A stretch of 63,435 nt of DNA from a virus, in IMG/VR virus record IMGVR_UViG_3300010885_053606, positions 1-63,435 of that record; one strand, given 5' to 3'. Both the position numbers and the translations under genes were made by a program. A model generated the notes under the pieces. That model had not been told where the DNA came from. It was given only the letters and a program-made list of their open reading frames with translations, and ran no database searches. This document shows, piece after piece, positions 1 to 63,435 of the stretch (position 1 is the first letter of the stretch; the number at the start of each line of letters is the position of its first letter).

Positions 1-1
1 A

Positions 2-193
2 ACAGATCTTAAGCATAGTGAACAATCTGGATTTAAACCAATGTTTGATATTTTCAATGACGAGGATTCTCAGAAGCAAGGTATCTTCTGTGTTCAATTC
101 GGTAAAGAAGACATTATGAGATCTGAACTTCTTAAATTTATTGTTGAGAAGATAGAAAATTATCAAGAACAGCAAAAACTTAACAAACATTAA
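2..193 (+). CDS. C-terminal end of an unknown protein (partial)
   Basis: The frame is open from the left edge and ends in TAA at 191-193, giving the last 63 residues of a longer protein. The visible part is charged and probably alpha-helical at its end (EKIENYQEQQKLNKH). No family is recognised. It lies in the same direction and about 40 bases ahead of the next small gene, so the two may share a transcript. The start is outside the window. Confidence 0.6.
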   Translation, partial: TDLKHSEQSGFKPMFDIFNDEDSQKQGIFCVQFGKEDIMRSELLKFIVEKIENYQEQQKLNKH

Positions 194-233
194 TATATAT
201 TGTATTTTTTTAAATCTATATTAAATTATAGAT

Positions 234-683
234 ATGGACTTTACTAATGTACACGATTTATCTGGACAAGAACTTTTAGATTTTGTTGCAGTACTTTCTG
301 CAATGCCTGCTCATCCTTATGAGCAATTAAAGTATCAGTATTTTGATTCTGATTATCAGTTTCCTACTATTCACGATGTTGAATTACCGGAAGACTTTTG
401 TATTAAAGCATGTACACAGAGTCTTTCTTCAATTCATGAAGATATGAAATACACACATTTAGATCACTTTGACTATTTACACGAATGTCATTTACATCCT
501 AACTTAGGACACGGTTTTGCTGTCCTTTCAGGAGATCAATTTGTTGTAGATCACAATAAAGCTAAAAAATATATTGAGTTTCACGAGATATCGAACAGTG
601 TACCGGTAGAAACTTTGACACCAGAAAATAGTGTTGAAATAGCTCATAAACTAATTCATGCTTATACTCAAATTTATAGTTAA
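234..683 (+). CDS. hypothetical protein, 149 aa
   Basis: Complete frame of 149 residues, acidic and rich in His, Asp and Tyr, with no signal peptide or membrane segment. A His-rich stretch (residues about 73-95, with HLDHFDYLHE and HLHPNLGHG) could bind metal, but no known motif is recognised. The ATG follows an AT-rich leader without a Shine-Dalgarno sequence. Its TAA stop lies in a TTAA that also gives the stop of the convergent spike gene, so the two genes overlap by four bases. Function unknown. Confidence 0.6.
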   Translation: MDFTNVHDLSGQELLDFVAVLSAMPAHPYEQLKYQYFDSDYQFPTIHDVELPEDFCIKACTQSLSSIHEDMKYTHLDHFDYLHECHLHPNLGHGFAVLSGDQFVVDHNKAKKYIEFHEISNSVPVETLTPENSVEIAHKLIHAYTQIYS

Positions 684-1303
684 ATCTTTTGTGAGAAGAC
701 ATTATTTTGAGTAATAGCTCTTGTACCAGCTAAAACAGACCCAATAGAACCGAAAAGACCTTGTAATACACCTGTTTGTTGACTTTTCTCAACATGTAGA
801 GGGGCACTTGATTTACTGACACCAGCTACATTATTTCTTACATCAGCAGATGAATCTGCCGTACAATCAATATCTGGCACCCTAACTTCATGATTATGTC
901 TTAAATCCGGTAAAGCGTGAATATGAGGAAAGTTATGTAATAAAATTGGCGCTGTTGTTACACCGGTTATTGTACCCGCTGCGATACCTCCATAATTACA
1001 GGGACATGTACCGACTATGGATATTGTTGTACCTGGTATAATATAACCAGTTGGTAATATTTCATAAGGTATAACAGCTTTTGCTAAATTAATTATTTTT
1101 TCACTTAATGATGTAATACCTCTTATACTCATTAGTTCTTGACCAAACAAAGGATCAGCAGCATTTTGTATAGTGTGACTTGTTTGATCTTTAATAAGTT
1201 GTGGTAAAGCCTGCATTGCAATACCACCATAGAAAGCAGGCCCGGTCATTGTATCACTAGGTGCACCAAACGTTGTTCTTTCATTTTTACCTGTCATCTG
1301 CAT
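680..1303 (-). CDS. spike/PAAR-like baseplate protein, C-terminal part
   Basis: 207 residues. The middle is rich in Gly, Pro and Ile, followed by a His-rich segment (residues about 125-140, with FPHIHALPDLRHNHE) of the sort that binds metal at spike tips. It sits directly downstream of a zinc-ribbon/beta-rich spike protein and overlaps it by 10 bases. A second in-frame ATG at 1295-1297 would give a 4-base ATGA overlap. Reading back past the start in the same frame gives plausible protein (HAESVSVVH) that continues the upstream gene, so this is probably the C-terminal half of one spike protein split by a one-base frame change near 1330-1360. The PAAR-like role is inference from composition and from its place after the gp5-like hub. 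Confidence 0.55.
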   Translation of the reverse strand: MQMTGKNERTTFGAPSDTMTGPAFYGGIAMQALPQLIKDQTSHTIQNAADPLFGQELMSIRGITSLSEKIINLAKAVIPYEILPTGYIIPGTTISIVGTCPCNYGGIAAGTITGVTTAPILLHNFPHIHALPDLRHNHEVRVPDIDCTADSSADVRNNVAGVSKSSAPLHVEKSQQTGVLQGLFGSIGSVLAGTRAITQNNVFSQKI

Positions 1304-2142
1304 ATGAACAACAGAAACACTTTCGGCGTGTAATGACCACCAGAAACAATATTTCCAGTATTACTAATATTACCCTTAACAAATAAATGACCATCGGTTG
1401 GTGCTACCTCAATACTCTTTCCATTAATATTAACAACATCACCTTCAAGAACAAGTCTACCGGTTTTTGAACCAACTGTAACTTCAGGCCCTGTAATAGT
1501 AGTTATACCTCCGTGTATATTAACAGGGCCACCAGTTGTAATATCAATACCTTGGGCCCCTACAACTACAGAAAATTTATTACTACATTTAATAACATAA
1601 TGACCACCAGGTGTGGAAATAGGATTAATACCTTGAACGTGATTTGCTTTAGCCCCTACAGGAGAAACTGGCCCTGCTTTTTTAGTATCAACTTCAGAAG
1701 GATCTAATAAACGAGAGTTTCTAATACCCTTATCTTTATCTACACGATAAGAAGGAGATGTATTCATTCCTAGACCTACTTCAAGTAAGTCACATCCTTG
1801 AATAACTGTATATCTATTACCACAAGGCGGGGAAAGCAAATTTTCATTTTTTTTTCTTTCATCAGCCGTGCTTTTTGCAATCTGAGCAGCATTATCGTGT
1901 TTTTCTGAATCATCAGATGGATCCGTTATCATGTCACCGCTACCACAAGCTGAACAAGCCTGTTTTAATATACTGCTCACCTTAACAGGTGCAAGTGATG
2001 TTATGAGTTGCCCAATAGCTGCTGAAGGTATTCGTATACCAAAATTACGTTGAAGCATACCGTTGACGGTATTAAAAGGTTTAGCAATAAATTTCGGTAC
2101 TACTGAACCTGAGCAAAATGGACATTGTATTTGTTTAGGCAT
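1294..2142 (-). CDS. zinc-ribbon and beta-rich baseplate spike protein, N-terminal part
   Basis: 282 residues. An N-terminal CPFC with a later CSAC (residues about 8 and 64) looks like a zinc ribbon. The second half has short repeated beta strands (IDITTGGPVNIHGG, GDVVNINGKSIEV, GNISNTGNIVSGG) like the C-terminal beta-helix of gp5 or of spike proteins. The last nine residues (KVFLLFICR) do not fit this pattern, whereas the minus-1 frame continues smoothly into the next gene. It follows the gp5-like hub by about 30 bases in the same direction, which supports a place at the tip of the tail. The frame change could be real or a sequence error. Confidence 0.6.
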   Translation of the reverse strand: MPKQIQCPFCSGSVVPKFIAKPFNTVNGMLQRNFGIRIPSAAIGQLITSLAPVKVSSILKQACSACGSGDMITDPSDDSEKHDNAAQIAKSTADERKKNENLLSPPCGNRYTVIQGCDLLEVGLGMNTSPSYRVDKDKGIRNSRLLDPSEVDTKKAGPVSPVGAKANHVQGINPISTPGGHYVIKCSNKFSVVVGAQGIDITTGGPVNIHGGITTITGPEVTVGSKTGRLVLEGDVVNINGKSIEVAPTDGHLFVKGNISNTGNIVSGGHYTPKVFLLFICR

Positions 2143-2173
2143 ATACTATTTTACTTATATTTGTATTAAACAA

Positions 2174-3883
2174 TTAGCTACTTTGAGCTAAAGCGGTATG
2201 AATTTGATTGTTAATTTCGTCAATTCTTTTTACAGCATCAACAGCAGGCTGAGATATATTACCAATTTTTACATATACATCACCGGAAATAGTTTGACTA
2301 TAGTCACCCTGTACTGTTTTTTCTTCAAATCCTAATGTAGTTTGAAATCTATCTCCTTCTACATGATCTCTACGATCAAACTTTGAGAATATTTGATGGT
2401 AACCTTCAGCTATATGCATATTAGATCCATCGTGACCGAATACCATAAAACTCTTTTGACTTTGAGATTGATCAGAAGGAGAATCTGTATTAGACCAATG
2501 TATACCGCCAGCACTGTTTAAATTCATAACACCTCCCTGAGACGTTGTACCGTTAGCACTAGGGGTAGTAGACATACCTGTTCCTGGTGAACTATTCTTA
2601 TATGCTGATTTCCATTCTGAAGCTCCGTAGTTAGCAGCAAAATAAACAGGAAATAAAGGATTACCATCTATAAAGAATACCCAAAGCAAAGCTCCAGGAG
2701 CCGGGTAACTAAAAACACCTTTAGCGGTATTATTAAGTGAGTATGTAGCAACCGGTCCATGTGGATCAGTTTTATTAACCATTGCTGGTGACGACACTGC
2801 TTTACTACCGCTTGTAATTTGAGATGAACTACTTCCAGGTGCTGCTGCTCCGTCTTTAATACCACGGGGTATACCAAACCAGGTACCTTTGTGAGCAAGC
2901 ATAGCTTGATTTACCTGTTGTTGAAATGTCGGGTCTTTTGGATCTAAAGCATCTAATTTTGCTTTCGTTGCTGCAAACCTACCCGTAGAAAATAAATATA
3001 CCATTGCTTGAGTTTGATCGGCAGCTGAAAATGCTCCCTTACCTCCATCATTAGTTAATGCTCTTCTCCAATAGTTAGCAGTTTGAGCATCTTGACCTAA
3101 ACCCAAGCAATATTTTTCAACAGTACCTCCTTCTGTAGCATCATTGTTCTGATAAAATCCGTAATCTCCGTATGATTTTTGAGCTTGTTCAGGTGACATT
3201 CCTTTCTTAACACCGGCTCTAACATTAGCATTATTATTAACTTGATTATACTGATCTTTATTAGCTTCTTTAGAATCAAACCCTGTTTCACCTTCACCAA
3301 TAATAGCTAATCCGGCTGCTAACCCCGGTGATATAGCTGTATTAGCTTGAACAGTAGCTGCAGCTGGTGGTACAGTAGGGTTAGCTACATTACCATAACT
3401 AGGGTGTTCAGGATCAGTTTTTACTGCGGTACTACTTTGATGTGTATTAGCAGAAGCTACTGTTCCACTAACACTTGTTGTTTCTTTAGGTGTTGTAGAG
3501 GAAGTACTAGTGGAAGGTGATGATACAGGTGACTGATTAAAAAACTGTTTTACACCAGATACAATACCAGAAATTATACCACCAGAAGAAGATTGTGAAT
3601 TACCGGCTCCAGACGTAGTAAGTGTACCAGGAGAAGAAGAACCCATAATAGGAGAAGCTGATTCTGCCCAGGGAAGAATTTTACTTAAATCGTTAATAAC
3701 ATCAGAGCTCAATCCATCTTGCATGTTATCACCAAGTGCTTTAATTCTTATATTTTTAAGGTCAGTGTTCCATTGTTTAATTGTTGGCATTATTTGCGGT
3801 ACAAACACTTGTACACGGCCTCGTTGTTGAGGGTCAGCATTACTAATACACAATCCTAAATAATTTCCGTAATACTTCTTCAT
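2174..3883 (-). CDS. gp5-like baseplate hub with inserted muralytic-like domain
   Basis: 569 residues. The N-terminus (YYGNYLGLCISNADPQQRGR followed by VQVFVPQ) is typical of the gp5 OB-fold domain. After a Ser/Thr/Pro-rich linker (residues about 80-180), residues about 185-350 form a separate domain starting AGLAIIGEGETGF, with YGDYGFYQ and a later DQTQAMVYL. This looks like a lysozyme or transglycosylase-type domain with a Glu as possible catalytic residue. Residues about 350-425 return to OB-like sequence (FSYPAPGALLWVFF, PVYFAANYG), and the C-terminus has the short beta strands that begin a gp5 needle. The expected role is the central hub that punctures and locally digests the cell wall. 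The hub call is fairly secure; the enzyme activity is inferred. Confidence 0.75.
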   Translation of the reverse strand: MKKYYGNYLGLCISNADPQQRGRVQVFVPQIMPTIKQWNTDLKNIRIKALGDNMQDGLSSDVINDLSKILPWAESASPIMGSSSPGTLTTSGAGNSQSSSGGIISGIVSGVKQFFNQSPVSSPSTSTSSTTPKETTSVSGTVASANTHQSSTAVKTDPEHPSYGNVANPTVPPAAATVQANTAISPGLAAGLAIIGEGETGFDSKEANKDQYNQVNNNANVRAGVKKGMSPEQAQKSYGDYGFYQNNDATEGGTVEKYCLGLGQDAQTANYWRRALTNDGGKGAFSAADQTQAMVYLFSTGRFAATKAKLDALDPKDPTFQQQVNQAMLAHKGTWFGIPRGIKDGAAAPGSSSSQITSGSKAVSSPAMVNKTDPHGPVATYSLNNTAKGVFSYPAPGALLWVFFIDGNPLFPVYFAANYGASEWKSAYKNSSPGTGMSTTPSANGTTSQGGVMNLNSAGGIHWSNTDSPSDQSQSQKSFMVFGHDGSNMHIAEGYHQIFSKFDRRDHVEGDRFQTTLGFEEKTVQGDYSQTISGDVYVKIGNISQPAVDAVKRIDEINNQIHTALAQSS

Positions 3884-3915
3884 TATTATAATTTATTACT
3901 GTTATAATTAAACTG

Positions 3916-5160
3916 CTAGATAATAGGTGGTGGTGGTGATTGAGGTTGAGGTACACCATGGGTAACTGATAAACCAGGGTTAGTAGGATCAACAGTTAAT
4001 GATGGAGGATGATTTTTATTAGTATCAGGAGCACCACCAGCTACATTAAGAATAGATGTTAATATACCTAATTGACTCTTAGGTACACTAGAAGCAATAT
4101 TATTAATAATAGATTCAGAATTTTTTGCTAAAGCATCATGTAAACCAAACCCTTGATTACCGGAAAATCCTAAACCTGAAGCTGTACTAGATTTACCTAA
4201 AATACTAGTAACTTGTGGAACTAATTTATTAAGAATAGATGTAGGTATTTTAGGGGAGTGACCTCCTCCAGCTGGAGGATGAGAGGCATATTGTACAGCG
4301 GTTTTAAGTGGGTTTTGTAAAGCACTAGTTAAAGATCCTGATGAATTTTGTAACTGTCCTAAAAGTTTATTTGTAGATAACACACCTGTTGTTTTCTCTG
4401 CTATACTACTAAATTTACTAACTTGTCCTTGTAATTGCCCTACAATCATTTGAGAAATTCCAGATGGAACAAATCCATCAAGTAGACCGGTAATTTGACT
4501 AGCAATACCAGTTTGTAGTTTTTGTATTATTGCTTTTTGTGCATCTCCTATTTGAGCCATTGCTTTTGTTAATTGAGAAGCTCCAGAGTAAATATCAGCT
4601 TGTAGAGAATGAGGTAAACTTGCTTTAGAATCTCCAGCTGTAGCTAAACTTTTAGAGCTACCATGAACTTGATCTGGTAGATGCTGTTGATTATCTAATT
4701 TTAACTTTTTAAAAGCTGAATCAATGGTAGCTTCAAACCCTGGAGCTATTTTTTGTACGGCATTAGACATTGCCGAGGTAAGTAATTTTGTTGGACCGGT
4801 ATGATCTTTTTGTATATTGTTTAACGCTCCTATTGAACCACCAACATGTGTAGAAATAGGTTTCATAGCCTCTAATAAATCACCACCACCACCATTTGTT
4901 TTAGCGTTAGATAATTCTTGTGAAAAAAGAGTTTGTAATAAATTTCTACTATAAGAATCTAAACTCGTCATCGGTTGAGTAGAACTAGATGAAGAATTAT
5001 TAGCAGGTAAATTTAAAAGTTTTCGAGCATAGGCTCCTAAATCTTTATTTTTTCTATCTAAAGTAGCAAGTTTTGCCTCAGTAGCTGCAGCAGCAGTTTT
5101 TGAGTCATTATAGATATATGTCGGTCCTACACCAGATGTCAATTTTCCTGTATCAGCCAT
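3916..5160 (-). CDS. putative virion/baseplate protein, 414 aa
   Basis: Not recognised as a named family. The protein is rich in Ser, Gly, Ala and Gln, with mostly helical, mildly amphipathic sequence (for example AQKAIIQKLQTGIASQITGL at about residues 208-227) and a low-complexity proline tail ending SPPPPII. It has no signal peptide. It lies between the gp5-like hub and a fibre gene on the same strand and has TAAATATTATTAA just before the ATG, the same late-type motif as other virion genes. A structural role is therefore likely, but nothing more specific can be said. Confidence 0.6.
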   Translation of the reverse strand: MADTGKLTSGVGPTYIYNDSKTAAAATEAKLATLDRKNKDLGAYARKLLNLPANNSSSSSTQPMTSLDSYSRNLLQTLFSQELSNAKTNGGGGDLLEAMKPISTHVGGSIGALNNIQKDHTGPTKLLTSAMSNAVQKIAPGFEATIDSAFKKLKLDNQQHLPDQVHGSSKSLATAGDSKASLPHSLQADIYSGASQLTKAMAQIGDAQKAIIQKLQTGIASQITGLLDGFVPSGISQMIVGQLQGQVSKFSSIAEKTTGVLSTNKLLGQLQNSSGSLTSALQNPLKTAVQYASHPPAGGGHSPKIPTSILNKLVPQVTSILGKSSTASGLGFSGNQGFGLHDALAKNSESIINNIASSVPKSQLGILTSILNVAGGAPDTNKNHPPSLTVDPTNPGLSVTHGVPQPQSPPPPII

Positions 5161-5188
5161 TTAATAATATTTAGCTCTAAAAACTAAA

Positions 5189-5238
5189 AATAACAAGTTT
5201 ATCGTGTAAATTAAATAAACTAAGGAGACGCTTGTTAT
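5189..5238. other. nested inverted repeats in an intergenic gap
   Basis: In the gap between the 414-aa gene and the 121-aa fibre gene, ATAACAAG (5190-5197) pairs with CTTGTTAT (5231-5238), and inside it AGTTTAT (5196-5202) pairs with ATAAACT (5215-5221). The arms overlap by two bases, so both stems cannot form in full at once. There is no U-rich tail on either strand, so this is not an obvious terminator. It could be a weak regulatory hairpin or chance. Confidence 0.3.
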
Positions 5239-5257
5239 AGTACCGCGAATCAATACG

Positions 5258-5623
5258 CTAGCCTTTATAGGCAATAACAGAACCACTAGCTAATTTAATA
5301 GCTGTAAAAACACCGTAAATACTAGCTCCTACATTTAGAGCAAATGTTGTTGGCGGGTCACCGTCCCAGTTTGTTGATGTAACTGAAACTGATGCATTAG
5401 AAAGAGCGGTAATTTGATTCCAAGCTCCGGCACTTAATGTTGTACCTGTAAAGAGTGTAGCACCATTTAAGGATTTATTAACACCTACATCATAAACAGC
5501 TTTAGCATATAACGGGCGAACGGTATTAGTAACTGGTAGCCAGGAAAAAGTTTCAGCTATCTGTGGGCTATAGGTAGCTGTAGGAGCAGGAGTCTGTGTT
5601 AAGAGCGGTGTTAGAGCGGGCAT
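5258..5623 (-). CDS. short fibre-type structural protein
   Basis: 121 residues, beta-rich, Ser/Thr/Ala-rich. Its N-terminus (MPALTPLLT, then AETFSWLPV and LYAKAVY) matches the N-terminus of the 697-aa protein at 5764-7857 (MAVLTPVLT, AETYSWIPI, MYARAGY). The two are therefore paralogous at their first 45 residues and probably attach to the same part of the virion. The rest is too short for a full fibre, so it may be a small head or tail decoration. The TAAATAAT motif lies six bases upstream of the ATG. Function is inferred only from paralogy and neighbourhood. Confidence 0.6.
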   Translation of the reverse strand: MPALTPLLTQTPAPTATYSPQIAETFSWLPVTNTVRPLYAKAVYDVGVNKSLNGATLFTGTTLSAGAWNQITALSNASVSVTSTNWDGDPPTTFALNVGASIYGVFTAIKLASGSVIAYKG

Positions 5624-5629
5624 TGCAGT

Positions 5630-5638
5630 ATTATTTAT
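5630..5638 (-). promoter_or_regulatory. late-promoter-like motif ATAAATAAT
   Basis: On the minus strand ATAAATAAT ends six bases before the ATG of the 121-aa gene. It overlaps the stop codon of the upstream 39-aa gene. The motif matches the T4/cyanophage late consensus and recurs before many structural genes here. Confidence 0.5.
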
Positions 5639-5750
5639 TTAATACTTTTTTAGCCCAAGAAATAACTTTAGAAACTAAAGTCTTTTTTTCTTCAACTTTT
5701 TTTGTTTTCTTAGCTCTTGAATATGTACGGTTTTTTGAATAGTTAGCCAT
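5631..5750 (-). CDS. small basic protein, 39 aa
   Basis: An uninterrupted small frame between two fibre genes: MANYSKNRTYSRAKKTKK followed by VEEKKTLVSKVISWAKKVLNK. It is very Lys/Arg-rich, with an N-terminal basic tail and a short amphipathic helix (TLVSKVISWAKKVL). A second ATG directly before (5751-5753) could add one Met. A TAAATAAT motif stands five bases upstream, just as for its structural neighbours, which argues that it is expressed late. It may be a small DNA- or membrane-binding virion protein, but no homologue is recognised. Confidence 0.55.
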   Translation of the reverse strand: MANYSKNRTYSRAKKTKKVEEKKTLVSKVISWAKKVLNK

Positions 5751-5755
5751 CATAT

Positions 5756-5764
5756 ATTATTTAT
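5756..5764 (-). promoter_or_regulatory. late-promoter-like motif ATAAATAAT
   Basis: ATAAATAAT on the minus strand, a few bases upstream of the 39-aa basic protein and touching the stop codon of the 697-aa gene. Confidence 0.5.
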
Positions 5765-7857
5765 TATAAAGCTTCAATAAAGTTCATCGTTGCAACAACC
5801 CAGGCATCAGAAGCAGCTGGTGACAATTGCTTAACCATTAATACAACTTTATCAGCATCCGAGTAATCAATATTAGATCCCATGTTTAAGAAGTTTAAAG
5901 CTGTCTTTACATCTATTGTTGCATTTGAAGTAGCATAACCTCCTAAGAGTTCAATGCCTTGAGAATTAGCACCAGCTGATAAATTAACACCATTTGTTGT
6001 ATGATCAGAAGGAGTTGTATAAGCCCACTGTCTTGAACACTTACCAATATTAGTTGGTGTAGGTAATGTACCAGATAAAGTTGGATTGAGAAGTAATCTC
6101 CAAGCTACTGCACCACCATTGTTTGAACCACCAATATTATGAATATCAACAATGTTAATGTTTTGAATTTGTATATCAGCTCTTTGATATGGTTCACCAG
6201 CTCTTAGACCAACAGCTAATAAAGGATATTCATTTTTATTTCCGCCAGCTGGTGTATTATAATCCAAGAGAAGGTAGTTATCATTTTTAGCAACACCAAA
6301 TCCAGGGTTTAATTCAGCTTCTGCTTCAATAGTAAATGCTGTTCCATCTAAAGTCATAGATGGAATATAATTCATTGTTTGATAATTGAAGATTTCTTTT
6401 CTCTCCATTAAAGCTGGAGCATTCTCATACTGAAGACCTAATTTATTGGAGAAATCAAAAGTATGAAGATAGGTTGGACCATCTGTACTATTTAAACCAA
6501 AATGAACTTGTGCTGTTCTTCCACCATTAAACTCGAAGAATAAAGTGTGGGCATTATGATAAGATGTATTGACAGCTTTAGCATTAGCTGCAAAACTAGG
6601 AGCACTATTACCTGGATCAAAAATATATGTTGCTGTTAACTTATTTGTTGTGGTATTAACTGCAGCAATACCAACACATTGATTATAACCAGATGGAGTA
6701 ACACCAGATATAGTTGCTTTAGCACCTGGTTTAATAGCTGATAAAGCACTATTGTTATAAGTGAACTCAGTATTATAGACAGTTGTAGCACCAATAGTAA
6801 TAGGCCATCTATTTGTTCCAGCAGTTATAGAACCAGATAAAACTGTTGACCAGTTTTGTTGAGATAAGCCATTTCCATCGAGCTTATCATTATTGAAATT
6901 AGCTCTGTTTACTCTCTCTTCATAAAGAGTACCATCAGTCAATCTTCTGCGAACAACAACATTAAAATCAGTTCCAGATAACTCAAAGAACATACCATTA
7001 AAGTTTGTAAATGTTCCAAGTCTCTTTACAGTTCCAATATCCTGTCCATCAAAATTTACTGTTCCTGTCCATTGATGGGAAACACCTGGTCTAATCTTAA
7101 ATCTTCTTCTGCTGGCTCTAATTGCTGACCCTGTTGAACTTAATCCAGGTGTTATTGTAGCACAAGCTAAATTCTGAACAAAAACACTAGATGCACCTGG
7201 TGTTAAGGATTCAATTAATCTTAGATCTCCATCCTTATCAACAGATGATACATACCACCAGCTTTGAGATGGTAATGATACTCTCAATCTACGATTACCA
7301 TCAAGTTGAGGACTATCATCAAATGTTACTAATTGTGTCCCTCCAGCAGGAGTAGTAGAAATTGAATTGGTAATTGTTACTGGTACAGCATTACCAATAT
7401 CATTAGATATTTCAATTGATGGATTAAGAATTACAGCACTAAGACTACCTGAATTAAGAATAGTAGCACTTAAATTTGTTACAGGGTTAACTGTATAGAC
7501 ATTTAAAGCACTAGAGGTAATATACGCCGTTTTACCATTAGTATCACCTATTGTAATACTATCGAGAGTTGAAACTAAGTCTTGGGTTTGTACTAAGAGA
7601 GCGTAATTATTACCAGCTTGAACAACGTCAGCTACTGATGTACCATTACCATCTTGGATCTTAACATTACCAATAGTAAGATTACTAGTAGAAAGAGTTA
7701 TAGTTAAATCAGAAAAATTAGTAATATAACCTGCTCGGGCGTACATCTGTCTGTTCTGATCATTCTTGATAGGTATCCAAGAATAAGTTTCAGCCATACC
7801 TAAATTATAGGTAGGTTGTCCGTTTCCCCCTGTTAAAACTGGAGTTAAAACAGCCAT
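5764..7857 (-). CDS. large virion structural protein, fibre-like
   Basis: 697 residues with a beta-rich, Asn/Thr/Ser-rich composition and no membrane segment. The N-terminal 45 residues are shared with the 121-aa protein downstream. The middle (residues about 250-330) has an Arg-rich stretch ending RRRFKIRPGVSHQW, then GTFTNFNGMFFELSGTDFNVVVRRRL; the later part (residues about 480-600) has alternating beta segments such as FNYQTMNYIPSMTLDG. It starts a fibre block and is followed by small accessory genes. I do not recognise a named family; a virion surface or fibre protein is the best guess from composition and context. Confidence 0.6.
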   Translation of the reverse strand: MAVLTPVLTGGNGQPTYNLGMAETYSWIPIKNDQNRQMYARAGYITNFSDLTITLSTSNLTIGNVKIQDGNGTSVADVVQAGNNYALLVQTQDLVSTLDSITIGDTNGKTAYITSSALNVYTVNPVTNLSATILNSGSLSAVILNPSIEISNDIGNAVPVTITNSISTTPAGGTQLVTFDDSPQLDGNRRLRVSLPSQSWWYVSSVDKDGDLRLIESLTPGASSVFVQNLACATITPGLSSTGSAIRASRRRFKIRPGVSHQWTGTVNFDGQDIGTVKRLGTFTNFNGMFFELSGTDFNVVVRRRLTDGTLYEERVNRANFNNDKLDGNGLSQQNWSTVLSGSITAGTNRWPITIGATTVYNTEFTYNNSALSAIKPGAKATISGVTPSGYNQCVGIAAVNTTTNKLTATYIFDPGNSAPSFAANAKAVNTSYHNAHTLFFEFNGGRTAQVHFGLNSTDGPTYLHTFDFSNKLGLQYENAPALMERKEIFNYQTMNYIPSMTLDGTAFTIEAEAELNPGFGVAKNDNYLLLDYNTPAGGNKNEYPLLAVGLRAGEPYQRADIQIQNINIVDIHNIGGSNNGGAVAWRLLLNPTLSGTLPTPTNIGKCSRQWAYTTPSDHTTNGVNLSAGANSQGIELLGGYATSNATIDVKTALNFLNMGSNIDYSDADKVVLMVKQLSPAASDAWVVATMNFIEAL

Positions 7858-7890
7858 GTTATACGTTGTATAATATACATATGTATTATA

Positions 7891-8229
7891 TTAAGGTTTA
7901 ACCGGCCACACAACGTTTGACGGTGTATCAAATGTAATAGTAATATCTCTTAAAGCTTGACGATAATCTAACCAAGCTTGTTTATTATCTAAAGTAACAT
8001 CAGGTAATACTGTCCAATCAGAAGCAGTTAATAATTCATTTCTTTTAACTCTAATATCTCCCCAGGTAGGAGCAGGAGGAGTATAAGGAACTAATTCTGC
8101 TTCTCCATTTTCTATTTCTTTTTGTATATTATCAAAATGTGGGGAGGTTTTTGAGATAGTTGTTACAACGTTATTATCGTCGTAATATTTTACAAACTGC
8201 TTTTCTGGGTAATCAATATACGTTTTCAT
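7891..8229 (-). CDS. tail fibre assembly chaperone-like protein
   Basis: 112 residues. The C-terminal half (WGDIRVKRNELLTASDW, then AWLDYRQALRDI and VVWPVKP) has the pattern of the phage tail assembly chaperone family, in which a W-x-x-[IV]-R-x-x-R-[ND]-x-L-L-x-x-[ST]-D-W motif is followed by a WP near the end. The N-terminal half is variable, as usual. It lies directly downstream of a fibre gene with a 3-base gap. Its expected role is folding or attachment of that fibre. A second member of the family is at 56596-56961, also next to a fibre gene. Confidence 0.75.
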   Translation of the reverse strand: MKTYIDYPEKQFVKYYDDNNVVTTISKTSPHFDNIQKEIENGEAELVPYTPPAPTWGDIRVKRNELLTASDWTVLPDVTLDNKQAWLDYRQALRDITITFDTPSNVVWPVKP

Positions 8230-8232
8230 ATT

Positions 8233-9624
8233 TTAAAGTTCTGCGTTAAGCATTGTATTATTAAATACCACAGCAAATACACCAGGGTTTATAGTAGAAT
8301 TTGCATATACAAAAAGTCTATCTTTGCTACTACCGGTTACAAGGTCGTATATCGATGAGTAAGCATGCGTACCTATTGTATAACTAACAGCTGGTGAGAT
8401 TCTCATTACTACTGGTAGTAATATTGTATATTCAGAAGCTGTACCGACATTAGTGTAACCTTGTATAGATATATTATCTGCATAATACTGAAAATATCTT
8501 TGACAAAGAGCTAATTCTGTTTGAATTGGACGGTACTCAAAAGGTGTAGCAACTGAACCGGTTTCGAATTGAACACCTGTAGTCTGCCAGGTTGCACCGG
8601 TATTTGACCAGAGATTAACTGATCCTGGAACGTTGGTTGAAGACCCACCAGGTATAATACTAAACCATGTATTAGTGTTATTATTAATTATATCTGTTCT
8701 ATTACCTAAAAAATAATCAATTCTAAGACCACCTAAACTAGTATCTGTCCAGTTACCTGATGTAGGCCCAGGTATTATAATTGTTTTGTACTCCCAGGTA
8801 TTGATGGTATTAATTGTGTATGTCGTTAAATACCCTATTCCGGATCCTGCATCTCCTTTGTTATTACTAATAAGAATAGGGTAATTACCAGCAACACTCG
8901 ATTTAACCCAAAATGAAAGAGTGCATGTTTTAGCATTTGTTGTACCCCATGCTAAATCATACATATTTAATCCTTCTACTATTTGTACAAACGACTTACC
9001 AACGTCACCGGTTGTAACAGTAGCAGCTGTCTGCACGGTTACTTTTGCGGAATATGCAAATCCGGATGGACCGTCTTGTACTTGTTGAGACTTCCAAGTG
9101 CCATCTGTTGTGTTACCCGATCCACCAAAACGAAACCTATCAACAATATAGTTCGTACTTGCTCGTGTCCAGGTTTGTTGAACACCAGCATATCTTTGAT
9201 CAATACGCATATCCCCATTGATAATTTTATTTTTAAAAGAAAAATTAGTATTTGGTGTAAGCGCTGAAAGCGCAATTTTAAAGAGAGACGGAAAACCTCC
9301 ATTATAATCCCATAACAATAATTCACTACTATTTGACGGGTTTGTAATAAATGTTTTATTATGTATAGCAGTAGGTAATAAATTTGCCGATAAAGCTTGT
9401 GTAGATGTACTAAAAGTTAAATTAATATCATCAGTATCAAAATAAGTTAAAGGTATATTTTGTTGTATACCTGCTACAGCGTTATCTAGTATTAATAAAT
9501 CATTATTAATGGTAACTAAAGAATCTCCAATACATTGAGTTCCAGGAATAGGGTTAGAATTAGTCGTATTACCTGTACCTGTATTAGGTGTAGAACCGTT
9601 TATATAGTAATAAATGTTAGACAT
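8233..9624 (-). CDS. tail fibre protein with jelly-roll-type domain
   Basis: 463 residues. Near the N-terminus (residues about 29-45) is the docking motif TQCIGDSLVTINNDL that is shared by several fibres here. From about residue 129 comes a module common in phage fibres: FKNKIINGDMRIDQR, YIVDRFRF, then LSFWVKSSVAGNY, TGVQFETGSVATPFEYRP and ELALCQRYFQYY. This is a beta-sandwich-like carbohydrate-binding or adhesin region. The same module, interrupted by a large insertion, occurs in the 1139-aa protein at 33148-36567. A chaperone gene follows immediately. The role is probably host-surface binding. Confidence 0.75.
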   Translation of the reverse strand: MSNIYYYINGSTPNTGTGNTTNSNPIPGTQCIGDSLVTINNDLLILDNAVAGIQQNIPLTYFDTDDINLTFSTSTQALSANLLPTAIHNKTFITNPSNSSELLLWDYNGGFPSLFKIALSALTPNTNFSFKNKIINGDMRIDQRYAGVQQTWTRASTNYIVDRFRFGGSGNTTDGTWKSQQVQDGPSGFAYSAKVTVQTAATVTTGDVGKSFVQIVEGLNMYDLAWGTTNAKTCTLSFWVKSSVAGNYPILISNNKGDAGSGIGYLTTYTINTINTWEYKTIIIPGPTSGNWTDTSLGGLRIDYFLGNRTDIINNNTNTWFSIIPGGSSTNVPGSVNLWSNTGATWQTTGVQFETGSVATPFEYRPIQTELALCQRYFQYYADNISIQGYTNVGTASEYTILLPVVMRISPAVSYTIGTHAYSSIYDLVTGSSKDRLFVYANSTINPGVFAVVFNNTMLNAEL

Positions 9625-9631
9625 ATGTTAA

Positions 9632-10804
9632 TTAAATTTTATTAATGCTTCCTGTAGTACCGTAGCTATGTCTACCACCGGGGACGGTTCCGCTGCCTGT
9701 AATACTACTTTGTACATTACCGGCCTCATATTGATAGTAAAAATTACCACCACCATAAGAGAATGCCATAGATTGTATAAAATGATAGCCTTCTGCTAAT
9801 ACGAAATTAGAATTATGTACAATCATTCCTTGAGATTCAGATACAAATTGACCTTGTTGATGACAATCAGATACTAACGGTTTATCAATTTCTTCAATAT
9901 CAGCTACGTGAGTTAAATAACACCATCCACCGCTAGACCAGTGACTCTGATACAGACTTAATTCAACAGGGTCCCCGGTTATAAAGCTTACTCTATAATT
10001 AATATTACTAGTGTTATTACCACCTGCAATCCAATCACTATTAAAATTTAACATAGGTCCGTTTTTACTTCCAATGTCACCACCGAGAACAGTCCAATGA
10101 CTATCACTAAAAATACTAAAAGCAGATGGATATTGGTTTTGAGCGTTCCAAAGATAAAATTTAGGAGCTGATCCTCCAGTAAGCCATGTTCTACCAAAGC
10201 TAATTTCTGTAGTAATATTACCAGTGTTACCTGTTGTTCTTAAACAACCGATAAAACGCTTACTTAAATCATTTTTAAATACTCTAACACCTGCTAACAT
10301 AGTACGAAGATTAGCACCACTAGGAATAATAGGTACAGTGTTTTTAGTTCCTGATGATTTAACTTTATAATCAAAACCAGTTACACTTTTCCAATCTACA
10401 AAAGAGAGACTAAAACTAGTACTAATACTATCATACGATAGATAAATGTCGTAATTAGCATCAGGACGTAACCCGTAATTATTTAAATTAAAGGCAAGAA
10501 TTTTTGGTAATAATTGTATCTGCCAAGTAGATGTTCTTGTGTTGTATAGTCCAACAGCATTACCTTGAAACGGATGTAAATAAATTGTATTAATACCTAT
10601 CTTATCACTTGTAACTATAGGTAAGTTAGGGTCAAGAGAAAGTCTTAAACAAGCAAAAGGAGAAGCAAAATTTGTCGTAACGTTATCTATTAAACTATTT
10701 GAATTTAATAAACCTTTATTAAGGTTACTAAAATTATCATTAATTTTTATTAATGAATCTCCAATACATTCAGTATCGTATATAGGTAATACGTAGTTAG
10801 CCAT
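9632..10804 (-). CDS. putative fibre protein with docking N-terminus
   Basis: 390 residues. The first 35 residues carry the shared docking motif (TECIGDSLIKINDNFSNLN). The rest is beta-rich with many aromatic residues, including SHWSSGGWCYLTHVADIEEI and FSYGGGNFYYQYEAGN near the C-terminus. No named domain is recognised. It lies eight bases upstream of the 463-aa fibre gene, and TAAATAAAATATA stands just before its ATG. Probably an accessory tip or fibre that attaches to the same site as the other docking-motif proteins. Confidence 0.6.
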   Translation of the reverse strand: MANYVLPIYDTECIGDSLIKINDNFSNLNKGLLNSNSLIDNVTTNFASPFACLRLSLDPNLPIVTSDKIGINTIYLHPFQGNAVGLYNTRTSTWQIQLLPKILAFNLNNYGLRPDANYDIYLSYDSISTSFSLSFVDWKSVTGFDYKVKSSGTKNTVPIIPSGANLRTMLAGVRVFKNDLSKRFIGCLRTTGNTGNITTEISFGRTWLTGGSAPKFYLWNAQNQYPSAFSIFSDSHWTVLGGDIGSKNGPMLNFNSDWIAGGNNTSNINYRVSFITGDPVELSLYQSHWSSGGWCYLTHVADIEEIDKPLVSDCHQQGQFVSESQGMIVHNSNFVLAEGYHFIQSMAFSYGGGNFYYQYEAGNVQSSITGSGTVPGGRHSYGTTGSINKI

Positions 10805-10827
10805 TATATTTTATTTAAGCTTAAAAA

Positions 10828-10857
10828 GAAAGCCTTTCAAGCTAATGAAAGGCTTTC
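10828..10857 (-). terminator. intrinsic terminator
   Basis: A perfect 11-bp stem GAAAGCCTTTC (10828-10838) / GAAAGGCTTTC (10847-10857) with an 8-base loop. On the minus strand the stem is followed by TTTTT (10822-10828 region), fitting an intrinsic terminator downstream of the 125-aa gene. Confidence 0.8.
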
Positions 10858-10880
10858 CTAATTTATTAATGTAATGTATC

Positions 10881-11258
10881 TTAGATATACTCTAAGGTAC
10901 GAAGTCTACGTTCTGTCTGTCCCCAAGCATTAAAACCATTAGCAGATAATACAGCGGTCTGTAAGTTGTTTGCTGCACTAAGTAGCTTGATGCCAAAAGA
11001 AGTACGATCAGGTAATATACCGTAAATTACAGTATTATGATAAGCTCTATCCCAGAAAAAACTAGCGGTACCTGATGATAAGCCTGTCCCAGCAGTATTT
11101 ATAAATGATGCAGAAACAATTTGGGTAGTTGTTAATGCTACTGGAGGGTCGTTATAAACTAATCTAAAAGCAGAATTACTTGCTGCAGAAAGACAGATAC
11201 CATTAGTAAATGAATATAACGGACCGATGGGTTCTTCGTATTTGTAAACTGTTGCCAT
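10881..11258 (-). CDS. small virion structural protein, 125 aa
   Basis: 125 residues, beta-rich and rich in Ala, Ser and Thr, with an aromatic start (MATVYKYEEPIGPLYSF) and a charged C-terminal helix (TERRLRTLEYI). It stands alone between two strong terminators, directly downstream of the major capsid gene, with TAAATATAATAT before its ATG. A single transcription unit next to the capsid gene would suit a head decoration protein, but no family match is recognised and a small fibre-type protein is equally possible. Confidence 0.6.
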   Translation of the reverse strand: MATVYKYEEPIGPLYSFTNGICLSAASNSAFRLVYNDPPVALTTTQIVSASFINTAGTGLSSGTASFFWDRAYHNTVIYGILPDRTSFGIKLLSAANNLQTAVLSANGFNAWGQTERRLRTLEYI

Positions 11259-11312
11259 ATATTATATTTATTCTACTTAGACGTTTTTTTTACTAATTAT
11301 TTTTAAAAATGG

Positions 11313-11340
11313 GAAACCCCGTCATTTCTGACGGGGTTTC
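11313..11340 (-). terminator. intrinsic terminator of the capsid gene
   Basis: A perfect 12-bp stem GAAACCCCGTCA (11313-11324) / TGACGGGGTTTC (11329-11340). On the minus strand the loop is the stable GAAA tetraloop and the stem is followed by CCATTTTTAAAA. It lies 26 bases after the capsid stop codon. Confidence 0.85.
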
Positions 11341-11366
11341 TTTCGTTGAGTATTTTTTGGTTAACC

Positions 11367-12836
11367 TTAGAGGTAAACTGCGACCGAACCAGGTGTGAAC
11401 TGCTGACCGAGACCGGTACAGATTATCAAGTGATAATAGAGGTTCGCACCGAAGATGTGATCAACAACACCGTAACGGGTTAAGAGACCGACGCGAGGAC
11501 TAAAGTCGTTCGGGCCGATTGTTCTTTGGACCATGACGGGGATGTACGGACAGTAAACAATACCGGTATCGTAGTACTCAGGACCCTTATACCCTAAGAG
11601 GGCATAATCGATCGGAGCGGTACGTGTACCACTGTATTGTGAGCCAGTTGGATTGTATCCAGTGTTGACTTCAGATTCTGTACGTGTATCACGATAGATC
11701 TGGAAACGACCACCAACAGCTCCGACCTTAGCGATGCCAACGGGTGTAGTGTTTACACTACCGGTGACGGGCTGCCAGGTGAAGTTGGGGAGGGTCTCAA
11801 GAATGGCACAGATACGAGGTGTAGCAATAATGAAATTAGCTGCACCACGACGGTTACGAATAGCGACACGGTTTGCTTCAACAACAACGCGGTTGTAGAA
11901 GTCACGTGCACGCTCACCACTCCAACGGCCATCAGCCGAGAGAGCAGACCAGACTGAGAAACCAGTACCAGAAACACCATTACCACCAGGTCCGCCTGCA
12001 TTTAAGCAGGTCTGAACCATACGCATGATCATTTCACGGTCGATTTCTGCCTGAATTTCGTAAGACATTGCGTTGGTTAATTCAGCGTCAATGTCAATAC
12101 CATTCATGTTCTTAAGATCTTGTTCGAGTTCAACAGACCACTTAGCAGCGAGACGGCGTGTGCCGGCTTCAACTGCTGTCTTCTCGAAGGAAACGGTCAT
12201 TTGAGGTATGTTTGAAGTTAATTCAAACTGGCTGAGAAGCTGGGCTACGCCAGAATCTTCTACCAAGTTACCCCAATAAGCACCAGTTGTATCACCAGAG
12301 AGGAAAGCGCTAGAAGTACCAGTGAACGCAGTGTTCAGGTAATTATAGCCAACTTCCTTACCGCTAGAGGACTGCTGAGGACCACCAACATAAGTGCTGG
12401 TTAGGTTACCGTCGCCGCCCTGTCCGAGAGGTGAACCCTCGTACTTATAGCGCATGGCGAATGCAAGTCCAACAGGTCCGGTCATGGGCTGTACACCAAC
12501 GATCTCATTTGTGATGAGTTCGGGGAATGTACGGCGGATCATGGGGATAAGGACCTTAGGAAGACGAGCATCACCCTTGGCGTAGGTGTCAGCGCTGAAC
12601 TGATTAGCGGTATTTGTACCGCCACCAGCGTAGCTGTTGGCACCGAAAACGCCACCGGAGTTAGTGTTATTAGCTTCAAAGCACCACTTCTCCTGGTTTT
12701 CCAAGAGGATGGCGGTGTTTAGACGGGTGTTTTCGTTCGAGATAGCAGAAACCTTGTCAGAAGAGTAGTCCAATACTGGTGCCCACTTTTCGACGAGGGT
12801 TTCGGCCTTGTCTTTATTGATATGAAAAAGTTCCAT
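11367..12836 (-). CDS. 23: major capsid protein, gp23-like
   Basis: 489 residues, close to the T4 gp23 length. Family signatures are visible in order: an N-terminal LVEKWAPVLDY and ENQEKW, then ITNEIVGVQPMTGPVGLAFAM (residues about 113-133), KWSVELEQDLKNMNGIDIDAEL, EIQAEIDREMIMRM, ANFIIATPRICAILE, and near the end GYKGPEYYDTGIVYCPYIP and FSPRVGLLTRYGVV. It forms the capsid hexamers; in T4 the N-terminus is removed by gp21. The codon use is visibly richer in G/C than in the surrounding genes, as expected for the most abundant protein. It is one of few genes here with a clear Shine-Dalgarno sequence and has its own strong terminator. Confidence 0.93.
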   Translation of the reverse strand: MELFHINKDKAETLVEKWAPVLDYSSDKVSAISNENTRLNTAILLENQEKWCFEANNTNSGGVFGANSYAGGGTNTANQFSADTYAKGDARLPKVLIPMIRRTFPELITNEIVGVQPMTGPVGLAFAMRYKYEGSPLGQGGDGNLTSTYVGGPQQSSSGKEVGYNYLNTAFTGTSSAFLSGDTTGAYWGNLVEDSGVAQLLSQFELTSNIPQMTVSFEKTAVEAGTRRLAAKWSVELEQDLKNMNGIDIDAELTNAMSYEIQAEIDREMIMRMVQTCLNAGGPGGNGVSGTGFSVWSALSADGRWSGERARDFYNRVVVEANRVAIRNRRGAANFIIATPRICAILETLPNFTWQPVTGSVNTTPVGIAKVGAVGGRFQIYRDTRTESEVNTGYNPTGSQYSGTRTAPIDYALLGYKGPEYYDTGIVYCPYIPVMVQRTIGPNDFSPRVGLLTRYGVVDHIFGANLYYHLIICTGLGQQFTPGSVAVYL

Positions 12837-12847
12837 AGTTATATTAT

Positions 12848-12861
12848 TCTCCTTTATTTAA
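12848..12861 (-). promoter_or_regulatory. late-promoter-like motif and Shine-Dalgarno of the capsid gene
   Basis: Minus strand TTAAATAAAGGAGA: the late-type TTAAATAAA runs straight into AAGGAGA, a good Shine-Dalgarno core, 12 bases before the capsid ATG. If transcription began six bases after the motif, as in T4, the GGAG would lie outside the message, so either the promoter or the ribosome-site reading may need adjusting. Confidence 0.5.
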
Positions 12862-12898
12862 AATAGGAATTCGACCTTGTGAGTATGAAAGATTAGAC

Positions 12899-13864
12899 TT
12901 AGTGTCTAAGACGGAGCTTAGATCCATCTAATTTCTTCATCTCATTCAGATATCCGCCAACCGCAGGTTCAGAAACCGGGGCCGGTGAAGAAATCTCTTC
13001 TTGGATAAGTTCGGTTTCAGGGCGGTCAACGGCCTCAACGATACGCTGAGCGACTCCTTCCTTCGCAACTTCTTCCTGTTCAGAGATTTCCTTCTCGAAC
13101 ATCTCAACTACGTACTGATAGTTCTCTTGAATATACTCAGGGCTCTTGCCCTTGAGCAACTTATTAACGTAAGACTTGGCTGCACTTGGCAACTCCTTAG
13201 TCTTACTCTCAAGCAGGAGAGCAGATTCAGAGCGATTCAACTTATGGTTGAGCTCTGTGTTAGTCTCTAATGCTTCGTTTAATTCCTTTCTGAGGGAATC
13301 AATTGTTCTTTTGCCATCAACGAGGGCCTCCTTGACCTCGGAATCGATGAAATTTTCATCGATAGCAACAAGCTGACGAATCTGATCAAGTGTCTTCTTA
13401 GCGCGAATATTTTCGACAGCTTCGTTCACTTGCTCAGTCGGCATAACCTTTTCCATATAAAGGTCGAGATAGTTTGATACTTCATCAACTAATCGACTAC
13501 GGAAGGTTTCAGCTTCTTCATTTAAAATTGTTTTGTAATGACTAATGACTTGATTGAGCTTACCAGTGTGCTCTTCATCAATCTTAGCAAGAACTTTTTT
13601 AAGCTTAATAGCGTGATCAAAATCAATTGTCTCGACAAGCTTCTTAAGCTTAGCGGTGTGATCTGTGTCAATAGCTTCAACTAAGGACTGAAGCTTTTCA
13701 GAGTGATCTTCATCAATCTGATTGCGAATTGCTTCAACTTGAAGTTCAGTTTTTTGTTCTGCTTTTTCATTGACAGCCTGTTCAAAGGCTTCATGTACTG
13801 CTGTAAGTGTATCCTCAGTTATGAGGTCCTTAAATTGCTCTTGAAGAATTTTCTTAAAGTCCAT
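12899..13864 (-). CDS. 22: prohead scaffolding protein, gp22-like
   Basis: 321 residues, highly charged and almost entirely predicted alpha-helical/coiled-coil. Residues 50-109 are four 15-residue repeats with consensus I-D-x-D-H-x-x-K-L-x-x-L-V-x-x. The C-terminus has VNKLLKGKSPEYIQENYQYV, resembling the gp22 end region, and a Pro-rich linker before KLRLRH. Position between the protease and the capsid gene is the T4 order 21-22-23. It would form the internal core around which gp23 assembles, then be digested by gp21. Codon use is also G/C-rich compared with the fibre genes. Confidence 0.8.
   Translation of the reverse strand: MDFKKILQEQFKDLITEDTLTAVHEAFEQAVNEKAEQKTELQVEAIRNQIDEDHSEKLQSLVEAIDTDHTAKLKKLVETIDFDHAIKLKKVLAKIDEEHTGKLNQVISHYKTILNEEAETFRSRLVDEVSNYLDLYMEKVMPTEQVNEAVENIRAKKTLDQIRQLVAIDENFIDSEVKEALVDGKRTIDSLRKELNEALETNTELNHKLNRSESALLLESKTKELPSAAKSYVNKLLKGKSPEYIQENYQYVVEMFEKEISEQEEVAKEGVAQRIVEAVDRPETELIQEEISSPAPVSEPAVGGYLNEMKKLDGSKLRLRH
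13538..13717 (-). repeat. four 15-residue repeats in the scaffold protein
   Basis: Four 45-bp units encode IDEDHSEKLQSLVEA, IDTDHTAKLKKLVET, IDFDHAIKLKKVLAK and IDEEHTGKLNQVISH. They are imperfect at DNA level but in strict 15-residue register, consistent with helical repeats. Confidence 0.8.
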
Positions 13865-13891
13865 ATTGTATATTTATTTAATCTATTTATG

Positions 13892-14035
13892 TTACTTTTC
13901 TTGGTTTATAAGGGTACGGACCTTATTTTTTATTTTTTCTGCAACTACATTCTGTAGTGCAATTTTAGCTTGAGAATAATCTTTATTAGCAAGTTGACTA
14001 ATAAAATTTTGTGTAGCTTTTTGGACTTCGTTCAT
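13892..14035 (-). CDS. small prohead core protein, gp68/gp67-like
   Basis: A 47-residue frame: MNEVQKATQNFISQLANKDY followed by SQAKIALQNVVAEKIKNKV and RTLINQEK. It is a single amphipathic, charged helix. It lies between the gp22-like scaffold and the gp21-like protease, near where T4 carries the small core genes 67 and 68, and the pattern of an N-terminal helix followed by KDYxxAKxxLxxxVAEKI resembles small head-core proteins of T4-like phages. It is probably a minor core component removed by the protease. Identity rests mainly on position and character. Confidence 0.6.
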   Translation of the reverse strand: MNEVQKATQNFISQLANKDYSQAKIALQNVVAEKIKNKVRTLINQEK

Positions 14036-14043
14036 AATATTAA

Positions 14044-14718
14044 TTATACCGATTTAAGCATTTTAATGAAAGACATCAACGATTCTTTTAAGAAAGCGTC
14101 AGTTTCATGTTTAGGTAAGCGACGAAGATTTTCTTCTAAAGCTTTATATGCTCTGGCTGCAGCTTCAATAATTTTACCATCTGGTGTAATCATCCATTCT
14201 TTAGATTCCATAATGGATTCAAGCATAGCAGTTTGTACAGAAGGTTGATGAACAACATCTAAGCAAATAAGATGAAAGTTAGATACTTCTTTAGCTGATG
14301 ATGTTTCGTTAACATTACCTAAAGCTCTGGAACTAATACCCATTTTAATATTATCTTGTATAAGAGACTTAAGAAGAAGACCCATTGGGGTGTTTAAAAC
14401 TTGAGACTTACCGTAAAAGTAATTGTCCTTCTGTTTTAGTTCTGTAACAAGATGACAGGCATTAACAGGATTAACTTCAGTTGACTGAGGATGATTCATT
14501 TCACCGATTGCACGACGGGATTTAACCATATCAGTAGTATAACGTTCAACTTCTTTAATCATTTCATCAAGCTTATAGATACGGCCGTTTTGATTTTTTT
14601 CTTCAGCCATTAAAAATGGTCCAGTTATAAAAAGTTTTTGTTCACCTTGACGGTTTTTTTCTTCAATTAAGAAATCAAGACCATCATGAATGTCTTCTAC
14701 TAAAAATTTGAGTCCCAT
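14044..14718 (-). CDS. 21: prohead core protease, gp21-like
   Basis: 224 residues, the usual length of the T4 gp21 family (serine peptidase family S77). The likely catalytic His is H76 in GEMNHPQS and the Ser is S129 or S130 in MGISSRALG, with the typical spacing of about 53 residues. NGRIYKLDEM near residue 45 is another conserved block. It cleaves scaffold and capsid proteins during head maturation. A TATAAATAAT motif stands 10 bases before the ATG. Divergent to the plus-strand membrane protein. Confidence 0.88.
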   Translation of the reverse strand: MGLKFLVEDIHDGLDFLIEEKNRQGEQKLFITGPFLMAEEKNQNGRIYKLDEMIKEVERYTTDMVKSRRAIGEMNHPQSTEVNPVNACHLVTELKQKDNYFYGKSQVLNTPMGLLLKSLIQDNIKMGISSRALGNVNETSSAKEVSNFHLICLDVVHQPSVQTAMLESIMESKEWMITPDGKIIEAAARAYKALEENLRRLPKHETDAFLKESLMSFIKMLKSV

Positions 14719-14728
14719 AGATTGTAAT

Positions 14729-14738
14729 ATTATTTATA
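14729..14738 (-). promoter_or_regulatory. late promoter TATAAATAAT for gp21
   Basis: Exact T4-type late consensus TATAAATA, extended by AT, on the minus strand, 10 bases upstream of the protease ATG. Confidence 0.6.
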
Positions 14739-14783
14739 CAAGTATACCGTATTTTCTATACATTTTTAATAAGTATTGATAAT

Positions 14784-15614
14784 ATGTTTATAGTATTATT
14801 AAGTTTATCATCATTATTAGTTGCTGGTAGTGCTGCTTTCTTTTCAGTATTAGGTATAGCATCTTTATTTTCAGGATGTTACTATCAAGTAATGGTTATG
14901 GCTGGAGCATTAGAATTTGCAAAGCTTATTGCTACATCTTTTCTTTATCGTTATTGGCATAAAACTAATTTTATACTTCGTACATATCTCCTTATAGCGG
15001 TTGGTGTATTAATGATTATTACATCAGCTGGTATTTTTGGTTATCTTTCTTCAGCTTATCAGGTAATTGCATCTAAAAATTCTTTAGATGACAATAAAAT
15101 AGCTTTAATAGAAAATCAAAAAGCATCAGTTAATGAAGAAATTTTAAGTGTACAGAGTCGTATTAACACGCTTAATGAAGCTAGAAAATCTCAAGAAAAA
15201 AGATTACCTGATTTATCTTCAAGAGCTGCTAAACCCATTTACGATGATATTAAAGCTTCAAGTTTAGAAGTTGAAAAATTAACAGCAAGACTTCAAACAC
15301 TTCAAACAACAAAATTTGAAAAGGATAACGATATTATATCTCTTAAAACAGATACAAGTAAAGCTAATGATATCGGTACATTTAAATTTGTTGCTACTTC
15401 TTTTAACGCACCTTTAGATGTGGTTGTTAAAATATTTATTTTAGTTCTTGTATCTGTATTTGATCCGTTATCGGTCAGTTTAGTACTAGCTCTTAATATT
15501 GCCTTAACTGGTAGTATGCTAAAAGAAATTAAAGAATCAAAGAAAAAAGAATTACCTTTACCTGATAATATTATTATTGGTAGAGGTCAGCATAATACTA
15601 CTAATCATTTATAA
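14784..15614 (+). CDS. membrane protein with central coiled coil
   Basis: 276 residues on the opposite strand to all head genes. Hydrophobic segments at about residues 1-25, 30-52 and 64-90 are followed by a long charged helix (about 95-185, with INTLNEARKSQEKRL and VEKLTARLQTLQTTKFEKD), then one more hydrophobic segment (about 208-243) and a short polar tail. This gives a membrane-anchored coiled-coil design. It has no late-type motif upstream, so it may be expressed at another time. It could act at the host inner membrane (superinfection exclusion, lysis control) or sit in an internal membrane-active particle component. No family is recognised. Confidence 0.65.
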   Translation: MFIVLLSLSSLLVAGSAAFFSVLGIASLFSGCYYQVMVMAGALEFAKLIATSFLYRYWHKTNFILRTYLLIAVGVLMIITSAGIFGYLSSAYQVIASKNSLDDNKIALIENQKASVNEEILSVQSRINTLNEARKSQEKRLPDLSSRAAKPIYDDIKASSLEVEKLTARLQTLQTTKFEKDNDIISLKTDTSKANDIGTFKFVATSFNAPLDVVVKIFILVLVSVFDPLSVSLVLALNIALTGSMLKEIKESKKKELPLPDNIIIGRGQHNTTNHL

Positions 15615-16058
15615 TCCAAGATGCTTCTCAGTTAATATAGTAAATTCGTAATTTTTCTTTTTAGCCCACTGTTCAGCTGCAGCCCATTTAGCTCTATTTT
15701 TTACATACTCAGCTTGTTTACGCATTAATGATTTTGTATTACGAGTTGCTTTAGGCGGTAAAGTTTGAATAGAAGGTTTAATTTCTATTAGATATTTTTT
15801 AACTATACCTTCTTTTGTTTTAATTGTAATATTATTATCTACAAAATATCTAGATATTCTCCCTGTTAACGGATTCTGATATGGTATAATAATAGATTCA
15901 GATCCCCAGGAAACAACATGAGGATTGTGATCTGCCCAACGCATAAATCTTAGTTCATAACTACTGCGATATATTATAGGGTGCGTGCCTTTATACTTGT
16001 CAATATTATTAGGCTTAAAAAGACCTTGCTTAAACCTAACTGTGCGTTTTTTATTCAC
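15609..16058 (-). CDS. 4: head completion protein, gp4-like nuclease fold
   Basis: 149 residues starting with GTG directly after the stop of the preceding gene (TAAGTG). The core IIYRSSYELRFMRWADHNP, VVSWGSESIIIPYQNP, ISRYFVD and KYLIEIKPS matches the T4 gp4 head completion family, related to the TnsA-type nuclease fold. The acidic and Lys residues of the fold are represented by E in YELR, D in YFVD and E-x-K in IEIKPS. It acts at the filled head before neck joining. The stop overlaps the convergent membrane-protein gene by a few bases. Confidence 0.82.
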   Translation of the reverse strand: MNKKRTVRFKQGLFKPNNIDKYKGTHPIIYRSSYELRFMRWADHNPHVVSWGSESIIIPYQNPLTGRISRYFVDNNITIKTKEGIVKKYLIEIKPSIQTLPPKATRNTKSLMRKQAEYVKNRAKWAAAEQWAKKKNYEFTILTEKHLGL

Positions 16059-16361
16059 TTAGCATTTCCATCTTCTTCTTGCAGCACAACCTCTAGTATC
16101 CTTACCAGCACATCCTCCAGCAGGTATCCAAGCTTTGCTTCTAGCGCAAAAACTCTTTCTACGTTTAGAGGCTTTTGAACCTTTCTTAACTTTTCCAGTA
16201 ACAGGGGCTTTGAGGTGAGAACCAGTAGCACGGTTATATTTTGCTCTACCTTTAGCTGTTAATCCTCCACCTCGACTTACAGGTAATTTTTCACCACGCT
16301 TAACAGAGAGACTAGGGCCGTTTTCTTCAAGTAACTCTTTTACTAATAAATCAAAGTTCAT
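16059..16361 (-). CDS. small basic Cys-containing structural protein
   Basis: 100 residues with ATG at 16359-16361; an upstream TTG in frame is less likely. A Gly/Lys/Arg-rich centre (GGGLTAKGRAKYNRATGS, VTGKVKKGSKASKRRKSFCA) is followed by a Cys-rich end (AGGCAGKDTRGCAARRRWKC). This KRRKSFCARS followed by ARRRW layout occurs in small conserved proteins of many large phages and uncultured viruses, usually without known function. The strong positive charge suggests contact with DNA in the neck or head; the cysteines could bind zinc. It lies between the neck protein and gp4-like genes with one-base spacing. Confidence 0.65.
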   Translation of the reverse strand: MNFDLLVKELLEENGPSLSVKRGEKLPVSRGGGLTAKGRAKYNRATGSHLKAPVTGKVKKGSKASKRRKSFCARSKAWIPAGGCAGKDTRGCAARRRWKC

Positions 16362-16362
16362 A

Positions 16363-17253
16363 TTATCCAATAAACCACATAGGTGGTGTTACATCCTCGT
16401 TTTCTTTTTTAAGTTCATCTTCAAGCCTATCTCTTTCAGCAATACCTTGTTGCATAAAATCTTGCGAATTAACTGAACCACCAGCAAATAAACCAGTACC
16501 AGAATATTTACCTCTAACGTTAGCAACAGTAATTTTACAAAGGGCTAAAACGTAACGATGTATCCATCTTTCATTAATAAGATCCTTAACCGGTCTTTCT
16601 AAATAACATCCTACAATTCCAAGATAACTATTTAACGGAACTGGTTCAGGTATAATTCTAAGAATTTGAGTGCGAGGGTCAAAGCGGTAACGAGGTGTTT
16701 GTGCAAGTACCTTATCTCTTGTATCAATAAACTCCTTTAATATTTCCCAGGATGTTAAATCAAACCCAAAGTTACCAATCATATATGACGAGTAAATTTG
16801 TTGAGCCATAGCCTGTTCAAGAGTAAAGAGGGTATTAATACCTGTAGATTCTCCTACGTTAAATGAAAAACAGTCTAATACCCTTCTATAGGACTCAAGA
16901 TCATAGTCATAAGCACTACCAGACAATAAGGGTGCTGAAGTAGCGGACATAACATTACCGAGTGTACTGGAGTTAGTTTCCGGTGTTCTGTTAATCATTG
17001 TTGCAACATCTAAACCAACACCTGGTACGTATTTTTTAGAATCAAATACAAGATACTCTTCTGTATACCCGGCGTACTTTGTAAAATACTCCATAGCAAT
17101 AGCTATGTTTTCATATATTTGTTCGTTAGATATTTCTATATTAACTAAAGGTTCACCCAACTGACGACGAATCCTTATAGCTAAGGAATCATAACTAACG
17201 ATCTTATTATTAAGCTGAGTAGAGCCAGTTGTATATCTTGGAAGAACGTTCAT
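16363..17253 (-). CDS. 13: neck protein, gp13-like
   Basis: 296 residues, near the T4 gp13 length. The N-terminal part (IRIRRQLGEPLVNIEISNEQIYENIAIAMEYF split across residues 26-57) is the characteristic start of gp13 relatives in T4-like phages, followed by YAGYTEEYLVF. The end part has WIHRYVLALCKITVANVRGKY and a charged C-terminal helix. In T4 gp13 and gp14 form the neck that closes the filled head for tail joining. Here it is directly downstream of gp14-like, and TTAAATAAT stands five bases before its ATG. Confidence 0.72.
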   Translation of the reverse strand: MNVLPRYTTGSTQLNNKIVSYDSLAIRIRRQLGEPLVNIEISNEQIYENIAIAMEYFTKYAGYTEEYLVFDSKKYVPGVGLDVATMINRTPETNSSTLGNVMSATSAPLLSGSAYDYDLESYRRVLDCFSFNVGESTGINTLFTLEQAMAQQIYSSYMIGNFGFDLTSWEILKEFIDTRDKVLAQTPRYRFDPRTQILRIIPEPVPLNSYLGIVGCYLERPVKDLINERWIHRYVLALCKITVANVRGKYSGTGLFAGGSVNSQDFMQQGIAERDRLEDELKKENEDVTPPMWFIG

Positions 17254-17258
17254 GTATG

Positions 17259-17267
17259 ATTATTTAA
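17259..17267 (-). promoter_or_regulatory. late-promoter-like motif TTAAATAAT
   Basis: Minus-strand TTAAATAAT five bases upstream of the gp13-like ATG and just after the stop codon region of the gp14-like gene. Confidence 0.5.
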
Positions 17268-17271
17268 TCTT

Positions 17272-17967
17272 TTATAAGCCGTAATAACCGTACGGATTTC
17301 CTTGATTACCGGTTTGATTCTGATCTATAACTTGTTCAGCATCTATATTGGCATTATCTGGATACGGTTGAGTTACAGTAGGTATACTATTACCTCCAGG
17401 TAGTAATCCATAATCACCAGCGTCATTAATTTGCACATTAACAGGCTCGTGTGGTGCTCCTGGTTCGGAAGAATTCTCCCAACGTTTACATTTTATAACC
17501 CAGATGTAGTGTCCCATAAGGGTGTTAGCAAACATGGGTAAATTTTGATCATCACGTTCTGTTACTTCATAAATAGAGGCCCCTCTTCCGCCCGGTCGAT
17601 CTCCAGCACCTCCATACTCTGATAATTCAATTAAGTCTCCGGATTTAGGTTCTCTTCCCGGTCCAAACGTATTATAAAAACCTGATATATGAACAACAGC
17701 TGTCATATCGCAGTCAGCCATAATACCAAACTTAGAAAGCATTATAGCGTCGTTTGTTATATCGGTTAACATAATAACCGGTCCTGTTTCTATAAATGTA
17801 GATGTTGGGTCTTCACCGTAAAGAAAATTTTGTGTAGATAAAGTATAACCGTTAGTATAGTAATTTACCTGTACACCGTAATGCTGAATTTGTTCGTACC
17901 ACCAACTACTAAAATTATTACGTTCATTAGACGTAATACCTTTATTAAGATAACGAACTTGTTCCAT
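17272..17967 (-). CDS. 14: neck protein, gp14-like
   Basis: 231 residues. Family-like blocks appear in order: VQVNYYTNGY, LYGEDPTSTF (residues about 49-58), IMLSKFGIMAD, REPKSGDLIELSEYG, IYEVTERDDQ and HYIWVIKCKRWE. The layout of a GED motif, a SKFG motif, a GDLI motif and then a VTE-type strand fits T4 gp14. The tail of the protein is Asn/Gln/Pro-rich and low complexity. It would complete the neck together with the gp13-like protein encoded immediately downstream. Confidence 0.72.
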   Translation of the reverse strand: MEQVRYLNKGITSNERNNFSSWWYEQIQHYGVQVNYYTNGYTLSTQNFLYGEDPTSTFIETGPVIMLTDITNDAIMLSKFGIMADCDMTAVVHISGFYNTFGPGREPKSGDLIELSEYGGAGDRPGGRGASIYEVTERDDQNLPMFANTLMGHYIWVIKCKRWENSSEPGAPHEPVNVQINDAGDYGLLPGGNSIPTVTQPYPDNANIDAEQVIDQNQTGNQGNPYGYYGL

Positions 17968-17968
17968 A

Positions 17969-18580
17969 TTATATGGTGCTTAGTTTTTTAATGCCTTTTT
18001 TAAGAGACATTCTCTTATATGTACTCTTTTTATACTTAGCGGGGTCTCCAAGTTTTTCTAAACTGTGTCTAGATTCACCTAATTTACGAGGTTTGCGTAG
18101 CCATTTTTCATAAAATGGATGATAAACATTACCCCACTTATCTAAAAATTTTTCATCTTGTTCAAACGGTTTATTAGATTCTCTTGTTGTAGGTATATAG
18201 TGAAGAGGATGAGTAGTATTAGGTGCTCTTCTATCGTTAATAACTTTTATACAGTTTAAAATTATTTCACTTAAAATATCATCCAAATTATATGTATTAA
18301 GTTTAACATAAACTGTTATTGGACAAAACTTAGAACTATCTTTTTGCAAAATAGGCCCTACAACTACATAATCAAAAACACGAGTTTTTACTGATTCGTT
18401 TTTAGCAGCATTAATAGCATCAATATCCATTAAAATTTGAGAACGAACACCAGGTACCATTTTTGGGTCTCCTCCTACTTGTTCCGAATAAAAGACTGTA
18501 GGGTCTAATTCATTAGGATTAATAGGGTTAGTGTGATGTTTTAAATATTCGTCTTTATATTCATTTTCAAACAAATTCAT
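17969..18580 (-). CDS. putative neck/tail completion protein
   Basis: 203 residues from the ATG at 18578-18580. An earlier in-frame ATG at 18625 lies inside the terminator hairpin and is rejected; GCTTAAATACTATT precedes the chosen start. The core (FDYVVVGPILQKDSSKFCPI, then TVYVKLNTYNLDDILSEIIL) is followed by a basic C-terminus (KKSTYKRMSLKKGIKKL). It lies one base before the gp14-like gene, so a role in neck or tail joining, as for T4 gp15 or gp3, is plausible, but I do not recognise the family. Confidence 0.55.
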   Translation of the reverse strand: MNLFENEYKDEYLKHHTNPINPNELDPTVFYSEQVGGDPKMVPGVRSQILMDIDAINAAKNESVKTRVFDYVVVGPILQKDSSKFCPITVYVKLNTYNLDDILSEIILNCIKVINDRRAPNTTHPLHYIPTTRESNKPFEQDEKFLDKWGNVYHPFYEKWLRKPRKLGESRHSLEKLGDPAKYKKSTYKRMSLKKGIKKLSTI

Positions 18581-18611
18581 AATAGTATTTAAGCTAATTT
18601 TGTAAATAGAA

Positions 18612-18635
18612 ATAGCCCCTATCACTAGGGGCTAT
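18612..18635 (-). terminator. intrinsic terminator
   Basis: A perfect 10-bp stem ATAGCCCCTA (18612-18621) / TAGGGGCTAT (18626-18635) with a four-base loop. On the minus strand it is followed by TTCTATTT. It lies 27 bases after the stop of the acidic head protein. Confidence 0.78.
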
Positions 18636-18662
18636 CTATAAAGTATTAAGAAGTTTTATTTC

Positions 18663-19481
18663 TTACTTGAAGAAATCCCCAACTTTAATTGAAGATGACT
18701 TAGGATTGAACTTCTTGGTATTCTGTAAACCTTTATCGGTTGGAGGAAGCTCTGTTGTGTCGGGCTTGATCTTAATTGTACCGTTGATAGCTTTACCGGT
18801 TGTGGTCTTTACACCACCAACGTTAAACTTGCCTTTAGGTCCTACTAATCCTTTTGAGAGTTTAGCAGTATCAACTAAAGCGTGTCCTTCCTCCTCAGCT
18901 TCATCAGTAGCAAGCGACTCTTCAAAAGGCTCTTCTTCGCCTTCTTCTTCGCCACCAGCTTCATGTTCTTCAGTCTCTTCAGCTTCACTTTCGCCAGACT
19001 CGTGTAATTTATCGAGAATGGATTGAAGGTGTTCGATGACGGACTTAAGATCAGAAACGAGATCAGTTACTTCATCTTTATTACCACCGATTTCATCGGC
19101 CATATCCTCATCGGTAACGGGCAATTCTTCATCGGCATGTTCAGTACCTTCAACTGCTGAATCTTCAGCAAAGTCTTCAGTAAGTGTGGATTTAAAGAGC
19201 TTTTCAAAAGCTCCTTCGTATTTGTTTGATGTATTCATATTTTCTTGAACCTTTGTGTTTTTTGTACCTTTTCTTTTAACAGTAGAAAGTTTTGTATTTT
19301 CAACGGGCTTCTTAATCTTAACTCTTTCGGTTCCACGACCTTTGGCAAGTGGCTCTATTTCAACTTCAGAATTAGGAAGGATATGAAGATTCTTTTTGTT
19401 AGAAGCTACATTATCTTTACCTTCATTAAGAAGGATGTTATTGGAATAGATATCTGAGAGATCAGTGAAGGTGTTTTTCAT
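18663..19481 (-). CDS. acidic head/core-type protein
   Basis: 272 residues with a basic first third (VKIKKPVENTKL, TVKRKGTKNTK), a very acidic middle (residues about 105-205; EEEGEEEPFEE, ETEEHEAGGEE) containing a helix VSDLKSVIEHLQSILDKL, and a basic C-terminus (INGTIKIKPDTTE). It has its own late-type motif (GAATAAATATAATTA) and terminator, and G/C-richer codons than the fibre genes, both of which suggest high expression. The charge pattern resembles prohead core or internal head proteins cleaved by gp21. Specific identity is not established. Confidence 0.6.
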   Translation of the reverse strand: MKNTFTDLSDIYSNNILLNEGKDNVASNKKNLHILPNSEVEIEPLAKGRGTERVKIKKPVENTKLSTVKRKGTKNTKVQENMNTSNKYEGAFEKLFKSTLTEDFAEDSAVEGTEHADEELPVTDEDMADEIGGNKDEVTDLVSDLKSVIEHLQSILDKLHESGESEAEETEEHEAGGEEEGEEEPFEESLATDEAEEEGHALVDTAKLSKGLVGPKGKFNVGGVKTTTGKAINGTIKIKPDTTELPPTDKGLQNTKKFNPKSSSIKVGDFFK

Positions 19482-19531
19482 ATAAGGTTGTAATTATATT
19501 TATTCTATTTGTAGCTTTTTTTAAGTGTAAA

Positions 19532-20857
19532 TTAAAAAGTTTTATTAAAAAATGGGCTTGTAAGAGCAGCTGGTGTGAAATTAGTATCATAGCTTGTTCT
19601 TAATATCTTAGCGTTTTTTGTACTAGTTGGTAAACATAAAATAGAACCATTATATAAGTTAATAGCACCGGTATAAGTACCTGTTATAGATGAAAGTTTT
19701 ATAGTTGTATTAGTTTCTAAATTATAGATAATAGCGCTTGCTCCTGAGTTAAGAGGTAATAGTAGAACTCTACCGTCAGGTAGTAATGTTATAGCTCCGT
19801 AATAATCTGTTGTAGTACTACCTGTAAAAAAGTTAACTGTTGTAGTACTAGTTAGCGTATCATCAATTGGGTTGTATATTTTAGCACCACCGCAACTTGG
19901 ATCATTAGGAGCTATAAAAACACGACCGTCTAATAAAACTTGACCTAAATAAAAACTATTTGTTGTGATAGGGTAATACGCGTTAGATTGTACCGGGGCA
20001 GATAAATCGTATGAATATAATTCAGCTATATTCTCATTATTACTTGGAATTCTATAAACTCTACCATCTGGTAATAGTACACAAGACCGAGAACTACGAT
20101 TAAACTTCATACCTTGTGTGAATGTATTAGTTGTATAGTCATATATAATACATGGTATATTAGGGGAATTTGGACTTATAAAGACTTTATTATTAAAAAG
20201 TAAAGTATAAGAAGAGTATTTTGACCAATCTACTGTCAAAGGAGGAGAGAGAGGGTTCCATGTAGCAGTTGCTAAAAGACTAACAGGGTCAAAGCAAACA
20301 GGTGCACTACTTCCACTTGATGGAACTATTAATACTTTTCCATTTGGTAATAAAATACCTCCACCTTTAGAATTAATTCCTAATGCTACTGCTGTTGTAG
20401 ATTTATTAGTTCTTGAGTCATATATAAAACTAGATATACCGTCTGGTGTTGTGCAAAAAACTCTACCGTCAGGTAGAAGTGTACCGCCTCGCAAAGGAGT
20501 GTTCAATACAGCACCTGTATCAGTTACTAATTCTGTGTTAGGGAACGGTGTATTAATATGATTTATATATTGAAAATAATTCGTTACCCCGTAATTGTTT
20601 AAACTACCGTTATGCCAGGGTGGAAAATAACTTTGTCTAGCACTTACTACTCCTGTAAAAGTTGTTACAACGTTAATACCACTAACACCATAAACAGGGG
20701 ATGTTATACCGATATCGGGCTGTAATGATTTAGTAACGCTAGCAGATAGAATAGTTAAAAAACTATCAATCTGATCAAAATTATTATTAAAAGTATCGAC
20801 AGAGTCCCCGATAACGTCTGTGCCTTCTATTGTTTGTATATTAATATTAAAACTCAT
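19532..20857 (-). CDS. Kelch-like beta-propeller fibre protein (copy 1)
   Basis: 441 residues. The N-terminus has a variant of the docking motif (GTDVIGDSVDTFNNNFDQID). From about residue 110 the protein is built of about 45-residue repeats, each with LLPDGRVF or a variant (GGTLLPDGRVFCTTP, GGILLPNGKVLIVP, SCVLLPDGRVYRIP, ITLLPDGRVLLLP) and an IYDP- or IYNP-type strand, giving a beta-propeller of the Kelch type. The C-terminal end TSPFFNKTF is shared with the next two proteins. It is the last of three propeller genes in tandem. A surface-binding role is inferred. Confidence 0.7.
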   Translation of the reverse strand: MSFNINIQTIEGTDVIGDSVDTFNNNFDQIDSFLTILSASVTKSLQPDIGITSPVYGVSGINVVTTFTGVVSARQSYFPPWHNGSLNNYGVTNYFQYINHINTPFPNTELVTDTGAVLNTPLRGGTLLPDGRVFCTTPDGISSFIYDSRTNKSTTAVALGINSKGGGILLPNGKVLIVPSSGSSAPVCFDPVSLLATATWNPLSPPLTVDWSKYSSYTLLFNNKVFISPNSPNIPCIIYDYTTNTFTQGMKFNRSSRSCVLLPDGRVYRIPSNNENIAELYSYDLSAPVQSNAYYPITTNSFYLGQVLLDGRVFIAPNDPSCGGAKIYNPIDDTLTSTTTVNFFTGSTTTDYYGAITLLPDGRVLLLPLNSGASAIIYNLETNTTIKLSSITGTYTGAINLYNGSILCLPTSTKNAKILRTSYDTNFTPAALTSPFFNKTF

Positions 20858-20865
20858 ATATTATA

Positions 20866-23331
20866 TTAGTAAGTAGCGTTATTAAAAAACGGACCAGATA
20901 AAGCTGCAAAATCAAAATTTCTTTGATGATACGTATAAATTAATTTACCTGTAGTGCCAAGATAATAAGGTGGAATAAACAAATAACCATTTCTTAATAA
21001 AAATGAACCTATTAATTTGTTTACATTTACATATTCAGTTACATCGTTCACTGGATCGTATATTAATGATTTAGATGCTTCATAAGCCGGTATGAATATT
21101 CTTCCGTCAGGTAATAATGAACCTCCAGCATAAGGACCGGACCCTGCTGATCCTACCGTTTCAAATTTATCCCTTGTAGTAGATGTAAGTGTGTCATTTT
21201 TATAATTGTATATATAACCACACGGTATTGAATTACCAGCATGAGGTGTGGTAAAAATACGTCCATCAGGTAACATACAACCACCAAGTCGGTTTTGACC
21301 AGTTGCTGGATAAATTGCATTTGAAACTATAAACATATTAGTTTTTAATGAGTAAATATAACCTCTATCTATACCGTTTGAATTAATGGTAGTGCACGGT
21401 AACCTATATACATTACCGTTAGGTAAAAGTAGAGATGTATATGAACCACCTATAGGGGTGTTACTTGAATAATATGTTGTATCTAAGATTGGATCGTAAA
21501 TTAAAGCAGATGTGTTGCTTTTGCATGGGTTAATATAAACTTTACCATCAGGTAATAAAGTACCACCATAGTATGCATAATCATTAGATGTACTCCAATT
21601 ACCATTACATGTAAGTATTGCATTATTTATTGGGTTATATATTTTACCTGGTTTGTTTTTAGTACTTGGTATTAATAATATACGACCGTCAGCCATTAAT
21701 ACACCTGAAGAGCTAAATATACCTTGATTTTTATCAGGGTAGTTAGCGGGCTGTATAGTGTCAGTTAAAGGATCATATATAGCAGCTTTACCTACTGTAT
21801 AATTACTTTGAGAACAATATACCCTACCATCGGCCATTAGTACCCCGCTTTCTATACCTTGAGGAAATACTGCGCTACAATCAAATATAGTTGTTGTACC
21901 GGACATAGGCGGGTTAATAGAAACCACATCTTGTATATGTTTTAAAAGTTTATCATTTTTTGTAATTTGCTGATGAGTAACGTTAGGTAAAGTTAACGGG
22001 TAGACATCATAAGTTTGAGCTCCTGTTGTATGAATACGATTATCCGAGTATGTTGAATCAATAAACTCCATAGACATAGTACCACCAGGAAAATATACAT
22101 CTTTATAATATGGTGCGCCAGCTCCATAATAGTTCTGTGCAAGCTTTATAGAAATGTCAGGGTCGGTTGATTTAACATTTTTCCATGTAGTTGAATCTCC
22201 TATATCAACTAATTTTGTCTTAATACCACCTACAACACTGTAAATAGTAGACCCGTAAATAGTACCCCAACCGTCGTTTGGAGCATAACTAAAAGCTCCT
22301 GTTTTATATTTTAAACGATAATAACCGGCATCTAAATCAGCTTGTATACCTAGGGTATTTTTAAAATATGTATGAACATTGCTATAAGCGTTCATAGTAA
22401 TATTACCTTTTAAAGCACCAAGTTTTGCTAAAGGAACGGAAGCGTTAGTTGTATCAATTGTTTTGGTTGTTGGTATATTTTCTATTATTGTATTTGTATT
22501 TGTTACTTTTTTTGTTTGAAAAACTTCTACATCCTTTAGATGAGATCTTGTATCCCAAATTATCTTACCAGTAGAATTTTTTACTACTACTGCCCACCCA
22601 GCTGGGTTTTCTTTCCAAGTACCAGCTCCTTTAAAATTAGTTGCTTCAAAATACAATACATGATAACCTTTTAATAAATACACTGTTTTTTTTGATATAG
22701 CATTATTAGAAAATGATTGTGTATAAAAAACTGATTCAATATTATGATCACCATTTTTATTAAAATTATCTATTTTTAATGTTAATGAATTATCGGCTTG
22801 ACCTTCAAACATATAATTACCATCATTTGGTATATATATGCTACGTTCAATTTTCATTAATTGATTAATGTATATATGATCATTTGTTGGTGGAGCAACC
22901 CATACAGCGTATGAATTCATAAACTGATCCCAAGAGAGGTGTTCTACAGGAAACACCTCTCTTGACTTACCTGAAAATGTATCTTTCATTGATGTAACAG
23001 TTTCTGTTTTTGTAACTTCTTCTGTATCATTAGCTGTTTCACTAGTAAATGTTGTAATGATATTTGTTAATGGTATATTGTTATCGTTAACATGCCAAGG
23101 TGGGCATATATTTTCATCTAACACAAAAGCAGCGCCACCCTTAAACAAAGATGTTGTAGAATTTAAATTATAACCAGCTACAACAGAAGTAATTTCTTTA
23201 GATGGTAAGTTTTTTGTTAATCCGCTTATTGTACAAAGAGCTGTATCAAGACTATCGTTATTTTTATTAATAACTTTAATAGAATTAAATAAACATTGAT
23301 TTTCGTCTATAGTATCTGTAAAATTGCTCAT
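20866..23331 (-). CDS. PA14-like plus Kelch-like beta-propeller fibre protein (copy 2)
   Basis: 821 residues. A divergent docking start (ENQCLFNSIKVINKNNDSLD) is followed by a PWH motif (CPPWHVNDNNIPL), then residues about 145-265 resemble a PA14-type carbohydrate-binding domain (SIYIPNDGNYMFEGQADNSL, LLKGYHVLYFEATNFKG, GWAVVVKNSTG). Residues about 490-775 are propeller repeats (GVLMADGRILLIP, GTLLPDGKVYINP, GSLLPDGRIFIPA). The end (SGPFFNNATY) matches its two neighbours. It overlaps the following gene by one base (TAATG). It looks like the propeller protein with an extra binding domain between dock and propeller. Confidence 0.7.
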   Translation of the reverse strand: MSNFTDTIDENQCLFNSIKVINKNNDSLDTALCTISGLTKNLPSKEITSVVAGYNLNSTTSLFKGGAAFVLDENICPPWHVNDNNIPLTNIITTFTSETANDTEEVTKTETVTSMKDTFSGKSREVFPVEHLSWDQFMNSYAVWVAPPTNDHIYINQLMKIERSIYIPNDGNYMFEGQADNSLTLKIDNFNKNGDHNIESVFYTQSFSNNAISKKTVYLLKGYHVLYFEATNFKGAGTWKENPAGWAVVVKNSTGKIIWDTRSHLKDVEVFQTKKVTNTNTIIENIPTTKTIDTTNASVPLAKLGALKGNITMNAYSNVHTYFKNTLGIQADLDAGYYRLKYKTGAFSYAPNDGWGTIYGSTIYSVVGGIKTKLVDIGDSTTWKNVKSTDPDISIKLAQNYYGAGAPYYKDVYFPGGTMSMEFIDSTYSDNRIHTTGAQTYDVYPLTLPNVTHQQITKNDKLLKHIQDVVSINPPMSGTTTIFDCSAVFPQGIESGVLMADGRVYCSQSNYTVGKAAIYDPLTDTIQPANYPDKNQGIFSSSGVLMADGRILLIPSTKNKPGKIYNPINNAILTCNGNWSTSNDYAYYGGTLLPDGKVYINPCKSNTSALIYDPILDTTYYSSNTPIGGSYTSLLLPNGNVYRLPCTTINSNGIDRGYIYSLKTNMFIVSNAIYPATGQNRLGGCMLPDGRIFTTPHAGNSIPCGYIYNYKNDTLTSTTRDKFETVGSAGSGPYAGGSLLPDGRIFIPAYEASKSLIYDPVNDVTEYVNVNKLIGSFLLRNGYLFIPPYYLGTTGKLIYTYHQRNFDFAALSGPFFNNATY
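22930..22963. other. strong perfect hairpin inside a fibre gene
   Basis: CAAGAGAGGTGTT (22930-22942) and AACACCTCTCTTG (22951-22963) are exact 13-base reverse complements around an 8-base loop, within the coding sequence of the 821-aa protein (residues about 123-133). There is no U-tract on either strand, so it is not a classic terminator. Confidence 0.7.
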
Positions 23332-24737
23332 TAGTAAGTTTTGTTAAAGAACGGGCTTGTTAATACATTTAAGGAAAAATTCTTTTGATAATAAAAGCGT
23401 GCAATTTGTACGAAATTTGGGTACCCGGCGCATATAATATTTCCATTAGAAAGTAGATGAACACCTGCCCAGCGCAAGCCAGTAATATTTGGTACGTTAA
23501 GAGCTAAATCAGAAGCTGGATCATAGACAGTACATGTGTTACCGCTTCCATTCCAGTTTATTAAAAACAATCTACCGTCCGGTAAAAGAGTGCATCCTCC
23601 GTAATAAAGACTATATGTATCAAACGAACTATTAAAAAAACCAACCGATGTTGTTGCTTTCAGAGTATCGGTAATAGGGTCGTATATTCTAGCACCTTTA
23701 CAACCTGGATCATTAGGAGCCATAAAAACGCGCCCGTCTATTAATAATCTTGCAGGTAGCCATCCAGATTCACTCTTTGAAAATGTTCCGCCAACTGGAC
23801 TAAACTTATTAGTTTTGTAATTGTAAATATAAGCTGTTGTTCCTACTGTACCTGGAAAAGATTTCCAGCCTCCTGGTACTCTATAAACATTACCATCAAG
23901 CATTGTTACACAAGACGCCGATCTACCGTTAGCAAGATTATCAGAATATATAGTAGTATTGGTTACTGGGTCGTAAATAATAGCGTAATCTTTTTCACTA
24001 GTAGGGTTACAAAAAACATTACCATTTGGTAATAAAGCTGAATTATAAAATGCATACTTGTTATTAGTCTTCCATGTACCGCCACAGTATGTGACTTTAT
24101 CTGTTTGAGGGTCATACATAGCACCTGCACTGCTTTGATCACTAGGTGTTAAAAATACTCTACCGTCAGCCATTAAAACACCACCACAACTACGTAACCC
24201 GGTTGCTCCTGCTGCTGCAGTAAATGTATCAGTTGATGGATCATAAATAGCTGATGTACCTGAACCGTAATTTGATCGTGAAAAATACACTCTGCCGTCA
24301 GCTAAGGTTATAGCTCCTTCAACATCCCCCGCAACAGTATTATTAGCTTTAGAAGGTATAATAGTTATAGCATTTTGCATTGGGGGATTAAACTCTGCTA
24401 CATCTTTTAAATATTTTAAATATTCTGTTTTACGTGTAAAAATTTGAGATATTCTATTATCGCCTATTTCTTGATAGAGTGGTAATCCGGTTTGCCCAAG
24501 ATGCCATTGTGGGCAAGTAGGCTGGGAAATAGTTACTGAGCGGTTAGTGGTAGTTACAGCGTTAGTATTAAAACCGCCACCAATATACGTTACATTGCCT
24601 TTTTGAACACCTGTTAAAGACTGATATATAGATTCAGCACCATTAGAAAGATTATTAAAATTATTATTAATATCGTCTAATGTTTCACCGAGAAAACGAT
24701 TCGGGTCAATCTGTACGGTGAAATTACAATCAGACAT
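23331..24737 (-). CDS. Kelch-like beta-propeller fibre protein (copy 3)
   Basis: 468 residues. The docking start (PNRFLGETLDDINNNFNNLS) and a PQWH motif (CPQWHLGQTGLPL, about residue 74) match the sister proteins. Propeller repeats run from about residue 135 (AITLADGRVYFSR, GVLMADGRVFLTP, SALLPNGNVFCNP, RLLIDGRVFMAP, GCTLLPDGRLFLI), each with an IYDP or MYDP strand. The C-terminus is LTSPFFNKTY. First of the three tandem propeller genes in transcription order. Probably a virion adhesin; which glycan or surface it binds cannot be told. Confidence 0.7.
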   Translation of the reverse strand: MSDCNFTVQIDPNRFLGETLDDINNNFNNLSNGAESIYQSLTGVQKGNVTYIGGGFNTNAVTTTNRSVTISQPTCPQWHLGQTGLPLYQEIGDNRISQIFTRKTEYLKYLKDVAEFNPPMQNAITIIPSKANNTVAGDVEGAITLADGRVYFSRSNYGSGTSAIYDPSTDTFTAAAGATGLRSCGGVLMADGRVFLTPSDQSSAGAMYDPQTDKVTYCGGTWKTNNKYAFYNSALLPNGNVFCNPTSEKDYAIIYDPVTNTTIYSDNLANGRSASCVTMLDGNVYRVPGGWKSFPGTVGTTAYIYNYKTNKFSPVGGTFSKSESGWLPARLLIDGRVFMAPNDPGCKGARIYDPITDTLKATTSVGFFNSSFDTYSLYYGGCTLLPDGRLFLINWNGSGNTCTVYDPASDLALNVPNITGLRWAGVHLLSNGNIICAGYPNFVQIARFYYQKNFSLNVLTSPFFNKTY

Positions 24738-24743
24738 AAACTA

Positions 24744-25310
24744 TTAAGTACCGTAAACAGCCAAACTAATATTGCTAACGTCTACGTAAGTATTTGTTTT
24801 AACATCTTGTACTACAAAATTAAACCCTGAGTTACTGCTGGAATTACCGGTTATTTTACCGTTATAGTCTACAACAACAACAGTAGCGTTACCGGCTGGG
24901 CTAAGCGAACTACTAGCAACAATTGCATAGTTACTAGTAGTAATAAGCCCAAAATTAGAAAAAATTAATGAATATTTACCAGTGTCGGTTTTATATAGTG
25001 TACTTACATTATATGAAGTTGTTGTACTAATAATTTGATTACTATCAGTGGTTTGAGTGCCGTTAAATAAAACCCAACATGTTGCAATTCCATTATATTG
25101 ATTTGTTAAATTATGAAATTGATCTTTAGCAGAAGATGAAACATTATTAAATAATGTATAAAGAGCATCGTTACCTCGTACGGAGTCATTAATTTGAGTA
25201 TCAACGTCACATACATCGTTACTTAAAATATTAAAGTTGTTATTAATAGTAACAAGAGAGTTACCAATACATTCAGTTGGTTGAATTGTTGTAATAGATG
25301 AACAGGACAT
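24744..25310 (-). CDS. small fibre protein with docking N-terminus
   Basis: 188 residues. The start contains the docking motif almost exactly as in the 390-aa and 463-aa fibres (PTECIGNSLVTINNNFNIL). The rest is a short beta-rich domain (CWVLFNGTQTT, YSLIFSNFGLITTSNYAIVA, GFNFVVQDVKTNTYVDVS). The domain fits a compact C-terminal fibre tip. TATAAATAAT lies 10 bases before the ATG. It is immediately upstream, with a 6-base gap, of the three propeller genes. Confidence 0.6.
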   Translation of the reverse strand: MSCSSITTIQPTECIGNSLVTINNNFNILSNDVCDVDTQINDSVRGNDALYTLFNNVSSSAKDQFHNLTNQYNGIATCWVLFNGTQTTDSNQIISTTTSYNVSTLYKTDTGKYSLIFSNFGLITTSNYAIVASSSLSPAGNATVVVVDYNGKITGNSSSNSGFNFVVQDVKTNTYVDVSNISLAVYGT

Positions 25311-25320
25311 ATGATTATAA

Positions 25321-25330
25321 ATTATTTATA
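25321..25330 (-). promoter_or_regulatory. late promoter TATAAATAAT
   Basis: Exact TATAAATA late consensus on the minus strand, 10 bases before the 188-aa fibre gene. Confidence 0.6.
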
Positions 25331-25338
25331 AGGTAAAG

Positions 25339-28300
25339 TTAATTTTTACAGTCGGGATCATAGAATTTAATGAGTGTATAGAAATTATCCCAAAGATAAC
25401 CTAATACTCTGTTTATAACAGCAGACGTAACAATTTCATTTTGACCGATGATTATCTTATCTTTACTATGAATGGGGGGTGTATAAGATTTACAATACCC
25501 ACTTGTATAGAATAATGAATTTCTAAATAATTCTATATTATCCCAAAGTCTTTGTAAAGACTTTGTATATACCCAATTTTGTACATACTCTTCTTTATGT
25601 ATAAAAAGATCTTCTTTTGACCAAAAATTAGTATTAGAATTATTGCTTTTTTGAGTTAATTCCATAACGTCAACGTATTTTAATATTATGTCATTATTTG
25701 TAATTAATAAATTACGATACTCATCGTGATAAGCACGAGTCATATTTGTAGTTTTAAGTGGCTCGGGTTGATTATAATTGGCTGGTTTGTAATCTATAGG
25801 TATACCTGCAAATACACCATTTCTAAAAAATTTAAGAACAGTTCTATTAAAAATTACATAAATAATTTCTCTATTATAGGCATTAGTAATTTGTGTAGGT
25901 GTAGAGCGCGAATTCGGTGATACAAAAATATCATAAGAACCGGTAAATTCACTAGGTAAATAATCGTTATAGCTATATGAAAATTTAAAGTTGCCTGTAT
26001 AATCATAAACAAAAACAGAAGTATTTGTTAATACATGTACGTTTTGTTGACTGTCAACTGTTAATGATAAAGGAGGATGTAACTTAAAATTATTGTCATT
26101 TATTGTTTGTATCCAAGTACCGGAATTAGAAAATTGTTTTACTACTTTGTTACCGGTGTCACATATCCATACATTATCAAGTTGATCAATATGTATATCA
26201 TTTGGTCTATTAAATTTTGTCTTAGACCCTGCAATTCCGTATCCACCCCATGTGTTAAATAACACCCAGTGTGTATTAAGTGTTGTATCGTATTTTAATA
26301 CTGCTACACGTGATAGTATATTATCTAATACGTAAATTTTATTTGTAGAATCTATACAAATATTTTTTATATCTTGAAAATTAATGTTACCGTCTACTGT
26401 ATATCGACTACTAACTACCGTAGATGTATAATTTGATGAAAGTATGTTAATTTGAGTTTGAGTAGATGCGTAAATAAAATTATTTCTAGATGCTATACCA
26501 GTATATTTACAAATGTTTAAAACTCGATGATTAGGTAGGTTATAATAAAAAGTGTCTAGCTTGGGTATATTTACATTCCAAATACCTGAATTACATATAA
26601 TTGTATTTTGATTTTGTTCAGAACAAGGTTCATATACCCATTTTTTATTATAAGGTTTTGAAGCTAATGTATCATTCCATGTTACTATTTTTGATGAATT
26701 TTTACTTCTTTTTAAATTCCAATTCCAATCTGTACAATATTTACCTAAACATGTTAAATTTGTACCTAAACCTGTGTTACATGCTTGATCAATCCAAGTA
26801 CCACATTTAACATATTTACCAATATAATCGTAATTATAACCAAATGCAGCTTGTATTGCGTCTCCTTTTAATGCTTGTTCCCAGGTTACCATTTCATCTG
26901 GTTTATCTAATGCATCTAAACTTAAACTTTCCCAAGTCCATATCGGGCAAGAATCTAATGGTCCAATTTTTGTTGGTAATTGACCGAGATATCCATAATA
27001 ATCAGAAATTTTATTTAGGTAGTGTCTACCTAGTACATTTAAATATTGTAAATTATCATAAATTTTTTCTACACAGCTGTTAATATTATCACTAGTCACC
27101 CAATCATTAGAACCTATTATAGGTTTATTTGGGTTAGGTAAAACAATAGGTGCTCCATCTATACGATATTCTTCAGGTGCAACTGTATCGTAATGATTTA
27201 AAACTCTAACAATATTAGTATATTGCTGTATAATCGGTATATTATATTTTGAAGTATAAAATGTAACTGTGATTGTTTTAAAACCTTCTGTATTAAAATT
27301 AACTGAAAAAGGACCATAAACTTGATTACCGGTTAGTATTAAATTACTTGTACCATTAGTAACTACTTCATTAAAATTAATATTAATAGCAGTAACAGTG
27401 TTTAAATTAGTAGATTGATTTTCAAAAAATACATCTGTACCAGTAAGTACGTATCTATTAGATGTATAGTATTTAATTTGAGGGGGGGCTATAGATGTAA
27501 GGCTATAAAATGCATTAAGTGTTAAATCTCTTGTTATCCAATCACTGATTTGAGTAGTTGAGATATGCGCAGTAAAAGTTTGTTTAGCTCTTATTGTAAC
27601 TTTTTCGTCGTTATAAAAACTTAATGCTCCACCGGAAGCTAAAGTTTTTTCACCGTAATCATTTAAAAATAGTTTATAAACAAATGTATTAATACTTGAT
27701 GATTGTACTGTTGTAGTTTTCCAATACGGTGTTTCAACATACCAATTAACATCTTTATCAACTGTATAAGTTACTGGAGTATTATAATTAACTGTATTAA
27801 AAATAGGGTTAACTACACCTTCATTTCTCCATTTTTTAGTATATTTACCTGACTTTGCTGCTGTAGTAGTAGAACCAGATGATAATAAACATTGTAAGCT
27901 AGCCCATGATGAAGGCTCTTTAGTATTAGTAAAAATACCTGAAATAGGTGTTGATACTAATCCAGGACCGAGACCACTAACGTAGTTTTCAAATGTTGAC
28001 CATTTCCATAATAAACCATATTTATCGTAGCAAGCTGAAAGCTCATTAAAAGTACTTGTAGCAAGTTTTAAATTTGCATTATATGTAACTACTGATCCGG
28101 CTACTGGTAAATAAATTAATGGGTCTATACCAGGTGTAAAAGTATACTGTATAGGGTCATATGGTTTTACTTGTATACTTTGAAATAAAGGTGTATTAGT
28201 TATTAATTCAGTACCTGTTGCATCCACTGTCGATGTACAGTAGGGATAATAAACAGGAAAATAACCTACTGTACCTTCTCCTAAGGTACTGTTGTAATTA

Positions 28301-29463
28301 TCAGAGTATGAAATAATTGGATCTTTATCAACATTAAAATAAATTTTTCCATCATCTACCTGTAATAAAATAGGTAAAGTTAAATTTAATGCTGGAGTTG
28401 TAGATATAGATATATATAAACTTGTTAACGGTTGTACATTTGGTGTATACAACGCTGGTATAATTGCTGCTGATGTTGAATAACGAAAACTATTATCAAT
28501 ACTTGAAAGAGTTGATGAATCATTTAAAAACCATTTATAATTTTTTACATTATTATTTGTACTAGACGCGCTAAGAAATATACCGCCAGTATGTCCTTCA
28601 CCGTAAAAAGACATACCTGTTGAATTTTTCAAATAATCATTATTGAAACTATTAATAGTGTAATCACTAGCTTGTAAAAAAGCGCCGCTTAAAAAGTATG
28701 AATCTGGAAAACCGATAACATTAGCTTTAGGAAAATACGGTACGTATCTAGCACTTATTGATTGTGTAAAAATATGTGGGGTGTAAAACTCATATAGACT
28801 ATCTAAACCTGCTTTTGCTGATATTGTTAGATTAAGTGTACATACACAAGGTACTGTACAATTAAAATCAGGTATGTTCTGAAAATAATCACTATACGGT
28901 AAATCATTATTAATCCAATAGTAGTACGTGTAATACTCATTAGGGTTATCAGGAATTCCTTGAGTTGAATCAAAAGAGCTGCTTTTAAAATTTCCTGAAA
29001 AAATGTTGTGTTTGTGGCCTTCATCGTCAATATAATCCCCCGCTGTGCTACGAAAAAAGTACGGTGAATTAAAAGTAAATTCGTTATTTAAATATAAATT
29101 AATATTTACTGTAGGCCATGTATCGAAAAAAATACCGGGGTCTGGTTCAAACGTTGGGGGATCGGTAAGGGTTCCGTCTAATATAGTAGCTGTTAAAGGT
29201 AATGCACAAATAGTATACAAAGTTGTTGTATGATCGTATGTAGAGGCTGAAAAAGATAGATATAATGTACTAGCGTCAACAGCGTTGACGGTAGATAAAC
29301 TAGTTACAGTACTAAATGTATCTGTTATGGCAGTAACATAGGCGGGAAATTGCCACTTTAATTGATAATTAATAGGAAGCGGGCCAAGACTATCATCAGT
29401 TATAGCAGCCGTTACATAACGTATAAAAGTTCTATTATCTAAATTTGTTGTTAATACGGCCAT
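25339..29463 (-). CDS. giant fibre/adhesin with W-rich and NHL-type repeats
   Basis: 1374 residues, Asn/Thr/Tyr-rich, secreted-protein-like in composition but with no signal peptide. W-rich repeats (WxW, then TW or SW, then KW) occur at about residues 480-545 and 835-945, for example CTDWNWNLKRS, KIVTWNDTL and KKWVYEPC. An NHL-type propeller (IDQLDNVWICDTGN, VDSQQNVHVLTN) covers about 1005-1170. A short motif IIGxNxxVTSxxIN occurs twice (about residues 785 and 1340). It is one of a string of giant genes with gaps of 2-45 bases. Role in host contact or baseplate periphery is inferred. Confidence 0.65.
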   Translation of the reverse strand: MAVLTTNLDNRTFIRYVTAAITDDSLGPLPINYQLKWQFPAYVTAITDTFSTVTSLSTVNAVDASTLYLSFSASTYDHTTTLYTICALPLTATILDGTLTDPPTFEPDPGIFFDTWPTVNINLYLNNEFTFNSPYFFRSTAGDYIDDEGHKHNIFSGNFKSSSFDSTQGIPDNPNEYYTYYYWINNDLPYSDYFQNIPDFNCTVPCVCTLNLTISAKAGLDSLYEFYTPHIFTQSISARYVPYFPKANVIGFPDSYFLSGAFLQASDYTINSFNNDYLKNSTGMSFYGEGHTGGIFLSASSTNNNVKNYKWFLNDSSTLSSIDNSFRYSTSAAIIPALYTPNVQPLTSLYISISTTPALNLTLPILLQVDDGKIYFNVDKDPIISYSDNYNSTLGEGTVGYFPVYYPYCTSTVDATGTELITNTPLFQSIQVKPYDPIQYTFTPGIDPLIYLPVAGSVVTYNANLKLATSTFNELSACYDKYGLLWKWSTFENYVSGLGPGLVSTPISGIFTNTKEPSSWASLQCLLSSGSTTTAAKSGKYTKKWRNEGVVNPIFNTVNYNTPVTYTVDKDVNWYVETPYWKTTTVQSSSINTFVYKLFLNDYGEKTLASGGALSFYNDEKVTIRAKQTFTAHISTTQISDWITRDLTLNAFYSLTSIAPPQIKYYTSNRYVLTGTDVFFENQSTNLNTVTAININFNEVVTNGTSNLILTGNQVYGPFSVNFNTEGFKTITVTFYTSKYNIPIIQQYTNIVRVLNHYDTVAPEEYRIDGAPIVLPNPNKPIIGSNDWVTSDNINSCVEKIYDNLQYLNVLGRHYLNKISDYYGYLGQLPTKIGPLDSCPIWTWESLSLDALDKPDEMVTWEQALKGDAIQAAFGYNYDYIGKYVKCGTWIDQACNTGLGTNLTCLGKYCTDWNWNLKRSKNSSKIVTWNDTLASKPYNKKWVYEPCSEQNQNTIICNSGIWNVNIPKLDTFYYNLPNHRVLNICKYTGIASRNNFIYASTQTQINILSSNYTSTVVSSRYTVDGNINFQDIKNICIDSTNKIYVLDNILSRVAVLKYDTTLNTHWVLFNTWGGYGIAGSKTKFNRPNDIHIDQLDNVWICDTGNKVVKQFSNSGTWIQTINDNNFKLHPPLSLTVDSQQNVHVLTNTSVFVYDYTGNFKFSYSYNDYLPSEFTGSYDIFVSPNSRSTPTQITNAYNREIIYVIFNRTVLKFFRNGVFAGIPIDYKPANYNQPEPLKTTNMTRAYHDEYRNLLITNNDIILKYVDVMELTQKSNNSNTNFWSKEDLFIHKEEYVQNWVYTKSLQRLWDNIELFRNSLFYTSGYCKSYTPPIHSKDKIIIGQNEIVTSAVINRVLGYLWDNFYTLIKFYDPDCKN

Positions 29464-29480
29464 TGTTAATATTTAAACGG

Positions 29481-32153
29481 TTAATTCACCCATTCAAGGT
29501 TAAGAAGTTCAGTATAAGCTGGTTTAAGTTGTTGTATCGCTTTTCTGATATCGTTTTCAATTTTATTGCGTAGTACAGAATCGGTAATATGTGTACCTGT
29601 AATTTTAATATTAAAAAATGCACTTTTTGATCCTGGTAAACGATGTTTAAAGAAACGATCAATAGTTTCAATATACTGTAAAGAGCCTGTTGGTATGTCC
29701 CATACAATATCTTGACTGATTGTTTTTTCTCTAATAAAGTATTCTAAAAATTTAGGATCAATTGCGTAATCATATATTTTGATAGAATCAATACCACCGT
29801 TCCAAATAACAGATGTAGATGCAATTTCAGTATTAAAGTTTTCTGCTTCACCAGCTGGTGTACCTATATAAAGATTATTAACAAAATCGTAATTTAAAGA
29901 AACATTGTCTGGTAGTAGTAAGTTACCTCTAAACGTTTTATCTATATAAAGAGATAAGGTTTTATCTTTAAAAGTAGCAGTAATTAAATGCCAATTGAAA
30001 TTAACTAATCCTTCAACCGGTATTGAAAGTTTATAAGTAGAATATGGTAAATTAATATTAGAAGGTTTTACCGATACTTTAAACTGTAATTGAGTGTTAT
30101 TATTATAGTTGATAGGGTTAAAAATTCTTCTTTGTTCATATCCTGTAAAATCACCTACTTCTTTAAAGGTAAGTTTATCGTTATCCTGTGTTGAAGTAAT
30201 AGGGTCTAAAGTATTAACATGTTGCGGTAGATATGTAGCTTTTTTAATTTCGCCATCAAGTGTTATTTGATACAAGTATTTTTCATAGTCGTGATATATA
30301 ACAGCGTACCAAGTAAATTTATTTGTTTTTCTATTGTATTCATTAATAAAGCTTATATTTCTTCTGCTAGGAAATAAAATAGCGTCTCCAAATTCTGATG
30401 ATTGAGTATGATAATACTCACCAACTAAATATGTATGTTTAACAGAAATATCATCTTTATCAAAAATATGTATTTGATTTGAACCAGCTAAAACCCAGAT
30501 ATCTCCATTCGGTGCAACAGCAATAGCTACAGCTGGAACCGGTGTGTAGGCATAATTATCTTCTTGATTAACGTCATACGGATAAAACCAATATTCACCA
30601 TCAACATAAACTTGACCAGCAAAAAAACCGTTATCGCCGTTTGCATTTTGAATGGTCCAGTGTTTATTACGCGAATCAAATTTGCTGTCATAGCAATTAT
30701 TTGTTATATGTAATTTACCGTTGATATCAAAAGCTAAAATATCATTTGGTGTATAATTTGTTGTATAGGTATAATCTGGAAAAGGCTCTATAAAATTAAG
30801 ATTATTATCAAAATAACTATAATTAGTAAAACTTGATCCGTATATAAATGCTGTATAAGCTAATGGATCATACTTATAATATTGTAAATCATAATAAGCA
30901 GTACTTGTTATATCTTCTTGATATATAAGATCTTTATCAAAAATAAAAGTTTTAGTATCTGTAACGGCAATTATATTATCATCTCCATCCAAGATAAGAA
31001 GAGCCGGGGTACCAGATAGAGCAAAATTATCTCCTGTTGTAGTTTTAGAATAAGCAATGGCGTTACCGTTATAATCATATTTTGTTATACGTTTATTAGT
31101 ACTATCTAATATAACAACTTCAGATTCACTATTAATACTTGTATAGATAGGTATAACAGGTTCTTTTCTTACATACTCGAGATTTAAATCATAGTATGTA
31201 TTACCTTCTTGATTAAAGTAAAAAAGATGGCCATATGTAGTTTCAGGTATTACATAAAAAGGATTATTATATAAATTATTAAAAAATATACCATAACCAC
31301 CTTTTCTAAAATTACCAATAAGTTGAGTATTAGTTGCATTTGACCAATCATTATTATATAACCAAAAAGATAATGTAAACTCGTTGATAAGATTGTACGA
31401 GGGATTACAATCTACGTTGCAGCTTATTAAATCAGAATTATAAAAAGAAAGAGTATTTCTATCGGTATAATTAGCACTTTTAAATGTTTTTAACCATGCT
31501 TGATTAAACACATTAAAATTAATAGTATTTTTGTAAATAGAATTGTCTATAGTGTTTATTGACCAGTTGTCAATACTTAAACGTAATCTATTTTTATCAT
31601 TACCAGCAAATGTTTCTACGGCTTCAATTGCTGATTTTTCGCCATTATGAAAATATTGATACATAACACCAGGCTCGAGTGTAAGTGTTGATGGTACATC
31701 ATAGTAAACAGGAGAATGAGATTGATAGTCGTATATATTAGCTTTTCCTTCTAAAGCTTGTTTATATGATAATATACCAGGATTGTAATAGCGATCTAAC
31801 CATTGTGGGTCTTTAAAAGGCTCAGCATAAAACCAAGTACAAAGCCAAGTACCATCCTCGGGATCACTTGTCGACCCCCAGGGTGTTGTCTTACCGTAAC
31901 CACCTTGCTTTTTAAAAATTTTATCAGCAAGAGCTGGTATAACCCCTGGTATAGCTCCGTCTCCCACGAGCGTAGACTCTGATATTTTTTGAGGTTTAGC
32001 AAAGTATGGTACGTGAAAAAACGTTGTTAAGTCTTTAGTGAGAACAACTTCATTAGTATACGCCTCATACCCTAAGTGAACATTTTCATACCCATCTGAT
32101 TGATTTGTACCGGTAAATATTTTATAATAATTTCTTTGTTGAAAATTAGACAT
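29481..32153 (-). CDS. baseplate-associated protein with LamG-like domain
   Basis: 890 residues. The first half includes LINEFTLSFWLYNNDWSN, typical of concanavalin-like/LamG folds, and the second half completes a LamG pattern (FNWHLITATFKDKTLSLYID, then WNGGIDSIKIYDYAI at about residues 715-790). Between them lies an NHL-like part (VAPNGDIWVLAGSNQIHIFD). The last 60 residues (IDRFFKHRLPGSKSAFFNIK, DIRKAIQQLKPAYTEL) look like an attachment domain seen in structural proteins of T4-like phages. It may link the baseplate to glycan-binding parts. The LamG call is moderately secure. Confidence 0.65.
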   Translation of the reverse strand: MSNFQQRNYYKIFTGTNQSDGYENVHLGYEAYTNEVVLTKDLTTFFHVPYFAKPQKISESTLVGDGAIPGVIPALADKIFKKQGGYGKTTPWGSTSDPEDGTWLCTWFYAEPFKDPQWLDRYYNPGILSYKQALEGKANIYDYQSHSPVYYDVPSTLTLEPGVMYQYFHNGEKSAIEAVETFAGNDKNRLRLSIDNWSINTIDNSIYKNTINFNVFNQAWLKTFKSANYTDRNTLSFYNSDLISCNVDCNPSYNLINEFTLSFWLYNNDWSNATNTQLIGNFRKGGYGIFFNNLYNNPFYVIPETTYGHLFYFNQEGNTYYDLNLEYVRKEPVIPIYTSINSESEVVILDSTNKRITKYDYNGNAIAYSKTTTGDNFALSGTPALLILDGDDNIIAVTDTKTFIFDKDLIYQEDITSTAYYDLQYYKYDPLAYTAFIYGSSFTNYSYFDNNLNFIEPFPDYTYTTNYTPNDILAFDINGKLHITNNCYDSKFDSRNKHWTIQNANGDNGFFAGQVYVDGEYWFYPYDVNQEDNYAYTPVPAVAIAVAPNGDIWVLAGSNQIHIFDKDDISVKHTYLVGEYYHTQSSEFGDAILFPSRRNISFINEYNRKTNKFTWYAVIYHDYEKYLYQITLDGEIKKATYLPQHVNTLDPITSTQDNDKLTFKEVGDFTGYEQRRIFNPINYNNNTQLQFKVSVKPSNINLPYSTYKLSIPVEGLVNFNWHLITATFKDKTLSLYIDKTFRGNLLLPDNVSLNYDFVNNLYIGTPAGEAENFNTEIASTSVIWNGGIDSIKIYDYAIDPKFLEYFIREKTISQDIVWDIPTGSLQYIETIDRFFKHRLPGSKSAFFNIKITGTHITDSVLRNKIENDIRKAIQQLKPAYTELLNLEWVN

Positions 32154-32154
32154 A

Positions 32155-33102
32155 TTAATTTGTTATTGGTTCTATTGGAGTATAGATATTATTAAACGGT
32201 GAAGGTCCTCCAGTTGGTGTCATAGTGGTTTTTAAATTTGCTATGTTTACAATAGCGTTACCACTTTCAAGTGCAGCTTCTACAGAAAAATCTATTAAAA
32301 AATTTGTTGGTACGGAATTTATATTTCGATTAACAGTAACGGTTTTATTTTCAACACCTGATTCAATATCATAAAAATACGATACCCAATTATTTGTTGG
32401 AATAAATCCAATATTTAAAGACGGAGATGTCACTGGTATACAATTAAATGCGTAATTGTTGTGACCTATAGCTGCATCATTAAGTATCATTCCTGTAGCT
32501 CTTAAAACGTTGTCACTACCTATAGCTAAATAACGATAACCTTCTGTAGTAACTGTTTTTATTGTTATAACATTATTTTGATAATCTATTTCAAATCTTT
32601 GTCTATAAAGATTGTCTTTATCTAAAGAACGGGGAGTTAACGATATAACATACGGATAGTTTTTATCTACAATAACATTTTTATTATTAACAAATAATTC
32701 TACTTTATTAGTGCTTATAATAGGCACGATAGTAAATACTGCTTCATTACCCGATAAATTTAATGAAAAACTATTATTATTAGCAAGATAAGATACGTAA
32801 TTAATAGATTTTATATCAAAATTTATAGTATTTAAAATAAATGATGATGGTATAAAATTAACATTTAAAGTTTGAGATGGAGGTGAAAAAACAGTATCAA
32901 TATCTATGGAAGATGTTAAAACAAAACAAGAGCCTTTATTAATTGCTACATCTTGAAAATTAGTTAATCCTTGTAATTGATAAAAATTATAACCTTCGTA
33001 ATATGAATTAGCAGTACTAATTAAATTTTCATCTCTGTAGTATTTATATTTCAATGCTACAGGTGAGAGACTGGAAAGAGACTTATATACAATATTAGCC
33101 AT
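32155..33102 (-). CDS. virion structural protein, 315 aa
   Basis: 315 residues, beta-rich, Asn- and Ile-rich, no recognised family. The N-terminus (MANIVYKSLSSLSPVALKY) has the simple charged start seen in tail-attached proteins. The sequence alternates short strands (VFTIVPIISTNKVELFVNN, YRQRFEIDYQNNVITIKTV). It fits tightly between the LamG protein (one-base gap) and the 1139-aa fibre, with TTAAATAAT seven bases before its ATG. Probably a connector or small adhesin of the same assembly. Confidence 0.55.
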   Translation of the reverse strand: MANIVYKSLSSLSPVALKYKYYRDENLISTANSYYEGYNFYQLQGLTNFQDVAINKGSCFVLTSSIDIDTVFSPPSQTLNVNFIPSSFILNTINFDIKSINYVSYLANNNSFSLNLSGNEAVFTIVPIISTNKVELFVNNKNVIVDKNYPYVISLTPRSLDKDNLYRQRFEIDYQNNVITIKTVTTEGYRYLAIGSDNVLRATGMILNDAAIGHNNYAFNCIPVTSPSLNIGFIPTNNWVSYFYDIESGVENKTVTVNRNINSVPTNFLIDFSVEAALESGNAIVNIANLKTTMTPTGGPSPFNNIYTPIEPITN

Positions 33103-33109
33103 TAGTACA

Positions 33110-33118
33110 ATTATTTAA
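33110..33118 (-). promoter_or_regulatory. late-promoter-like motif TTAAATAAT
   Basis: Minus-strand TTAAATAAT seven bases upstream of the 315-aa gene. Confidence 0.5.
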
Positions 33119-33147
33119 TGGTAAATATCTAGGTAAACTACCTATTA

Positions 33148-36100
33148 TTATATCTCAGCGTCAGCTGTCCAGCATGTATAAATGTCTTGAACCGATAAAG
33201 GTATATCAAGTTGTAATGTAAAGCCTTGTACTGATTGCCCTTCAAGACCGATTCTATTTTTATCAGAAGTGTAATATACAGTATCTTTATTAGTACTACG
33301 AACTCCTCCCTTTGTACCTGTTTTTGGATCGTACCATTGTACATTTGGTATAGCTCTTTTTGTTACTTTATATCTTTCAATAATATTATAATAAGAATTT
33401 TGTACAGGTACATAAGCCCACGCTGCAGTTTCAGCGTTAGCGGATCCAGGAGCTACATCTATATCGTATGAAGATTCAAAGTAACGCTGACAAAGAGCTA
33501 ATTCAATTTGAGCGGGTCTTATTTCAAATGGTGTAGGTGTGGGTCCTACTTCAAGCTGAACACCAGTAATCTTAAATTCATTACCTGCTGTTGCCATAAA
33601 TGTATTATCACTATCAACTGAACCAATAGTAAGATTTAAGTTATTTTGATTATTTGAAGTCCATGTATTTAAATTATAGTTGTAATTATCTGAACCAGCA
33701 GATATACACCATAATAAACCTAAACCACTATATTGATTTTTATTGTTAACTTGATAATAGTTAGGAGGTATTGTTAATGAAACATATTGCCAAATATTAG
33801 CTTGCTTAATAGTGTATGTTGTTGTATATTGCCCAGTAATTTGAAAAGGGTTGTTGTAATGATTTCTAGCAGTTAATGCATATTTACCGGCGACACTCGA
33901 TTTAACCCAGAATGATAAAGTAGCAGGGCGTGCTTGAGCTGTACCGTAACATAGATCTAATATATTAATTCCTTCTATACGTTGACGAATACCAAAAAGA
34001 TCAGATGATTGTAAGATAGGTTTTGCAACTTCAACTTTAAATCTTAATGAATAATAATATCCTGGGGGGGCGTTTGTAAAATCAAGATTACTATCAGCTA
34101 CTCTCTGTACTGATGCTACACCTGCATTATATGCATTAACAACTGTACTCGAAGCAGTATAATAAACACACGTATTTTTACTAATACCTACTCTTGACCA
34201 GGTAGTAACACTAGGTGTTTTATATTGTAAATCTAAAATCCATGAAGAGCCTTTATTACCTGCACTACCACTAACTATTGCTATTGGATAAAAACCACTT
34301 GAAGATACAGTTACATATTTAGTTTGATAAGTAAGATCATGTACTCCGGGTAAGGATATTGTTTTATTACCTGTTGTTGCTCCACTTAGTGGTGTATTAA
34401 ACCAAAAATAAGCAGCATCGCTACTACCTAATTTAAAATTATAATCACCGGATACGCTTGCGTAAAAGAAACCTTGAGTTACAGCAGTAAAAGCGCCACT
34501 TAAATTAGCAACCACTGGTAAATTACCTCCTTCTTTACCTTCACCAGAATATTCTAACTCTTCAGGCCACGGCCATTCAGGATCTACATATTCACCGTCT
34601 GCCGGTTTACCATCGTACGTACACCCTAATATAGAGGAAATACTATTAAAACTAGTTACGTTAGAAATTTTAGATGCTGTGTTTAGATAACCTATATTGT
34701 CATTAAAGTAGCCTTTATAAAAGTCATAATGAAAACCTGATAAAACTGATGTACCGCTTCCAATAATTAGAGGGTTATAATATGTAGCATACGGTACACC
34801 TGACGTTAACCAAGTAATACCATCAGTTGAATTAACTGTAAGTATAGTATTTCCTGGGGGGACTTGATGAAGTGCTACAAATTTACCGTTACCGTAAACT
34901 ACAGCGTCCCAAGCCTGTCCACTAGGGGTAGAAAAAGTATTTGATTCATACCAAGTTATACCATCATTAGAATAAGCAAAAGCGTTGGTAGTATTTGTCT
35001 TATTTGAGGCGCCGTTTACTGCAATAGCAACATATCTACCGTTACCGTAAGTTACATCAATCCAGTATTTATTAGCAGGAAGTGTAGTTTGATTCCATGT
35101 AATGCCGTCAGTTGAATACGCAGCTATATTTGTGGAGGAATTCAGTTGTCCAAGTGCGGCGTAAGCAACAGCAACAAACACCCCTAAATTACTACCATAA
35201 GTTACTGAGGACCAAAATGCAATAGTAGGAAGTGTTGATGCAGTCCATGTTATACCGTCAGTTGAATACGCAGCTCTATCTGTGTGAAGACTTCCAATTC
35301 CTGAGGCTACAGCAACAAATTTACCGTTACCGTAAGTTATTGACGACCATGTTGCATTATAAGGAAGTGTGGTTTGATTCCATGTAATGCCGTCAGTTGA
35401 ATATAAACCAATATTACTGGTACCTTGAGCATTGCTACCAATAGCAACAAATTTACCGTTACCGTAAGTAGCATCACCTATATAAAAATCAATAGGAAGT
35501 TTGGTTTGATTCCATGTAATGCCGTCAGTTGAATATAAACCGATATTTGGAGTACTTGCAACGTATGAGCCACCAAAAGCAACAAATGTACCGTTACCGT
35601 AAGCTAACCCATAGTTTGGATAAGACTTACCTTCTAACTTACCTCCTACTAAACGAATTGGTAAAGGTGTTAGGTACCAAGTTACGGCATCTGTCGAATA
35701 AGCACCATAACCTTGATCACCTAATGTTACAAATTTACCACCACCAAATACAAATGAATAGTAGCGTTGCTGAGCTATAACTGGTAATGATGACGATGTA
35801 TATATTGGAGTAACAACGTTAGCATCTTTATTGAAACTGTACGCCGTCCATCTATCTACAGTATAGATGTCTTGATTATTTAAAATAATTGATGTCCCAC
35901 CAAGACGTTGATCGACTCTAAAATCACCATTAATAATTTTATTTCTAAAACTAAAACTACCATTATCGAGTGTAAACGCACTAAGCGGTATAGTACCTGC
36001 AGCAAGCTTATTAGATGTAATCGAATAATCTGGTACTTCAGGAATTACAGTTAAGTTATTTGATATAACAACAACTCTGGAAGCTATAGGTGGTGGAGTT

Positions 36101-36567
36101 GTAAAAACTATACCATTCAAATTAATGTAATAATCACCACCTGTATTATCAATAATAGGCTCTTGAACAGTACCATCAATAGTTACACGATGATTACAAG
36201 CATTAGTCGAATTAGTATTATTAAGTGCCCAGATAGTTGTTATACCATCACCAATAAAAACTGTCTTAATAGGGCTTTGAGCGGAACCTGATATAACTAA
36301 AGTAGTATTATCTGAAGTTGTATTAATAGTTAGACCGTTATTGGCTACTATTGTTTTGTAATACATTGTTGTGTTTGGAAGCCCTCCAGTACCAACTGAT
36401 GTAACACCATTAAAAATTGTATTACCGTTTCCAAGATTTTTTCCAGCTGTAACGAATTGTTGAGCTGCAACCTTGTATGTGCCTGTCGTACCTCTAGCTA
36501 CAGGTATCTCATCGTTCTGTGTTACTGACCCACCATCTGTTAATGAAGAAATTTTAGTACCGGACAT
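33148..36567 (-). CDS. tail fibre with seven-repeat propeller inserted in a jelly-roll-type domain
   Basis: 1139 residues. The N-terminus (MSGTKISSLTDGGSVTQNDE) is a common tail-fibre start. The fibre module seen in the 463-aa protein begins at about residue 209 (FRNKIINGDFRVDQR, YTVDRWTA) but is interrupted: about 265-600 hold seven repeats with YSTDGITW-type Asp-box-like motifs and YGNGKFVA strands (a beta-propeller), and about 680-810 a PA14-like domain (FFYASVSGDYNFKLGSSDAA). The fibre module resumes at about 820 (APPGYYYSLRF, IEGINILDL, LSFWVKSSVAGKY, LALCQRYF at about 1024). A beta-rich tip ends it. Likely a receptor-binding fibre. Confidence 0.75.
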   Translation of the reverse strand: MSGTKISSLTDGGSVTQNDEIPVARGTTGTYKVAAQQFVTAGKNLGNGNTIFNGVTSVGTGGLPNTTMYYKTIVANNGLTINTTSDNTTLVISGSAQSPIKTVFIGDGITTIWALNNTNSTNACNHRVTIDGTVQEPIIDNTGGDYYINLNGIVFTTPPPIASRVVVISNNLTVIPEVPDYSITSNKLAAGTIPLSAFTLDNGSFSFRNKIINGDFRVDQRLGGTSIILNNQDIYTVDRWTAYSFNKDANVVTPIYTSSSLPVIAQQRYYSFVFGGGKFVTLGDQGYGAYSTDAVTWYLTPLPIRLVGGKLEGKSYPNYGLAYGNGTFVAFGGSYVASTPNIGLYSTDGITWNQTKLPIDFYIGDATYGNGKFVAIGSNAQGTSNIGLYSTDGITWNQTTLPYNATWSSITYGNGKFVAVASGIGSLHTDRAAYSTDGITWTASTLPTIAFWSSVTYGSNLGVFVAVAYAALGQLNSSTNIAAYSTDGITWNQTTLPANKYWIDVTYGNGRYVAIAVNGASNKTNTTNAFAYSNDGITWYESNTFSTPSGQAWDAVVYGNGKFVALHQVPPGNTILTVNSTDGITWLTSGVPYATYYNPLIIGSGTSVLSGFHYDFYKGYFNDNIGYLNTASKISNVTSFNSISSILGCTYDGKPADGEYVDPEWPWPEELEYSGEGKEGGNLPVVANLSGAFTAVTQGFFYASVSGDYNFKLGSSDAAYFWFNTPLSGATTGNKTISLPGVHDLTYQTKYVTVSSSGFYPIAIVSGSAGNKGSSWILDLQYKTPSVTTWSRVGISKNTCVYYTASSTVVNAYNAGVASVQRVADSNLDFTNAPPGYYYSLRFKVEVAKPILQSSDLFGIRQRIEGINILDLCYGTAQARPATLSFWVKSSVAGKYALTARNHYNNPFQITGQYTTTYTIKQANIWQYVSLTIPPNYYQVNNKNQYSGLGLLWCISAGSDNYNYNLNTWTSNNQNNLNLTIGSVDSDNTFMATAGNEFKITGVQLEVGPTPTPFEIRPAQIELALCQRYFESSYDIDVAPGSANAETAAWAYVPVQNSYYNIIERYKVTKRAIPNVQWYDPKTGTKGGVRSTNKDTVYYTSDKNRIGLEGQSVQGFTLQLDIPLSVQDIYTCWTADAEI

Positions 36568-36575
36568 ATATGTAT

Positions 36576-36584
36576 ATTATTTAT
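36576..36584 (-). promoter_or_regulatory. late-promoter-like motif ATAAATAAT
   Basis: Minus-strand ATAAATAAT eight bases before the 1139-aa fibre ATG. Confidence 0.5.
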
Positions 36585-38074
36585 GGTATAATATAGAAGT
36601 TATCTTCTGTATCTATTTCAATTCCTGTTAAACCAGCGGTTCCGATAGTTTGATCGTATGGCTGATCGTTTTCTGTAGCTATGTAAGGGTAATTATACGG
36701 TAATAAAACCGCTGATGTAGGTAATGTAAGAGCTATTGATACACATATTGGGTTAATTCGAGGTGGAAATATACTAATATTATCAACGGTACCTCTATTA
36801 CTTCTAGGTAGTATTTTTACGCTAGTGGAGTCTCTTAAGATTGTTGGAGGTACGTTAGGGTATTCTTTTAAAGTGAAATTATTTGAAGATAAAGCTGTTG
36901 TAATAAAAGCTACATTATTATCTATATTTAAAGTATATAGATTACCTTTCATATTATTTCTTACTTTTAATAGTCTTGTTTCTGAAGGAGCGAAAGGTAA
37001 AGATATAGGACCAATTGTTAAACAGCAAGAATCTGATGTATTTGTATTAGCACTATAACAAGTTAAAGAAGGATAAAAAACGGGATATGTATTAGCATTA
37101 CAACTATATGTATGTACTAATTCATAATTACGTACATCGTTCGGGTCATTAAATGTATCGGTAGTAATAAAATTATTATCAGTGGGGGCTGTATAACGGA
37201 TAACTGTTTTTCGAGGTGTACCGTCACCTAAGTCCCAAACAATTTTATCTATAGGAAATGAGCCTGCTTTACAAGCTTTAGCTGTAAAGCGTACTGTAAA
37301 TGGTGATGTACCTGTTATTGTTGAATCACTAATACCAATACCAGCTACAGGAGGTAATTCTAATACTTGCACTACTGCTGATTGAGTAGTTTGTATTATT
37401 GTTTGATACGTTGTTAGATATTCAGCGTTTGTAATTGTACATGGTGTATCATTAACTTCATAAGCCCATTTTTTAGCATACTTTTCGCCTTTAGTAGTTT
37501 GTTTCCATGTAACAGAGTTACCGTTTTTTGTTGTTTTTGTATTACAGCCTAAGTTGGTCCAGTCCCAACTAAAACAATATTTTTGTAAACACTTTTGTTC
37601 TCTATTCCAAGTTTTAGGCTGAGTTGCTGTTGATGAAGTACTATTCCAAGTAGTGTTAGTTGTATTTTGAGTTAAATCATCCCAAAACCATTGTTTATTA
37701 TAAAGGCTAACACATTTATAGCTCGGGTCAATTGCCTGTTGAGTAGTTGTTTCAGATTGTGTTAATTTAACATGATATATACCAGGCATTATATATGTAT
37801 GTTGTATAAAAGAGGCGCATGTTAAAGATACATTATTACTAGTACTATTATAATAATCTCCAAAATCCCAGTTATAAGAAAGATTATTACTTGATTTATC
37901 TGGTGTTGAATTATCTTGAAATGCAACTAAAAGAGCGGGAGCGTAACCTGATACATAATTTGTTGTACAATTAGCGTATTCTAGAGCATTATCTTCTACA
38001 AACGGAATACCATTATCCCATGAATATAATTGAGGAACAGTTATTGCTGTTAATATAGAGAAACTTGTTTGCAT
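36581..38074 (-). CDS. PKD-domain protein with W-rich repeats
   Basis: 497 residues. Two PKD-type domains are visible: residues about 40-105 (LSYNWDFGDYYNS, HTYIMPGIYHVKLTQ) and about 245-335 (SPFTVRFTAKACK, IVWDLGDGTPRKT, ELVHTYSC). Between them are two W-rich units (WFWDDLTQN with TWNS; FSWDWTNLGC, SVTWKQTT, KKWAYE) that match those of the 1374-aa protein. PKD domains are extracellular spacer folds; here they probably space a virion fibre. The C-terminal region has no recognised domain. Confidence 0.65.
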   Translation of the reverse strand: MQTSFSILTAITVPQLYSWDNGIPFVEDNALEYANCTTNYVSGYAPALLVAFQDNSTPDKSSNNLSYNWDFGDYYNSTSNNVSLTCASFIQHTYIMPGIYHVKLTQSETTTQQAIDPSYKCVSLYNKQWFWDDLTQNTTNTTWNSTSSTATQPKTWNREQKCLQKYCFSWDWTNLGCNTKTTKNGNSVTWKQTTKGEKYAKKWAYEVNDTPCTITNAEYLTTYQTIIQTTQSAVVQVLELPPVAGIGISDSTITGTSPFTVRFTAKACKAGSFPIDKIVWDLGDGTPRKTVIRYTAPTDNNFITTDTFNDPNDVRNYELVHTYSCNANTYPVFYPSLTCYSANTNTSDSCCLTIGPISLPFAPSETRLLKVRNNMKGNLYTLNIDNNVAFITTALSSNNFTLKEYPNVPPTILRDSTSVKILPRSNRGTVDNISIFPPRINPICVSIALTLPTSAVLLPYNYPYIATENDQPYDQTIGTAGLTGIEIDTEDNFYIIP

Positions 38075-38086
38075 TATACCTTATCA

Positions 38087-38095
38087 ATTATTTAA
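38087..38095 (-). promoter_or_regulatory. late-promoter-like motif TTAAATAAT
   Basis: Minus-strand TTAAATAAT twelve bases before the PKD-protein ATG. Confidence 0.5.
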
Positions 38096-38117
38096 GGTAT
38101 GCACCTTAAGATAACAA

Positions 38118-41100
38118 TTAAGAAGCTGGTTCAATTAAGAACCAAGCAAATGTACTTCTATCTCCAAAGTTTGTAGAAGATACAGTAAACGTATGTGTTG
38201 TTGTATTACGTTTGCTTATAAATGGTGTACCTACACTTCCAGAAGGTGTTTGTGTTGTAATAAAGATACGAGAATTATCTGTTAATGCTTGAGTAACTAT
38301 ATTAACATATGCACCAGTAGTGAATGTACCTATACCTAATGTAGCTTTAGAATTAGGAGCTGGATATGTCGAATCTTTAACACTTAAAGCAGATATGCTT
38401 ACAATACCTGTAGCACTTATTGTACCGTTTACGGTTAATGTATTATTTGGTTTTGAAGTACCTATACCAACAAGAGGTTTAGAACTTCTTATATATCCTT
38501 CGTTAAGAGTTGCGCTAGGGTATGAATAAACACCTCTAATAGCTGTTTCATTACCTAAGCGCATCACTTCAACGTTATTACTATAAAAAGCTACAACACC
38601 ATTTCTAAACGGTGTCGGGTTTGGTGAGAGGTAGCCTTCGTCACCGTCTTCTCCTTGATAAGTAGTATAATAATCCCACTCATCACCGCCCTGTATAGTA
38701 TAAGCAGCACTTAAAGGTCCAAGAGGGCTAAACATACCTGTATCACCGTCTAACCCGAAAGAGTAACCATTAGATGAAGCGTCAGCATCAGTTGGCTGTC
38801 CTTGTATAGCTCTAAAACCTGAAGCTGAAACGGCGTTATTAGTTGTTAAACTATATGATGTATATACTTTAGTATTTACTGTTTCAGGAGGAGCATCACC
38901 CGTTACACCTGTTGGTACTGTTACAGGTGTTACAGGTGTTATTATTCTAATACTACCGGCGTCACAGAAATTTACATTATGACTCTGTACGTTTATAGCT
39001 GAAACATATATACTACCTGATGCACTAATATTACCATTTACAGTTAATAAGCTAGAAGGTTTAGTAGTTCCTATACCAATGTAACCACCTGAAGTAATTG
39101 TAAAAGCGGGAGCTGTATATCTTAGAGTACCTGTAGAACCAGTAAATATTTTAAAAGAAGATTTAGAATCTATAAATCCGCCATTACCATCAAAAGTACC
39201 AGATGAAATACCTTGATTTGTAAAATAAGGATTTTTGTCTTGAAACGAACCAAGTCTTACATTATAGTCTGTGTTATTAGGAGCACTAAAATCAATATAA
39301 CAACCCGATACTCCAAATATTGATAATTGAGTACCTGATATATTAACATCAGTAGTAAGCGTAGCTAGTTTGGAATTAATTGCACCGTTACCTAAAAAAT
39401 TAAGTTGGTCATTACCAACTCCGTTACCTTGGGAATAAATATTATTAGCGTATAAAGCATTGGTTCCATGATTTTGTACATTTATAGCAGAACAATTTAA
39501 TGTACCTTGTACTGTTAAACTGGTTGTATCAATACGAGCTGCTTCTGTACCTCTTATTTGAAAACTAATATAATTTGTACCTGACACAGGTACTCCGGTT
39601 GTAGCTATTGCAGTAGTTGTTGCATTAAACGTAATAGGTTTAGCATTATTATTATTACTAAAAGCATTAAATACATGACCTTCTATATCTGTATTAAGTC
39701 TTATATATTGACCAGGTACACCTGATCTTGCTAAAGTGGATGAACCTACAACGTGTAGGGTACTATTAGGTGTTGTAGTATTAATACCAATATTACCATT
39801 AACATTAATACGCATTCTTTCAAAACCAGATGTACACCACATATGAGTGTATGGGTACGAAATACCGTCAGTGTTACCACTAACTTGAATACCGTAACTA
39901 ACACCGTTGTCCCAATTTTGATTTGATGAATTAACTCCTTCTCGAGTATTAGGAGTTTTAAACCAAAACATACCTGCACCATCTGGACTTAAATACATTC
40001 TAGTACCACCGACAGAAATTTGGGTATTAATTGTTGTAAAATTAGCACTAGGGTCTACTTTAAATATGGGGTTTGCAGTTGTATTAGTACAGAATGAAGC
40101 GATAGGATAACTGCCTGATTGTACAACGGTAAGCGCAGGACCAGGCCCTGTATTAGTTATATATAATGCACTTGCTCCTAAATTAAGAGTATTAATTGAA
40201 GTAAAAGGTCCAAGGGCAGTAATACTACCTGTAACAGTTAAATTACCTGCAACATAAGCATCAGTACCAGCATAAAGAGCTTTAGTAGCACTAATATTAC
40301 CAGCAACGGTTAAAGGTTGATTTGGAAAAGCAGTATTAATGCCTACGTAGCCATTATTTGTAATTCTTAAACCTCTAGTAAAATTATCACTTGAAACCCA
40401 GGGCATGAATGTAAGACCACTACTAATAGCGGTATTATAAACAGTAGCTGTTGAGTAATTATAAATTATAACTTGATCTCCAACTTGAGCTAAATTATTA
40501 TATTGTCCTTTAATCGTTTGAGTAGGTAATAATACCATGCCGGCACCAGATACACCATCCGTTAATGTAACACCATCAGTACCAAGAAAGACGGTTGGAT
40601 TTGTACCGGATAATGCTATTGATGATAAACTTGTTACAATATGTAATTTAGACCAAGGGTTAGTAGTACCAATACCGATATTACCGTTAGACTGAATATA
40701 AACAGAATTAGTTGCAGATAAAGGGCCACCGTTATAAAAACCTAAACTATCGTTCGGTCCTACAGTTATTCTTCCTAAACCGGTAACATAGTCTGTTATT
40801 ATACCGTCTGTGTAAGCTCCGTTAAAAGCACTTATAGAGTAGAACCCACTATTACCAATAATAGAATTAAGTGCAGTTAGTGTACTAATTAAAGTATTAG
40901 TAGCAGTTAAATTAGTTGAAAGGATATTAGTTGATGTGAGGCTTGTAAATATTGCTTTAGGCGCTGTTATATAACCTAAAGATGTAATTATATTAGCAAC
41001 AGTTAAATTGTTATCTATTTGTAAATTATTGATACCGGCGTTAATTACTCTAGCACTTAACGCGGTAAGTGTATTACCGGTGGAAAGATTATTAGCAATA

Positions 41101-41393
41101 TAGATATCTCTACCTGCAGTAATATCAGTTGCTGTATTAAGTGACCCTGTACCGTTACGATTTATAGTAACATTATTAGTATTTAACGTAATATAATTAC
41201 CAGTTAAAATGACGTTACCTGTATTATTATCTAAGCTTAAAACTTTATAAGTACCGTACTTACTTGCTTTAACAGCATTGTCAATATTAATTTTCTGTGT
41301 CGTTTTATACACAGAGCTATGTATAGGTAAATAATCAGTAGTAGCTGAGGGAGATACAAGTTCTGTTAATTGTGAAATTGTTAAATCGGACAT
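38118..41393 (-). CDS. long tail fibre with IGIGTT-type repeats
   Basis: 1091 residues. The N-terminus (MSDLTISQLTELVSPSATTD) is a fibre-type start like that of the 1139-aa protein. The body is repetitive beta structure with at least five copies of a motif IGIGTTxPxxxLxVxGxIS (for example GNIGIGTTNPWSKLHI, GNIGINTTTPNSTLHVVG, GYIGIGTTKPSSLLTVNG, VGIGTSKPNNTLTVNG), plus Ala/Thr/Asn-rich shaft segments. This pattern is usual in trimeric fibres and adhesins. The end lacks an obvious endosialidase-type self-cleaving chaperone. Likely a long shaft fibre reaching the cell surface. Confidence 0.72.
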   Translation of the reverse strand: MSDLTISQLTELVSPSATTDYLPIHSSVYKTTQKINIDNAVKASKYGTYKVLSLDNNTGNVILTGNYITLNTNNVTINRNGTGSLNTATDITAGRDIYIANNLSTGNTLTALSARVINAGINNLQIDNNLTVANIITSLGYITAPKAIFTSLTSTNILSTNLTATNTLISTLTALNSIIGNSGFYSISAFNGAYTDGIITDYVTGLGRITVGPNDSLGFYNGGPLSATNSVYIQSNGNIGIGTTNPWSKLHIVTSLSSIALSGTNPTVFLGTDGVTLTDGVSGAGMVLLPTQTIKGQYNNLAQVGDQVIIYNYSTATVYNTAISSGLTFMPWVSSDNFTRGLRITNNGYVGINTAFPNQPLTVAGNISATKALYAGTDAYVAGNLTVTGSITALGPFTSINTLNLGASALYITNTGPGPALTVVQSGSYPIASFCTNTTANPIFKVDPSANFTTINTQISVGGTRMYLSPDGAGMFWFKTPNTREGVNSSNQNWDNGVSYGIQVSGNTDGISYPYTHMWCTSGFERMRINVNGNIGINTTTPNSTLHVVGSSTLARSGVPGQYIRLNTDIEGHVFNAFSNNNNAKPITFNATTTAIATTGVPVSGTNYISFQIRGTEAARIDTTSLTVQGTLNCSAINVQNHGTNALYANNIYSQGNGVGNDQLNFLGNGAINSKLATLTTDVNISGTQLSIFGVSGCYIDFSAPNNTDYNVRLGSFQDKNPYFTNQGISSGTFDGNGGFIDSKSSFKIFTGSTGTLRYTAPAFTITSGGYIGIGTTKPSSLLTVNGNISASGSIYVSAINVQSHNVNFCDAGSIRIITPVTPVTVPTGVTGDAPPETVNTKVYTSYSLTTNNAVSASGFRAIQGQPTDADASSNGYSFGLDGDTGMFSPLGPLSAAYTIQGGDEWDYYTTYQGEDGDEGYLSPNPTPFRNGVVAFYSNNVEVMRLGNETAIRGVYSYPSATLNEGYIRSSKPLVGIGTSKPNNTLTVNGTISATGIVSISALSVKDSTYPAPNSKATLGIGTFTTGAYVNIVTQALTDNSRIFITTQTPSGSVGTPFISKRNTTTHTFTVSSTNFGDRSTFAWFLIEPAS

Positions 41394-41408
41394 GGGTAAC
41401 TATTATAT

Positions 41409-44400
41409 TTAATCGTGTAGCTTTATTCTTCCTGTTACAATATTGGTACCGCTTAGTGTCTGCTCTAATACATAACCACTGAGATAACCAGTGTTTGTTG
41501 TACTGAGAGATGCGTAAAGTAATTCTAAGTTGTAATTGACAATTTCTTTAATTGCTATACTGTAATAAACAGTTCCGTTTGCATTAGTTACAGCAATTGT
41601 AGCAAAATGATATACAGGGCTTGAAATAGCTGGTGGTTCACCAGTGAGATATCCTTCATTTGTTAATGTTACCCACGATGGTAGGTATACTGCTTCATAC
41701 TTTGCTGGTCCGTTAGATACAGTTAAATTATAATCTAACGTATCAGTATCGTAAATAGTAATAGAGCGAGGAGACGTTAATATTGGTAAATCTGATGATA
41801 TATTATGTACAGTAGGAGTATATACGGTAACTGTATTAAGTGTACTTGTCGGTAAATAATTTACACTAAACTCAAAAAGGTTATCTTTATTATTAGTATC
41901 TTTTCCAGTAACTGCTATAACAAACTCTTTTTTAAAGTCGTCATACGATAAAACAGGATAATCAATTGATAGTATTGTATTATCTAGTACTAAGTTTGTT
42001 TGTAATGTTTTTATATCATCTTTTGTAACGGGAAAAATTAATTTTAATTCAAGCGAGTTTAGATCTATTTGATAAAGCTCGGGAAGCAATATATTTCCTG
42101 ATAAACCACACATCGATAATATTACTTTCTGTTCATTTGGCAGGAACCATGTTTCACCGATTCTAGAATTTGTTGTCCAAGGTAGAATTATTGTAGCAAA
42201 CGGCCAAACAGAACTAAGAGACGGTAAATCAAATGTTATACTTCTTGTTTCGTTAGCGTAGCTTGATATAATACCAGTAGTATAATCGTAATTTATTTTT
42301 TCAAAAATAACAGCTCCGGATGTTTCAACATATAACACATCAAAGAACGTATCTATCTTACGTATACCGGTTCCAGTTAAATCGTTATATAAGCTACTGG
42401 TATCAATATATGTGTTGAAAATACCTGATAAACTTATTGATGCAGGTGATACAAACTGATTATTGCTTCTGACCCATACCTCTCCTGTAATATCTCTACG
42501 ATCAGCTGGTTTAATATTTTTTATATCTTTATATAACCCATATTGATTGCCGTAAATATCTGTACACCAATTATCGAGTTGAATTTGATTCTGCTTTAAT
42601 ATTTGAGAACCAAACCATTGATTTGTATTAGCTACTCCTGTAAAAGATGTATTGTTATTTTTTGTATCTGTCCATGTTGAATCTTCTTTACCGCCCCAAG
42701 GAGTTTGTCTTGAGTTTGGTAAAATTAAACCAACACTAACGTTAGGATTAGTTTCATATGTAGATTGATAAGGTACAAATTTTTGATATTTTTTAAATAT
42801 ACTATTTCTAATATTACCGGCTGTAGGACTAGATAATGTAATTTCTTTTAGCCATGTATTATCTTCAAGAGTTACTGAGTAGGGTGTTGAAGGGTCTGTT
42901 AATGTAAGCCCTCTACTATTAACTATTGAACCACTATCTTCAAAATAACCTGTTAATGCGCTTGATGATGTATTAAGAGAAGTTGTGTAATACTGATCAT
43001 TGTATACAGATATACCTAAGTTACTTGGAGTAAAAAAACCAATATCATTATTACTGTAAAGGTTTTCAAATGAAGGAAATGCTGCTACAGTAGGGTTGTT
43101 TATATTAGAAAAATTACCCCAAGGGTTTAATGCTGTAATACCTAATGTAACTGTTGGATCCGTATAAACCGTATTTGCAATAGTAGGGGTAGCAGTTATT
43201 GACCACAAGAATGAATTCTGTGCAAAATAAAATACTTCTACAGGGTTATTGTTTATAAAGTTATCAAACACTAATGTTGTTGCTTCTGTATCCGGGGTAA
43301 CAACAACAGTTGTATTAATATTATTAAGTTGATAAGATAAATTAGAGTTTAATGTTGTATCGTATTTTAAATTAGCCCAATATGCTGTATTAACGTAGTG
43401 ATATAAATCTAATGGTTGTATCCAATTTAAGTTGCTTGGGTATGTACGAGTGTATTCTATATAACTACCAGCGTTAAGTTGTATATTAGTAAATTCAGGT
43501 TGAGTTAAAAGATTATAACTATCTTTTAATCTTATTGGTGTTCCCCAAGATTCAATACCTTTATATTTAGTATTAATATTTTTTTGTAAATAAATTTGTC
43601 CCCAAAAAGGTACTGCTCCGGAGTCATTAAATCTGGTTTTAGATGTTTTTGGTTTATATGTATTATAATCCCAACCACTTAAAGGTGTATTAAGTACAAA
43701 TCCTGGAACGGGTGTATTAATACTTGTAATAGAGGGCATTTGTACCTGAGAGGATGATACAGCTGTAATAGCCGGTATATTAGAAAATGGAAAAATATAA
43801 CTATTAAGACAGTATACAATAGAAAGTGTTGGTAGATTATTATAAGAAGCTGATACAGGAGTAGCGGTAGTCTTGCTTAAAATGGTTAAATTATTAGCAT
43901 TATAGTTATATGTTTTTGAAAGATAATTTATAAGATTAGAGTCTGAAGCATTACTTGGATAAGTACCGGGTAAAGAACTTACCGGAACATAATTAACTAA
44001 AGGTGCACCGCTATTATAAAAATTATTACTAGATAATTGATTGGTAATAGCGCTTACATTAACTGTATATAAACCAGTAATGTATGGTGTAAACGTAAAT
44101 GATGGTGTATCTTTATAAAAAGTTATTATATTATTTGGCGCTTTTAATGACCAAATATAAGAATTAACATTTTGTGAGAGTACAGGTGGAGACTGTGTAT
44201 TATTTAAATTAATAACTGGATAAGAAACTGTTACTTGTTGTGGTGTACCAATGATACTATTACCAATAGTTAAAAAATCATAATTAGACCAGTTAGAACT
44301 TAAATTTTGAGCTACTGTTTCGTTTGTAGTTACTTGGTGTACAAGATCAAATGTTGTACTATTAGCTCTAGAATAAATTATATTGTCTCCAGGGTTAATA

Positions 44401-46856
44401 GTCATATAAGATGCTTTGTTATTACTATACCAAGTATTAGTAATAGTATCGTATGTTGCACCAACCCATATACCTTTGTATGTAGGGTTATTATAATTGT
44501 ATCGAAGAACAAGTTCAGGTAATGTACTATTGCTTCGTGTATCATCAGCGCGGTAATATACGTAACGAATACCTTTTACAAATGTCATATCATCAGCGGG
44601 TTGTAGTCCTATAATAGCATTTTTACCGCCTTTAACCCATTGACCGTTACCCCATCCTTTTTTGGTATTAGTTCTATACCAAGCAAATGAATTTGTAGAA
44701 TTATAATAAGGATAAGAGCCACCAAAACCATGATAGGTATCAAGATTAAATTTACTTGGTAATTGGGTATCAATAGCTATAAAATCTCCTTGATAAGGAT
44801 AATCAGAATAGCTATCACCGGGGCAACCGAACGGGGTAAATAAAACTTGTTTACATGTACAAAGATTGTGATCTTGATACGTTGTATTGGGAGTTGTAAT
44901 AAACTTACAATCGGATTGATGTTGTAATGTAGGAAACACATCACTAATTTTTACTGTATAAGATGGACCAAGCCAGGTAAAATATGTAAAGGTACCAGGC
45001 TTTAAAATACCTTGTAAACTTGTTTGCTGAATTGTTTGAGCTTTTTCAATATAATTGAAAGCGCTAGAATATGAATATAAAGATACTGATTGTCCGTATA
45101 ACCAGCAACACTCTATAGCGTTGTCAATTGTATCGTTATATTTTTTAATTTTATAAATTACGTCAGCACTCGATAAAGCGTTACCGGCAATAGCGTATGG
45201 TACATTAATATTTTGTACATATGTTGGGGTACAAATATTGGATAAGTTGCTTTGATAGTAATCAGGATAATCTTGTGTCGGGTCTATTTGTTCATAAGGC
45301 CAAACTATTGTACTATTACCGTTTGGTGCTATAGATATATCGGTTTTATTAAATTTATAAAGCCATGCACCACTTAATGAATTATTATAAGTATTATAAC
45401 TAGCACTATTATATGCTGGTGGATTATCCCAAACTCTAATTTTATCAGCTTGATTATAATCTATACTAGCGTAAGCCTTATTAGCTACAAGAGTTGTATC
45501 GTTAAGTTTTAATATATTTGTTGAAGTAAGAGTGGTAATATCTGTTGTCCAATAAGCATCTAGTACAAGCTGTTTTATATTATCATCGAGATAAAAATAT
45601 CTTGAATCAGCTGATAAACTAAAACCGGACCATTGTATATCTTCAGCAGATACACCATAACCAGGAAACGGGTAACGAAATATAGTCTTATCTCCAGCTT
45701 TAATTAAAGCTTGCATATTAACTAATGAATGATCGTGTATTTTATTATATAACCAGGCTGCCTGTACACCTAAATCTGATACTACAAATAGAGTATCAGC
45801 TAAATCAACACTGGTACCAGCTGTACCTAATGTATTAAGATTAGTTGCGCTTAGTGCAATAGTTTCGTATCGAGGGCTATTAATACCTTGTGTTGGATAC
45901 GCACCGCTAGGCCAATAAAAAGAATTATCTCCTTTTAGAATTTGTATATCGTATAAATCTTTTTGTGTACTAGGAGGAGTAGTTAGAGTTACAAAATATT
46001 TTTCCTGTCCTATATATTTTTCAGCTAACTGATTGCTAAGAGTTAAAATATTATCATATAATGTTTGTTGATATGCACTAGTTGCGGATAATATAGTAGA
46101 TGTATTAGCTATGTCGGCTGATAGAGAATAAACACCTAAATTATAAATCCAATTTGTTGATGTTAATGAAAGACCTTTTGTTGTTAAAAAAGTTTGTAAA
46201 TTTGGATTATTTAAATTAAAATAAGCTGATGTGGGTATAGATGCTGTATGATCAAAATAGCTATGAGTGTCATATAATTCTTCTATTTGTATTGTTAATG
46301 TGTCTTTTACAGCGCTTAAAGCTGGAGATGCATTCCAAACTGAAGATGGTAATTCAATTATTTGATTTGGTTTTTGTGTATACTTGTTAAGTATATAATT
46401 TTGAATTTGACTTATAGTACCGACTTCCGTACCTACTTGATTATAAAGAAATCTTGTTTCTTTTATTGCTTTTCTAAGACGTAAATAATACAAAGATATT
46501 TCTTTAAGTTTTTTAGCAAAATAAGGTATAGCGAGTAGTAATTCTTTTTCATTAGTTACATCGACGTTATTGTACCAATTTTCAGCTTCTTCTTGTGAAA
46601 AGAAAAGCTGTAATTGTTTTAATAATAAAAGATAATTAACCTGTATATGAGTTTTTGTACTTGTTTGAGATGTACTATTTTTATTAAACCAGTTTAAAAG
46701 ATACGTGTTGTATTGTTCAAATTCACTACCTGGTATAATGCCTTGATGAGCATTAATCCATTGTTTAAATGAAAGTGGTATATTTTTATCATTTAACGGT
46801 GTATATGATAAAGGCTGAGAATACTTACTTAAAAATTGTTGTACACCGGTGCTCAC
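41409..46856 (-). CDS. giant baseplate/adhesin protein, possible gp7-like wedge core
   Basis: 1815 residues, starting with GTG. The first 250 residues are alpha-helical (LAIPYFAKKLKEISLYYLRL, IKETRFLYNQVGTEVGTI), unlike the other giants, and resemble large wedge proteins of T4-like phages encoded near gp6. The rest is beta-rich, with a PKD-like stretch (FTFTPYITGLYTVNVSAI, residues about 900-960) and near the C-terminus an Ig-like fold (VYLPSWVTLTNEGYLTGEPP). A gp7-type wedge role extended by surface domains is inference from position after gp25 and gp6. TTAAATAAT lies five bases before the GTG. Confidence 0.6.
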   Translation of the reverse strand: MSTGVQQFLSKYSQPLSYTPLNDKNIPLSFKQWINAHQGIIPGSEFEQYNTYLLNWFNKNSTSQTSTKTHIQVNYLLLLKQLQLFFSQEEAENWYNNVDVTNEKELLLAIPYFAKKLKEISLYYLRLRKAIKETRFLYNQVGTEVGTISQIQNYILNKYTQKPNQIIELPSSVWNASPALSAVKDTLTIQIEELYDTHSYFDHTASIPTSAYFNLNNPNLQTFLTTKGLSLTSTNWIYNLGVYSLSADIANTSTILSATSAYQQTLYDNILTLSNQLAEKYIGQEKYFVTLTTPPSTQKDLYDIQILKGDNSFYWPSGAYPTQGINSPRYETIALSATNLNTLGTAGTSVDLADTLFVVSDLGVQAAWLYNKIHDHSLVNMQALIKAGDKTIFRYPFPGYGVSAEDIQWSGFSLSADSRYFYLDDNIKQLVLDAYWTTDITTLTSTNILKLNDTTLVANKAYASIDYNQADKIRVWDNPPAYNSASYNTYNNSLSGAWLYKFNKTDISIAPNGNSTIVWPYEQIDPTQDYPDYYQSNLSNICTPTYVQNINVPYAIAGNALSSADVIYKIKKYNDTIDNAIECCWLYGQSVSLYSYSSAFNYIEKAQTIQQTSLQGILKPGTFTYFTWLGPSYTVKISDVFPTLQHQSDCKFITTPNTTYQDHNLCTCKQVLFTPFGCPGDSYSDYPYQGDFIAIDTQLPSKFNLDTYHGFGGSYPYYNSTNSFAWYRTNTKKGWGNGQWVKGGKNAIIGLQPADDMTFVKGIRYVYYRADDTRSNSTLPELVLRYNYNNPTYKGIWVGATYDTITNTWYSNNKASYMTINPGDNIIYSRANSTTFDLVHQVTTNETVAQNLSSNWSNYDFLTIGNSIIGTPQQVTVSYPVINLNNTQSPPVLSQNVNSYIWSLKAPNNIITFYKDTPSFTFTPYITGLYTVNVSAITNQLSSNNFYNSGAPLVNYVPVSSLPGTYPSNASDSNLINYLSKTYNYNANNLTILSKTTATPVSASYNNLPTLSIVYCLNSYIFPFSNIPAITAVSSSQVQMPSITSINTPVPGFVLNTPLSGWDYNTYKPKTSKTRFNDSGAVPFWGQIYLQKNINTKYKGIESWGTPIRLKDSYNLLTQPEFTNIQLNAGSYIEYTRTYPSNLNWIQPLDLYHYVNTAYWANLKYDTTLNSNLSYQLNNINTTVVVTPDTEATTLVFDNFINNNPVEVFYFAQNSFLWSITATPTIANTVYTDPTVTLGITALNPWGNFSNINNPTVAAFPSFENLYSNNDIGFFTPSNLGISVYNDQYYTTSLNTSSSALTGYFEDSGSIVNSRGLTLTDPSTPYSVTLEDNTWLKEITLSSPTAGNIRNSIFKKYQKFVPYQSTYETNPNVSVGLILPNSRQTPWGGKEDSTWTDTKNNNTSFTGVANTNQWFGSQILKQNQIQLDNWCTDIYGNQYGLYKDIKNIKPADRRDITGEVWVRSNNQFVSPASISLSGIFNTYIDTSSLYNDLTGTGIRKIDTFFDVLYVETSGAVIFEKINYDYTTGIISSYANETRSITFDLPSLSSVWPFATIILPWTTNSRIGETWFLPNEQKVILSMCGLSGNILLPELYQIDLNSLELKLIFPVTKDDIKTLQTNLVLDNTILSIDYPVLSYDDFKKEFVIAVTGKDTNNKDNLFEFSVNYLPTSTLNTVTVYTPTVHNISSDLPILTSPRSITIYDTDTLDYNLTVSNGPAKYEAVYLPSWVTLTNEGYLTGEPPAISSPVYHFATIAVTNANGTVYYSIAIKEIVNYNLELLYASLSTTNTGYLSGYVLEQTLSGTNIVTGRIKLHD

Positions 46857-46861
46857 TATAA

Positions 46862-46870
46862 ATTATTTAA
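46862..46870 (-). promoter_or_regulatory. late-promoter-like motif TTAAATAAT
   Basis: Minus-strand TTAAATAAT five bases before the GTG start of the 1815-aa gene; it overlaps the last codons and stop of the upstream gene. Confidence 0.5.
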
Positions 46871-49800
46871 GAAAGAGATTCTTAGTTAACAAGTATCTAA
46901 AGGTATTTTCAACAATTCCATTGTCTCCGTACCAATCTTCAAATGTTGACATTGTCGGGGATAGAGTAGTTTGATCTGAATTCCAATCTATTATGCTATC
47001 GAAAAAATTATTATTATATGAACCTAAATTATAAAAATTATAATTTTGTGTAATTGGCTGTATAAGTCCATAACCAATAAACGACGATAGAGGGTAAACA
47101 GTTGTTAAATTTTGTTTTGGTACTTTTATAATTTGTATTGATTTATCAAATGCATTTTGAGCTATAATAGTGCTATCCGCTGTAACATAATCTGTAGTTG
47201 TATTATATTTGTTACCAGTGTTTTGTAAAATTTGAGATGTAATTTCATTTACACCGATAAGCTTTGCTTTTGATATTGATAATGTATTAACCATATCTCT
47301 TATTTCAAATGGGTAATCTGTTACATATTCATTTGCAATTACATCTGTTGCTGCTGCTAGTGATAATAATTGAGATATATTACATGTATCAATATCAGAA
47401 TGATTTTGCACGAAGTTAGCTATTTTTTCATAAACGGTTTTACCGAGATCTTGACTATTAGTTACTGTACCGTTGCCTACTACTGCGGGTAAAAATTGCT
47501 CAAATAAAGCTTTATTAGAATGTAAATTTTCAGGTAATGCTAAAGAGTGATAATGTTCAGCGGTATTAAAAGAATTATTTAAAATTGTTATTTGATTTTC
47601 GTTAATAAAGTCTTTAACTTTAAACGGTACAGATGTACCTGATATAGAAATTGATGAAAGAGAGGATAAAGAAGTATATTTTTGATACCATTTATTACCG
47701 GTCCAATCTCCGGCTGCTTGTGCAGATTGATAGTTAAAATTACCGGATTCTGTGTATGTGAATGCATTATTATTTAAATAGTAGCCGATAGTGTTGTTAG
47801 GTTGTATTTTTATTATTCTTTGTTCGTTAGAAATAGCTGCAGGGATGGCGGATAGATATACCCATGCAGTATTTTTATAAGAATCAATTACCCATAGTCT
47901 ATCATAAACATCTACAGCTATACCGCTAAACTCTTCATCGTCACTGTAGTTATTAAGAATAGGTATGTTAGATCCCGGTACCATATTAACTAATTCATCA
48001 GGGTCTATTATTTCATTAATATTTCCTGGTAAACCAGGGCTTTGTTTTAATGTAAGATGGTCGTCACCTACTCTACTAGCTGACCACAAATATAATTCTT
48101 GTCTTACTATATCGTAATACCCTAAACCTCTGATACTATGTGTAAACCAAATATTACCTTTTCTTGTTAAAGTAATATCACTAGGTCTTGTTATATTGGG
48201 TATAACAGTTTTTACTCGTAAAGTTTTGCTATCGTAAAGCCTAATGTCCCCGTCTGCTGATAAAACATTATAACTGTTTGCTACCCAGATATTATTATCC
48301 TGATCAATAGCTAAACTTACAGGTACGCTATATTGAAAATTTTGATCAATAGATAAATTTGTTGGAAGTGGGTCGTTTAAATTAATTAAGTTAATTGGTG
48401 TACCGCTTAAATTATATTGTATAAGTAAACTACAAAGTGGGTGAGAATACGTAACCCAACAATTGTTATTTTTATCGGTTTCTAAAACAGGGGGTTTAAG
48501 TAAATAATCACTATCAAATTCAGCTAACGGAGATATATTAGTTAATTCGTAAGGGCTAGTAGCAAAAAGTAAATTAAAATTTGAATCAAATTTTAATACA
48601 TAGGCACTGTTAAATAAAGATACCCATATATTAGAATTTTTATCTAAAGAAACGGAAACCGGTGTACCTGCTGGCGAGTAGTCTAAACTTTTTGAGTTAG
48701 CTAACGTAATAAAAATATCAGTATTGGCAGGTAATATTGAATCAAATAACAAACTTTGATTAACTGTGTCAAGCTCATAAGTTAAAGAATCTTGATATAC
48801 ACCTCCAATATTAATCAAAAAATTTGTATTTACATTAGTAATTGGTATATTGTTAGATAGAAATATAGTGTTTGAAGGTGTTGATAAATTATAAGTCTGA
48901 GTTGTTGGGTTAGTTAGGGAAGGTAAATACCATATCTGTACCGGTACATTAGCCGGTATATTTGTATCAACAAAAACAATACTATTACTAAAAGTATCAA
49001 TAGTATATGAAGACGGTGATTGCATAATACCGTCTATTGTTACTATATAATAATTACTGTCGCTATTTAAACTTGCCGAATTACCTAAATTATAAACTAT
49101 AGTAGATGAATCTGTAACTGTAAAATTCCAATAACATATAGATGAAATATAAGAATCAGGTAGTTGAGGAGAAAATATTTGTGTAATAGATAAAGTAACT
49201 GAGCCAGGAGGAAGAGAATCATAAGATGTAAATCTTAATGTGTTATCAGATACAACATATAAACTTGTAGGTTGTACTACTCCGTCTATAGCAACAATAA
49301 AATTATTAGGGTTAGTAGAAACATATTGTTTTACTCCATCAATATAGCTATCTAATTTAAATACTGAGTCATAAAAATTTAAATCTAGTATATTAAATTG
49401 CCATGTTTTAAAAGTAAGCTCATTAACATTATAACTACCGTAATCATCAAAACTGTATTTATTAATAAGGTTACCGGTATTATCAAATCTATATAAACAA
49501 TTAAGTTCGGTATCAGCAGCTACAACACTGTAGTCTATAGGGTCAATAGCCATACTATATATACCTGAAAACCCTGTTAAGTTGTAGTTAAATGTACTAG
49601 TTCCTGTTAAAGATGGTACTTGAACTTCTTTTATATATCCTTCTATTAATAAGCCTTTATTTTTAAAATATTCAATTGTTTTATTGTCATTATTGTATGG
49701 TGTTAAAGTAATTTTATTGAGGGTATTTTGTTCAGGATTAGAGACCCAAATAGATGTATTAGGAGAATAACCATGAGGGTAAGGAAACACGTCTGTTGTT

Positions 49801-50921
49801 TTTACATCTCCAGAGTATACGAGCGCGTTAACATTAATAGCGGTTTCATCTATAGATGATAATACTGTAACCCCTGTAAATATATAACCACCTATATCAT
49901 TATAATTTTGATCTAAAGATTGAAAATATAAAGACGTATCTTCTATAGTGTAGAGGGATGAATCTATACCTGATAATGTAATCTGTATCGGGTCTTTATT
50001 ACCTACGGTATTAGAAGTAGGATAGGAAAAAAGAACATTACTAGTATAAGATTTTGATCCTGGTACTACTAAGGATCTATCTGAATGACATGTAACTAAA
50101 AAAGGAATTTTTATTCCGTTATATTGATATGAATCAATATCGTGTAAATAATTAGCTGTAACTTTAAGATAACTAGGTAGTGGGTCATTAATCAGCCATA
50201 TTAAACCGGTACGTACAGTTTCATTATTAGCGTATGATGGATATGAATATATATTTGAATCGTTGGGATTTGTAAAACCAGATGTTTGTAAGGTTGCTGT
50301 TATAAGAACCGGTGTGTTATTAATAGGGTTACCTGCACTTTTAGAATCTATATAATAAAATTGTACTGAACCTGATACTGCTACTACTGTATTATTTACA
50401 TATAGCGGTACAGGTGTTGCTGTAACGGATGTTACTATATTTGAATTAGTGTCAGTAAAATACCAAGTAGGTGTTAAAAATCCCCATTTGTTAGGTACAA
50501 ATTGATAAGGAGTAGAAACGGAATTAGCTGCGTAAAGATCAATTACAGGTATATTGTTTATATCTGTACTAATAAAAGATACTTCAAACGGTGTTAGAGT
50601 TGGTGCTCCAGGGCTTGCATACTGTTCAGGTATTTTAGTAAAAGTAACATAATCTCTATACGCTAAATCAATATATACACTTTGTTTAAAAGTGCTGCTA
50701 TTACCATCATAGTCAGTAGCTGTTAACCCGACAGTATATGTACCTGGGTACGGGTATGTAAATACAGGGCTTGTTGTATTGTAAATAAGCTCATTACTAA
50801 AACCAGTATTCCATATATATTTCCATATAGAGTTACTAGCTGTAGTTAAATTTGTTACGGTAAATTGAGTAGCGTTAACAAATCCTGCTGAGGGTGTTAT
50901 TGTAAAGTTAGCCTGTAACAT
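46863..50921 (-). CDS. giant baseplate-associated protein with PKD, IDG-type repeats and NHL propeller
   Basis: 1352 residues. An N-terminal PKD domain (residues about 1-85; IWKYIWNTGFSN, FTYPYPGTYTVGLTATDYDG) is followed by large beta-rich regions. Residues about 520-740 hold three copies of a unit with xVxIDGVxQxxxxYxx (FIVAIDGVVQPTSLYVV, YYIVTIDGIMQSPSSYTI, FLINIGGVYQDSLTYEL). Residues about 745-1010 are NHL-type (LDKNSNIWVSLFN, IDQDNNIWVANSYN). The helical C-terminus (DLGKTVYEKIANFV, DNGIVENTFRYLL) looks like an attachment domain. It is the first gene after gp6 in transcription order, so it probably sits on the wedge. Confidence 0.6.
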   Translation of the reverse strand: MLQANFTITPSAGFVNATQFTVTNLTTASNSIWKYIWNTGFSNELIYNTTSPVFTYPYPGTYTVGLTATDYDGNSSTFKQSVYIDLAYRDYVTFTKIPEQYASPGAPTLTPFEVSFISTDINNIPVIDLYAANSVSTPYQFVPNKWGFLTPTWYFTDTNSNIVTSVTATPVPLYVNNTVVAVSGSVQFYYIDSKSAGNPINNTPVLITATLQTSGFTNPNDSNIYSYPSYANNETVRTGLIWLINDPLPSYLKVTANYLHDIDSYQYNGIKIPFLVTCHSDRSLVVPGSKSYTSNVLFSYPTSNTVGNKDPIQITLSGIDSSLYTIEDTSLYFQSLDQNYNDIGGYIFTGVTVLSSIDETAINVNALVYSGDVKTTDVFPYPHGYSPNTSIWVSNPEQNTLNKITLTPYNNDNKTIEYFKNKGLLIEGYIKEVQVPSLTGTSTFNYNLTGFSGIYSMAIDPIDYSVVAADTELNCLYRFDNTGNLINKYSFDDYGSYNVNELTFKTWQFNILDLNFYDSVFKLDSYIDGVKQYVSTNPNNFIVAIDGVVQPTSLYVVSDNTLRFTSYDSLPPGSVTLSITQIFSPQLPDSYISSICYWNFTVTDSSTIVYNLGNSASLNSDSNYYIVTIDGIMQSPSSYTIDTFSNSIVFVDTNIPANVPVQIWYLPSLTNPTTQTYNLSTPSNTIFLSNNIPITNVNTNFLINIGGVYQDSLTYELDTVNQSLLFDSILPANTDIFITLANSKSLDYSPAGTPVSVSLDKNSNIWVSLFNSAYVLKFDSNFNLLFATSPYELTNISPLAEFDSDYLLKPPVLETDKNNNCWVTYSHPLCSLLIQYNLSGTPINLINLNDPLPTNLSIDQNFQYSVPVSLAIDQDNNIWVANSYNVLSADGDIRLYDSKTLRVKTVIPNITRPSDITLTRKGNIWFTHSIRGLGYYDIVRQELYLWSASRVGDDHLTLKQSPGLPGNINEIIDPDELVNMVPGSNIPILNNYSDDEEFSGIAVDVYDRLWVIDSYKNTAWVYLSAIPAAISNEQRIIKIQPNNTIGYYLNNNAFTYTESGNFNYQSAQAAGDWTGNKWYQKYTSLSSLSSISISGTSVPFKVKDFINENQITILNNSFNTAEHYHSLALPENLHSNKALFEQFLPAVVGNGTVTNSQDLGKTVYEKIANFVQNHSDIDTCNISQLLSLAAATDVIANEYVTDYPFEIRDMVNTLSISKAKLIGVNEITSQILQNTGNKYNTTTDYVTADSTIIAQNAFDKSIQIIKVPKQNLTTVYPLSSFIGYGLIQPITQNYNFYNLGSYNNNFFDSIIDWNSDQTTLSPTMSTFEDWYGDNGIVENTFRYLLTKNLFLK

Positions 50922-50927
50922 TTTTTA

Positions 50928-52760
50928 TTATAGTACTGTTTGCTTAAGATTAGTAGGAGACGCAATTACTATCTTATTTACAAGAGTGTCAATATTATTA
51001 AAATAAGTATATTCAAAATTTTGCATTACTAAATTATTTGTAATAAATTTATTATCTGCAACAGGGTAAATAGGGTTATAAACTACTAGAGACAAACCTT
51101 CTGTAAGAATAGTACTATCGTCTTTTCTTGTAGTGTAAAATGTTTGTACACCATCTACATCGAGAATTTGTTGAGTGAGTTGACGAGTACCAATTGTTCG
51201 TCCTAAACTGTTATTATTTACACTAAAGTAATTTGTAAATATCTTTACGATATCATTAATAATAGATTGATTGTTTCTTAAAGAAGAAGGTACTTTATGA
51301 ACGTCTAGGTAACATAAACTCTCATCTGTAGTTGGAGATAATGTAGAAGCTGATGATGAAATACCTATACCTACAGCTTTAAAAACAGGGTCAATAAAAA
51401 CAGTTTCGGTTGTAGTTACATTATTTGTTGATATACCTGCTTTTATTAACTGTTTTTGCGCTGGTAGAAGGTAAGTTGGTTTTGTATTTGAGCTTTGTGG
51501 TACAACAAGTAAGTAAATATTATTAAAATTACAAGCATCGGAATAGTATACCTGGTTAAATAAAGCGCGTTCAGTTAAGTTGGGGTTAGTAATACCAATG
51601 TTATAATAATACTGTAAGTAACCAGCTATGTAATCATTATTATTGAGACACTTTACATCAGAAATTAAATTAGAGTAATTTGTATTTACAAATGTTTCAT
51701 AATCATTTGTGGTTACAAGTCTAAATTGACTACGGTAATTAGCTGGAGCTGTTTTACGTATATCGTCAGGAGATTCAGGTTGATTAAAAGGGGTTGAATT
51801 ACTTGTGTTAGTAAAGCTTAAATTATTTAAAGTAATATTAGTAAGATAATTATATTTGTTTATAAATATATCATTTTTAATTTGATTAAATTGAATAGTA
51901 TTAAAAGTAGCTAATACAGACTTATCAATTGTATTAGGTCCAATTTCTCCTGCTTTACCGGATGAAGCTATATAATATATACCTACTAAATCTCCGGTTT
52001 TTAACTTAATACCATTTATATCATCACCGAACATTATTTCGTAATTATAATTTTGATTTAAACGTATTTGATATTTTTTAGCTGAACCTTTTTCAAGAAA
52101 CAAATTAGGGGTATTTGTAAATTGTTCCCAAATACCTGTTGCAGCAGGTTTAACAAAAACATCGAAATTAAAATGATCAGGTACATTATTACCTGGATTA
52201 ACAATTATTAATTCGTTAGAATCTCCGGCAGCAGAGTAAGTGGGATGTTCTATATATCTTCCTTGATATAGTAAATTATTTTGAGATAGTATTGTTAATG
52301 GTTCAATTATACCATCAGCGGTTTTAGCAAAAGTTATATCTTTATTAAAAGAATAAACAATATTATTTGTTGTAAGATACGTGTAACGTGGTATTGTATG
52401 AAGACCTATAGGTAAATTTGAAGCTGAACAGTTAAAGGTTAAAGTTGAAGTTTGAAACCCTACCGGGGAATAATCAATAAGTTTTACAATTCTATTAATA
52501 TTTTCGTAAAGCTGTGCTTCAGTAAACATAGCTTCGTTAGATGTTTTGTTGAGATAGTAAATTAGAGTATTATAAGAATATGAAACAATATCAATAATAG
52601 AAGCTAAATTTGAACCAATATAATTTTGATCTGTAAAGACATTCTGTTCGTTTAAACGATCAATGATAAGCTGTCTTAAAGACATAGCATCAAAAGCTAC
52701 ATACCCACCGGGTGGTATATCAAATTTGTTTTGTGGAGGTGTAACTGTGGTGTTTGCCAT
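50928..52760 (-). CDS. 6: baseplate wedge protein, gp6-like
   Basis: 610 residues, close to T4 gp6. The N-terminal helix region (DAMSLRQLIIDRLNEQNVFT, GSNLASIIDIVSYSYNTLIY, MFTEAQLYENINRIVKLIDY) matches gp6/baseplate J-type wedge proteins, as do LTFNCSASNLPIG, GDDINGIKLKTGDLVGIYYI and the later TNDYETFVNTNYSNLISDV. In T4 it forms the dimers that close the wedge ring. It is encoded immediately after gp25-like, as in T4-like phages. Confidence 0.85.
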   Translation of the reverse strand: MANTTVTPPQNKFDIPPGGYVAFDAMSLRQLIIDRLNEQNVFTDQNYIGSNLASIIDIVSYSYNTLIYYLNKTSNEAMFTEAQLYENINRIVKLIDYSPVGFQTSTLTFNCSASNLPIGLHTIPRYTYLTTNNIVYSFNKDITFAKTADGIIEPLTILSQNNLLYQGRYIEHPTYSAAGDSNELIIVNPGNNVPDHFNFDVFVKPAATGIWEQFTNTPNLFLEKGSAKKYQIRLNQNYNYEIMFGDDINGIKLKTGDLVGIYYIASSGKAGEIGPNTIDKSVLATFNTIQFNQIKNDIFINKYNYLTNITLNNLSFTNTSNSTPFNQPESPDDIRKTAPANYRSQFRLVTTNDYETFVNTNYSNLISDVKCLNNNDYIAGYLQYYYNIGITNPNLTERALFNQVYYSDACNFNNIYLLVVPQSSNTKPTYLLPAQKQLIKAGISTNNVTTTETVFIDPVFKAVGIGISSSASTLSPTTDESLCYLDVHKVPSSLRNNQSIINDIVKIFTNYFSVNNNSLGRTIGTRQLTQQILDVDGVQTFYTTRKDDSTILTEGLSLVVYNPIYPVADNKFITNNLVMQNFEYTYFNNIDTLVNKIVIASPTNLKQTVL

Positions 52761-52768
52761 ATAAATTG

Positions 52769-53263
52769 TTATTCAATATTAGTAATATTTATAAATTTTT
52801 GACTTCGAATATTAAAACTATAATTAATACTTGTACTTACGTTAATAAGAGGTATATTAACATTTATAGTAATAATATACTGATTGTTATCAGGATCTGC
52901 AATAATGTCAACGTTTGTAGGTGTAACTCTTGATTCGTACTTTTTTATACTATTAAAAATATTCATACCGATTAACTGAGCATTATACTCTGTTATTGGT
53001 TCAAATAAATATTGATAGAAACTTAAGCCATATTCAGGAAATAAAAATCGTTGCCCAGGAAACGTATTAAACAAATTAGTAAGAGAATTAGTTATAGCAT
53101 ATTCGTCATAACTTACTTTAATATCTGAGCCGGGTATTGGGTAATTAATACCAGGAGCTATAATATTAGTTTTATTAATATCTAAAGATAAATCTTTATA
53201 ACTATAACCTAAATTACCGTATGTACTAGCAATATCTTGTAGTTGTGTAATTTTAATAGCCAT
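52769..53263 (-). CDS. 25: baseplate wedge protein, gp25-like
   Basis: 164 residues. The pattern YSYKDLSLDIN, then SYDEYAITNSLTNLFNTFPG, QRFLFPEYGLSFYQYLFEPI and the late YIITINVNIPL is that of the GPW/gp25 wedge family, structurally related to lysozyme but not an active enzyme. In T4, gp25 joins the sheath to the wedge. CTAAATAAT lies seven bases upstream of the ATG, back to back with a matching motif for the plus-strand gene. Confidence 0.88.
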   Translation of the reverse strand: MAIKITQLQDIASTYGNLGYSYKDLSLDINKTNIIAPGINYPIPGSDIKVSYDEYAITNSLTNLFNTFPGQRFLFPEYGLSFYQYLFEPITEYNAQLIGMNIFNSIKKYESRVTPTNVDIIADPDNNQYIITINVNIPLINVSTSINYSFNIRSQKFINITNIE

Positions 53264-53270
53264 TTATACT

Positions 53271-53279
53271 ATTATTTAG
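53271..53279 (-). promoter_or_regulatory. late-promoter-like motif CTAAATAAT (gp25)
   Basis: Minus-strand CTAAATAAT seven bases before the gp25 ATG; the divergent partner of the motif at 53292-53300. Confidence 0.55.
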
Positions 53280-53291
53280 GGTAAGAAACGC

Positions 53292-53300
53292 TTAAATAAT
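53292..53300 (+). promoter_or_regulatory. late-promoter-like motif TTAAATAAT (plus-strand structural-type gene)
   Basis: Plus-strand TTAAATAAT nine bases before ATG 53310. It is the only exact copy I found before a plus-strand gene. Confidence 0.55.
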
Positions 53301-53309
53301 ATCACAAAT

Positions 53310-53510
53310 ATGGAAACAAAGTTTAATATAGTACTTGAAAATTTAATGGAAAGATACCAGCAGGGCGGTTTTATGATCGGAGATCGTATAACATTTCACA
53401 AGAATGCTTTAAAGCATGACTTCTTTAGAAGTAAAGCGCGTAATTTCGTTAAATGGTTGAAGCTTGTATGCATCCTAGTTTTGATCTTAATCTTAGAGTA
53501 TCAGCTATAA
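53310..53510 (+). CDS. conserved virion-type protein, N-terminal part (frame broken)
   Basis: 66 residues as read. The first 47 residues (LENLMERYQQGGFMIGDRIT, FHKNALKHDFFRSKARNFV) look like the start of a structural protein family found in T4-like phages, where this is followed by an M-V-x-x-x-x-x-x-DLNLR-x-SA-I-K segment. Here the reading continues as improbable hydrophobic sequence (LKLVCILVLILILEYQL) to a stop at 53508-53510, while the expected continuation lies in the minus-1 frame from 53453. Probably one gene of about 185 residues with a one-base change at the AAA of 53451-53453. A late-type motif precedes it. Confidence 0.6.
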   Translation: METKFNIVLENLMERYQQGGFMIGDRITFHKNALKHDFFRSKARNFVKWLKLVCILVLILILEYQL

Positions 53511-53866
53511 AGAGTATATATCCTACTACTACTCAAAATTATAGAGGTGGTACAGAATCTCCTGATAATATTTACGTAGATATTATTGTTGAATACGCCC
53601 CTGGTCTTTATCGTAACCCTATGACAGTACCTATTGATATACTTGTTCTTCAAGATGATGGTATTAATCGTGGACCAGTACCTGACAGTTTAAAATACGA
53701 TAATAATGTTTCTGCTGAGCCTAAAACAGTTAAAGCTAAAGAAACTCAAAAAAACTTTAATGCTGATGTAAACTTAACAGATAAAAATGTTAAAATATCA
53801 AATGGTAGAGAATGGAGTGAGAAGAACGATCACTGGAAAGATCTTCCAAAGAATAAACGCGTTTAA
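53453..53866 (+). CDS. conserved virion-type protein, C-terminal part (frame broken)
   Basis: 137 residues if begun at ATG 53453, which directly follows a stop in its own frame (TAAATG). MVEACMHPSFDLNLRVSAIK, VDIIVEYAPGLYRNPMTVPI, LVLQDDGINRGPVPDSLKYD resemble the middle and end of the same structural protein whose N-terminus is read in the previous frame. If not a sequencing error, re-initiation at this ATG or a minus-1 frameshift would be needed to make the full protein. The charged C-terminus (KNDHWKDLPKNKRV) is intact. Confidence 0.6.
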   Translation: MVEACMHPSFDLNLRVSAIKSIYPTTTQNYRGGTESPDNIYVDIIVEYAPGLYRNPMTVPIDILVLQDDGINRGPVPDSLKYDNNVSAEPKTVKAKETQKNFNADVNLTDKNVKISNGREWSEKNDHWKDLPKNKRV

Positions 53867-53937
53867 AGTAGAAACGCATTAAAAATTCTATATACTAAAA
53901 ATAATACACTCGACCTATGTACCGCAAACAATAATTT

Positions 53938-54909
53938 ATGATATTCGACGAACAAATCTCACGCAAACCTAACAATTATAAATGGACTGACGAATTTATT
54001 GAGTCTATGCACAATGGATTCTGGACAGACAAAGAGTTTTCCTTTAAAGCTGATGTTCAGCAGTTTAAAGTAAATCTAACAGAACAAGAAAGAGAAATTG
54101 TTATTCGTACTTTATCAGCTATTGGACAAATTGAAATTGCTGTTAAGACATTCTGGGCTAAGCTCGGGGAAAATCTTCCTCAACCTTGCTTTCAGGATTT
54201 AGGTTATGTTATGGCTAATACGGAGGTTATTCATAACAACGCTTACGAGCGCCTACTTTCTATACTCGGGCTCGAAGATGTATTTGAAGAGAACTTAAAG
54301 CTTGAATGGATTGAAGGAAGAGTCAAATATCTTCGTAAGTATACTCATAAGTTCTACAAGGACTCAAAGAAGCAGTATCTCTATGCTATTATTCTTTTTA
54401 CTCTCTTTGTTGAAAACGTTTCTTTATTCTCACAGTTCTATGTAATCAACTGGTTTGCACGCTTTAAGAATGTTCTTAAGGACACCGATCAACAAGTTAA
54501 ATATACACGCAATGAAGAAAACATTCATGGTATTGTTGGTACAAAGATTATTAATACAATTAGAGAAGAATATCCTGAACTTTTTGATAAGGAACTCGAA
54601 GAACGCATTCTTCATGAAGCTCAAGAGGCTTATAAGTCTGAAGCTAAAATTGTTGATTGGATGGTCAACGGAGTAAAGGAAGAGGGGTTATCAGCTCCTA
54701 TTCTTAAAGAATTTATTAAAGGTAGAATTAACGAATCATTAAAAGGTATCGGGTTTCCTTCTGCTTTTGATATTGATAGTGAATTAATCAAAAAGTCAAA
54801 TTGGTTTAATGAAGAATTGCTCGGTAATAATATGACAGACTTTTTTCATAGTCGTCCTGTTGAATACTCAAAGAAATCGCAGTCTTTTTCAGAAGATGAT
54901 TTATTCTAG
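53938..54909 (+). CDS. nrdB: ribonucleotide reductase class I small subunit
   Basis: 323 residues. The metal ligands can be assigned: E66 (first ligand, in GQIEIAVKTFW), E96 and H99 (NTEVIHNNAY), Y103 as the radical tyrosine, E159 (FVEN), E194 and H197 (NEENIHG). The first ligand is Glu rather than the Asp of the E. coli type, as in a class I subgroup common in Bacteroidetes. It makes the radical for NrdA, which follows 40 bases later; the pair turns NDPs into dNDPs to supply phage DNA synthesis. It is on the plus strand with no late-type motif, consistent with earlier expression. Confidence 0.92.
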   Translation: MIFDEQISRKPNNYKWTDEFIESMHNGFWTDKEFSFKADVQQFKVNLTEQEREIVIRTLSAIGQIEIAVKTFWAKLGENLPQPCFQDLGYVMANTEVIHNNAYERLLSILGLEDVFEENLKLEWIEGRVKYLRKYTHKFYKDSKKQYLYAIILFTLFVENVSLFSQFYVINWFARFKNVLKDTDQQVKYTRNEENIHGIVGTKIINTIREEYPELFDKELEERILHEAQEAYKSEAKIVDWMVNGVKEEGLSAPILKEFIKGRINESLKGIGFPSAFDIDSELIKKSNWFNEELLGNNMTDFFHSRPVEYSKKSQSFSEDDLF

Positions 54910-54949
54910 TTGTTGTCTAGGATTTTGAGATTAAAATAATAGATACAAC

Positions 54950-56599
54950 ATGAACAAAGACATTTATTGGCTTAATAAGGATTCGAGAAAATTTCTCAGC
55001 CGAGGTTACCTTATAGAAGGAGAAACCGCCGAACAACGTATTAAGGATATTGCTGAAAAAGCTGAGCACTATTTAAATCTTCCAGGCTTCGCTGATAAGT
55101 TTGAAGATTATATGCATAGAGGTTTTTACTCTCTAGCATCTCCTATCTGGTCTAATTTTGGTCGTATTAGAGGTCTACCTATTTCATGTTTTGGTTCGTA
55201 TGTAAATGATGATATGGATGATATTCTCTATAAAGTAGCTGAAATTGGAGTTATGTCTAAAGTAGGTGGAGGTACATCCGGTTACTTTGGTGCCATCCGT
55301 CCTAGAGGTACACCTATATCATCAGGAGGTGAAGCGACAGGGGTACATCATCAGTTAACCGTATTTGAGTCTTTAACAAATTATATTTCTCAGGGTAACG
55401 TTCGTCGTGGATCATTTGCTGCTTATCTACCTATTGATCATCCTGATATTGAAGAGTTCTTAAAGATAAGAGGAGAAGGAGATGATATTCAGAATCTTTC
55501 TATTGGTGTTTGTATTTCTGATAAGTGGATGAAATTAATGATAGAGGGTGATAAAGAGAAGCGTACTATCTGGGGCCTAGTCATTAAAAAACGCTTTGAG
55601 TCAGGCTATCCCTATATTTACTTTAGTGATAACGCTAATAAGCAGGCCCCTAAAGTTTATAAGGATAAAGGTCTAAAGATTAATAATAGTAATCTTTGTA
55701 CTGAGATTATGCTATCAAACGGAATTGATGAATCTTTTGTTTGTGATCTTTCTTCTCTTAATTTAGAACGTTGGGAAGAATGGAAGGATACAGATGCTGT
55801 TGAAACTCTAGTTTACTTTCTTGATGCAGTAATGACTGAGTTTATTAATAAAACAGAAGGAATGAAGTTTATGGAACATCCTAGAAACTTCGCTATTAAT
55901 CAGCGTGCTCTTGGTGTTGGTGTTCTTGGTTGGCATTCTCTTCTTCAGCTTAAAATGATCGGTTTTGAATCGATGGCTGCTAAGATGCTCAATAATCAAA
56001 TTTGGAAATTTATTCGTGAAAAAGCAGATTTAGCTTCTGAGACGTTAGCTAAAGAATACGGAGAACCACCACTCCTTAAAGGATATGGTCGTCGTAATTC
56101 TACTACTCTTGCTATAGCACCTACTACATCTAGTTCCTTTATTCTTGGGCAAGTATCTCCGTCTATTGAACCTCTTAATAGTAACTACTTTGTTAAGGAT
56201 TTAGCGAAAGGTAAGTTTACATATAGAAACCCCTATCTTAAAAAGCTTCTTAAAGATAAAGGTAAAGATGATGACGATACCTGGATGACTATCCTTAAAA
56301 AAGGTGGTTCTGTACAAAGTTTAAATTTTCTTACTCAAGAAGAAAAGGATGTATTTAAAACTTTTGGAGAAATCTCACAAAAAGAAATTATTATTCAGGC
56401 TGCTGGTCGTCAAAAGTATATCGATCAAGGTCAATCATTAAACGTAATGATTCCTCCTAATACTAAGCCAAAGGAAGTTAGTGAACTTTATATCTTTGCT
56501 CACGAAATGGGTCTTAAAAGTCTTTACTATCAGAGAAGTGCTAACCCTGCACAAGAGCTTGCTCGTTCAATACTTACTTGTTCGAGTTGTGAAGCTTAG
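54950..56599 (+). CDS. nrdA: ribonucleotide reductase class I large subunit
   Basis: 549 residues, short for NrdA because it begins near the catalytic barrel and lacks the N-terminal ATP cone. Active-site residues are present: C80 (PISCFGS), N248-x-C250-x-E252 (NSNLCTEIML), C265 (SFVCDLS), the radical-transfer tyrosines Y526 and Y527 (SLYYQRS) and the C-terminal redox pair in CSSCEA. Without the cone, the usual dATP overall-activity switch is presumably missing, typical of phage enzymes. The TAG stop overlaps the convergent fibre-chaperone gene. Confidence 0.93.
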   Translation: MNKDIYWLNKDSRKFLSRGYLIEGETAEQRIKDIAEKAEHYLNLPGFADKFEDYMHRGFYSLASPIWSNFGRIRGLPISCFGSYVNDDMDDILYKVAEIGVMSKVGGGTSGYFGAIRPRGTPISSGGEATGVHHQLTVFESLTNYISQGNVRRGSFAAYLPIDHPDIEEFLKIRGEGDDIQNLSIGVCISDKWMKLMIEGDKEKRTIWGLVIKKRFESGYPYIYFSDNANKQAPKVYKDKGLKINNSNLCTEIMLSNGIDESFVCDLSSLNLERWEEWKDTDAVETLVYFLDAVMTEFINKTEGMKFMEHPRNFAINQRALGVGVLGWHSLLQLKMIGFESMAAKMLNNQIWKFIREKADLASETLAKEYGEPPLLKGYGRRNSTTLAIAPTTSSSFILGQVSPSIEPLNSNYFVKDLAKGKFTYRNPYLKKLLKDKGKDDDDTWMTILKKGGSVQSLNFLTQEEKDVFKTFGEISQKEIIIQAAGRQKYIDQGQSLNVMIPPNTKPKEVSELYIFAHEMGLKSLYYQRSANPAQELARSILTCSSCEA

Positions 56600-56961
56600 C
56601 ACGGTTTTTTTGGCCAAACTACTTCGGAGGGAGTATGATAACTTTGAGGTATATTTCTTAAAGTAGTTCTGTAATTTAGCCATGCTTGTTTGTTTTTGAC
56701 AGGTGTGTTTGGAAGATCAATCCAATCTGTTTCGGTTAGTAAAACTTTTCTAATAGACCGTATTTCTTCCCAAGTAATATTTGAAGACGGTTCAATTAAT
56801 ATTGAATTTTTATCAGATTTTAAAATAATCTGAGTATTATTACACTGTGCTTCATATATTAAAGCGTATTCTTCTTGTGTAATTTCAATGCAATCTGATG
56901 GAATATTATCAACATGAATTTCTGTAATATAGAAACCTTTTGTTGATGGTGAATATTTCAC
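56596..56961 (-). CDS. tail fibre assembly chaperone-like protein (second copy)
   Basis: 121 residues starting with GTG. The C-terminal half (ITWEEIRSIRKVLLTETDWI, AWLNYRTTLRNI, EVVWPKKPC) matches the chaperone at 7891-8229 and the phage tail assembly chaperone family. The N-terminal half (FYITEIHVDNIPSDCIEITQ) is different. It follows the 157-aa fibre by six bases, so each fibre-chaperone pair may be a separate set. Confidence 0.75.
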   Translation of the reverse strand: MKYSPSTKGFYITEIHVDNIPSDCIEITQEEYALIYEAQCNNTQIILKSDKNSILIEPSSNITWEEIRSIRKVLLTETDWIDLPNTPVKNKQAWLNYRTTLRNIPQSYHTPSEVVWPKKPC

Positions 56962-56967
56962 GTTAGA

Positions 56968-57441
56968 TTAACAACCAATAGCAAACCAAAATATACCGTC
57001 CTGAGTTGATCCTCCCATTGAGCGTAATTTAAACTGAGTACTACTTATAATCTGACCGCCTGCTACCGGTTGACTTGCATCAGCGTCTTGAGAAATATAT
57101 ATTTGAAATCCTTTATTTGGAAAAGCTATAGGGAAGCTATATGTTACTGGATTAGCATTTATTAGAGCATAGCCCCACTGCATAATAAGCCCTGATGGAA
57201 ATTTTTGCCATCCGTTAGATGATAAGCTGGATTTAAAACTAGATGAAAGAGTCGTTACTACTGTATTAAGGTTAGTAAGAGTAGATGAAATACTACTCAC
57301 GTTTGTTGACAACGCAACAATCTGTGTACCAAAATAGTTTGTATTAGCATTAATATAACCTAAAGAATCCCCTATACAATCTTCTCTGTTAATTGTCCAA
57401 GGTCCTGTTGCAGGTATTACCGGTGTAAATATATTAGCCAT
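56968..57441 (-). CDS. short tail fibre with docking N-terminus
   Basis: 157 residues. The docking motif (REDCIGDSLGYINANTNYF) is followed by a heptad-like stretch rich in Leu, Ser and Thr (TLTNLNTVVTTLSSSFKSSL), probably a trimeric coiled stalk, and a C-terminal knob (NGWQKFPSGLIMQWGYALIN, TYSFPIAFPNKGFQIYIS, GIFWFAIGC) of the type found at the tips of many phage fibres (gp53-like C-terminal domain). It is a minimal dock-stalk-knob fibre. ATAAATAAT stands nine bases before the ATG. Confidence 0.72.
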   Translation of the reverse strand: MANIFTPVIPATGPWTINREDCIGDSLGYINANTNYFGTQIVALSTNVSSISSTLTNLNTVVTTLSSSFKSSLSSNGWQKFPSGLIMQWGYALINANPVTYSFPIAFPNKGFQIYISQDADASQPVAGGQIISSTQFKLRSMGGSTQDGIFWFAIGC

Positions 57442-57450
57442 ACGTTATCT

Positions 57451-57459
57451 ATTATTTAT
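57451..57459 (-). promoter_or_regulatory. late-promoter-like motif ATAAATAAT
   Basis: Minus-strand ATAAATAAT nine bases before the short fibre gene, overlapping the stop of the small terminase gene. Confidence 0.5.
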
Positions 57460-57955
57460 CTTCTTTTTCCTCTACAACAACTGAATCAATTACTGTTGCT
57501 TGAATAGGTTCGCTATCTACTTCACTTAAAAGTTTTTTAAAAATATCTTCTCTAGATCCTACAAACAGTGTATTATTAACAGTGGTATTACCTTGTAAAT
57601 TACCGGCTATTTCTTTTTTACCTTTAATATCCATTTCTTTTAATTGTTTATCAAATTCCGCTTTTTTGTTCAAAAGATTAATTCTGTTTAATGCTTCTAT
57701 ACTTTTTGTAGCAGCAGATATAAGCTCTGATAAAGCTGCTAGTTCATCGGGATTTTGCCCTTGAACGATATAATCTTTAATATCATCGATAGCATCTATA
57801 CTAGTATCTATTAAATGACTAGTTCTTTTAACAATATACTCATTAATATTTGAATCATCTACATTCATACTTTGTGTAGACGGTTTAGGGGTAACGGGTA
57901 AACTAAACGATGATAATTCGTTAAGTAGTGTGTCAATAGAGTCGGACATTAACAT
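57452..57955 (-). CDS. 16: terminase small subunit, gp16-like
   Basis: 167 residues (or 165 from the second Met). The N-terminal part (IVKRTSHLIDTSIDAIDDIK) and helical hairpin (LAALSELISAATKSIEALNR, INLLNKKAEFDKQLKEM) fit the central coiled-coil domain of T4 gp16, and the end NTTVNNTLFVGSREDIFKKL resembles the conserved C-terminal NN-x-x-x-VG segment of T4-like small terminases. It would form the ring that regulates the packaging motor and recognises DNA. The large subunit is not in the window. Divergent to the plus-strand 54-aa gene. Confidence 0.7.
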   Translation of the reverse strand: MLMSDSIDTLLNELSSFSLPVTPKPSTQSMNVDDSNINEYIVKRTSHLIDTSIDAIDDIKDYIVQGQNPDELAALSELISAATKSIEALNRINLLNKKAEFDKQLKEMDIKGKKEIAGNLQGNTTVNNTLFVGSREDIFKKLLSEVDSEPIQATVIDSVVVEEKEDK

Positions 57956-58007
57956 TAATTAAGCTTATAGTTGATATTCTTAAACTATCTATTAATATAT
58001 TGTATAT

Positions 58008-58172
58008 ATGGAAATTACTGTAAATACTATGTACGGAACATTCATTGTTCCAAGAGAAAAAACTGATGCTCTTATTGCTTGGCTTCAAGCTAATGCTGTT
58101 AAGCCTGGTCAATCACCAATCGGTGAAGTAAAACAGGGTGAATATACTGGACGTCAACTTATTAATGAGTAA
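58008..58172 (+). CDS. hypothetical protein, 54 aa
   Basis: MEITVNTMYGTFIVPREKTD, ALIAWLQANAVKPGQSPIGE, VKQGEYTGRQLINE. A small intact frame ending one base before the dUTPase ATG, so translation is probably coupled. The body has a beta pair and a helix (ALIAWLQANA), like many small phage replication-associated or accessory proteins, but no family is recognised. The upstream gap (57956-58007) is very AT-rich with TTGATA at 57971 and TATATT at 57996, a possible sigma70-type promoter with a long 19-base spacer. Confidence 0.6.
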   Translation: MEITVNTMYGTFIVPREKTDALIAWLQANAVKPGQSPIGEVKQGEYTGRQLINE

Positions 58173-58173
58173 T

Positions 58174-58680
58174 ATGACAGCACAAGAATTACAAACTTTA
58201 CAGCAAACAAATCCAGAGGCATTAACAGAGCTTTATAAGTTTAAGTTTGTTAAGACACATCCCGATGCAGTACTGCCAAAGCGTAATCATAACGATCCTA
58301 TTTTTGGTGATTCAGGGTATGATGTAACGGCTGTTGAAGATATTGTTGTACCTGCTAAAGGAGCCGTTATTGTACCGGTTGGTTTAAAGCTTGGTCAATT
58401 ACCTCCTGGTTTTTGGATTCGTATTGAGAGTCGCTCCGGTCTTCAGTTTAAGCATAATATTTCAGCCTTCAATGGTATTATTGATAATAACTATCGTGGG
58501 GATATGGGTGTAAGGCTTATTAATAGTTCTGATATTGATTATCAAGTAAAGAAAGGTGATCGTGTAGCGCAGCTTGTACTTTATCCCTTAATTGCTGTAG
58601 ATGAAAAGTATGTTGAGTTTACAGAAGAAGTTACAGAAACTGATCGTGGTGAAAAAGGTTTTGGATCTTCCGGTAAGTAA
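58174..58680 (+). CDS. dut: dUTPase
   Basis: 168 residues from ATG 58174; an upstream GTG and another ATG overlap the previous gene and are less likely. All five motifs of the trimeric dUTPase family are present: GDSGYDVTA (45-53), RSGL (87-90), NGIIDNNYRG (100-109, with catalytic D104 and Y107), GDRVAQ (128-133), and RGEKGFGSSG (159-168 region). It hydrolyses dUTP to dUMP and pyrophosphate, keeping uracil out of DNA and feeding thymidylate synthesis. It stands 15 bases before the clamp-loader gene. Confidence 0.93.
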   Translation: MTAQELQTLQQTNPEALTELYKFKFVKTHPDAVLPKRNHNDPIFGDSGYDVTAVEDIVVPAKGAVIVPVGLKLGQLPPGFWIRIESRSGLQFKHNISAFNGIIDNNYRGDMGVRLINSSDIDYQVKKGDRVAQLVLYPLIAVDEKYVEFTEEVTETDRGEKGFGSSGK

Positions 58681-58695
58681 GCGTATAATAGCTAC

Positions 58696-59613
58696 ATGTT
58701 TCAAGAGCTGCTGGTAGAAAAGTATCGTCCTAAAACACTGGATGATATTGTATTGAATAAAGAAGAAAAAGAATATTTTGTCTCTTTAAAAGAAAAAGAA
58801 GAAATACCTAATCTTCTTTTTGCTGGTTCACCAGGTACAGGTAAAACGTCGTTAGCTAAAATTATTGTTAGTAATGTACTAGACTGTCAATATCTTTATA
58901 TTAATGCATCGGATGAAAATGGTATTGATACTATTAGATCTAAAGTAATTGGATTTTCATCTACTAAATCTTTAGATGGTAAACTAAAAGTAGTTCTTTT
59001 CGATGAATGTGATGCTTTATCATTAGACTCTCAAAAAGCTCTTCGTAATGTAATTGAAGAATATTCTGAAAATACACGTTTTATTTTTACATGCAATTAT
59101 CTCTTTAAGGTAATACCAGCTCTTCAATCTCGTTGTCAAATTTATAATCTTGCACCGCCTCTCGATGGAGTTTTAAATAGAGTTGTTCATGTTCTTAAAC
59201 AGCAGGGTATTACTGTACCTAATGAAGAAAAAACAAAACTAGTAGAACTTGTAAGAAAAGGTTATCCTGATCTTCGTCGTATTATTAATGATATACAGAA
59301 GTTTTCCTATACCGGTACTTTAGTCGTTAAGGATAACCATGTTAAAAATATTGCTGAAAATGTAGTACAAAAAATTAAAGCAAAGACTAGCTTAATTGAG
59401 TTGCGTAAATATGTAATTGAAAGAGAGCAAGAATTTTCTGGAGATTATTTACATCTATTAAAGGAAATGTTTGAAGTTGTTTATAGTATGAATGAGACTA
59501 TTAATAGCGATGTATTAATATTAATTTCTGATTATATGTATAAAGATAGTATTGTTATAGATAAAGAAATTAATTGGTTTAGCTGCTGTATTAATTTGCA
59601 AAAATTATTTTAA
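58696..59613 (+). CDS. 44: sliding-clamp loader ATPase subunit, gp44/RFC-small-like
   Basis: 305 residues. LLVEKYRPKTLDDIV at the N-terminus is the RFC-box start. Walker A is GSPGTGKT (44-51), Walker B VVLFDECD (99-106), sensor 1 FTCNY (131-135), and SRC (145-147) is the arginine-finger motif. YPDLRRIINDIQKF follows in the lid domain. It loads the processivity clamp on primed DNA; T4 gp44 is the closest reference. The partner gp62 and clamp gp45 are not next to it in this window. The stop overlaps the convergent small gene in a TTAA. Confidence 0.9.
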   Translation: MFQELLVEKYRPKTLDDIVLNKEEKEYFVSLKEKEEIPNLLFAGSPGTGKTSLAKIIVSNVLDCQYLYINASDENGIDTIRSKVIGFSSTKSLDGKLKVVLFDECDALSLDSQKALRNVIEEYSENTRFIFTCNYLFKVIPALQSRCQIYNLAPPLDGVLNRVVHVLKQQGITVPNEEKTKLVELVRKGYPDLRRIINDIQKFSYTGTLVVKDNHVKNIAENVVQKIKAKTSLIELRKYVIEREQEFSGDYLHLLKEMFEVVYSMNETINSDVLILISDYMYKDSIVIDKEINWFSCCINLQKLF

Positions 59614-59867
59614 TTACCGCAGCATCTTGCTGGAGATGCTACTATAGGTCTTAAAATAGCTGTATTTGTATATCCTGGTGTATAACTACCGGTAGGTGTT
59701 TTATTAACAGGTTTAAATGATGCTAAAAAATTATCTACATCATCTGTTACTTGTTGTTGACTAGTATACGTTTTTGATTTATAAATTTCAGCATTATTGT
59801 TTGAATTATAAACCGTGCCAACATACTGTCCATTAACTATGTCTATTGATGTGTAGTAGTTTGTCAT
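59610..59867 (-). CDS. hypothetical small virion-operon protein, 85 aa
   Basis: 85 residues: an N-terminal beta hairpin (YYTSIDIVNGQYVGTVYNS), a helix (VTDDVDNFLASFK), a Pro/Thr-rich tail and an end with two cysteines (SPARCCGN). No family recognised. ATGA overlap with the hub gene indicates coupled translation and probably a role in the baseplate hub. It has no late-type motif of its own. Confidence 0.55.
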   Translation of the reverse strand: MTNYYTSIDIVNGQYVGTVYNSNNNAEIYKSKTYTSQQQVTDDVDNFLASFKPVNKTPTGSYTPGYTNTAILRPIVASPARCCGN

Positions 59868-61540
59868 ATAATATCGTTAAATTGTGGGTCTAGAGGAGCA
59901 TATCTATTTATCTTAACAGCTGTAATATCATTATAGTACATTTCTGTTTCAAATACATGCTTTACATCTATTATTAGCCATTGACCAAAGAACTTATCCG
60001 CAAAAGCGCTAGGATCAACTCCTTCGGTTTTATCAATAGCAATAAACGTACCTGGTTCTCTAAATGGTAAACCTAAAGCACGAAAATTAATACAAGCATT
60101 ATGATATACACCTATCTTAAGTAGAGTTTGTAGCCCGGGTGTTTGTCTTAAGATTATATCGTCTCCGTATGGAGTAAAAACAGGTTTAACGTTTTTAGAC
60201 TGTTTATCCTTATCTAAAGTTATTAAAAATAAATCATTAGCGCCGAGACCTTGACCACCTTGAGTATATAGATTATTAATATAGTTATTAACCATAAATG
60301 TACGAGCAGATTGCACACTATTATTTTCAAAATCTACATTGAATATTCTCTGATTAAAGTCGAAAGAATGAACCGGTGTTGTACAAAAACTATTTGAATT
60401 TGTAATAGCAGCAATATCAACAAATTGATAGCTTTTTATTATATTATATTTTGAAAGTTTCATATCTACAGAGCTACTATTTTTATTGCTAGTAGGAGAT
60501 CTCATTGTTTTGCTCGATCTTGATTTTGTGTCTCCGTAACTTTGTAAGTAAAAATGTTCATATTGATATTCACCGGGTTCGTTTTTACCGGCTTTTTCGT
60601 AATAACTAGCCATTGATTTTAAACTAAATTGACCAACATCGTACTGTGTAGGTCCACGCTCTTTAGTTAAAATACAAAAATCATGAGGTATATCAGGAGT
60701 AGAATCATCGGTACTTTGTGGTTGACCTGTATTTTTTACTGTGCTAGAATGGTAATTATATATGTACATTAAACTATCATATGCAGTAGTTTCAGTAGGA
60801 GCTGTATAAAAAATATTTGTAGCACCTTTATCCCAATTATTTTTATCAATAGGGTTCTCAGCATGAGGGACTCCTTCTAAAGATTGTTCAATAATTTCCT
60901 GCATTGCATCTCCAGTAAGAATACTTGCAGGGTTACTATAAATTGATCCAGGGGTACTTTGAGTAGAAGTAGCTTTATCCGAAAACCCAGTTGAATACTC
61001 TAAATTATATGTACTCATTTTTTGATACCAAAAATCATTAAAATATACTTTTAAACATTTTATCATACTAGATGCTGCATTAGTTGCTCCAGGAGGAGAT
61101 TCAACATCTTCTACATCATAAATAGAAAATAAATATGACAAGGACCACATAACAGGGTCTATATCTTTTAATATACTGTTAATATTACTAGGAGATTTAT
61201 TATCGTTTAAAATAGGTTTTATTCTTATACGTAATAAATCGTTACCGTCGTTTCTAAAAACATAAGCTTGCGGTCCATTAGGTAATGAAATACCGGTAGT
61301 AGCACTTTCATATTGACCGGTAGCATTATCGTATTTTTCACTTCCTGATTCAGGATTATATGAAAAAGTTAAGACTCCTCTAGTGCTCCACTCTACTAGA
61401 GTTTCCTGTATAGATAAATTAATAATAGCGTTTGGGTTGATAGGGTAAGGGGTACCGCTACCGTTATCTAAATAAATTTCAAACTCATGTTTTAACTGAT
61501 TAAATCTTTGAGTAAATACAGCATCTTTAACTATATTCAT
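59864..61540 (-). CDS. baseplate hub protein, gp27-like
   Basis: 558 residues. Beta-rich N-terminus (KHEFEIYLDNGSGTPYPI, TRGVLTFSYNP) typical of hub domains that build tube-like rings, and a conserved-looking C-terminal part (CINFRALGLPFREPGTFIAI, FFGQWLIIDVKHVFETEMYY, NDITAVKINRY) in which the GxW-IDVxHxF-xxxxYYNxI-xxxK arrangement is that of large-phage hub subunits. It would form the trimeric platform that carries the gp5-like spike. The gp5-like gene is far away at 2-4 kb rather than adjacent. Identity is by pattern, not by alignment. Confidence 0.65.
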   Translation of the reverse strand: MNIVKDAVFTQRFNQLKHEFEIYLDNGSGTPYPINPNAIINLSIQETLVEWSTRGVLTFSYNPESGSEKYDNATGQYESATTGISLPNGPQAYVFRNDGNDLLRIRIKPILNDNKSPSNINSILKDIDPVMWSLSYLFSIYDVEDVESPPGATNAASSMIKCLKVYFNDFWYQKMSTYNLEYSTGFSDKATSTQSTPGSIYSNPASILTGDAMQEIIEQSLEGVPHAENPIDKNNWDKGATNIFYTAPTETTAYDSLMYIYNYHSSTVKNTGQPQSTDDSTPDIPHDFCILTKERGPTQYDVGQFSLKSMASYYEKAGKNEPGEYQYEHFYLQSYGDTKSRSSKTMRSPTSNKNSSSVDMKLSKYNIIKSYQFVDIAAITNSNSFCTTPVHSFDFNQRIFNVDFENNSVQSARTFMVNNYINNLYTQGGQGLGANDLFLITLDKDKQSKNVKPVFTPYGDDIILRQTPGLQTLLKIGVYHNACINFRALGLPFREPGTFIAIDKTEGVDPSAFADKFFGQWLIIDVKHVFETEMYYNDITAVKINRYAPLDPQFNDII

Positions 61541-61544
61541 ATTA

Positions 61545-61895
61545 TTATTTTTGTGTTGTAAGCTGTTGTAATATTATAGGTATATAATTTGATTTTAATA
61601 TATTAATTTTTTTACCTACTGTTGGATTTTGAACCGGGTTATGTATTCCGTTTGTAGCTATTATAATCCACCAAAGATTAGGTGTGTTATAATTCTTATA
61701 TGAAATATTAGGCCAAGTATCACCAGGAACGGGAAAATAAGTTTTATAAAAACCAGCAGGTAAATTATCAGGTATTGTTACAGATTGTAACAAATTATAA
61801 TAATAAAACCCATCTTTGTCTTGATAAACATTAAAAATATTTTCAAGATGTTCGTTGTTTAACGATGGTAAACTTTTTATGCTGTTTTGTTTCAT
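61545..61895 (-). CDS. baseplate protein, gp53/LysM-like
   Basis: 116 residues. The C-terminal half has the shape FPVPGDTWPNISYKNYNTPN, LWWIIIATNGIHNP, GKKINILKSNYI, in which a D-x-W-x-x-I-[SA]-x-x-x-Y start, LWW and a final I-x-I-L resemble a LysM-type fold as found in T4 gp53 wedge and gpX-like tail proteins. The first half is a simple beta-strand lead (FYYYNLLQSVTIP). Four bases before the hub gene. A baseplate role, possibly gp53, is likely. Confidence 0.65.
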   Translation of the reverse strand: MKQNSIKSLPSLNNEHLENIFNVYQDKDGFYYYNLLQSVTIPDNLPAGFYKTYFPVPGDTWPNISYKNYNTPNLWWIIIATNGIHNPVQNPTVGKKINILKSNYIPIILQQLTTQK

Positions 61896-61908
61896 TTAAT
61901 TAAGTTTA

Positions 61909-62934
61909 TTAAACTGTAGTTTTTTTAGTTGTTTCAGCTTTTGCATATGTATTGGTGCCATTTTTACTATTAGTAGTAGTAGGATTACTATTGCTATTAG
62001 ATGCTGTTCTTACAGTTACTTGTTGAGTGGCTTTATCGATGTGCTGAAATAAATTTCTACTTGGCATTACCATATCTTTTAACGTTATATTTACTTCATA
62101 AGCGTCAGGTACTACAACGTTGTTTCCTTTATCATCTTGTAAAAGGTGCATATTACCTCTATTGTTAATAGTTATGTTATTAGCATAAGCTGCATAACTA
62201 TAATGCTGACCTGGTATTACGGCTTCATAATAAACAGGAGGTACACCTGTCATAATACTTTGTTTAATAAACAAGTTTTGATTAATTAAAACCCAACATA
62301 GAGCTCTATTCTTTTTCCAATCATCAGGGTCTTTAGTATTAAAAAGCGGAAATTTAACATTTAATGTTCTAAACTCATGCTGACTAAATAACTTTGGTCT
62401 ATCCATTACACCGACTTTACTATTAGTAGCAGCCACAGCAAATGCACCCACCTTAGCTATTTTTTTTACTGTATCTCCTATAGCGTTGGCTTTTTTATCT
62501 CCGATAAGTGCACCGGCAAAACTTTGAACTCCGTTTGCTCCTTCTTCAGCTGAATCTAACGATTCCCATGTTGTATCAATCTGAAAATTAACATCAGAAA
62601 AATAAGGAAACCTGTATGTATTTCCTGTTGGATTACGAGGGAATAAGAAATCGTATGGTCTTAAAGTTGGATCGGTATTATCCTGTCCTATACCTAAAGT
62701 ACCTGAACCGTAATAAGCAATTTGATTTGTTATAGTAGATTCATTAACGGCATGTTCAGTAAGAAATATATACGGTACTTCATTTAAAGCGCCAGATGTA
62801 TTTTTATTAAGCCTATTGCTTAATGTCCATGTATAATCTGAAACAACATTGTAGTTATTGCTGGTGCTATAATCATTTTTATTACCTCCTAAGCCACCAC
62901 CAACACTAATTAATTGATCTATTATATCAGCCAT
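61909..62934 (-). CDS. baseplate tail-tube initiator-like protein (gp48/gp54 type)
   Basis: 341 residues. The N-terminal half has VPYIFLTEHAVNES and FPYFSDVNFQID; residues about 150-190 include a short Ala-rich stretch (IAKVGAFAVAATN); the later part (PPVYYEAVIPGQHYSYAAYA, VPDAYEVNITLKDMVMPSRN) has the pattern of T4-like tube-initiating proteins, which share a fold with the tube protein. The Ser/Asn/Thr tail is low complexity. It precedes the gp53-like and hub genes. Which of gp48 or gp54 it corresponds to cannot be judged. Confidence 0.55.
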   Translation of the reverse strand: MADIIDQLISVGGGLGGNKNDYSTSNNYNVVSDYTWTLSNRLNKNTSGALNEVPYIFLTEHAVNESTITNQIAYYGSGTLGIGQDNTDPTLRPYDFLFPRNPTGNTYRFPYFSDVNFQIDTTWESLDSAEEGANGVQSFAGALIGDKKANAIGDTVKKIAKVGAFAVAATNSKVGVMDRPKLFSQHEFRTLNVKFPLFNTKDPDDWKKNRALCWVLINQNLFIKQSIMTGVPPVYYEAVIPGQHYSYAAYANNITINNRGNMHLLQDDKGNNVVVPDAYEVNITLKDMVMPSRNLFQHIDKATQQVTVRTASNSNSNPTTTNSKNGTNTYAKAETTKKTTV

Positions 62935-62951
62935 ATATATTAATACTTAAG

Positions 62952-63435
62952 TTAGAAAGGTAAACTGTTTCTAACATCGCTTATTCTACTGTTATTATTA
63001 CGAGCAACTTCAGCGGCAGATGGTCGTGGCTCAGATTGTTGTCCTCCGTTAATAAATATAGGTGAAGAAGGAGAACTGTTATCAGTTTTATTATTCATTA
63101 TTTGTGCTAATTTCATTATTGCTTGTCCTACAAATTGCAATCCATCTGTAGTTTTATCTGTATTATCAGCAATTTGCTTGAGTATGTCTCCATGATTATC
63201 TTTTACGTTGCTCGGTGAAGAGGGTGTAGATGTTGCTGGTTGAACGCTTGGTGTCGCGGCTTGTATAGCAGGTGCTACTGATTGCATTGCAGGTGATGAA
63301 GCTGTAGTTACATTAGATGTATTATCTGCTGTATTATTACTAGTTGTTACGTTAGATGTATTATCTGCTGTATTATTACTAGTTGTTACGTTAGATGTAT
63401 TATCTGCTGTATTATTACTAGTTGTTACGTTAGAT
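62952..63435 (-). CDS. C-terminal end of a repeat-containing virion protein (partial; possible tape measure or hub)
   Basis: The frame is open from the right edge to TAA at 62952. The edge part encodes 13-residue repeats NVTTSNNTADNTS; then follow a Ser/Pro/Ala-rich linker (SVAPAIQAATPSVQPATSTP), a helix (DGLQFVGQAIMKLAQIMNN) and the end ISDVRNSLPF. An internal ATG at 63285 gives a shorter 111-residue reading, but the frame continues above it without a stop, so that is unlikely to be the start. It lies just before the tube-initiator and hub genes, where a tape-measure or hub protein would be encoded. Identity is inference. Confidence 0.5.
   Translation of the reverse strand, partial: SNVTTSNNTADNTSNVTTSNNTADNTSNVTTSNNTADNTSNVTTASSPAMQSVAPAIQAATPSVQPATSTPSSPSNVKDNHGDILKQIADNTDKTTDGLQFVGQAIMKLAQIMNNKTDNSSPSSPIFINGGQQSEPRPSAAEVARNNNSRISDVRNSLPF
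63307..63435 (-). repeat. 39-bp tandem repeat, three full copies plus a partial, running off the window
   Basis: Units begin at 63307, 63346, 63385 and 63424 (partial); the period is exactly 39 bases and the copies differ from one another at about one base (GTTACATTAGAT against GTTACGTTAGAT in the first). Each encodes 13 residues in frame, rich in Asn and Thr. The true copy number is not visible. Confidence 0.9.

Follow-up and report, generated by a model that had tools for sequence, protein, structure and literature searches.

A phage tail fibre domain apparently split at one hairpin loop by a seven-repeat propeller and a PA14-clan domain

The closest described systems are the evolved Dits (evoDits) of siphophages, whose internal insertions bring in carbohydrate-binding modules and have been shown to promote adsorption (PMC10688798; PMC8540738). 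Fibre evolution is usually told as the end-to-end swapping of tip domains. We describe a 1139-aa tail fibre that is best explained, with a probability of about 0.83, by a CBM4-like module with a short C-terminal domain that took a seven-bladed propeller and a PA14/GLEYA domain into one beta-hairpin loop. The window, i.e., the whole stretch of DNA analysed, is a virus record of 63,435 bases. Judged from its major capsid protein, which has about 33% identity to cyanophage gp23-type proteins, the virus is a T4-like myophage. Long adhesin-like genes stand in a row on the minus strand in the middle of the window, and the 1139-aa gene is among them. Two tail-fibre genes in the window, the 463-aa ORF and the 1139-aa ORF, have a module in common. 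The features are as follows.

33148-36567, minus strand: 1139-aa tail fibre ORF (P0002), intact, bearing the split domain (PHROG 4492 tail fiber protein, E 2.3e-38)
35956-36567, minus strand: N-terminal part, residues 1-204, preceding the split domain; probably serves for attachment and as shaft
35830-35955, minus strand: first piece of the split jelly-roll domain, residues 205-246 (profile model 1-35; AlphaFold2 pLDDT 68-95; strands 234-237 and 240-246)
34117-35829, minus strand: insert, residues 247-817, replacing a 7-residue hairpin loop (one gap in alignments A1 and A2; none in the 390 contiguous matches)
34762-35763, minus strand: seven-repeat beta-propeller, residues 269-602 (leave-one-out repeat test; family ORFs; EPTP in relatives)
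34153-34737, minus strand: PA14-clan (GLEYA) domain, residues 611-805 (outer limits judged from the sequence)
33475-34116, minus strand: second piece of the split jelly-roll domain, residues 818-1031 (profile match of its own; pLDDT mostly 80-98)
33151-33474, minus strand: conserved C-terminal domain, residues 1032-1139 (alignment A2; phmmer matches in relatives)
8233-9624, minus strand: 463-aa tail fibre ORF (P0001), same domain uninterrupted (PHROG 4492, E 1.1e-48; AlphaFold2 confident over 128-380)
9100-9120, minus strand: empty hairpin loop of the 463-aa fibre, residues 169-175, flanked by strands 164-168 and 176-182

At its C-terminus the 1139-aa fibre ends in AEI, AEL being the ending in most relatives. 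In the fetched loci, the matches of residues 1-204 were weak and partial, and no further relatives came up. Several adhesin-like ORFs (8233-9624, 9632-10804, 24744-25310, 56968-57441 and others, minus strand) have an N-terminal motif of the ECIGDSLxxIN type, which is probably a common attachment module; the motif is absent from the translation of the 1139-aa fibre.

The first part of the insert holds seven repeats of 44-51 residues each, starting at residues 269, 318, 363, 407, 452, 502, and 553. The repeats are real. Each was omitted in turn and scored with a profile of the other six, which gave 30.8-72.5 bits, and 200 shuffles of each repeat reached 11.3 bits at most. The family is found in 97 other distinct ORFs of viral contigs, with exactly seven repeats in 77/124 ORFs; none of the 97 has the propeller and the fibre domain in one ORF. 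Some of these relatives pass the Pfam cut-off for EPTP, a repeat that forms a propeller, and P0002 scores 13.9 against the cut-off of 21. We did not find a convincing sequence relative of the insert in the PDB. We infer the closed ring, since AlphaFold2 did not fold the insert. Further along, the Pfam GLEYA model (PA14 clan) matches residues 693-774 with 31.6 bits, above the curated cut-off of 26.2, and the match covers positions 1-84 of the 91 in the profile. No relatives of the PA14 part were found among phages or viral contigs. Thus, the seven repeats and the PA14-like region that an initial annotation, made from the sequence alone, had placed between the two parts of the fibre domain both hold.

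Lectins of the PA14 clan usually have an Asp-Asp pair at the calcium and sugar site. The stretch GSSDAAYFWF from residue 714 has Ser-Asp at the presumed position of this pair, as judged by eye, which would call for some caution before a sugar site of the flocculin type is assumed in this domain. The substitution, together with the lack of any identified catalytic or binding motif in the insert, would suit a spacer, a structural stiffener or a relic that has no binding function. We regard this as unlikely. Adhesion is a common role of propellers and of PA14-clan domains, and the gene lies within a row of long adhesin-like genes. Evolved Dits bind the host with the help of their inserted modules (PMC10688798). 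The insert is more likely an extra binding surface that would let the fibre grip more kinds of host surface.

The two fibres share two colinear BLASTP blocks. Residues 117-164 of the 463-aa fibre match residues 193-240 of the 1139-aa fibre (51% identity, E 3e-8), and residues 184-397 match residues 832-1049 (37% identity, E 2e-32). The spacing between the blocks is 19 residues in the former protein and 591 in the latter, in line with the initial annotation, which had noted the same blocks in both fibres and their wide separation in one. It had put about 560 residues at 34150-35830 between them, and the alignments resolve these to a single insertion of 571 residues. In alignments of 24 (A1) and 54 (A2) proteins the one large gap falls between YTVDRWTAYSFN and VASVQRV.

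A profile of the shared module (218 positions, built from contiguous relatives) was run over every ORF of the fetched loci and found the module in 412-413 ORFs, 340 of them distinct. There are 390 contiguous single matches (319 distinct ORFs), spanning 191-285 residues, in which the N block runs directly into the C block. The other module-bearing ORFs are contig-end fragments, apparent frameshifts, shortened forms, and ORFs with a second or weak match. Among the 340 distinct ORFs, which come from phage contigs, a large insert cuts the module only in the 1139-aa protein. In the shortened forms (L020, 7563-8441; L070, 7989-8873; L079, 7950-8591), the profile matches the first and last parts only. 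The place of P0002 in the family tree is uncertain, as it sits on a long branch among open forks.

The flanks of the insert were rejoined and scored with a model rebuilt without any sequence from the window. They gave one full-length match (model 1-217, 154.6 bits), running from NKIINGD through LCQRY of the PHROG 4492 module, which in the native protein is interrupted by the 571 residues. The C flank alone scored 110.8 bits, and seven control joins, in which it was preceded by other 42-residue stretches of the same protein, scored 109-112 bits. The N flank thus adds about 44 bits of genuine domain signal at the correct position. It is also 55-62% identical to its best relatives, compared with about 37-42% for the C flank, and so appears to be retained as a piece of the fold. 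At first, the profile hit model positions 18-56 twice, which would mean a duplicated domain start after the insert; the second match enters the end of the PA14 region, and we rejected this candidate because the alignments and the rejoined flanks give one clean domain.

AlphaFold2 was confident over residues 128-380 of the 463-aa protein and over residues 205-250 and 812-1107 of the 1139-aa protein. Strands 240-246 and 818-824 of the latter are the equivalents of 164-168 and 176-182 of the former, which are neighbours in a hairpin; the insert therefore replaces the 7-residue loop of that hairpin. Structure prediction, which the initial annotation had named as a check, thus places the insert in a loop between confident flanks; it failed for the insert itself, where the pLDDT is <50. 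These models are supporting rather than independent evidence because the AlphaFold2 alignment included contiguous relatives. The rejoined-flank test with its controls does not depend on them.

In Foldseek, the contiguous domain matched CBM4, CBM16, and CBM22 modules as well as phage tailspike and baseplate domains, which agrees with the earlier guess of a jelly roll. The P0001 model aligned to 1gui, 2zey, 1k42, and 4xun with TMt 0.62-0.65, i.e., a CBM4-type beta-sandwich. Pfam CBM_4_9 has no match in either the 463-aa or the 1139-aa protein and matches 4/36 longer relatives. The split protein found the same CBMs with lower scores and fewer aligned columns, as expected where the first strands lie beyond the reach of a sequential alignment: with the N flank out of reach, TMt fell from 0.65 to 0.45 for 1gui and from 0.62 to 0.52 for 1k42.

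That the C flank finds CBMs even without the N flank is what one would see if the shared blocks were separate complete domains and the 1139-aa protein merely a longer string of them. We consider this very improbable. The N flank measures only some 40 residues, and in the contiguous matches the C block follows it directly. Rejoining adds the bits and the full-length match that no control join does, and the same CBMs score lower when the N flank cannot be aligned. The evidence supports the reading of both flanks as pieces of one split CBM4-like jelly-roll domain rather than two complete domains, as the initial annotation had it.

The insertion is known from one contig, and we did not find a second copy of the 1139-aa gene among public contigs, although a copy of the 463-aa gene with 100% identity is present in a further contig, L088; a wrong join of unrelated propeller-PA14 sequence during assembly could account for this, yet it is most improbable given that the ORF continues in frame and unbroken across both joints over 3.4 kb, that both joints fall within one short loop of the fold, that neither base composition nor third-position GC shifts much along the gene, and that the same window holds a probable analogous case in an 890-aa ORF.

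Insertion into the loop could work as follows. The fibre would be attached by its N-terminus, with the conserved module at the other end. The two ends of the hairpin are neighbours, which would let the jelly roll close and fold as before and the fibre still assemble. The propeller and the PA14 domain would stick out of the jelly-roll surface as added glycan- or surface-binding lobes, and a trimeric fibre would carry three copies of each. The fibre would retain its original lectin-like face as well as its C-terminal end. Recombination within the fibre cassette may have fused the gene in frame with a stand-alone adhesin gene, such as those that neighbour fibres of this type in other phages; that gene would be the source of the insert. 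In one phage contig (L232), a propeller of the same family is a separate gene shortly downstream of three contiguous fibre genes, which is a plausible source arrangement. GC and third-position GC of the insert are like those of its flanks, and a foreign base composition was rejected on this ground. We found no sign of a target-site duplication at the joints, where the longest common word is 8 bases (chance median 7, maximum 10). Intermediate forms with only one of the inserted domains, which the initial annotation had proposed to look for, did not appear among the 412-413 domain ORFs or the 98 distinct propeller ORFs. A scan of genome contigs gave no relative.

The 890-aa ORF (29481-32153, minus strand) is two genes away from the 1139-aa gene. 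It has Laminin-G-like halves at residues 218-323 (31185-31502) and 644-817 (29703-30224), with an NHL-like repeat region between them (30225-31184), and the second half of Laminin_G_3 was matched at residues 716-800. When residues 218-323 were joined to the C part, Laminin_G_3 matched in two stretches with 28.6 bits (cut-off 27.6); the C part alone scored 23.8 bits, and four control joins scored 20.4-22.2 bits in one stretch. The first half alone matched only a ConA-like receptor-binding Pfam model, below cut-off, which may reflect a shared lectin fold and nothing more. These scores favour, to a modest degree, an NHL-like propeller that interrupts a Laminin-G-like jelly roll, as a second case in the same cassette. 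The case is a lead because we did not find an uninterrupted relative of the domain.

Other propellers occur in the window and in other phage contigs. Three paralogous kelch-like propeller proteins are encoded at 20866-23331, 23331-24737, and 19532-20857 (minus strand); in the 821-aa paralogue (20866-23331), about 300-350 extra residues separate the N-terminal module from the propeller, and they include a PA14-like match that stays below cut-off. In L372 (4770-7439), a propeller of the YGNG-type family lies inside a head-closure (Hc3)-type protein whose flanks are colinear with phage C75C1 (136 residues there, about 360 in L372). In L364 (3870-7052; also L357, L366-L369, L381, and L389), such a propeller occupies the middle (residues 275-541) of a phage structural protein, the N part of which matches the propeller-less gp59 of Cellulophaga phage phi17:1. 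The comparators are too distant, and L372 and L364 are thus leads rather than proven insertions. From both window cases, which would be independent of each other, and the Hc3-type protein, it is a tentative suggestion that propellers are recurrent insertion cassettes in lectin-like jelly-roll loops of phage adhesins.

Loop insertion would add a binding surface while the old one is kept and the assembly-competent end of the fibre stays intact. A loop that takes 571 residues in one protein and stands empty in 390 matches indicates that a fibre module very common in phages is permissive at this site. An additive mode of host-range evolution becomes directly testable at this loop.

Both pieces of the split domain and the C-terminal domain belong to the PHROG 4492 CBM4-like module of cyanophage, Methylophilales, and Pelagibacter phage fibres; unlike the 1139-aa fibre, every other member examined runs through this loop without interruption. 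The repeats are those of the YGNGKFVAV / STDGITW propeller family (L320-L396; Synechococcus phage B23, Sinorhizobium phage Phosso, and Xanthomonas phage XacN1), which usually have seven. Elsewhere, members of that family are mostly separate genes or terminal domains and never occur with this fibre domain. We found nothing in the literature on insertion of a propeller or PA14 domain in fibres. According to a passage on alpha-integrins, the I domain sits within the propeller and has widened ligand binding (PMC10659397), which is likewise a domain within a domain; there the propeller is the receiver, and we claim no homology. Passages on eCIS fibres report beta-propeller lectins as binding domains and, in eBAP5, an insertion in the baseplate-attachment domain (PMC12923769); a propeller inserted in a jelly roll is not described in those passages. 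The architecture of the 1139-aa fibre is unusual and was seen once in this sample, and its principle is known from evolved Dits. As in the evoDits of siphophages (PMC10688798; PMC8540738), the insertion is internal and the N- and C-terminal parts align to the uninterrupted form. Unlike in evoDits, the receiver is not a Dit but a CBM4-like jelly roll in a tail fibre (PHROG 4492) of a T4-like myophage, and the insert is a seven-repeat propeller with a PA14-clan domain rather than CBMs. The 1139-aa fibre is thus not an evoDit, but by analogy it may work like one.
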